Source of the DNA: Thermoplasmata archaeon
Lineage (GTDB): Archaea > Thermoplasmatota > Thermoplasmata > Lutacidiplasmatales > UBA184
Length of the DNA: 33,198 nt
Reading direction: 5' to 3'
NCBI GenBank assembly: GCA_021816955.1
Contig: JAKAWP010000013.1
Span: 1-33,198, forward strand
Shown: positions 1 through 33,198 of the stretch, piece by piece
Layout of the letters: the number at the start of each line of letters is the position of its first letter
Numbering within the stretch: the stretch's first letter is position 1
Program-made: the position numbers and the translations under genes
The notes under the pieces: generated by a model
The model's database searches: none
What the model was told of the DNA's origin: nothing
Seen by the model: only the letters and a program-made list of their open reading frames with translations

Positions 1-1491
1 CGATCTGGCCCGAAGACGGCCAAGCTTTTGTTGCAAACCGCCGCCGCGGACGAGAAGCTCGGCCGACCGGAGGAGGCGCTGGCGTTCGCCGAGGAGGCCT
101 CCCGCCTCGAGCCTCGCGACGCGCTCGCCTGGGTAGAGCGGGGAAGGCTGCTGCTTCTCAACGACCGACCCCAGGACGCGCGAGCGAGTTTCCAGCAGGC
201 CGCGTCGCTGGCGCCCGACCTTGAGAGCGCGCGCTCGGGCCTACGTCTCGCCGAGCAGAAGGTCCGGGAAGCGCGGGTCGAACGGTACGCGGTCGCCGCT
301 CTTCGCCTCGAGGCGCGTCTCGGCCGGCTGATCACCAAGAACGACATCTTCGTCACGCTGCACGCGCCGTTCGAGACGTTGGACGAGGTGCTACGGGCGA
401 TTGCGGAGCCGCCCCCCCTCGATCTCGCGGCGCTGTCCGAAACGGAGCGGGCGGAGCTGGAAGCGTCCTCGCACCGTTTGATCGTCGATGCGATGGATCG
501 ACGCGTGGTCGGCATCGAGCGGCGAGGGTTCACGCTCGCCGACGTCGCGCTGTTGACGCCCGAGACGGCTCCGCTGCGCCGGATCCAGCGCGAGTACGCC
601 TACCTCAGCGCCGTGCTTCGTTCGGAGATCGACCCGAAAAGCGTCCGGTTGACCCCGGAGCTCGAAGACGTGGCGCGCCGAGCGTTGTCGCTCCCCTTGT
701 CGGAGCGAACGGTCTTCGGCCTGGTCCGTCGGCTCGGAGTCGGCGTCGCCACGGCCCGGACGATCAAGGCGATCGAAGCGAGCGCCGCGCTCGGGGTACC
801 GACTCGTCACGGCCTCGACCTCGCCGCTCTCTCCCCGGAATTTGCCGGTCCGGAACTCCCGCCGCCCACCGACTCCCCTCCCGCTCCGGTTACGGAACCG
901 GCGATCGAGCGTTCCGGTCCGGTCGGAGTTTCGCCGGCGCCCTCGAGCGGACCCCGAGAGATTCCGTCGTCGATGAGCCTGGTGCCTCCGAACATCCGGG
1001 TCCGGTGCCTCGGCTGCGGAGGGATGGCCGCCTTCATGCACCAGTGCGGCGCTGGAATATGCCGTCACTGCGCGCATCATTATGGGACATGCCCGAAATG
1101 CAACCAACCCCTTGCTTCTAGCGGCCGCCGGGCGACTCCGATCGTTTCGGTCCGTCCGGTCGCCGCTTCGTCCGCGTCGGAACCGACTCCCCGGCGGGCT
1201 CACCCCAAGGCCGACCATGCTTCCACGGGCCGTCCGTTGAACCCGGCCGCCAATCGCTCGGCTGGGCCTCCCACAGCGGCGACGCGGCCGAAGGGTGAGG
1301 CCGCCCCCTCGACTCGAGCGACGTCTTCCGTAGCTCCTCCAGTGGACCGCCCTCGGCCGGTAGGCCCATCCCGTTCTTCGCCATCGGCCAAAGAAGACCG
1401 GCCCGCCCCTGAACCGGAGGCGAGCCCGACCCAGACGCCGGTATCGCGACCGGTGCGTCGCGGAACGACAGACGACGAGCCTCGACTGTGA
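1..1491 (+). CDS. TPR-repeat protein with C-terminal RING/treble-clef-like zinc finger and low-complexity Pro/Ser/Arg tail (5' end truncated by window)
   Basis: Frame open from base 1; N-terminal TPR-like helices (ALAFAEEASRLEPRDALAWVERGRLLLLNDRPQDARASFQQAASLAPDLESA); CLGCGG..HQCGAGICRHCAHHYGTCPKC cysteine motif. Confidence 0.75.
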   Translation, partial: RSGPKTAKLLLQTAAADEKLGRPEEALAFAEEASRLEPRDALAWVERGRLLLLNDRPQDARASFQQAASLAPDLESARSGLRLAEQKVREARVERYAVAALRLEARLGRLITKNDIFVTLHAPFETLDEVLRAIAEPPPLDLAALSETERAELEASSHRLIVDAMDRRVVGIERRGFTLADVALLTPETAPLRRIQREYAYLSAVLRSEIDPKSVRLTPELEDVARRALSLPLSERTVFGLVRRLGVGVATARTIKAIEASAALGVPTRHGLDLAALSPEFAGPELPPPTDSPPAPVTEPAIERSGPVGVSPAPSSGPREIPSSMSLVPPNIRVRCLGCGGMAAFMHQCGAGICRHCAHHYGTCPKCNQPLASSGRRATPIVSVRPVAASSASEPTPRRAHPKADHASTGRPLNPAANRSAGPPTAATRPKGEAAPSTRATSSVAPPVDRPRPVGPSRSSPSAKEDRPAPEPEASPTQTPVSRPVRRGTTDDEPRL

Positions 1492-1636
1492 GAGCGGGCC
1501 TACCGCTACTCTCGTGGCGGGATTTCTCATCGGTTCTCGACCCGGGCCCGGGGACCGGACGCGCCGTCACGTCCACGACCGGAGAGAGTGAGTTACCGTT
1601 ATTACCCGCTGACCATCCGCGAAACGCGAGGGCGAG

Positions 1637-2185
1637 ATGGCGGCGTCGCCTGCGAGCGGAACCCCGGCGTCATCCGTAGGCTGGATCGTCGCCGGGTTGC
1701 TCCTCGTCGTGGCGGCGCTCGTCTTTTACGCGATCTTTCTCTACGAAGCCGGCCTTCCGTTCTGGGGGCTGTTCTGGATCGGGATCGTCGGACTCGTCTT
1801 CGCTGGCATCTCGTACTTGCTGCGGTCGCTGGGCGGGCGACCGGCGATCGCTCGAAGCGTCGGTTGGGGGTTCTACGCCTTTGGATTTGCCGTGCTCTTG
1901 ATCGATCTCGGTCTGAATCCGGCCCCGTCGATCGCGTCGGTCTGGCAGGTGACGGGCCTCGCGCTCGTCGTGCTCGCCCTCGCAGCGTCGGTGGCCTTCA
2001 TCGGCTGGCGCCTGCGGGCCGTGGCCGAGCCGCCGAGCCGGGACGCCGCGCGCCGGTCTTGGGTCGAGCACGGAGGCTCTCCCTCCGCGTTCCAGTATGC
2101 GGCGGCGCAGTCGCCGAGCGCGCCCGCGACGATGCCGCCGCCCGGTAATCCCAACCCACCGATGCGACCCGGAGGGAACGGATGA
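1637..2185 (+). CDS. Small multi-pass membrane protein
   Basis: Several hydrophobic segments (WIVAGLLLVVAALVFYAIFLY, FWGLFWIGIVGLVFAGISYLL, FGFAVLLIDLGL, VTGLALVVLALAASVAFIGW); stop overlaps start of next ORF. Confidence 0.7.
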   Translation: MAASPASGTPASSVGWIVAGLLLVVAALVFYAIFLYEAGLPFWGLFWIGIVGLVFAGISYLLRSLGGRPAIARSVGWGFYAFGFAVLLIDLGLNPAPSIASVWQVTGLALVVLALAASVAFIGWRLRAVAEPPSRDAARRSWVEHGGSPSAFQYAAAQSPSAPATMPPPGNPNPPMRPGGNG

Positions 2186-2880
2186 CCGACTCTCACCCGT
2201 CCTCAGCTGGCGTTTCCGCGACGGATGGCCTTCGCTGCGCTGCCTGCCAAGCGCCTCTTGCGGACACATCGAAGTTTTGCCCGCAGTGCGGGGCGCCGGT
2301 CGGGGGAGCGGGCGCCCCCCCGTCGGCCCCGAAGACCGGTCCGTCCCCCCCGGTCGACATTCGTGCAAAGGTCGAGGAGAATCGGGGGTCGCTCAAGCGA
2401 CTCCAGATGCTGATTCCGGGGTATCGGACCTACCGGGCCGGAGAGGATATTCGCGAGGCCGATAGCTATCTGCGCCTCCAGGTCGCCGACCGGCTCAGGA
2501 ACAGCATGACGACGATCCAGAACGTTCGCAGCTCCCTGACGAACTCGGGGCAATTTTCGGTTCTCAACGACCTCGCCCCTTTGCTCGCTGATCTCCAGAT
2601 GCTGGAGGGGTCGATCCGCCATGCCGAGCAGGGATATTCGGGGATCTCGGCTCCGATCCGCGTCGGCAACGACCAGCTCGACCGGCTGTACGAGTACGAC
2701 TACGGATTTGTCGAAGCCGCCGATCAGTTGAATCGGTCGCTCGCCTCGCTTCCGTCGCTGGCGATGGGATCCGATACGCGCGCTACTCAGGCTTTGCTCT
2801 CGACGGTCCGGGCGCAGGTAAGCCAATTGCGACAGGCGTTCCAGGCACGGCTACGGACCGTGCAGGGACTCCAGGTCTAG
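2182..2880 (+). CDS. Zinc-ribbon protein with long helical C-terminal domain
   Basis: CAACQAPLADTSKFCPQCGAPVGG zinc ribbon followed by ~190 aa helical region (LIPGYRTYRAGEDIREADSYLR...AEQGYSGIS...LDRLYEYD). Confidence 0.75.
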   Translation: MTDSHPSSAGVSATDGLRCAACQAPLADTSKFCPQCGAPVGGAGAPPSAPKTGPSPPVDIRAKVEENRGSLKRLQMLIPGYRTYRAGEDIREADSYLRLQVADRLRNSMTTIQNVRSSLTNSGQFSVLNDLAPLLADLQMLEGSIRHAEQGYSGISAPIRVGNDQLDRLYEYDYGFVEAADQLNRSLASLPSLAMGSDTRATQALLSTVRAQVSQLRQAFQARLRTVQGLQV

Positions 2881-2935
2881 GAGTCGAACGAATCGGAGTA
2901 TCGAACGGACGAGGCTAACGAGGAGGGTAGGTCGA

Positions 2936-4096
2936 ATGGTCGCCAACCAACCGATACCGGCGAAAGGAGGGAGCCTCTTCGGCTCCACGACGATCGTCTG
3001 GGAGGACGCGTACAAGGGCCCGAACGTAATGTGGCGGGTGCCCCGCAACATCCGCCTGAACGACAACATCGTGGTCCGCCAGGATGAAACGGCCGTTTTC
3101 TACCGGGACGGCAAAGTGCTCACGTACTTCGACAAGCCCGACCGCTACGCGCTCACGAGCCTCAATGCGCCGATTGTCGGCGGGCTCGTTCAGGCCCTGT
3201 CGGGCGTTCGACAGGAAGCGGAGGTCTACTATCTGCAACGCCGCATCTTCGACGGGAAGTTCGGCAGCAGCGAGCCGTACACGTTCCGAGACCCGGACTT
3301 CGGCCTGGTCAGCCTAAGGGTCTTCGGCTCGTACCGCTGGAAGGTCGCCGCTCCCGACCTGTTCATCAACCAGTTCGTCGGGACGTTCGGTGCCGCGACC
3401 ACGCCCGATGTCGAGGCGCGGCTGAGGGACCAGATGGTGCTCCTCGTCTACAATACCCTGGGAAAGATGAAAGACCAGGGCATGCGCGTGACCGACCTCG
3501 CGACGTCCCTGACAACGATCGAGCAGGCCGTGCTCGGCTTTGGCCCGCAGCACTTCGGACCGCTCGGTGTCGAGATCCAGCAGGTCCAGGGCCTGAGCAT
3601 CAATCTGCCGGACGATGTGCAGCAGGCCGTCAACACGCGGAGCAAGATGGGAGTGCTCGGGGTCAACTACATGCAGTACCAGGCGGGCCAGGCGATGACG
3701 ACCGCGGCCGCGAATCCATCGGGCGGGGCGGGTTCTCTCGTCGGGGCGGGCGTCGGGTTAGGGGCCGGGCTCGGGATCGGCTACGGGATGACGGGCCAGA
3801 TGACCGGGATGTACGGGGGGATGGGGCAACCGTGCCCCAAGTGCGGAGCGTTGGTTCCCGCCGGGAACCGTTTCTGCCCCTCGTGCGGGACTCCGATCGG
3901 GGGAGCCCCCGCGGCGCCCGCGACCGTCGTCTGCCCGAAGTGCAACGCTTCGGCCCCGGCTGGAACGAAGTTTTGTCCGAATTGTGGCAGCCCGATGTCG
4001 GCGCCTCCGACGCCGCGCAAGTGCCCGAAATGCGGCAGCGAAACGACGACCGCCGGCAAGTTCTGTCCCAACTGCGGGGCGCCGCTCGGAGGATAG
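2936..4096 (+). CDS. SPFH-domain (YdjI-like) protein with three C-terminal zinc ribbons
   Basis: SPFH-like N-terminal region (VWRVPRNIRLNDNIVVRQDETAVFYRDGK...FGSYRWKVAAPDLFINQFVG); glycine-rich segment; three CPKC...CPxC ribbons at the C-terminus. Confidence 0.82.
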   Translation: MVANQPIPAKGGSLFGSTTIVWEDAYKGPNVMWRVPRNIRLNDNIVVRQDETAVFYRDGKVLTYFDKPDRYALTSLNAPIVGGLVQALSGVRQEAEVYYLQRRIFDGKFGSSEPYTFRDPDFGLVSLRVFGSYRWKVAAPDLFINQFVGTFGAATTPDVEARLRDQMVLLVYNTLGKMKDQGMRVTDLATSLTTIEQAVLGFGPQHFGPLGVEIQQVQGLSINLPDDVQQAVNTRSKMGVLGVNYMQYQAGQAMTTAAANPSGGAGSLVGAGVGLGAGLGIGYGMTGQMTGMYGGMGQPCPKCGALVPAGNRFCPSCGTPIGGAPAAPATVVCPKCNASAPAGTKFCPNCGSPMSAPPTPRKCPKCGSETTTAGKFCPNCGAPLGG

Positions 4097-4123
4097 CGGA
4101 CCGGCCGCGACGGAGGCGGGTCG

Positions 4124-5104
4124 ATGTTCTGTTCCAAGTGTGGAACCGCCCTTCCTGAGGGCGCTGTGTTTTGCCACAAGTGCGGGACCGCGACGGCGGG
4201 CGGAGGCAGCGCCGCCGCCTCGCCGCCGCCGGCCAAGACGATCGGGGCCGTCAATGCGACCGAGCTCAAGTGCCCGTCGTGCGGGGCGCCGATCAAGCCG
4301 AAATTCGGCGAGGCCGTGATCAGCTGCGAGTACTGCGGCGGATCGGTGGCGTTGGGAGGCGACGGGTGGAAGGAAGTCAACAAGCACACCCTTCTCGCCC
4401 TCAAGCTCTCGGCCCCCGATCAAGTGCTGGCGCTCGTCCGTCAGCACGTCAACGTCGGATTCCTCAGGCGAAAGACGTTCGAGGAGTCGAAGGTTACCGG
4501 TCCGACGCTGGAGTTCATTCCGTTCTGGCTTCTTCCGGTCAGCACGGTGACCAACTACGAGTATCAGGCCGTCGCGACCGGGATCGCCGCCAGCATTGGA
4601 ACGTCGATCGCGGCGAGCGCGGCCGCTTCCGCCCTGGGCAATGCGCTCGGCGGCGACTCGAACCGACGGCGCACGGTCGTGGTGCCCGCGGTCGTCGGCC
4701 CCGTCGTCAATCCGACGCGCCAAGCGACGATGTCGAACACCTACGAGTTTCCGATCGTCGCGGTGAAGGCGCTCGCGAACTACCAGCCGCGCGATTACCG
4801 GTTCGATCTTGGGGAGCGCACGCTGTTCGACCCGAAGGCGATCCCGGCCGGCGCGCAGGTGCGCAACGGCGACCTCCCGGAGGAGGTCGCCCAGAGCCGG
4901 GCGAAAGCCTGGGTCGCTCAGCTCGAAGCCGAGGCGGCCCGCAAGGCGCACCGATCGGTGAGCAAGCTCGACACGAAGGTCGACGTCGCGTCCGGCGAGC
5001 TCCTGCACGCCCCGATCTGGTCGGTCACGCTGGAGCGCAAGGGCGAGCAGCGCCTCGTTCTGATCGACGGGCACGCGGGCCGCGTCATCCCGACCGTCAG
5101 CTGA
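4124..5104 (+). CDS. Double zinc-ribbon protein (YdjG-like), paralog 1
   Basis: MFCSKCGTALPEGAVFCHKCG plus CPSCGAPIKPKFGEAVISCEYCGG; long blocks shared with the next ORF. Confidence 0.8.
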   Translation: MFCSKCGTALPEGAVFCHKCGTATAGGGSAAASPPPAKTIGAVNATELKCPSCGAPIKPKFGEAVISCEYCGGSVALGGDGWKEVNKHTLLALKLSAPDQVLALVRQHVNVGFLRRKTFEESKVTGPTLEFIPFWLLPVSTVTNYEYQAVATGIAASIGTSIAASAAASALGNALGGDSNRRRTVVVPAVVGPVVNPTRQATMSNTYEFPIVAVKALANYQPRDYRFDLGERTLFDPKAIPAGAQVRNGDLPEEVAQSRAKAWVAQLEAEAARKAHRSVSKLDTKVDVASGELLHAPIWSVTLERKGEQRLVLIDGHAGRVIPTVS

Positions 5105-5141
5105 CCGAGCCGACGCGGGGGATCGACGACCCAAAGAGCCT

Positions 5142-5148
5142 ATAATCG
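5142..5148 (+). promoter_or_regulatory. Candidate archaeal TATA element upstream of second YdjG-like paralog
   Basis: ctataat ~25-35 nt upstream of GTG 5170/ATG 5179 in a GC-rich gap. Confidence 0.4.
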
Positions 5149-5169
5149 GGGCGGCTCCCGGGCGACCAG

Positions 5170-6168
5170 GTGGAGGCCATGTATTGCCCGAAGTGCGGCG
5201 AGAGGCTACCGGACGGCTCGAGATTTTGCTTGAAGTGCGGCGCGGCGATTCCCTCGGTCGATGGTTCGGGGGGTTCCGGAACGTCGGCGACGCCGGCGGC
5301 GTCGTCCCCTCCGCTCGCCCCGACCGGAGCGACCGAACTCAAGTGCCCGTCGTGCGGAGCGCCGATCCATCCGGTCTTCGGGGAGATGGTCGTGACGTGC
5401 GATTACTGCGGCGGTTCGGTCACCCTGGGCGGGAACGGCTGGAAGGAGATCCAGAAGCACACGATGCTGACCCTCAAAGTCGTCGACCCGCCGGGAGCGC
5501 TCGCGGCCGTCAAATCGATGATGGATTCGGGACTCTTCCACCACCACGTCTTTGAGGAGTCGAAGGTCTCCGTGGCGAAGCTGTCGTTCGTCCCGTTCTG
5601 GGTCCTCCCCGCGAGCGCGACGACGAATTACCAGTACCAGGCAGTCGGGACGAGCATCGGGGCGACCGTCGGGACGATGGCGGCCGCCGAGATGCTCGGC
5701 GGCCTGTTGGGCGGCGGGCGAGGCGGCGGGGGCGGATTCATGGTGATGCCGATCATGGCGGGCCCGGTCGTGAACCCGACGCGCCAGGCGACGATCAGCA
5801 AGACCTACGAGTATCCGGTCGTGGCCGTGAAGGCGCTCACGCAGTACCAGCCGAGGAACTACGCGTTCGCCCTGGACGAACGGACCCTCTTCGACCGAAA
5901 GTCGATCCCGTCGGGGACGCCCGTGCTGAACGGCGATCTCGGCGAGGACGCCGCGCGGCACTCGGCCGAAGCGTACGTCACCCAACTCCAGTCCGAGGAA
6001 GCGCACCGCCAGCACCACATGGTGAGCAACCTGCAGTGCAAGGTCGACGTCGCCGAAGGCGAGCTGATGCACGTGCCGATCTGGCACTTCACGCTCGAGC
6101 GCAACGGCAAGCAGACGATCGTGCTTGTGGACGGGCACTCGGGCAACGTGATCCAAACGGTGAGCTAA
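5170..6168 (+). CDS. Double zinc-ribbon protein (YdjG-like), paralog 2
   Basis: MYCPKCGERLPDGSRFCLKCG plus CPSCGAPIHPVFGEMVVTCDYCGG; co-linear with the 4124-5104 protein. Start may be GTG 5170 or ATG 5179. Confidence 0.8.
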   Translation: MEAMYCPKCGERLPDGSRFCLKCGAAIPSVDGSGGSGTSATPAASSPPLAPTGATELKCPSCGAPIHPVFGEMVVTCDYCGGSVTLGGNGWKEIQKHTMLTLKVVDPPGALAAVKSMMDSGLFHHHVFEESKVSVAKLSFVPFWVLPASATTNYQYQAVGTSIGATVGTMAAAEMLGGLLGGGRGGGGGFMVMPIMAGPVVNPTRQATISKTYEYPVVAVKALTQYQPRNYAFALDERTLFDRKSIPSGTPVLNGDLGEDAARHSAEAYVTQLQSEEAHRQHHMVSNLQCKVDVAEGELMHVPIWHFTLERNGKQTIVLVDGHSGNVIQTVS

Positions 6169-6668
6169 CCTGAATTCGGATCCGCTTCGCGCCCGTCGAT
6201 ACCGGCGCGGCCGATACGGTAGCGTCGCGGGATCCGGACGGTTCGGTGTGTCCAGTACGAGCAGGCAGAGCAGCGAAGGCCGGCCATCACGGTTCCCCCT
6301 TCCAGCGTGCGGTTCGGGATCGGCCGCAACGGTTCCCCGCAGACCGGGCACCGGGACGGGTACGGACGGTCCGTTCGCTCGGCGTACTCCGCACGCACGT
6401 AGAGGCCCGGCGACTGGAGCAGGATGCGCCGCAAGCGTCGCGCCCCGAGCCGCAGTTGCGGATCGTCCCGACGGAGGAGCTCCCGGATCGCCGCGAGGGC
6501 TTCCCGCTGGGAGAGGAACGCGTTCCCGTGTCGCCGGACAGCTCGGACGGCGGCGCGCCGGACCGCATCGGAGGACGGCCGCCGATGCCGGGCGATTTCC
6601 GGGTTACCCGGCCGATGTTTGGCGGCCGCTACGGGCACGGATCTCCTCTTCGTAGAATCGGCGGGCAA
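6165..6668 (-). CDS. Small zinc-ribbon protein
   Basis: RCPVCGEPLRPIPNRTLEGGTVMAGLRCSACSYWTHRT motif; stop codon overlaps stop of convergent 5170-6168 gene; N-term overlaps end of AAA+ gene. Confidence 0.6.
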   Translation of the reverse strand: MPADSTKRRSVPVAAAKHRPGNPEIARHRRPSSDAVRRAAVRAVRRHGNAFLSQREALAAIRELLRRDDPQLRLGARRLRRILLQSPGLYVRAEYAERTDRPYPSRCPVCGEPLRPIPNRTLEGGTVMAGLRCSACSYWTHRTVRIPRRYRIGRAGIDGREADPNSG

Positions 6669-8061
6669 ATTCGACCTCCCGGCCCCCGACCCGGAGCGGT
6701 TCGCCGGTCGGGTTCGACTCGGAGAAAAATCCGACGAGCGCCGCCGCCGCGGCGAGCTTCACCGCCCGGCTCTTGAGCCGGGGGGAGAACGTCGGGGTTT
6801 CGGTCCGCCCCAAGGCCCGTTCGGAAACCGCGCGCAATTGGTCGTAGATCGTCCGGTCCAGCCGCACCGCCCGCGGCGGAGCGCGGCGGGCGACGAGCGG
6901 GTGCCTCGTCTCGATCGCGTGAACGAGCGTCAGGTGATCGACGATAGGCTCCGCCTCGGTGAACTCGAGCTCGCCGAGCTCGAGCCGCTCGTCGCTCGCC
7001 TCGACCGCCCGGAACCGCGCGCGGGTCATCGGGTGGAAGCGCAGCAGCATCCGGTCCTCGAGCGCCGCGAAGTTCGGATCCGCCATCGTCGTCCAGTAAT
7101 CGGTCGCCCCGCTCGTGCGCACGTTGTAGTTGACCGAAAAGAACGAGCGGAAGGTGTACGGACCGACGGTGCCGAACGTCGTCTCCCACTTGACCTCGCG
7201 CTGTTCCATCACGAGCTTGAGCGGCTCGACCATTCCGCGGTACTTGAACCAGTCGTTGAACTCCGGCACGATGAAGTTGAACGTTCGGCCGGCGTAGTAC
7301 GAGCCGACCCGAAGAAACTGGGCGGGGGTGATCCCCCCGCAGTAGCGGTTGCGTCCCGGCAATCCGTGGGCCGGCACGCCGCTGCGGGGGTTGCCGCGGA
7401 TCAGGTCGTCGATGCTGAACGTCTTCCCCGTCCCGGGAGGGCCGAAGAGGGCGAGATGGAAGCCGGTGGCTCCGGTCACCCGTCCGGTCGGGGCCAACAG
7501 CGGCGCGTCGGCCAGGGCGTACTGCTGCAAGAGGGAGATCAGCGAGTCGAAGTACAAGGTCTCGCCGAAGAGCCCCTTGAGGTAGTCGGCGAGTCGCCCG
7601 ATGTGGAACGTGGCTCCGAACTCCACGGTCTCGTCCCAGCGTTCCGCGACGATCGCCTTCAATCGCTCGAGGAACTGGTGGTCCATCGCCCGGATCTCCG
7701 CCGGCTCGTCCGGTGCCGTGTTGACGACGGGCGCCTCCCACGCTTCGAATCGACGCGACTCGTCGACCAACAGCTGCCGCAAAAGATCGGGGACGCCGAC
7801 GAGGTACGCCCGGTCGTTCCGTCCCTCAGGCAGCTCTTCCAGAAAGCCGCGACGCCGCAGCCGCAGCAACAACCGATTCGGGTCGTCGAAGACGCGTTCC
7901 CGCAACAGGCGGCTCCGCAGCTCGGAGAGCGTGAACCGCGCCCGACCGGTCGGGACCCCTCGGAGGGTTCGACGTCGGTCGGCGTCGGCGAGAAGGCCGG
8001 CGAGACAGCGCGCGACGCCCGCCTCGCTCTCGGTGAGCTCGAGCGGCGCGATCGCCGGCAT
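6604..8061 (-). CDS. AAA+ ATPase, MCM/MoxR-like, with N-terminal HTH-like region
   Basis: Start MPAIAPLELTESEAG; Walker A GPPGTGKT; FIVPEFNDWF in Walker B position; VMEQREVKW...FFSVNYNVR...LEDRMLLRFHPM. Longer 688-aa ORF upstream part is low-complexity antisense. Confidence 0.78.
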   Translation of the reverse strand: MPAIAPLELTESEAGVARCLAGLLADADRRRTLRGVPTGRARFTLSELRSRLLRERVFDDPNRLLLRLRRRGFLEELPEGRNDRAYLVGVPDLLRQLLVDESRRFEAWEAPVVNTAPDEPAEIRAMDHQFLERLKAIVAERWDETVEFGATFHIGRLADYLKGLFGETLYFDSLISLLQQYALADAPLLAPTGRVTGATGFHLALFGPPGTGKTFSIDDLIRGNPRSGVPAHGLPGRNRYCGGITPAQFLRVGSYYAGRTFNFIVPEFNDWFKYRGMVEPLKLVMEQREVKWETTFGTVGPYTFRSFFSVNYNVRTSGATDYWTTMADPNFAALEDRMLLRFHPMTRARFRAVEASDERLELGELEFTEAEPIVDHLTLVHAIETRHPLVARRAPPRAVRLDRTIYDQLRAVSERALGRTETPTFSPRLKSRAVKLAAAAALVGFFSESNPTGEPLRVGGREVEFARRFYEEEIRARSGRQTSAG

Positions 8062-8084
8062 CGGGGTTCGACGGTCCGACCAAC

Positions 8085-8091
8085 CTATAAG
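8085..8091. promoter_or_regulatory. Near-palindromic TATA element centred between divergent start codons
   Basis: CTATAAG reads as TATA-like on both strands; ~24 nt from ATG at 8061 (-) and ~26 nt from GTG at 8116 (+). Confidence 0.55.
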
Positions 8092-8115
8092 AGCTCCCTC
8101 GTACGGTAGTCCGCC

Positions 8116-8679
8116 GTGCGGCGAGGCGCGTCGGCGTACGAGCGGGAGATCAAGGAGCTGCTCCAAGGCCGCCCCGAGGCAGTCCGCGCCTTCGGACGGT
8201 CGCTCCCGCCGACGGAACGCGAGTCCGTCGAGCGGGTCCTCCGCGAACCGTTCCTCGTCGTTCGAGCCGCGGGGTCGCTCGGATTCGACCTGGTCGCGCT
8301 CCGGGCCGAGTTCGCCTTCCCGATCGAGGTGAAATCGTCCTCCGAACCGACGATTCTGTTCAGTGCGGCGAGCGGCCGAGCGGCCGCCCAGCTCGCCGCG
8401 CACCGCGACGTCGTCCGCCGGGTGGGACTTCTGCTCGTCTACGCCTACCGACGAGTCGGCTACCGCGGGGGAGATCCGTGGCGGCTCTTCGCTGCGACCA
8501 CGCCTCCCCCGGGCGGCACGGCGGCGGTGCTCGGCCGCCGCCTCCCGCCGGTCGACTTCACGCGGGATGGGCGCCCGGCGCTCCGGTGGGAGCACGGAAT
8601 GAGCCTCGTACGGTTCCTGGAGCTGGTGCACTTCCTTACCCGGCGACCGGAGCCTTCCGCCGAGGATCACGTCCCATGA
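8116..8679 (+). CDS. Archaeal Holliday junction resolvase (Hjc)-like nuclease
   Basis: YEREIKELL ... FLVVRAAGSLGFDLVALRAEFAFPIEVKSSS matches Hjc E/R/D/ExK pattern. Confidence 0.72.
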   Translation: MRRGASAYEREIKELLQGRPEAVRAFGRSLPPTERESVERVLREPFLVVRAAGSLGFDLVALRAEFAFPIEVKSSSEPTILFSAASGRAAAQLAAHRDVVRRVGLLLVYAYRRVGYRGGDPWRLFAATTPPPGGTAAVLGRRLPPVDFTRDGRPALRWEHGMSLVRFLELVHFLTRRPEPSAEDHVP

Positions 8680-9812
8680 ACGTCCACGTGATCGCGACGG
8701 GGCAGACTCCGTTCGGTCGCCGTTCGGATGACCTCGTGAGCCTCGCCGCGGAGGCCGGCCGGCAGGCGCTCGAGGGGATCGGCCGACGACCGGTCGATTT
8801 GCTGGTCGTCGGGAACATGCTCGGCGGCGCTCTCGATGGGGAGGAGAACCTGACCGCGGCGATCGCCGACCGGCTCGCCCTCGAGCGGGCGGCCGGCTGG
8901 CGGGTCGACGCCGCGTCGGCGAGCGGCGCCGCCGCCTTCCACTCCGCGGTCGCCGCGGTCGCGTCCGGCGCCTTCCATCGCGCGCTCGTGATCGCGGCGG
9001 AGAAGATGACCGGGGTCCCCAACGATCGGCTGAGTCGAGCGCTCGCGCGGTCGTTGAGCCCGTTGGAGCGGGCGAGCGGCGCCACGATGGCCGGACTGGC
9101 CTCGCTCGTCACCCAGCGGTACCTCGCTCGCTACCCTTCCGCAGCGTCCGCGATCGATTGGGTCACCGTCCATGCGCGACGCCGCGCCGCGCGGAACCCC
9201 ACCGCGCAATTTCGCGAGGCCGTCACGGTCGAGGCGGTCCGGGAAAGCCGATGGGTCGCCCCGCCGCTCCGCCTGCTCCATTGTTCGGCCGTCTCCGACG
9301 GAGCCGCCGCGGTCGTGATCGAGCGGGGTTCGGGAGCCGCGACGGTCCGAGGCACCGGGCAGGCGTTGGACGCTTGGCAGTGGACGGATCGCGCGGACCT
9401 CGCGACGTTCGAGGCGACGCGCGAGGCGAGCCGACGGGCGCTCGGGATGGCGCACGGCCGCCCCCGGGACCTCGGCGTGGTCGAGCTGCACGACGCCTTT
9501 GCCCCGTTCGCCCTGATCGACCTCGAAGACCTCGGACTCAGCGCCCCCGGAGGTGGTTCCGAGTGGTTCTCGGAGGCATCGCTCGGTGCTCGAGGGGCGG
9601 TCGTCCTCAATCCGTCGGGCGGGCTATTGGGACGGGGACATCCGGTCGGCGCCTCGGGGCTGGCGGCGATCGGGGAGATTGCGCGACAGCTTCTTGGGGA
9701 GGCGGGACCGACGAGCGTCGACCCGAGACCGTCGCTCGGTCTCGCGCATTCGATCGGGGGTCTGGGGGCCCACAACTTCGTCACGGTGCTGGGTGACGGA
9801 GGGCGTCGATGA
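8676..9812 (+). CDS. Thiolase-fold (SCP2-thiolase-like) protein, Ser at nucleophile position
   Basis: VDAASASGAAAFHSAV, ELHDAFAPFALIDLEDLG, NPSGGLLGRGHPVGASG thiolase motifs; overlaps DUF35 gene start. Confidence 0.85.
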   Translation: MNVHVIATGQTPFGRRSDDLVSLAAEAGRQALEGIGRRPVDLLVVGNMLGGALDGEENLTAAIADRLALERAAGWRVDAASASGAAAFHSAVAAVASGAFHRALVIAAEKMTGVPNDRLSRALARSLSPLERASGATMAGLASLVTQRYLARYPSAASAIDWVTVHARRRAARNPTAQFREAVTVEAVRESRWVAPPLRLLHCSAVSDGAAAVVIERGSGAATVRGTGQALDAWQWTDRADLATFEATREASRRALGMAHGRPRDLGVVELHDAFAPFALIDLEDLGLSAPGGGSEWFSEASLGARGAVVLNPSGGLLGRGHPVGASGLAAIGEIARQLLGEAGPTSVDPRPSLGLAHSIGGLGAHNFVTVLGDGGRR

Positions 9813-10195
9813 CCGTCTCGCATGAGGTGCCGGTCCAGCGGTGCGATGCGTGCGGCCTCGTGCTCGCCGTCCGGGACGGGCCGTGTCCTCAGTGCGGAAG
9901 CCGGGAGCGCACCCGATGGACCGTTTCCGGAACGGCTCGACTATCGGCGTGGACGGAACTGTCGAATCCGCCGGAAGGGTTTCCGCGGCCCCATCGGCTC
10001 GCGCTCGTGGAGCTCGCTATCGGCTGTCCGCTCCTCGCCGTCTGGGACGGCGAACCCCCGGAGGGAACCGACGCTGTCCGGGTCCGATGGGACGGTTCGG
10101 TCTATCGGGCCCATCGGGCCGAGCCGGGCGAACGCGGGGAGGGGGAATCTCCGGAGATCGACGCGCGCCGGTCCCCCTTTGAACCCCCGAGGTGA
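9809..10195 (+). CDS. DUF35 Zn-ribbon/OB-fold protein
   Basis: RCDACGLVLAVRDGPCPQCGS ribbon followed by OB-like strand region; directly follows thiolase gene. Confidence 0.82.
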   Translation: MTVSHEVPVQRCDACGLVLAVRDGPCPQCGSRERTRWTVSGTARLSAWTELSNPPEGFPRPHRLALVELAIGCPLLAVWDGEPPEGTDAVRVRWDGSVYRAHRAEPGERGEGESPEIDARRSPFEPPR

Positions 10196-10247
10196 AACCA
10201 CCACTGGATTAGCAATCCAGCGCCTTACCGGGCTGGGCTATCCCCGC
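10133..10247 (-). tRNA. tRNA-Ser(GCU) with putative ~31-nt T-loop intron
   Basis: Minus strand: acceptor GCGGGGA/TCCCCGC (7 bp), D arm GCCCAGCCCGGTAAGGC, anticodon arm CTGGA-TTGCTAA-TCCAG, variable arm GGTG-GTTT-CACC, T stem GGGGG (10188-10184)/CCCCC (10145-10141) separated by an extra ~31 nt; discriminator G at 10133. Confidence 0.82.
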
Positions 10248-10271
10248 GCGCCGAAGGGAGGGGCTCCCGGG

Positions 10272-10277
10272 TTTAAA
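10272..10277 (-). promoter_or_regulatory. TATA element for tRNA-Ser
   Basis: TTTAAA located 25-30 nt upstream of the tRNA 5' end at 10247 on the minus strand. Confidence 0.6.
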
Positions 10278-10393
10278 GATTCCTCCGACTGGCGACCCAC
10301 GGTGGGCTCCCGCTCTTCCGGTGCCGAGAGGACGGCGGCGCGGGAACGGATACGGTATGTAGGCGGCCCTCGTTCGGGCCGTGGGGCGATCCG

Positions 10394-11356
10394 ATGCGGG
10401 TCAAGAAGGCCGGGGTAGTCGGCGCGGGAGCGATGGGCAGCGCGATCGCGGAACTTCTCGCGTTCAACGGGATCGACGTCTGGCTCAACGATGTCAGCGC
10501 TCCCGCCGTCGAGCAAGGGCTCGCCCGGGTGCGGTCGATCGTCGAAGAGCTCGTTCGATTTCACGAGAGTCGGGCGGACCGAGAGCTGGAGAAGATCCGA
10601 GAGCTCGGGGTGACGTTGACGGCCGAACAGGTGAGCGCCGTCCGAAGCCGCCTCGCCCCGAAAGTGAGCCGGAGCCGAGGAGAGGAGATCCTCGCGCGGG
10701 TCCACGGCACCGTCGACCTCGCGCCGTTTCGCGACGTCGACCTCGCCATCGAGGCGGTCTTCGAGCAAGAAGCGGCGAAGCGATCCGTCTTCGAATCGCT
10801 CGACCGACTGCTCGGGGACGGCGCGGTGCTCGCCTCCAACACTTCGAGCCTTTCGATCTCCCGGCTGGCGCGCGGCCTCGGCCACGTTCGCTCCACGCTG
10901 GTCCTGCACTTCTTCAATCCCCCTTCCCAGCTCCCACTCGTCGAAGTGGCGGGCGGGGTCGACACGCGCGAGGAGCTTCTGGACGAGGCGGTGGAGCTCA
11001 TCGCGGGGTGGCGCAACCACCGGTATCCGATGCTCCCGATCCGGGTGAAGGAGTCCCCGGGTTACCTCGTCAACCGGATTCTCGTGCCGGTCCTCAACGA
11101 AGCGTGCTTCGCTCTCGAGAGCGGGGTCGCCTCGGCGCGGGACATCGACGCCGCGATGAAGGCCGGCGCGGGGCTTCCGATGGGGCCGTTCGAACTCGCC
11201 GACTTAGTCGGGCTCGACGTGTCGCTCGAGGTGGCGGAGAGCCTGGCTCGAGAGTTCGGCGATCCCAAGTATCGCCCGTCGGTGCTGCTCAAGCACCTCG
11301 TCGACGCCGGGCACCTCGGGCGCAAGACCGGCCGAGGATTCTACGAGTACGCCTAG
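10394..11356 (+). CDS. 3-hydroxyacyl-CoA dehydrogenase
   Basis: GVVGAGAMGSAIAELLAFNGIDVWLND Rossmann motif; NTSSLSISRL; HFFNPPSQLPLVEV; GPFELADLVGLDV. Confidence 0.9.
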   Translation: MRVKKAGVVGAGAMGSAIAELLAFNGIDVWLNDVSAPAVEQGLARVRSIVEELVRFHESRADRELEKIRELGVTLTAEQVSAVRSRLAPKVSRSRGEEILARVHGTVDLAPFRDVDLAIEAVFEQEAAKRSVFESLDRLLGDGAVLASNTSSLSISRLARGLGHVRSTLVLHFFNPPSQLPLVEVAGGVDTREELLDEAVELIAGWRNHRYPMLPIRVKESPGYLVNRILVPVLNEACFALESGVASARDIDAAMKAGAGLPMGPFELADLVGLDVSLEVAESLAREFGDPKYRPSVLLKHLVDAGHLGRKTGRGFYEYA

Positions 11357-11405
11357 CCCGGGGCATCGATACCCCTTTGACCACGCGGTTCGTCGGGTTC
11401 CGTTG

Positions 11406-11804
11406 ATGAAGTTCCCGTCGGAGGAGTGGGCGGCGGCGTACCAGCGCGATCTGAATGCGAGTCCGGAGTACCGAGCGGCGGCCCGGGGATGGGCGGGCGA
11501 TCTCGTGCTGCGCGTGACGCCACCCGATCCGTCGTCACCGGCGCCGGGCATCTACCTCGACCTGGCCGAAGACGGGTGCCGGCAAGCGAAGTACATGGCC
11601 GACAGCCGCTCGGCTGAGAGCGAATTCGTCTTCGAAGCGCCGTCGGCCGTGTGGGCGAAGCTGTTCCGACGGGAGATCGATGCGATGCGGGCCGTGCTCG
11701 ACGGCACCGTCAAGATCCGCGGCAATATGGCGAAGCTTCTGCGCTTCACCCGCGCGGCGAAAGTTCTCGTCGAAACCGCCGCGGCGATCGCGACGGACGG
11801 TTAG
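11406..11804 (+). CDS. SCP2 sterol-transfer family protein
   Basis: Stand-alone ~130 aa protein with SCP2-like pattern (LVLRVTPPD...AEFVFEAPSAVWAKLFRREIDAMRAVLDGTVKIRGNMAKLLRF). Confidence 0.7.
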   Translation: MKFPSEEWAAAYQRDLNASPEYRAAARGWAGDLVLRVTPPDPSSPAPGIYLDLAEDGCRQAKYMADSRSAESEFVFEAPSAVWAKLFRREIDAMRAVLDGTVKIRGNMAKLLRFTRAAKVLVETAAAIATDG

Positions 11805-11811
11805 CCCGGTT

Positions 11812-12879
11812 TCAACTGGGGGCGGGGGAGCCGCCCCGGCCGGCGTTCGAAGGGGTGGTCGCGGCCGCGACCGAGGGAATCGGGGCGGCGGGGCGCGTGG
11901 CCGCTCCGCTGCTGCCTACCGTGCCCGCATTGATCACGTTGGGGATCGGCGGGGGACGGGGCGGCGGAGGAATCAACTCGGACTTCAAGAAGCCGATCAA
12001 TTTCGACCAGGCGGCCTCCGCCCGGGCGACGTCGTAACTGCGGCGGTCCCGCGCCAAAAATCCGGGTCGGGCACCGGGAACGATGAGCACCCGGCCCGGC
12101 GCCGTCGAGCCCGTCCCGGCCGCTTCGAACTGCTGCTGGGCCCGGCGGCCGAGCCGGTCTCGCTCTCCTCGGAGCAGCAGCACGGGAATCGAAAGGAGCG
12201 CGGGGATCCCCGGTGGGTTCCACGGCGCGGGGTCCGCCAGGGCTAGCGCCTTCGGCCGAGGGTCTTGGACGGCAAGGAGCCCGGCGAGCGTCGCCCCGTA
12301 GCCGAGTCCGATCACTCCGACCTTGGCCGAGTCGACCATCGGCCGGTTCACGAGGTAGGTGAGCGCGTCGGTGAACAATTCCAGCAGCTCGCGGATCGGC
12401 TTCGCCCGCGCCGAAACGCCCGACGACAGGCGGGCGCCGGCCCGCAGGGCAAGGTGGTGCCGCGGCGAAACGCCGTCGGTCTTGCCGAGATCGGGCAGCA
12501 GCACCTCGAATCCCTCTCGGGCCAATCGAATCCCCGCGTCCAGCACCGGCGTCGTCAACCCGTAGACGTCCGGAACGACTAGCGCCACCGGCCGGCGGAC
12601 GACCTTGGTGGGCGAGAGCACGATCGCGGGAGCGGGACGACCCGAGAACGCACCGGTGTCAAACCAGATCCGTTCGCTCCGGTACGGCGGCAACGGAGCG
12701 CCCGGGGGCCGGTCGGTCTGGGTCCACGTCTTGTTGAGGAAATCCAGCACGCACAGCTGGTATCGCTCTTTCTCGAGGATCACGACGGCCTGGCGGACGC
12801 CGCAGATGTCGCAGACACCGATGACGCCGCTGCCGAACTCCTTCGGGAGTCCCTCGATCAAACGATCGTCGTCCTTCAC
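11812..12879 (-). CDS. Dienelactone hydrolase-like alpha/beta-hydrolase, probable catalytically altered member
   Basis: VALVVPDVYGLTT...VGVIGLGYGATLAGLL...IPVLLLRGERDRL...VLIVPGARPGF...SYDVARAEAAWSKLIGFL; N-term CDIC motif. Confidence 0.7.
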   Translation of the reverse strand: MKDDDRLIEGLPKEFGSGVIGVCDICGVRQAVVILEKERYQLCVLDFLNKTWTQTDRPPGAPLPPYRSERIWFDTGAFSGRPAPAIVLSPTKVVRRPVALVVPDVYGLTTPVLDAGIRLAREGFEVLLPDLGKTDGVSPRHHLALRAGARLSSGVSARAKPIRELLELFTDALTYLVNRPMVDSAKVGVIGLGYGATLAGLLAVQDPRPKALALADPAPWNPPGIPALLSIPVLLLRGERDRLGRRAQQQFEAAGTGSTAPGRVLIVPGARPGFLARDRRSYDVARAEAAWSKLIGFLKSELIPPPPRPPPIPNVINAGTVGSSGAATRPAAPIPSVAAATTPSNAGRGGSPAPS

Positions 12880-13382
12880 CGCCGTTCCTCCGAGGAATCC
12901 ACCAGCGGTTGATTCTTAACCGTTGCCCGGGCCCGGGGCGGGCGGGGGGTGGTCGGCGGCCGCTCGCCGAACCGCCACAATAGGCCCGTACGACCTCGGG
13001 GGACGAGCGTGTCGACGCCGAGATGCCGCAGGCGGGCTGCCAGGGCCCGGTCGTTCGTCACCACCGCGCACCGGTGGTGCTGGGCCACTGCCACGATTGC
13101 GTCGTCGCCGGTTCCGTCGTGGCGGACGATCGGCCATCGCTGCGCCAAAAGTTGGGCCGTCCGCGCGCCCGGCGTGCCGCGCCGGACGAGCGCGGCGAGC
13201 TCCCGGAGCACGCCCTCGGGGATACGAAGCTCGAGACGGCCGTACCGGCCGGATTCGGCCAGTTCAGCGAGCGGGAACCGGCGGCGGCTGACCAGCAAGA
13301 GAACGTTCGTGTCGACCAGAGCGACCGTCGGTCCGCGTCGGTCACGGACGGCGGGCGGTGATTCCGAGCGCCTCCCGGTCAT
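12876..13382 (-). CDS. PIN-domain protein
   Basis: VALVDTNVLLLVSRRRFPL...GDDAIVAVAQHHRCAVVTNDRALAARLRHLGV acidic PIN motifs; true start may lie inside the ORF. Confidence 0.75.
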   Translation of the reverse strand: MTGRRSESPPAVRDRRGPTVALVDTNVLLLVSRRRFPLAELAESGRYGRLELRIPEGVLRELAALVRRGTPGARTAQLLAQRWPIVRHDGTGDDAIVAVAQHHRCAVVTNDRALAARLRHLGVDTLVPRGRTGLLWRFGERPPTTPRPPRARATVKNQPLVDSSEERR

Positions 13383-14934
13383 ACTCGACGCCGCCCCGCC
13401 GTTCCCGCAGGAGATACCGCTGCGCCTTCTGATTCGCGGTCTTCGGAATCTCGGAGAGAAACTCGAGATACCGCGGGACCATGAAGTACGGCAGGTGCTC
13501 GACGCAGTACTCGAAAAGGGCTCGAGGATCCGCCGGCGCGCCCGGTTTGAGCTGGACGAACGCCTTCACGTCTTCCTCGCCGAGCGGAGACGGCACTCCG
13601 ACCACGACGCTTTCGAAGACGGACGGGTGTCGGTTGAGCACCGATTCGACGTCGTACGGCGCCAAGTTCTCTCCCCGGCGACGAATGACGTCCTTCTTCC
13701 GGTCGACGAAGTAGTAGTACCCGTCGGCGTCCTTCGTGACGTAGTCGCCGGTGTGGAACCAGAGGTTCTGCCACGCCTCGACGGTCTTCTCCGGCTTGTT
13801 GAGATACCCCAAGAACATCGTGAACGGCGCTCGCGGTCGGACCACGAGCTCCCCTCGAACCCCGGGGCCGACGGGACGGTCGTGGTCGTCGACGACCTCC
13901 GCCTCCACGAAACCGAGCGGCGTGCCGACCGAGCCGACTCGCACCGCTTGCGGCGGATTCATGAGGGTCGTGCAGCCGCACTCGGTCATCCCGTACAGCT
14001 CGATAATCCGGACGCCGAACCGGGATTCGAACAGCGGCCAGAGCTCGCGGGTGGTGCCGGCGGTCAACGCCACGCGAACGCCGTGCTCGCGGTCGATCGG
14101 CCGCTCGGGCTGCTTGTAGAGGACGTTGATCATCGAGATGAGGAGCGACACGTGCGTGGCTCCGGCGGCCTTCGCGGTCGACCAGTACGTGGAGGCGTGG
14201 AATCGCTCGTCGTAGGCGGCCGTCCGGCCGTTCCAGAGCGCCGGGAGGGTCGTCATCTCCTGGGCGTTGCAGTGAAACAGCGGCAACGCCGTGAACAGCA
14301 CGGATTGCGGATCGAGGAGGCTACGAGCCGCCACTTCGCGCGACGTGGTGAGGACCTTTTGATGTGGGATGATCGCGCCCTTCGGGGGACCGGTCGTCCC
14401 GCTCGTATACAGGATCTCGATTGGGTCCCACGGATTCGGCGGATCCGGAAGTGTGGGTCCAGGGTCCCGGGGAAGCGAGGCGAAGTCGATCACCGACGAG
14501 GGGACGTCGGGAGCCGGCGTCCCCGACCGGACCTGATACACTCGCGGGATCGCCACCGAATCCCGGACACCTGCATATGGACCCCACAGCCGATCGTCGA
14601 GGACGAGCGCCTTCGGCTGGGCGTCCGCGAGCTCGTAGCGCAGGATCTCCCCCTTGAGCGCCGTGTTCAGCGGGACGAGCGTGGCGCCGCCCTTCGAGAG
14701 GGCGAACCACAGAAGCGGGAACTCCGGAGTGTTGAATAGGAGCGCCGCGACCCGGTCCCCCCGGCGGATTCCGTCCGCGTACAGTCCGGCCCACAGCCGG
14801 TCGGTCTCGCGGTCGAGTTCCGTGTACGAGATCGTACGGCCGGCGAACCAAAGAGCCGGGGCGTCTCCGCGACGAGCCGCCTGCCAGCGGATCAGCGAGC
14901 CGACATCCCCGAACTCGGGCGGCTCGACCGGCAT
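13342..14934 (-). CDS. AMP-forming acyl-CoA synthetase/ligase
   Basis: YTSGTTGPPKGAIIPHQ, ELYGMTECG, WFHTGDYVTKDADGYYYFVDRKKDVIRRRGENL. Start taken as MPVEPPEF (14934); ORF extends to 14970. Confidence 0.9.
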   Translation of the reverse strand: MPVEPPEFGDVGSLIRWQAARRGDAPALWFAGRTISYTELDRETDRLWAGLYADGIRRGDRVAALLFNTPEFPLLWFALSKGGATLVPLNTALKGEILRYELADAQPKALVLDDRLWGPYAGVRDSVAIPRVYQVRSGTPAPDVPSSVIDFASLPRDPGPTLPDPPNPWDPIEILYTSGTTGPPKGAIIPHQKVLTTSREVAARSLLDPQSVLFTALPLFHCNAQEMTTLPALWNGRTAAYDERFHASTYWSTAKAAGATHVSLLISMINVLYKQPERPIDREHGVRVALTAGTTRELWPLFESRFGVRIIELYGMTECGCTTLMNPPQAVRVGSVGTPLGFVEAEVVDDHDRPVGPGVRGELVVRPRAPFTMFLGYLNKPEKTVEAWQNLWFHTGDYVTKDADGYYYFVDRKKDVIRRRGENLAPYDVESVLNRHPSVFESVVVGVPSPLGEEDVKAFVQLKPGAPADPRALFEYCVEHLPYFMVPRYLEFLSEIPKTANQKAQRYLLRERRGGVEYDREALGITARRP

Positions 14935-14959
14935 CGGAGGAACGCACGCCGGCGATTTC

Positions 14960-14963
14960 TTAA
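14960..14963 (-). promoter_or_regulatory. TATA-like element of acyl-CoA synthetase gene
   Basis: GTTAAGAA on minus strand ~26 nt upstream of ATG at 14934. Confidence 0.45.
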
Positions 14964-15082
14964 CGTTCACGACGGGCGTCGCCCCGAGACCGGGGGGGCG
15001 GCCGTCCCTCGGAACGGCCGGCGTCCACTGAGGCTATACCCGAACGGCCGTTAGCGGGCGGGTAGGCAAGGAGCCCCGTAAC

Positions 15083-16516
15083 ATGACGGCGTTTCGGTAC
15101 GATCGGACCCCGATCCCGGAAGAGTCGAAGGAGGAGCGTGTCGGCGGCTTCGGCGAGATTCTCGAACCGTACCGTCGGGAAGAGGCGATCACCGAGGCGC
15201 GACGGTGCCTTCAGTGCGCGATGCCGTTCTGCGTGCAGGCGTGCCCGATCACCCAAGATTGCCGCGGATACATCTCCCTCATCGCTCAGGAGCGATTCGA
15301 CGACGCGGCCCGGCTGACACTGAGAGAGAACCCGCTCGCCACAGTCCTCTGCAAGACGTGTTACCATTACTGCGAGGAAGATTGCGTGATGGGTGGCCGG
15401 GGGGCGCCGATCGCGATCCGCCACCTCAAGCGCGCGGCCTTGGAGCACGGTCGCTCCGACCTCGCCTACGTGGCGCGCCCGTCGAACGGCGACCGGATCG
15501 CGATCATCGGTGGCGGGCCGGCCGGGCTCATGGCCGCGTGGGATCTCGCCCTGCGCGGGTACTCGGTGACGGTCTTCGAGGCCGCGCCGTACCTCGGCGG
15601 GCAGATCGAGTCGATTCCGAAGTACCACCTCAACGGTACCGAGCTCGCCTACGATCTGGCGCGCTTCCGAAACCTCGATGTGAAGTTTGAGCTCGGCCGC
15701 AGGGCCGGGGGCGATCTCGTGCCCGAGCGTCTTCTTCAGGACGGGTACTCGGCCGTCCTGATCGCCGTCGGGGCATCGAGCCCGCGCCACCTCGGAATCC
15801 CCGGTGAGGAGCTCCCCGGGGTGTTCTACGCACTCCCGTTCCTGATCGCCCTCAACACCGGACCGACCGGCCTGATCGGCCGCAACGACCGTCAGATCGT
15901 TGTCATCGGAGGTGGCGACGTAGCGCTCGACGCGGCGCGCTCGGCCCGGCGGATCGCCCGGGACGGCTCGGTCCTCCTGGTCTATCGGAAAGGAAGGGAG
16001 GCGATGCCCGCCGGCACCGAAGAGGTCGAGGGCGGCGAGATCGAAGGCGTCCGGTTCCTATTCGAACGCACCCCCGTACGGATCGAAGGGGCCGGTCACG
16101 TGGAACGGATCGTGGTCGCTGCGACGCGCGTGGGACCCCCCGACGCCCGCGGGCGACCGACCGTGGCGATCGTACCGGGCAGCGAAGAAACCATTCCGTG
16201 CGATACCGTCGTGATCGCGGCGGGAGAGGTGGCGGATATCGGCTCGCTGCCGGCCGAGCTCGATTTCAAGGTTTCATCCCACGGATGGCCGGAGGGCCGG
16301 AAGGCGGACTGGATGACGGACGTCGACGGGGTGTTCGCGACCGGCGGAAAGTCGATCGTGTACGCCATGGGCGCCGGTAGCCGCGTCGCGCAGGCGATCG
16401 ATGCGTACGTCGCCGCGAAGCGAGGACGTCCCGCGACGCCCCGACCCGACCCGTTCGGAGGCGCGCAGCCGCCCTCCCTTCCGAGCGGGTACGGGGGTCC
16501 GACGTGGCAACTGTAA
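15083..16516 (+). CDS. GltD-like NAD(P)H-dependent FAD/Fe-S oxidoreductase (glutamate synthase small subunit family)
   Basis: ARRCLQCAMPFCVQACPITQDCRGYI, CKTCYHYCEEDC, IAIIGGGPAGLMAAWDLALRG, IVVIGGGDVALDAARSARR, GVFATGG. Confidence 0.88.
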   Translation: MTAFRYDRTPIPEESKEERVGGFGEILEPYRREEAITEARRCLQCAMPFCVQACPITQDCRGYISLIAQERFDDAARLTLRENPLATVLCKTCYHYCEEDCVMGGRGAPIAIRHLKRAALEHGRSDLAYVARPSNGDRIAIIGGGPAGLMAAWDLALRGYSVTVFEAAPYLGGQIESIPKYHLNGTELAYDLARFRNLDVKFELGRRAGGDLVPERLLQDGYSAVLIAVGASSPRHLGIPGEELPGVFYALPFLIALNTGPTGLIGRNDRQIVVIGGGDVALDAARSARRIARDGSVLLVYRKGREAMPAGTEEVEGGEIEGVRFLFERTPVRIEGAGHVERIVVAATRVGPPDARGRPTVAIVPGSEETIPCDTVVIAAGEVADIGSLPAELDFKVSSHGWPEGRKADWMTDVDGVFATGGKSIVYAMGAGSRVAQAIDAYVAAKRGRPATPRPDPFGGAQPPSLPSGYGGPTWQL

Positions 16517-17007
16517 GGCCTGTCGCCGTCACCGCCGACCGGCGGCTAAGGCGGCGTCGACGTGCGCGATACGTCCCAGCGGCGCCCGCGATTTGCGAAC
16601 TGTCGGCGGGCGCGCTCGTCCGCCGCGCCCGGGACGATCACCTACTGCTGCTGCATGAACGTCGGGGCGATCGGTGGTGCTTTCCGAAGGGTCACGTCGA
16701 TCCCGGCGAGTCGCTACGAACAGCGGCTCAACGCGAGATCGCCGAGGAGACCGGAATAACCCGGCTGAAGATCGCGAGGGAGTTACGAGAGGTCCATTAT
16801 CGGTTCTACGATCCGGGCCGCCGGGTGAATGTGATCAAGACATGCGTCTACTTTCTCGCCGAGACGGTGGCCGACGAGGTCCGGCTCGAGCCGATCTTCG
16901 ATCGGTTTGCGTGGCTGCCCGCTCGCACCGCTCGGCGCCGGGTGGCATTTGCTGAAGAACGCGCCGTGATCGACGCGCTCGCCGGCCTCCGTCGCTCCGG
17001 GCGCTGA
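16504..17007 (+). CDS. Nudix hydrolase
   Basis: Nudix box GHVDPGESLRTAAQREIAEETGI; overlaps end of GltD-like gene. Confidence 0.88.
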   Translation: MATVRPVAVTADRRLRRRRRARYVPAAPAICELSAGALVRRARDDHLLLLHERRGDRWCFPKGHVDPGESLRTAAQREIAEETGITRLKIARELREVHYRFYDPGRRVNVIKTCVYFLAETVADEVRLEPIFDRFAWLPARTARRRVAFAEERAVIDALAGLRRSGR

Positions 17008-17027
17008 CACCGCTCTCACCGGAGCGG

Positions 17028-18695
17028 TCAGAGTGGTCCGGGCCAGCGGAACCGCGCCGCGCGCGCCATCGCCACCGACTCGGGGTATCCCGCGTCGGCG
17101 TGCCGAACAACGCCGAGACCGGGGTCGTTGTGGAGCGTGCGAGAAAGACGCCGCTCGGCCTCCCGGGTTCCGTCCGCCACGACTACGAGGCCGGCATGGA
17201 TCGAGTTCCCGATCCCGACCCCGCCTCCGTGGTGAACGGAGACCCAGCTCGCGCCGCTGACGGCGTTCAAGAGGGCATTGAGGATCGGCCAATCGGCGAT
17301 CGCGTCCGAGCCGTCGCGCATCTGTTCGGTCTCCCGAAACGGACTCGCCACGCTTCCGGTATCGTGATGGTCGCGCCCGATGGCGATCGGCGCCTGGAGG
17401 CGGCCGTCCCGAACCATGTCGTTCACGAGTCCGCCGAATCGCTCGCGCTCGCCGTACTTCATGTAGCAGATCCGCGCCGGCAACCCTTGGAAGCGCACTC
17501 GTTCGCCGGCAATGCGGATCCACCGGCACAGCGACGGGTTGTCGGAGAACTCACGCTCGACCATGGCGTCGATTGCCCGGATATCTTCCGGCGCTCCGGA
17601 GAGCGCAATCCAACGGAACGGTCCGCTACCGACCGCGAAGAGCGGACGGATGTAGCGAGGAACGTAGCCGGGGATCTCGAAGGCGTTCTCGACGCCCGAT
17701 GCCTTCGCCTGGGAACGAAAGTTGTTCCCGTAGTCGAAGACCCGCGCGCCGCGGCGTTGGAATTCGAGGATCGCCCGCGCTTCCGTCGCGAGGGAAGTCC
17801 GGACGCGACGAAGGTACTCGGTAGGATCCCGCCCCCGGAGCACCGCGGCCGATTCGACCGATTCGCCGACGGGCAGATATCCGACGCGGAGATCGTGCGC
17901 CGCCGTCTGGTCGGTCACCACATCCGGCACGATCCCCTGCTGGAGGAGCGCCGGGTAGACCTCGGCCGCGTTGCCGAGCAGTCCGACGCTGACGGCTCGA
18001 CCGTGGGCCGCGGCTTCCCGCACCCAATCGACCGCTTCCGCCAGGTTGTCGGCTCGGCGGTCCAGATACTGGCCGCGGAGCCGTCGCTCGATCGCGCGGG
18101 GGTCGACGTCGACGATGAGGGCACTGCCGCCGAGCATCGTGATCGCGAGCGGCTGCGCCCCTCCCATCTCTCCGAGCCCCGAGGAGAGGACCCACCGACC
18201 GGTAAGATCGGCGGCGCCGAACTCGATCCGCGCCAAGGAAGCGAGGGTCTCGTAAGTACCCTGCAAGATCCCCTGGGTGCCGATGTACACCCAGCTCCCG
18301 GCGGTCATCTGCCCGTACATCGTGAGGCCCCGCGCTTCGAGGTCCCAGAACACGTCGTCGGTCGCCCACCGCGGCACCAGATTGGCGTTCGCAATCAAGA
18401 TCCGGGGGGCGTCGGGGTGGGTGGGGAAGACGCCGACCGGCTTACCGGACTGAACGAGGAGAGTCTCTTCCGGGCCGAGCCGCTCCAGCTCGGCAACGAT
18501 CGCGTCGAAGGCGGCCCAGTTTCGAGCCGCTTTGCCCCGTCCGCCGTACACGATGAGGTGGTCGGGGTCCCGAGCGACCTCGGGGTCGAGGTTGTTCATC
18601 AATAAGCGCAGCGCGGCTTCGGCCCCCCAGGTCGAACAGCGGCGGTTTGGTCCCCGAGGGGCTCGGACCACGCGAGGAGCGAGCGCGGATTCCAT
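17028..18695 (-). CDS. hutU: Urocanate hydratase
   Basis: [97 protein letters not shown]. Confidence 0.95.
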
Positions 18696-18790
18696 CGCGG
18701 CCGGGACGAGGCGGGCGCGGGCTATGAACCCTTCCGCTCAGGGGGGTCGGCCCCAAACTCCAAAACCCGGTCCGCCCATGCTCCGTCTGC

Positions 18791-18863
18791 GCCGCCGTAG
18801 CTCAGTCGGTAGAGCGGCTGATTTGTAATCAGCAGGTCGGGAGTTCGAAGCTCCCCGGCGGCT
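18791..18863 (+). tRNA. tRNA-Thr(UGU)
   Basis: GCCGCCG/CGGCGGC acceptor, GCTC/GAGC D arm, GCTGA-TTTGTAA-TCAGC anticodon arm (TGT), GGGAG-TTCGAAG-CTCCC T arm. Confidence 0.96.
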
Positions 18864-19025
18864 CTCGCCCGCGGCGCTCGTTCGATTTTGTCGATAGCTC
18901 GGCGGTTCCAGACGACGCCCTACCGCCCTCGGCGCGCTCCCCTCGATCGAATCCGGGGCGCGATCGGCATGATCAGCGGCGCCGGTCGGGGGGAACCGGT
19001 CCCAAGCGGCGGGAGTTCACCGTTC

Positions 19026-19031
19026 TTATAA
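19026..19031 (+). promoter_or_regulatory. TATA box of MarR-family gene
   Basis: TTATAA ~31 nt upstream of ATG 19062. Confidence 0.55.
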
Positions 19032-19061
19032 GCGGGCAGTTACCCAGTTCTGGTTAGTTAG

Positions 19062-19532
19062 ATGTCGACCACTCCCCGGAACGAACTAGAGATCGTCGGA
19101 ACGATGTTTCGGTTTGCGTACGGCCGATTCGGGACCGCGCTCCTCGACTCGGCCCGGCGGGCGAAGCTGTCCGCCACAGAGGCCCGGGCCCTTCGCGCGC
19201 TGGTAGCGGAGTGGGCGAGAACCCCAACCGAACTGAGCCGGTACCTGATGATCACCCCCACGGCCGTGGCGAACGCGGTCGATCGTCTCGAGGAACGGGA
19301 GCTCGTTCGCCGCGCGCCGGATTCCGCCGACCGAAGGCGGCTGGCGCTGGAAGTGACGCCGAAGGGGCTCCGCGTCGCCGACGCCGTTTGGGGAGAGATC
19401 CTTGCTCGCTTGGACCGGGCTTGGCATGAGCTCGATCCGCAGGATCAAGAGGACTTCCGCCGTACCGCTCCGAAAGTCCTGCAGGCGCTCGAGCGGCAGT
19501 TCGGCGCGAGCGCCGCGGAGACCGAGCCGTAG
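19062..19532 (+). CDS. MarR-family transcriptional regulator
   Basis: wHTH: LSATEARALRALVAEWARTPTELSRYLMITPTAVANAVDRLEERELVRRAPDSADRRRLALEVTPKG. Confidence 0.88.
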   Translation: MSTTPRNELEIVGTMFRFAYGRFGTALLDSARRAKLSATEARALRALVAEWARTPTELSRYLMITPTAVANAVDRLEERELVRRAPDSADRRRLALEVTPKGLRVADAVWGEILARLDRAWHELDPQDQEDFRRTAPKVLQALERQFGASAAETEP

Positions 19533-19604
19533 TTCGGGCGGCGACCGCCACACGAGTGGGCGGTCAACGCAATGCGCTTCGTTCGGTTCGGCCAGCGGCC
19601 GCGG

Positions 19605-20843
19605 TCAGGGAGGGGGCGACCGGCGACGGGCCCGAGGAACGCGCCGCCCGGAGTCCCGCGGCGATCGGCGCCGCCACGTGCCGGCAATGACCCACGGCGG
19701 CTCCGGTCCGATCGGGTCGACGATCTCCGAGCGGAACCGGTCGACGGCCTTCTCGTCGACCTCGATACCGAGGCCGGGTCGGGTCGGGATCTGGAACACT
19801 CCGTGGTCGATCGAATAGCCCCGGACGAGCGAACGCTTCCAGACCGGCCAGCTCGCCTCGAAACTCTCTTGGAGGAAGAAGGTCGGGAGCGCCGCATCGA
19901 TCTGCAACGTCGCGGCGGTCTGGACCGGCCCGAAGGCGTTGTGGTAGGCGACCGGCGCCCCGAACGACGCCGCCACGCCCGCGATCTCCCGCCCGTAGGT
20001 GAAGCCGCCCGAGTTCGTGATGTCCGGTTGAAGGATGTCAACCAACCCCCGGGCCAAGTAGCTCTGGAAATCCGCCGGGGTCAATAGCCGCTCGCCGAGC
20101 GCGACCGGGGTCCGGACCTCCCGACGGAACGTCGCGAGCGCATCGTTGAACTCGGGAATCATCGGCTCCTCCATGAACCGCGGAGCGTATTGGTCCAATT
20201 CTCGACCGGCTCGAATCGCGGCCTCGGGCCAGAACCGTCCGTGGTACTCGATGAGCAGATCGACCTCGGGCCCGACCGCTCGTCGGACCGCCCGGACCCG
20301 CGCCGACGCGGCGCGGAGGCCCGCCGGGGAGAGGGAACGGTATTCGGCGCCGAACGGGTCGAACTTGAGGGCCGTGAACCCTTGGCGGACCATCGCCCGG
20401 GCCTTGGCTGCGAACTCCTCGGGCTCGATACAGTCCGAGTACCACCCGTTCGAATAGGCCCGGACGGAGCGCCGGACCGCCCCACCGAGCAACGTGGAGA
20501 TCGGGGCCCCGACCGATCGACCCACGAGGTCGTGGCAGGCGATATCGACGGCGCTGAGGGCGCTCGTCGCTTCCATCGAGCGGGATCGGTAGAACGAGTA
20601 GATCTCGAACCGGCGAAGGGCTTCGGCGTGCCGCTCGAGCTCGACCCCTTCGTAGAAGCGGCCGACTTCGAACACACTCGTGCGGACCGGATGAGTCATC
20701 AGCGTGGTCGGAGCTTCTCCCCAGCCGACGGCGCCGCGGGTGGTCGTGACCTTCACGAGTACGACCGTCGAGCTCCACGGACTGGAGAGTTCGTCGCCGT
20801 CCGCCGCCACTTCGATCGCTTCGACCGACTGGATCTTCTCCAT
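19605..20843 (-). CDS. Mandelate racemase/muconate lactonizing enzyme (enolase superfamily)
   Basis: Start MEKIQSVEAIEVAADG; ALKFDPFGAEYRSL, LLIEYHGRFW, FMEEPM, PVALGERLLTPADF, DILQPDITNSGGFTYGREIAGVA. Confidence 0.85.
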   Translation of the reverse strand: MEKIQSVEAIEVAADGDELSSPWSSTVVLVKVTTTRGAVGWGEAPTTLMTHPVRTSVFEVGRFYEGVELERHAEALRRFEIYSFYRSRSMEATSALSAVDIACHDLVGRSVGAPISTLLGGAVRRSVRAYSNGWYSDCIEPEEFAAKARAMVRQGFTALKFDPFGAEYRSLSPAGLRAASARVRAVRRAVGPEVDLLIEYHGRFWPEAAIRAGRELDQYAPRFMEEPMIPEFNDALATFRREVRTPVALGERLLTPADFQSYLARGLVDILQPDITNSGGFTYGREIAGVAASFGAPVAYHNAFGPVQTAATLQIDAALPTFFLQESFEASWPVWKRSLVRGYSIDHGVFQIPTRPGLGIEVDEKAVDRFRSEIVDPIGPEPPWVIAGTWRRRSPRDSGRRVPRARRRSPPP

Positions 20844-20965
20844 CGATACCCCGCCGGACCCGATCGCTCGACCGGATCGGCACCCCACGGAGGCACGGCC
20901 CCACTTGACGGTTGCGCGAGCGGCGAGGAGCCGGCTATTTGCGAGACCCGAGAAGGGGATCGAGG

Positions 20966-21415
20966 CTACGGAGATCGGGGGGAAAATGCCGCCGCCTGGA
21001 TCCGGCGGGCATGGGGGCCGGGAAGCGGGGTCGCGATGACCTCCCGGACGAGGCCGGCCGGGTCGATCACAAACGTGACCCGTCGGGAGAGGCCGAACCA
21101 CCCGAGCACGCCGTACCGCCGGGCCACCTCGCCGCCGACATCCGACAGGAGAGGAAACGGCAGATCGCACCGCGCCACGAACCGCTCTTGAGCTTCGACC
21201 GGGTCCGTGCTGATCCCGACGATCGTCGCCCCGCGGGCGCGCACCGAGGGGTGCACTTCCGCCATCGCGCGGGCTTCCCGGGTGCAGCCGAGAGAGTTCG
21301 CCTTCGGGTAGAAGAACAGCACCACCCATTGGCCCCGCTGAGAACCGAGCGAGAACGGTCGGCCGTCCGAGGCTCGAAGTGTGAAATCTGGCGCTGGTTC
21401 GCCCGGTCGAATCAC
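20966..21415 (-). CDS. Peroxiredoxin, Bcp/PrxQ-like
   Basis: GTG start giving VIRPGEPAPDFTLRASDGRPFSLGSQRGQWVVLFFYPKANSLGCTREARAM; Cys in GCT motif. Confidence 0.85.
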   Translation of the reverse strand: MIRPGEPAPDFTLRASDGRPFSLGSQRGQWVVLFFYPKANSLGCTREARAMAEVHPSVRARGATIVGISTDPVEAQERFVARCDLPFPLLSDVGGEVARRYGVLGWFGLSRRVTFVIDPAGLVREVIATPLPGPHARRIQAAAFSPRSP

Positions 21416-21437
21416 GATCCCCCTACCCGTCGAGGCC

Positions 21438-21441
21438 TTAA
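21438..21441. promoter_or_regulatory. Palindromic TTAA element centred between divergent peroxiredoxin and rfcL starts
   Basis: CCTTAATGG; ~23 nt from GTG 21415 (-), ~24 nt from ATG 21465 (+). Confidence 0.45.
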
Positions 21442-21464
21442 TGGCGTTGACACTGGCCAGCTCG

Positions 21465-23138
21465 ATGATCCAAGCCCGCGGCATTCGGCTCCCGTTGTCC
21501 GAGCGATGCCGGCCGAGCCGTCTCGACGAGTTGGTCGGAAACGTCCGGGCGATCGCCGAACTTCGCTCGTTTGCCCAGCGATGGCAACGGGCCCCTCCCT
21601 GGCCCCGGTGGCGCGCCGCGCTCTTGAGCGGCCCGCCGGGAGTCGGCAAGACCTCGGCCGCGATCGCCCTCGCTGGGACGATGGGCTGGGAACTCGTCGA
21701 GATGAACGCCTCCGACGCGCGGAACGAAGAGGCGATCGAGAAGGTCGCCGGCCGCGCCTCGCTCAGCCATTCCCTCCTCGCGGGGCCGTCCGCCGGTGAA
21801 ACCCGTCGAGTGTTGATCCTGCTGGACGAGGCCGATTGCCTGACCGGCCGACCCCCTGCGGAGGAGCGGGTCGTCCCGCCGCCGCTCACCCTCGCGGAGT
21901 TCCTTCGCGGACGGTACCGGGAGATCGCCGCGCTCAACGCGGCGTGGCAGCTCGGGACGCCGGGGGCTCCCCGACCGTTCCGAGATTGGAAGGAGATTCC
22001 TCGATCGGTGGGAACGGCGGCATGGAGCCGGTGGCCCGCCGCTCAGGCCGATCTCCGAGAGTTTGCCCGAGCGGAGCGCCGACCGGACCTGACCGATCGG
22101 GGCGGCGCGGGAGCAATCGCCCGCTTGGTCCGATCGACCCGGCAGCCGATCGTGCTTACGGTGAACGACGAACGGGCCATCTTCCGACTGGCGCCGGGCC
22201 TTCGAGGCGCCGTCCAACAGATCCGATTCGAACCGTTGAGCGACGAAGAGATCGCGCGCGCTCTCCAGCGAGCCGCGATCGCCATCGGACGGCCCGACGC
22301 GTCGACGTTGTGCCCTGCGATCGCCCGCCGGGCTCGAGGCGACCTTCGGGCCGCGCTCAACGATCTCGACGCACTCAGCGGAGCGGCGGGGATCGACCCG
22401 GCGACCGTCGGCAGCCGGGACGTGGCGAGCGAGCTCTCGGATTTCACCGCCGAGGTGCTCTCGTCGCCCCGGTTCTATCGAGCCGGGGAGGTGCGGGACC
22501 GCCTGGACCTCCCGCCGGAGGAGATCCTTCCGTGGATCGAGGAGAACATACCGCGGGTCGCCCCGGATCCCGACCGGGGGCTCGACGCGTTCGAGCGACT
22601 CGCCTGCGCCGAGCAGTTCCTCGGCCGGGCCCGCCGCCACCGCGTCTACAGTCTCTGGAGCTATGCTTCGGAAATCGAGACGGGCGGGGTCTCGACCGCC
22701 CTATTGGACCGACCCACAGCCGTTCGGGAACGGCCCGAGTTTCCGCACTTTCTCGGCCAGATGGGACAGAGCCGAGTAAGCCGGCAGATGCGCGACGCGA
22801 TCGCATCCAAGGTCGGCCGTGTCTGCCATCTCTCCCGGTCGAAATCCCGGGAGGAGATGCTTGAGTTCTTGGAGGCGGCCTTCGGCATCGGGCCGGACAC
22901 TCGTGTTGGGGGTGGCCGAGACGCGCGACTCGTCGAGTCTCTCGGTCTCACGGCGGACGAACTCGCCTGGATTCTCCACGTGACGCCAGACGCTCCCCGG
23001 ATCGTCCGTGCGTTCGCTCCGGCGGCCGGTCTGTCCGAGAGGCCGGCCGAACGAGTGTCCGACGAGCGACCTCCGCGTTCGGCGACCCGCCGGATCCAAC
23101 AGCGACATCTCTCGTCGTTCGGGTCGGAGGATCCGTGA
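21465..23138 (+). CDS. rfcL: Replication factor C large subunit
   Basis: LSERCRPSRLDELVGN, SGPPGVGKTSAAIALA, ILLDEADCL, DRGGAGAIARLV, VLTVNDERAIFRLAPGLRG, RARGDLRAALNDLDALS. Alternative start 21441. Confidence 0.87.
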   Translation: MIQARGIRLPLSERCRPSRLDELVGNVRAIAELRSFAQRWQRAPPWPRWRAALLSGPPGVGKTSAAIALAGTMGWELVEMNASDARNEEAIEKVAGRASLSHSLLAGPSAGETRRVLILLDEADCLTGRPPAEERVVPPPLTLAEFLRGRYREIAALNAAWQLGTPGAPRPFRDWKEIPRSVGTAAWSRWPAAQADLREFARAERRPDLTDRGGAGAIARLVRSTRQPIVLTVNDERAIFRLAPGLRGAVQQIRFEPLSDEEIARALQRAAIAIGRPDASTLCPAIARRARGDLRAALNDLDALSGAAGIDPATVGSRDVASELSDFTAEVLSSPRFYRAGEVRDRLDLPPEEILPWIEENIPRVAPDPDRGLDAFERLACAEQFLGRARRHRVYSLWSYASEIETGGVSTALLDRPTAVRERPEFPHFLGQMGQSRVSRQMRDAIASKVGRVCHLSRSKSREEMLEFLEAAFGIGPDTRVGGGRDARLVESLGLTADELAWILHVTPDAPRIVRAFAPAAGLSERPAERVSDERPPRSATRRIQQRHLSSFGSEDP

Positions 23139-23872
23139 CCACCCTCCCCCGAGCGGTCGTCTCCTGGAGCAGCGGGAAGGACTCCGCGTGGGCCCTGTAC
23201 ACCGTGCGCTCGCAGCGGTTGTGCGAGGTCGTCGGGTTGCTGACAACGGTGACCCAAACGTACGCGCGGGTGTCGATGCACGGGGTCCGGGAAGCGATCC
23301 TCCGTCGGCAGGCGGAGGCCGCGGGCCTTCCCCTGTTCACGGTGCCGATCCCGTCTCCTTGCCCGAACGAGGTCTACGAGCGGGCGATGGGGGCGATGAT
23401 GGCTCGATTGCGGGCGCTTCAGATCGAGCAAGTGGTCTTCGGCGACCTCTATCTCGAAGAGATCCGCGCGTACCGCGAAGAGAAGATGCGCGGGACCGGG
23501 CTGGCGCCGGTCTTCCCCTTGTGGGGGCAGCCGACCCGTGCGCTGGCGGAAGCGATGATCGACGCGGGAGTCGTCGCCACCCTCGTCGCGGTCGATCCGC
23601 GCAAGCTGGACCGGGCGTTCGCCGGCCGCCGCTTCGACCGGCAACTGCTCGACGATCTTCCCGCCGGTTGCGATCCGTGCGGGGAGAACGGGGAGTACCA
23701 CACCTGCGTCACGAACGGCCCGATGTTCCGGAGTCCGATTCCGGTGCGGCCGGGCCCGATCGTCGACCGTGACGGATTCGTCTTTGCGGACCTCGAGCTG
23801 TCGGAGCCCGCGGACGGGGCTTCTCCGGCTACTCCAGTTGAGCCGTCAAGCGGATCGGCACGTTCCCTTTGA
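23135..23872 (+). CDS. Diphthine--ammonia ligase / MJ0570-type ATP pyrophosphatase
   Basis: SWSSGKDSAWALYTV PP-loop, FGDLYLEEIRAYREEKM, CDPCGENGEYHTCVTNGPMF. Confidence 0.87.
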   Translation: MTTLPRAVVSWSSGKDSAWALYTVRSQRLCEVVGLLTTVTQTYARVSMHGVREAILRRQAEAAGLPLFTVPIPSPCPNEVYERAMGAMMARLRALQIEQVVFGDLYLEEIRAYREEKMRGTGLAPVFPLWGQPTRALAEAMIDAGVVATLVAVDPRKLDRAFAGRRFDRQLLDDLPAGCDPCGENGEYHTCVTNGPMFRSPIPVRPGPIVDRDGFVFADLELSEPADGASPATPVEPSSGSARSL

Positions 23873-24266
23873 GGGCTCCCGAGATGGGGCAGCCGTCCGC
23901 CGCCGATTGCGCGGCCTTCTGAAACTCGTCCGCGGCTAGACCGGGAACGCGACCGGTCACGTGGAGGTCGATGCCCGTCACCTTCCAGCCGTCACCGACT
24001 TTGTCGAACGTCGCCTGGGCCGAGACTCGGAGCGATTCGGGAGGATGGCCGCCGCGTCCCAACCCGGCCGATAGCGCCATCGAGTAGCACGCCGCGTGCG
24101 CGGCGGCCAACAGCTCCTCCGGGCTCGTCTTCCCGGCCGGCGCTTCCGTGCGGGAAGACCAACTGATTGGAAGTTCCCGAAACGTCCCGGTCTCTCCTCC
24201 CACCGATCCGTGTCCGTGAAGCAGGTCGCCTACCCAGACCGCGCGAGCCGTCCTCTTTGCTGCCAT
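23829..24266 (-). CDS. OsmC-family peroxiredoxin-like protein
   Basis: SPEELLAAAHAACYSMALS ... DGCPISGALKGNVPI paired-Cys motifs; convergent overlap with Dph6-like gene. Confidence 0.88.
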   Translation of the reverse strand: MAAKRTARAVWVGDLLHGHGSVGGETGTFRELPISWSSRTEAPAGKTSPEELLAAAHAACYSMALSAGLGRGGHPPESLRVSAQATFDKVGDGWKVTGIDLHVTGRVPGLAADEFQKAAQSAADGCPISGALKGNVPIRLTAQLE

Positions 24267-24289
24267 GCCGGCGCCAACGAGCGATCGGA

Positions 24290-24294
24290 TTTAA
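24290..24294 (-). promoter_or_regulatory. TATA-like element of OsmC gene
   Basis: GTTAAATCC on minus strand ~25 nt upstream of ATG at 24266. Confidence 0.5.
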
Positions 24295-24390
24295 CGTTCC
24301 GTCGTGCGGCGGGCATCAGTGGAGGCGGCCGGAGATGACCCCCTCCACGTCGAGGGCTCGTCTCATGTACCAATCTTCCTTGGAGCGCTC

Positions 24391-25155
24391 ATGGTTCGAA
24401 CCTCGTGGCGCTCGCTTCGACGCGATTGGGATCGGATGCAGACCGCCTACCTTCCTCGGCGAGAGGAGCGGTTCGGCGCCTTGGTCGAGTTTGTCGCGAC
24501 CCGGGGACCGAGCCGGCCCTGCCTCATCGACCTCGGCACCGGGACAGGGGCGCTGGCGGAGCGCCTGCTGCGACGCCTGCCACGGTGCTCTGTGGTGGCG
24601 GTCGATTACGATCCGGTCACGATGCGAATTGGCCGCGAGGTCTTGGGCGACGCGAGCGGGCGGCTCACGTGGGTCGACGCGGACCTTCGGAGTTCGCGGT
24701 GGATGGACGCACTCCCCGCTCATCGGTTCGATGCCGCGGTCACGACGACCGCCCTTCACTGGCTGAGAGCTCCCGCGCTGTCTCGGCTCTTTGCGGACCT
24801 CCACCAGTTGATTCGACCCGGCGGCCTCTTCTTGAACGGGGACACGATGCGATTCGGCCGGACGAGCCATCGCCTCGGTCGGTGGGCCCGGGAAACCCGT
24901 CGGCGCCTCAACGAGCAGGCGACCCGTCCCGCGCCGCCCGGTCGTGGGTGGGAAGATTGGTGGAAGGCGGCCCTCGCCTGGCCACCGCTCGCCGCGGAGG
25001 CCGATCTTCACCGCCAACGGTACCCGACCGCGCACGGGACCGAACCGGGCGTCGACGCCGAACGGCAGGCGGCCGCCCTGCGTCGCGCGGGATTCCGAGA
25101 AGTCGCCACGGTCTGGCAGTGGTTCGATGACCGAATCCTCGCGGCGGTCGCCTGA
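24391..25155 (+). CDS. Class I SAM-dependent methyltransferase
   Basis: CLIDLGTGTGALAERLLRRLPRCSVVAVDYDPVTM; FDAAVTTTALHWL; IRPGGLFLNGD. Confidence 0.85.
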   Translation: MVRTSWRSLRRDWDRMQTAYLPRREERFGALVEFVATRGPSRPCLIDLGTGTGALAERLLRRLPRCSVVAVDYDPVTMRIGREVLGDASGRLTWVDADLRSSRWMDALPAHRFDAAVTTTALHWLRAPALSRLFADLHQLIRPGGLFLNGDTMRFGRTSHRLGRWARETRRRLNEQATRPAPPGRGWEDWWKAALAWPPLAAEADLHRQRYPTAHGTEPGVDAERQAAALRRAGFREVATVWQWFDDRILAAVA

Positions 25156-25227
25156 CCGTCGTCGCCGAACGAGCTGCCCGAGGATTCAAGAACACGACCG
25201 GAGTACCGCGGTCCGGTCGGCGCGCGG

Positions 25228-25857
25228 ATGGGGAGCATCGAGTATATCGCGGCGGTCGTCGCCAGCATCTTCGCCATCGTCGACCCGATCGGGACGCTCC
25301 CGTTCTACGTCGCGCTCACACGGTCGTTCGACCCCGACGATCGACGGGTAGTCCGGAACCGGGCCGTGATCGTGCTCGGCGTCGTGCTCACGGTATTTGC
25401 TCTGGTCGGGCGGTTCCTCTTTGCCGCCTTCGGCTTCACGCTCTACTCGTTCGAGATCGCCGGAGGGGTGCTGCTGTTCCTCGTCGCCTACGACATGCTG
25501 CACGGGGAGGTCACCCGGACCAAATTGAGCCCGCGCGATCGGGAGGAGGCGATCGCCCGGCGGGACGAGGTCGCCGTCGTGCCGCTCGGAATCCCGCTGC
25601 TCGCCGGGCCCGGTGCGATCTCCACCGTGATGATCTACGCCGGAACGGCCGGCTCGAACCCGATTCAGCTCCTCCCGATCCTGCTGGGCGTCGCGGTGGT
25701 GACGGTGGCCACCTACATCGTCTTCCGGTTCGGCGTCCGCATCTTGGAGGCGATGGGGCAGGTAGGAGTGATGGCCCTCACTCGGGTGCTCGGACTGTTG
25801 CTGGCGGCGGTCGGCGTTCAGTTCGTCGTGAACGGGGTGCTGGGGGTCCTTCGGTAG
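25228..25857 (+). CDS. MarC-family integral membrane protein
   Basis: IFAIVDPIGTLPFYVALT, FEIAGGVLLFLVAYDML, VPLGIPLLAGPGAISTVMI. Confidence 0.9.
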   Translation: MGSIEYIAAVVASIFAIVDPIGTLPFYVALTRSFDPDDRRVVRNRAVIVLGVVLTVFALVGRFLFAAFGFTLYSFEIAGGVLLFLVAYDMLHGEVTRTKLSPRDREEAIARRDEVAVVPLGIPLLAGPGAISTVMIYAGTAGSNPIQLLPILLGVAVVTVATYIVFRFGVRILEAMGQVGVMALTRVLGLLLAAVGVQFVVNGVLGVLR

Positions 25858-25883
25858 GCCGTCGACGTCCGGAGGACGGGCCG

Positions 25884-26516
25884 TCAGGACGAGCCTCGAC
25901 CCGACCGGGGCGTCCGACGGCGGGCCAAGGCGTCTTCGACCATGCGCTTCACGGCCGTCGACGGCGTCGCCGGATTCCGGGCCGGGTCCCATACCTTTTC
26001 CCCGGCGCGCACGGCGAACGGCAGGTCGTTCTCGGCGGGTGGAAAGCCGCACTCGAAATCGTCGGTGTACGCGCAGTACGGGTTGAACGCCCGATTGAAA
26101 TCGAGCTCGTACCGGTCGTCGGGTCGCAGGTCGATCACGAGGTAACGGCCCGGCCCGTAGCTCTCCTTCCCGCTCGTCCCGTCCCGAAACGGAACGAACG
26201 CCGACGGTCCCACGGCCTCTCCTGCATGATAGACCTTGAGGCGCTGCTCGCGGTCGGCGGCCCGGAAGACGACGGTTCCGAGGCACCGAACGACGGCTTG
26301 GCCGTCGCGGTTCGTGCGGAGGTAGGCCTCCTCGGGTTCGGAGTGGCGATCGAGCCGGGCCTTGACGACCCAGCGCGGCGCGGGTGCGAAGTAGCGCAGC
26401 GGACGGAACGGCGTGCGGGAACTCACGAACGGGGATTCGGGATGGCGGGCCATGAACTCGTCTTTCATCCGCCGTTCGGTCAGGAGTTCTCGTCGCCAGC
26501 TCGGCCCAAGGTTCAT
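25884..26516 (-). CDS. DUF1684 family protein
   Basis: FRDGTSGKESYGPGRYLVIDL, YELDFNRAFNPYCAYTDDFECGFPPAENDLPFAVRAGEK. Confidence 0.85.
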   Translation of the reverse strand: MNLGPSWRRELLTERRMKDEFMARHPESPFVSSRTPFRPLRYFAPAPRWVVKARLDRHSEPEEAYLRTNRDGQAVVRCLGTVVFRAADREQRLKVYHAGEAVGPSAFVPFRDGTSGKESYGPGRYLVIDLRPDDRYELDFNRAFNPYCAYTDDFECGFPPAENDLPFAVRAGEKVWDPARNPATPSTAVKRMVEDALARRRTPRSGRGSS

Positions 26517-26553
26517 TGCACAGTCGCCCTCCTACCGACGACGCGGCGGGCGA

Positions 26554-26955
26554 TTAGGCGTATCCGAACTGCCGCTTGGCGAACTCGCTCATCCGGTCGG
26601 GAGTCCAAGGCGGGTCCCAGATCATCTCGACCGTGGCGGTGCCGGGCCCGGTGACCCCTTCGACCGCGGCCTTGACCTCCTCGGCCAGGATCCCGGCGAC
26701 CGGACAGCCGGGCGCGGTGAGCGTCATCCGTAGCTGCACCTTGTCGCCCGTCCATTCGAAGCCGTAGATCAACCCGAGGTCGACGATGTTCATCGGGATC
26801 TCCGGATCGTAGATCTTCTTCAGTTGCTCGAGGATCGCCTGCTCCTTCGCCGCAGGGTTCGACGCCGAAGCCCCTGCACCGGCGGCAAGTGCGGAGGGCG
26901 AGCCGTCGGCCGAGCGCGAAGCGGCGGTTTCCGGAGGACGGGAACCTTCGGACAT
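26554..26955 (-). CDS. MIP18/DUF59 (SufT/PaaD-like) iron-sulfur assembly protein
   Basis: LKKIYDPEIPMNIVDLGLIYGFEW, MTLTAPGCPVAGILAEEV, IWDPPWTPDRMSEFAKRQFG. Start MSEGSRPPETAAS. Confidence 0.88.
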   Translation of the reverse strand: MSEGSRPPETAASRSADGSPSALAAGAGASASNPAAKEQAILEQLKKIYDPEIPMNIVDLGLIYGFEWTGDKVQLRMTLTAPGCPVAGILAEEVKAAVEGVTGPGTATVEMIWDPPWTPDRMSEFAKRQFGYA

Positions 26956-26980
26956 TCGCTCGGATCTACGGGGACCGGAC

Positions 26981-26987
26981 GTATAAC
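26981..26987 (-). promoter_or_regulatory. TATA element of MIP18-family gene
   Basis: gttatac on minus strand ~26 nt upstream of ATG at 26955. Confidence 0.5.
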
Positions 26988-27031
26988 GTTCTTGGCCGGG
27001 CTGTCGGAGCCGCGGTTCGGCCGGCAAGTCG

Positions 27032-27036
27032 TTTAA
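27032..27036 (+). promoter_or_regulatory. TATA-like element of mptA
   Basis: tttaa ~23 nt upstream of GTG 27059. Confidence 0.5.
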
Positions 27037-27058
27037 GCGGGGCGCGGGTGGGCCGAGC

Positions 27059-27958
27059 GTGAACGACGTCCACGCTTCCCAGCCCTCGGGGCCCCCGATT
27101 CCCCTCGCCTCGGTCGGCGTGGCCCGCGTCCGAAAGCCGTTGCGGGTTCGACGACCCGGGCGAACCGTGACGTTGAGCGCCGAGTTCGACGTGATGGTCG
27201 ACCTTCCGGCCTCCCGCAAGGGCTCGGACCTTTCCCGCAATGCGGAGCTGTTGGCCGAGGTCGTCGACCAGACGAGCTCCCGACCCGCGTCGAGCCTCGA
27301 GGACGTCTGCACCTCGATCGCCCGACAGCTGCTCGCCCGGCACCCGTCCGCTCGAACGTCGACGGTTCAATCGAGCGCCGAGTACTTCCGACGCCGGGGC
27401 CTCCGCCCCGGCGCCCGCAGCTTCGAAGATTACCGGATTCTCGCGTCCGCACGGGCCGTCCGGCGCGGCCGACGGATCGAGACGGCGCGCGGCATCGGCG
27501 CCGAGGCGGTCGGGATGACCGCCTGTCCGTGCGCGATGGAAACCTGCCGACGCGCCCTGCAAGCGGAGTTTCCGGCGTTGCGGGATCCGCGGCTAGCGGC
27601 GATGCCGATCGTCACCCACAACCAGCGCAACCGCACCCGGCTCGTGATCGAGCTAACACAGGACGGTGCGGTCGAGGTCGACGATCTGATCGAGCTCATC
27701 GAGGACGCGCAATCGTCCCCGACGTATGCGATCCTGAAGCGGGGCGACGAGGGCCGCGTCGTGCTCGACGCCCATCGGTCACCCCGCTTCGTCGAAGACG
27801 TCGTACGCGGGGTCCTCGGCCGCGTCGTGCAGCGATTTCCCCAGCTCCCGGACGACGCGATCGCGACGGTGGAAAGCATTAGCGAGGAGTCGATCCACAA
27901 GTACGATGTTCGCGCATCGGCCCGGGTCCGTCTCGGCCGCCTGCGCGCGGGACGCTGA
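27059..27958 (+). CDS. mptA: GTP cyclohydrolase MptA (GTP cyclohydrolase IV)
   Basis: GVARVRKPLRVRR, GMTACPCAMETC, PIVTHNQRNRTRLVIE, SPTYAILKRGDE, ESIHKYDVRASA. Confidence 0.92.
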   Translation: MNDVHASQPSGPPIPLASVGVARVRKPLRVRRPGRTVTLSAEFDVMVDLPASRKGSDLSRNAELLAEVVDQTSSRPASSLEDVCTSIARQLLARHPSARTSTVQSSAEYFRRRGLRPGARSFEDYRILASARAVRRGRRIETARGIGAEAVGMTACPCAMETCRRALQAEFPALRDPRLAAMPIVTHNQRNRTRLVIELTQDGAVEVDDLIELIEDAQSSPTYAILKRGDEGRVVLDAHRSPRFVEDVVRGVLGRVVQRFPQLPDDAIATVESISEESIHKYDVRASARVRLGRLRAGR

Positions 27959-27978
27959 CGCGCCGGGGGAGATCGGCC

Positions 27979-29280
27979 GTGCGGTACGCGTGGAGCGCGA
28001 TCCGACGCCGGCCCGTCCGCTCGGCGCTCACCGCCATCGGAATCGGGCTCGCGGTCGCACTCGTCGTGCTGTTGTTGTCGATCGGCGCGGGGATCCAGAC
28101 GAGCGCGGTCCGCTTGGCCGCTCAGAGCGGGGTCGACGTGATCGCGTCGAGCGCCCCGGTCACGAGCAGCCAGTTCCCGCCGATCCCCCGGGCGCACTCG
28201 CTCCCCGCCGCATTCGAGCGGGCTAGCCCGCTCATCGCGAACTCGAGCCCGTGGCTCTTATCGGACCTCGTGTTCGGCAATGCCACGCTCTGGGCCGCCG
28301 CGAACCAGAGCCAACACGGCGGGACCATCCCCCCGGGATGGACGCTGACCGCCGCGACCAGCATCGGCTGGATCCCGGGCGACAACGCCGGCCTCGACGT
28401 TCCGACGATCACGGAGGGGCCAGGGTTCAGCTCGTCCGGGGATCCACACTTCGCCGACAATTATACCGGTCCGTTCACGCACGAGGTCGTGATCGACAGC
28501 GAGCTCGCCGTCGAGCTCGGGGTGGGGGTGAATTCAACGCTGTGGACCAGCAACCAGCCGATCCCGCCCAACGCCACCGGTCTTGCCGGGTGGTATGCCA
28601 ACGCGACCGGCTTTCGCGTGGTCGGCATCTCGCAACCGTACTGGCTGATCCCGAGCGCGTCGCTCGCGTTCTTCTACCTCTCCGAACTCCAAACCGTGAT
28701 CGGGGTCGCGAGCCCCCAGCTCGACTACGCTTCGCTCGTGTTGATCCACACGGTGGCGCCGTCCGACGCGGCGGCGGCGGCCGCGGCGCTCAGCCGCGCC
28801 TTTCCCCAACTGTACTTTATTCCGATCAACGAGATCTTGACCACGATCGAGTCCACCGTCTCCTTGTACGAATCGTTCGGAGCGCTGGTCGGGGCGATCG
28901 GCGTGATCGTGGCGCTCCTGTTCACGGGAGCTGTCCTCTGGATGAGCGTCGACGATCGATCGAGGGAGATCGCGGTGCTTCGAGCGGTCGGCTTTCCGCG
29001 GTCGGTGATCGGAGGATACGTCCTAGAAGAAGGGCTGACGCTCTCTGCGCTAGGTCTCGTCATCGGTCTTCCGCTCGCCTACCTCGGGTCGATCGGTCTC
29101 AACGCCTTTCTCAGCCGCCTCGTCACTGGGTTGCCCCTCGGATTCTCGTTCGTCAGTTTCAACGACAGTGTCATCGCGAGCGCCTTGGGCTTGGTCGTTG
29201 CGATCGGCCTCGCGGCGGCCGCGTTTCCGGCCGCTCGGGCGGTGCGCCTACCGATCGCCGAGGAGCTGAGAGCCCCGTGA
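27979..29280 (+). CDS. ABC transporter permease, FtsX/MacB type
   Basis: N-term TM then periplasmic-like domain; C-term TM block with DDRSREIAVLRAVGFPRSVIGGYVLEEGLTLSALGLVIGLPLAY. Confidence 0.88.
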   Translation: MRYAWSAIRRRPVRSALTAIGIGLAVALVVLLLSIGAGIQTSAVRLAAQSGVDVIASSAPVTSSQFPPIPRAHSLPAAFERASPLIANSSPWLLSDLVFGNATLWAAANQSQHGGTIPPGWTLTAATSIGWIPGDNAGLDVPTITEGPGFSSSGDPHFADNYTGPFTHEVVIDSELAVELGVGVNSTLWTSNQPIPPNATGLAGWYANATGFRVVGISQPYWLIPSASLAFFYLSELQTVIGVASPQLDYASLVLIHTVAPSDAAAAAAALSRAFPQLYFIPINEILTTIESTVSLYESFGALVGAIGVIVALLFTGAVLWMSVDDRSREIAVLRAVGFPRSVIGGYVLEEGLTLSALGLVIGLPLAYLGSIGLNAFLSRLVTGLPLGFSFVSFNDSVIASALGLVVAIGLAAAAFPAARAVRLPIAEELRAP

Positions 29281-30503
29281 CGATCGTCGGTCGCCGCCTC
29301 CGGCACCTGCGGGTCCAGACGTTCCTCGCCGTCGCGGCGCTCTCCACCGCCGTGGCGCTGCCCGTGATTCTGCTCTCGGTGGGCGGCGGCGTCGCCCAGC
29401 ACGAGATCTCCTCCCTCGAGAACGCCGGCTACGAAATCGTCCTCTCCGGACCGGGCACCCACCCGATCTCCTCGGCCCACCGCCTGGCCGAAGCGCTGCC
29501 CCGCGAAATATCGGACGTCGCCGCCGCCTCGCCGGTGCTCACGGCCGCACTGGTCGTGCAGGAGCGGAACGGCTCGATCCGACCGGTCGTCGCGGAGGGC
29601 GTCATTCCCGAGGCGTTCACGGCGACCTTGGGCGACATGTCCGGAGCGCTCTTTCCGACCCCGCTACCGCTCGGGGATCCGACGGACCTCGTTCACTTCG
29701 ATAACGGGAGCTACGGCGGCCCCGTTTCGCCGTACGTGCTCGTCTCGGAGCGGCTCCTCGCGGCCCTCGGCCTAACCGTCGGGTCCACGCTCCCCGTCGC
29801 CCCGTCGAGCCCGGCGACGGCTTGGACGAACTACACCATCCGAGGAACGTTCGAACTCCCGCCTCCGATCCTCGGCCCGACCGCGGCGTTCGATCTGCTC
29901 CTCCCGTTGTCGAACCTTCAGGTACTCACCCACACGACGACGTTCGACCAAGCCGACACCGTCGACGTCGGCCTCGTGCCGTCGGCGGCGGCCGATCCGG
30001 CGACGATTCAGAACGTAGCCGCGCAGATCCAAGCGAAGTACCCGAACTACGCCGTCAGCACCCTCACGCAGCAGGCGAGTCAGATCGAATCGGTCACGGC
30101 GATCCTGACCGGGTTCTACCTCGCGCTGTCGGCGGTCGGGCTTACGGTTGGGTTGGTATTTCTCATCGTCCTGCTCACCCGTCGGGTTGAATCCGACCAG
30201 CAGAACCTTGGGATCCAGCGCGCCCTCGGTGTGCCCGCCCGGCGGCTCAGCCTCGGCTTGGTTCGGGAGGGGGCGCTCTTGGGTGCCATCGCCGGCGGGG
30301 GAGGGGTGGTCGTAGGAGTCGCCACCGTCCGAGCGCTGGCCGTGTATGGTTCGCCCGCCGTTCAGGCCGCGGCCCGACTGGCGGTGTTCAGCCCGGAGAC
30401 ACTCACCGCGCTCGCGCTCGTGGCCGTCGGCCTCTCGGTGGTGGCGAGCGCGGTCGCGGGACGCGCAATCCTGCGCATTCGCATCGTGGAGGCGCTCCGA
30501 TGA
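29277..30503 (+). CDS. ABC transporter permease, FtsX/MacB type (second)
   Basis: GTG start VTIVGRRLRHLRVQTFLAVAALS; C-term LLTRRVESDQQNLGIQRALGVPARRLSLGLVREGALLGAIAGG. Confidence 0.87.
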   Translation: MTIVGRRLRHLRVQTFLAVAALSTAVALPVILLSVGGGVAQHEISSLENAGYEIVLSGPGTHPISSAHRLAEALPREISDVAAASPVLTAALVVQERNGSIRPVVAEGVIPEAFTATLGDMSGALFPTPLPLGDPTDLVHFDNGSYGGPVSPYVLVSERLLAALGLTVGSTLPVAPSSPATAWTNYTIRGTFELPPPILGPTAAFDLLLPLSNLQVLTHTTTFDQADTVDVGLVPSAAADPATIQNVAAQIQAKYPNYAVSTLTQQASQIESVTAILTGFYLALSAVGLTVGLVFLIVLLTRRVESDQQNLGIQRALGVPARRLSLGLVREGALLGAIAGGGGVVVGVATVRALAVYGSPAVQAAARLAVFSPETLTALALVAVGLSVVASAVAGRAILRIRIVEALR

Positions 30504-31201
30504 GATCGTCTCGGCCGACGATCCGCCTGCGCGGGATTCGCAAGGCATACCGAACGCCGTCCGCGAATGGTGGGTACGCCCTGGATGGGATCGACTTCGA
30601 CCTTCCCCCGGGCGACTATGTGAGCCTCATGGGACCGAGCGGTTCCGGCAAGACGACCCTGCTGAATCTTCTGGGGCTGCTCGACGTTCCGACGGAAGGT
30701 TCGGTGTACTGGGACGACGATGACGTTGGCCGGTGGAGCGAGCGGCAGCGCAGCCGTCTCCGGCTGAACTCCATCGGATTCATCTTTCAGCGGTTCTACT
30801 TGCTGCCGATGCTCACCGCGCAGGAGAACGTCGAGCTACCGATGCGGGCGCGAGGCGTCGGGCGGGGCGAGCGGGCGGCCCGCGCTCGCGAGCTCCTCGA
30901 ACGCGTCGGTCTGGCCGGGAAGGCGGCCGCGTACCCTCATCAGCTGTCGGGAGGCGAGGAACAGCGGGTGGCGATCGCCCGGGCGCTGGCCAACGCTCCG
31001 ACGCTCCTCCTCGCCGATGAACCGACCGGGGAACTCGACAGCGCGAACTCGGCGCGTGTGCTCGACCTCCTCGAGTCGGCCCGGGCCGACGTCGACGCCA
31101 CGCTCGTGCTGGTGACCCACAACCCCGAAGTCGCCCAACGGGCGCGCCGCTCGATCCAGATGCGGGACGGACGGATCGTGGCGAACGCCCGAGGAGGCTG
31201 A
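30500..31201 (+). CDS. ABC transporter ATP-binding protein (LolD/MacB type)
   Basis: MGPSGSGKTTLLNLLGLLD, LSGGEEQRVAIARAL, LLLADEPTGELDS. Confidence 0.93.
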   Translation: MRSSRPTIRLRGIRKAYRTPSANGGYALDGIDFDLPPGDYVSLMGPSGSGKTTLLNLLGLLDVPTEGSVYWDDDDVGRWSERQRSRLRLNSIGFIFQRFYLLPMLTAQENVELPMRARGVGRGERAARARELLERVGLAGKAAAYPHQLSGGEEQRVAIARALANAPTLLLADEPTGELDSANSARVLDLLESARADVDATLVLVTHNPEVAQRARRSIQMRDGRIVANARGG

Positions 31202-31203
31202 CG

Positions 31204-32979
31204 GTGGCCCGGATCGCGATCCTGCTCAGCGACCGCTGCCACCCGAAGGAGTGCCAATGGGAGTGCCAGGCGTACTGCCCCCCCGTTCGCATGGGCCAAG
31301 AGTGCATCGTCGAGGGCCCGACCGGCCAGCCGATCATCAGCGAAACGCTCTGCATCGGCTGCGGGATCTGCGTCCACAAGTGCCCGTTCGACGCGATCAA
31401 GATCCTGAACACGCCCGAAGCGGCGGAGACCGAAATCGTCCATCGCTACGGATACAACGGATTCCGCCTCTACCGGCTTCCCGAACCGCCGGAGAAGGGG
31501 ATCACGGGACTCCTGGGGCCGAACGGGACCGGCAAATCGACGGCCCTGCGGATCTTGGCCGGCGTCGAGGTCCCGAACCTCGGCGCTTACGACCGTCCCC
31601 CGTCGTGGGAGCCGGTGCTCGCCCGGTTTCGGGGGACGTCGCTCCACCGTCATCTGACGCGGCTCGCCCAAGGCACGGTTCGCGCGGCCGTGAAACCGCA
31701 GTACATCGACCTGCTCGGAGACGACCGACGCACCGTCGAGGAGTACGTCGAAGGCGAGCCGGCCCGCGTCCGACGCGCGCTGGAGGCGGTCGAGCTCTCG
31801 GAGCAGCGGACCCGATCGCTGGCGCAGCTCTCCGGGGGAGAGCTGCAGCTCGCCGCGATCGCCCGGACGATCGCCCAAGACGCCGATTTCTATCTGTTCG
31901 ACGAGCCGTCGAGCTACCTCGACATCGTCCATCGGCTGAAGGTCGCCCGGTTGTTGCGGGCGCTTGGCGAGCAGCACGGGGTGCTCGTCGTCGAACACGA
32001 TCTGGCGCTGCTCGATTACCTCGCCGACCAGGCGCACCTCCTCTACGGCGAGCCCGCGGCGTTCGGCGTGATCGGCCGGGCCCTGCCGATGCGAACAGCG
32101 ATCAACACGTATCTGAGCGGCTACCTGAAAGAGGAGAACGTGCGCTTCCGCAAGGAGCCGGTGCGCTTCGTCTCCCATCCGCCGAAGCCGCCGGCCGGTC
32201 GGGCACCGCTCGTGGAGTTTCCCGCGCTCCGAAAGGAGTTCCCGGGATTCGTCCTCGACGTCGCGCCCGGCACGCTCGTGAAAGGCGAGACGGTCGGGGT
32301 TGTCGGGCCGAACGGGACCGGCAAGACCACCTTCGTCCGGATGCTGGCGGGAGTCGAGCCACCAACGGCCGGCCAGCCACCGAGCGGAGTCACGGTGAGT
32401 TACAAACCCCAATATCTCAAGGCCGGCGCTCGGACAAGCCTACGAGAGCGTGGAGAGGCGCTGGCGGCGGATCCGGCGTTCGACGCGCGCCTGTTCGAAC
32501 GCGAGCTCGTCCCTGGCCTTCATCTGGACGAGGTCCTCGACGTAGCGCTGCCGGACCTGTCGGGAGGGGAGCTACAGCGGGCCGCGGTCGCGCTCACGCT
32601 CGCGCGCACGGCGACGCTCTACCTCCTCGACGAGCCGTCCGCCTACCTCGACGCGGACGAACGGATGGCGATGGCCCGCCTCATCCGGCGGCAGGTCGAA
32701 CGAACCGCGACGAGCGCCCTCGTGGTCGACCATGACGTCTACTTCTTGGACCTTGCCTCGGACGCCTTGATGGTCTTCGGCCGCGGGTCGAGCCGCGGCG
32801 AGGGACGCGGCGAAGGCCCGATGCCGCTGAGGGATGGGATGAACCGGCTGCTCGCCGCGACGGACGTGACGTTCCGGCGGGACGCCGAGACGCTCCGACC
32901 TCGGATCAACCGGCCCGGCTCGGTGCTCGATCGCGAGCAACGGTCGAAAGGCGAATACTACTACGAGCCCACCCCTTAG
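31204..32979 (+). CDS. ABCE1/Rli1 ribosome recycling ATPase
   Basis: N-term Fe-S CHPKECQWECQAYCP..CIGCGICVHKCPFDAIKI; HRYGYNGFRLYRLP; two NBDs with GPNGTGKST/GPNGTGKTT and LSGGELQ x2. Confidence 0.96.
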   Translation: MARIAILLSDRCHPKECQWECQAYCPPVRMGQECIVEGPTGQPIISETLCIGCGICVHKCPFDAIKILNTPEAAETEIVHRYGYNGFRLYRLPEPPEKGITGLLGPNGTGKSTALRILAGVEVPNLGAYDRPPSWEPVLARFRGTSLHRHLTRLAQGTVRAAVKPQYIDLLGDDRRTVEEYVEGEPARVRRALEAVELSEQRTRSLAQLSGGELQLAAIARTIAQDADFYLFDEPSSYLDIVHRLKVARLLRALGEQHGVLVVEHDLALLDYLADQAHLLYGEPAAFGVIGRALPMRTAINTYLSGYLKEENVRFRKEPVRFVSHPPKPPAGRAPLVEFPALRKEFPGFVLDVAPGTLVKGETVGVVGPNGTGKTTFVRMLAGVEPPTAGQPPSGVTVSYKPQYLKAGARTSLRERGEALAADPAFDARLFERELVPGLHLDEVLDVALPDLSGGELQRAAVALTLARTATLYLLDEPSAYLDADERMAMARLIRRQVERTATSALVVDHDVYFLDLASDALMVFGRGSSRGEGRGEGPMPLRDGMNRLLAATDVTFRRDAETLRPRINRPGSVLDREQRSKGEYYYEPTP

Positions 32980-33132
32980 GGCTCGACGCGGAGGTGCCCC
33001 GCGGCGGCCGAGCTGGCCGCCGGGCGCGACGTCGCGAGCGGTTTCGTCTTGTTTCGTCCCAGCCCCCGTCTCGGATCCAACCTTTGGAAACGTCGCCCTC
33101 GGTCATCGCGCGCGAGGGAAATCACGGCCGGG

Positions 33133-33198
33133 CTACTTCCGGACGACGAACTGGACCTCGCAGTGCGCCCACGCCTGTTTGTCCTTCCATGGATTCCC
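33133..33198 (-). CDS. C-terminal end of an unidentified gene continuing beyond window
   Basis: Minus-strand frame ...NPWKDKQAWAHCEVQFVVRK* open to window edge. Confidence 0.3.
   Translation of the reverse strand, partial: GNPWKDKQAWAHCEVQFVVRK

Follow-up and report, generated by a model that had tools for sequence, protein, structure and literature searches.

Introns at tRNA positions 59/60 have been recorded for certain archaea, the rich sources being Crenarchaeota and Nanoarchaeota (PMC4090602). For Euryarchaeota, reviews describe α4 and α'2 splicing endonucleases (EndA) as accompanying few tRNA introns, located at the canonical position (PMC4090602, PMC6379350, PMC12397907). The α'2 enzymes are described as narrow, acting on a strict bulge-helix-bulge (BHB) motif, and rich complements of non-canonical introns are tied to the CSL (Crenarchaea-specific loop) or ASL, loops that confer broad specificity on other archaeal enzymes (PMC6379350, PMC12397907, PMC4090602). 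Our literature search for T-loop or other non-canonical introns in Thermoplasmata/Lutacidiplasmatales, which for euryarchaeal surveys covered open-access papers, found nothing. Herein, we describe such an intron in a 33,198-nt stretch of DNA (the window; contig JAKAWP010000013.1 of assembly GCA_021816955.1) from an uncultured soil/acid-drainage archaeon of Ca. Lutacidiplasmatales (Thermoplasmatota), a lineage for which SubAcS10-22, a member of the same genus, is one of the defining genomes (PMC9287336); the "Thermoplasmata-like" origin guessed in the initial annotation was correct.

Read directly, the minus strand at 10133-10247 encodes a tRNA-Ser(GCU) in which a 31-nt insert interrupts the T-loop at positions 59/60 (Table 1). 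An insert of ~31 nt in the T-loop of a tRNA with this anticodon had been proposed previously from the letters alone; its length is exactly 31 nt, and its location and the anticodon were borne out by the sequence and by ARAGORN, which calls the spliced form (31 nt out) as tRNA-Ser(gct), 84 nt in length with a complete cloverleaf. In this form, the acceptor stem (GCGGGGA/TCCCCGC) has 7/7 pairs and the T-stem (GGGGG/CCCCC) has 5/5, with the predicted spliced junction being ...GGGGGTTCAAA joined to TCCCCC... At the unspliced locus, ARAGORN calls no tRNA, and the score under the Rfam tRNA model is 26.6 bits against a gathering cut-off of 29. The sole Rfam match in the window is a tRNA-Thr. A second, intact tRNA-Ser(GCU) had been named in the initial annotation as a finding that would speak against an intron; the assembly (1.42 Mb, 93.5% complete) yielded none. 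The cognate codon AGC is common in window ORFs, accounting for 31/2310 codons and 31/114 serine codons across five long ORFs. Neighbouring genes lie on the opposite strand, encoding a thiolase-like protein (8478-9812, +) and a 3-hydroxyacyl-CoA dehydrogenase (10394-11356, +); an ORF at 9822-10418 that overlaps the tRNA gene is probably spurious, matching nothing in Pfam.

Table 1. Features of the tRNA-Ser(GCU) locus, in window coordinates, listed from promoter to 3' end
Feature	Position	Strand	Basis
TATA-like promoter element TTTAAA, about -30 to -25	10272..10277	-	Position conserved in orthologues
tRNA-Ser(GCU) 5' exon, tRNA positions 1-59, 70 nt, 3' end GGGGG TTCAAA	10178..10247	-	
Anticodon GCU, decodes AGC/AGU	10211..10213	-	Sequence; ARAGORN on spliced form
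BHB central helix, 5' strand U54 U55 C56 A57	10180..10183	-	
5' bulge A58 A59^G(i1); predicted cut between 10178 and 10177	10177..10179	-	
Predicted 31-nt intron GGGGGACCGGCGCGCGTCGATCTCCGGAGAT, T-loop 59/60	10147..10177	-	
Intron hairpin (h' helix; arms GGGGA..TCTCC, CGGC..GTCG)	10153..10176	-	
BHB central helix, 3' strand GGAG (U54.G, U55-A, C56-G, A57.G mismatch)	10149..10152	-	
3' bulge A T^U60; predicted cut between 10147 and 10146	10146..10148	-	
tRNA-Ser(GCU) 3' exon, 14 nt: T60, CCCCC T-stem, TCCCCGC acceptor, discriminator G	10133..10146	-	

The TTTAAA box noted upstream in the initial annotation is a TATA-like element whose position is conserved in 27 tRNA-Ser(GCU) orthologues; in these, AT content reaches 0.78-1.00 at -31 to -28 versus a background of ~0.2. 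When the spliced sequence was used to query 61 relatives, same-genus matches ended at position 70, i.e., at the start of the insert, and orthologues in several of the class's other families matched contiguously over all 84 positions, with no insert there. Within the genus, the exons are 91-100% identical and the insert varies between species with compensating changes. Two genomes of the same order (G037, G039; L194, L195) encode a tRNA-Ser(GCU) without a T-loop intron and with a ~36-nt insert near the start of the anticodon stem.

The cut positions in Table 1 were predicted from the BHB rule and the intronless orthologues. To these we added a common register of 40 introns, composed of the 27 Ser(GCU) copies (window gene included) and the 13 other T-loop introns of the window genome; T-stem complementarity was a criterion for collecting these sequences, and neither the hairpin nor the central helix played a part in their selection. 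Intron length ranges from 28 to 35 nt across the aligned set, and opposed 3-nt bulges (AA^N and NN^U) fall in register in 40/40, with A58, A59, and U60 each present in every copy. Bases U54, U55, and C56 pair with the 3' end of the intron in all 40 (the U residues facing A or G), including a C56-G pair throughout. The partner of base 57 changes with it: G57 faces C in 5/6 cases and A57 faces G in 34/34. The central helix is hence made up of four pairs (G57-C) in 5/40 introns, of three pairs plus A57.G in 34/40 (window copy included), and carries G57.G in 1/40. A57.G is the sole systematic departure of these T-loop introns from the strict BHB. The BHB drawn in the initial annotation (TTC/GAG, bulges AAA and ATT, then GGGGG/TCTCC) was borne out as well.

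Hairpin pairing in the 40 introns amounts to 88% in register, versus 35-54% upon sliding by 1-3 positions. In a 24-sequence alignment, the covariation score was 0.534 against a shuffled mean of 0.170 (reached in 0/500 shuffles), with changes on both sides in 74 cells versus 22.8 for shuffled data; 0/500 shuffles attained even one of the five measures, which puts the signal far beyond chance. In its minimum-energy fold, the window copy forms both the T-stem and the hairpin, and the bases of the short central helix stay unpaired; the evidence for this helix thus comes from comparison and not from energy. Taken in isolation, the arm shows no unusual stability (z -1.05). Intron transposition in Thermoproteales is accompanied by sequence similarity between introns of different tRNAs; by eye, introns of different tRNAs in the present set have the BHB frame alone in common.

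The window genome was screened with a covariance model spanning the T-arm together with the intron, and was read in short stretches; this yielded 14 T-loop intron loci. These occupy 14 of the 39 tRNA genes that could be identified (~36%), as compared to intron-containing tRNA genes making up <10% in Euryarchaeota (PMC4090602). The affected species are tRNA-Ser(GCU, GGA, CGA), Arg(UCU, UCG), Asn, Gly(UCC), Glu(CUC), Ala(GGC), Gln(CUG), Leu(UAG), Asp, Lys(UUU), and His. The tRNA-Lys(UUU) gene (L098, G000:C72:9975-10113; also L229, L251) carries two introns, one in the T-loop and one in the D-loop, the latter being ~31 nt with a CUGG/CCAG helix and a relaxed motif; similar doubles occur in other families of the class.

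The model, constructed from the window genome plus Ser(GCU) of relatives, is GC-rich, such that some introns of relatives may be missed; with this proviso, and among draft assemblies, 58/58 genomes of the window's family in a class-wide sample of 250 gave 5-14 matches and all other families gave 0-5. Those matches in other families that were read also proved to be real 59/60 introns. Many lie in Arg, Val, or Lys tRNAs that carry another intron, and the UUCG/CGAA helix is frequently perfect. Judged from these sequences, the class has a low background of 59/60 introns, and the window's family has an expansion. The initial annotation was right but understated the case, as it described a single member of the 14 in this genome and of a trait found in all sampled genomes of the family. 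The intron-bearing isoacceptors recovered in G018 (5 contigs), in G029 (100% complete), and in G063, a more distant genome, make up nearly the same set, which speaks for an old set passed on by vertical descent. As the model contained only Ser(GCU) from relatives, the other intron-bearing tRNAs of these relatives provide independent confirmation.

Elsewhere in the same order, G038 (family f3; L193, L240) has T-loop introns of ~13 nt whose UUCA/UGAA helix is made up of four pairs and whose hairpin is all but absent. This genome is AT-rich, its introns are of bulge-helix-loop form, and it gave seven weak model matches. Families f5, f14, f16, f17, f25, and others have 1-5 T-loop 59/60 introns per genome, often in a tRNA-Arg that has an anticodon-loop intron as well.

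One EndA gene was found in the window genome, encoding in a single frame a 354-aa protein with two tRNA_int_endo modules, related to the enzymes of A. fulgidus, M. jannaschii, and M. kandleri; homologues with solved structures exist. Its catalytic triad (Tyr292/His300/Lys331, C-terminal module) is invariant in 118 homologues, and the C-domain loop at the CSL/ASL site has exactly 6 residues in 118/118, versus ~16 in A. pernix. The initial annotation had advised checking the endonuclease subunit type; the protein is a bimodular enzyme of α' type without CSL/ASL, and would homodimerize. Among 61 relatives, 28 of them good-quality genomes, the matches listed are to this same bimodular gene. The EndA tree places the intron-rich family in one clade (100/100); one intron-bearing genome, G068 (6 intron matches), falls outside it. 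A single RtcB ligase gene is present (E = 1e-168). Since α'2 enzymes have been published as narrow, they may not cleave the A57.G variant efficiently; preservation of both 3-nt bulges and of the helix register agrees with a narrow enzyme that is indifferent to intron position provided that the BHB is near-strict. Moreover, a homodimeric enzyme of α' type from Ferroplasma (Thermoplasmatota) cleaves minimal BHB substrates (PMC8707768), making removal outside the anticodon loop plausible.

We consider it very likely that the tRNA-Ser(GCU) insert is a real archaeal BHB intron at the non-canonical 59/60 position, spliced by α' EndA and RtcB, for which we infer transcription, cleavage, ligation, EndA dimerization, and the exact cut sites to proceed as follows. 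The TATA-like promoter would drive transcription of a tRNA-Ser(GCU) precursor, in which the T-stem, a 3-4 bp helix (bases 54-57 with the intron 3' end), and the intron hairpin would stack with two opposed 3-nt bulges. A homodimeric α'-type EndA would then cleave each bulge, at A59^i1 and iN^U60, after which RtcB would ligate the exons to afford a normal UUCAAAU T-loop. We take the intron to be one member of a vertically inherited set of ~10-14 T-loop introns, carried throughout this Lutacidiplasmatales family.

Were the insert instead retained, the mature tRNA would possess an enlarged T-arm hairpin, able to form a stable coaxial extension. However, this would cost the T-loop/D-loop contact in 14 different tRNAs, and the opposed 3-nt bulges and base-57 covariation are explained by a splicing motif, not by mere extension; the 13-nt version in G038 also keeps the same flanking bulge pattern with almost no hairpin to extend. 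Retention is for these reasons highly improbable. Integrases commonly target tRNA genes in their T-arms, which would be in line with a mobile-element insertion scar, or else the gene could be a decaying pseudogene; against either, the exons are conserved within the genus at the level given above while changes in the insert compensate, this is the only copy of the anticodon found, the promoter box is conserved, and 13 other tRNAs have the same type of insert, leaving this explanation with next to no credibility.

An alternative of a different kind accepts the BHB intron and assigns its cleavage to another nuclease or to a second, unassembled EndA subunit of broad specificity. The genome is 93.5% complete, the helix with A57.G is off the strict motif, and the motif of the tRNA-Lys D-arm intron is relaxed, all of which would leave room for such an activity; but only one EndA gene was found, and the matches listed for the 61 relatives are the same bimodular gene, so we deem it very unlikely. 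Splicing by the α' EndA remains our preferred reading.

Among described systems, the non-canonical introns of Thermoproteota (including the Thermoproteales intron expansion) are similar, as these likewise include short BHB introns at T-loop position 59/60, in several tRNAs per genome, some with two introns. There, the enzyme is an (αβ)2 EndA with a CSL, whereas here the host is a member of Thermoplasmatota with an α' enzyme lacking it; also unlike in Thermoproteota, most introns sit at one position, in a near-fixed set across the family. Euryarchaeal introns (A. fulgidus, T. acidophilum; α4/α'2) share the EndA architecture and a near-strict hBHBh' with 3-nt bulges, but sit at 37/38 rather than 59/60. 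The ε2 system of ARMAN-2 resembles the present one in that a non-Thermoproteota archaeon has many non-canonical introns; the ARMAN-2 EndA consists of three units plus ASL, whereas the present enzyme consists of two modules and lacks any loop insertion at the ASL site. Several assignments were rejected: (i) a canonical 37/38 intron, given the insert at 59/60; (ii) a Thermoproteota-type broad-specificity system, given the single bimodular gene with a 6-residue loop; (iii) an ε2 (ARMAN) system, given a 354-aa two-module protein without insertion; and (iv) a group I/II intron, given lengths of 28-35 nt versus a catalytic core of well over 100 nt. The 59/60 intron is of a known kind; what appears to be new, within the literature covered, is its lineage, a near-fixed set spread over many tRNAs at a single T-loop position, and the pairing with an α' enzyme that lacks the loop.

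A Thermoplasmatota family in which every sampled genome has 5-14 T-loop introns and the α' enzyme has no such loop clearly runs counter to the pairing of enzymes and introns in the reviews, and provides a natural test of what determines endonuclease specificity. We tentatively raise the possibility, itself rather doubtful, that an α'2-type EndA without CSL/ASL co-evolved with a specialised T-loop BHB having a central helix capped by A57.G (or G57-C), as a third, independent route to massive non-canonical splicing, with the introns perhaps kept through breaking of the T-arm sequence used by integrases. Disruption of integrase targets has been proposed for archaeal tRNA introns generally (PMC4090602), and by analogy would suit introns in the T-arm. 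As the general tRNA searches used here (ARAGORN, and Rfam tRNA at the model's cut-off) failed to call intron-bearing genes or called them wrongly, tRNA inventories for these genomes may be under-counted.

At two loci of the window genome, D-arm inserts are apparent. A tRNA-Gln(CUG) and tRNA-Leu(UAG) tandem (L096, G000:C65:7700-7990; L246) carries a T-loop intron in each gene, with what seems to be a second insert in the D-arm of the tRNA-Leu(UAG). The tRNA-Arg(GCG) gene (L093, G000:C9:22285-22390) has no T-loop intron and appears to contain a ~36-nt intron in its D-loop.
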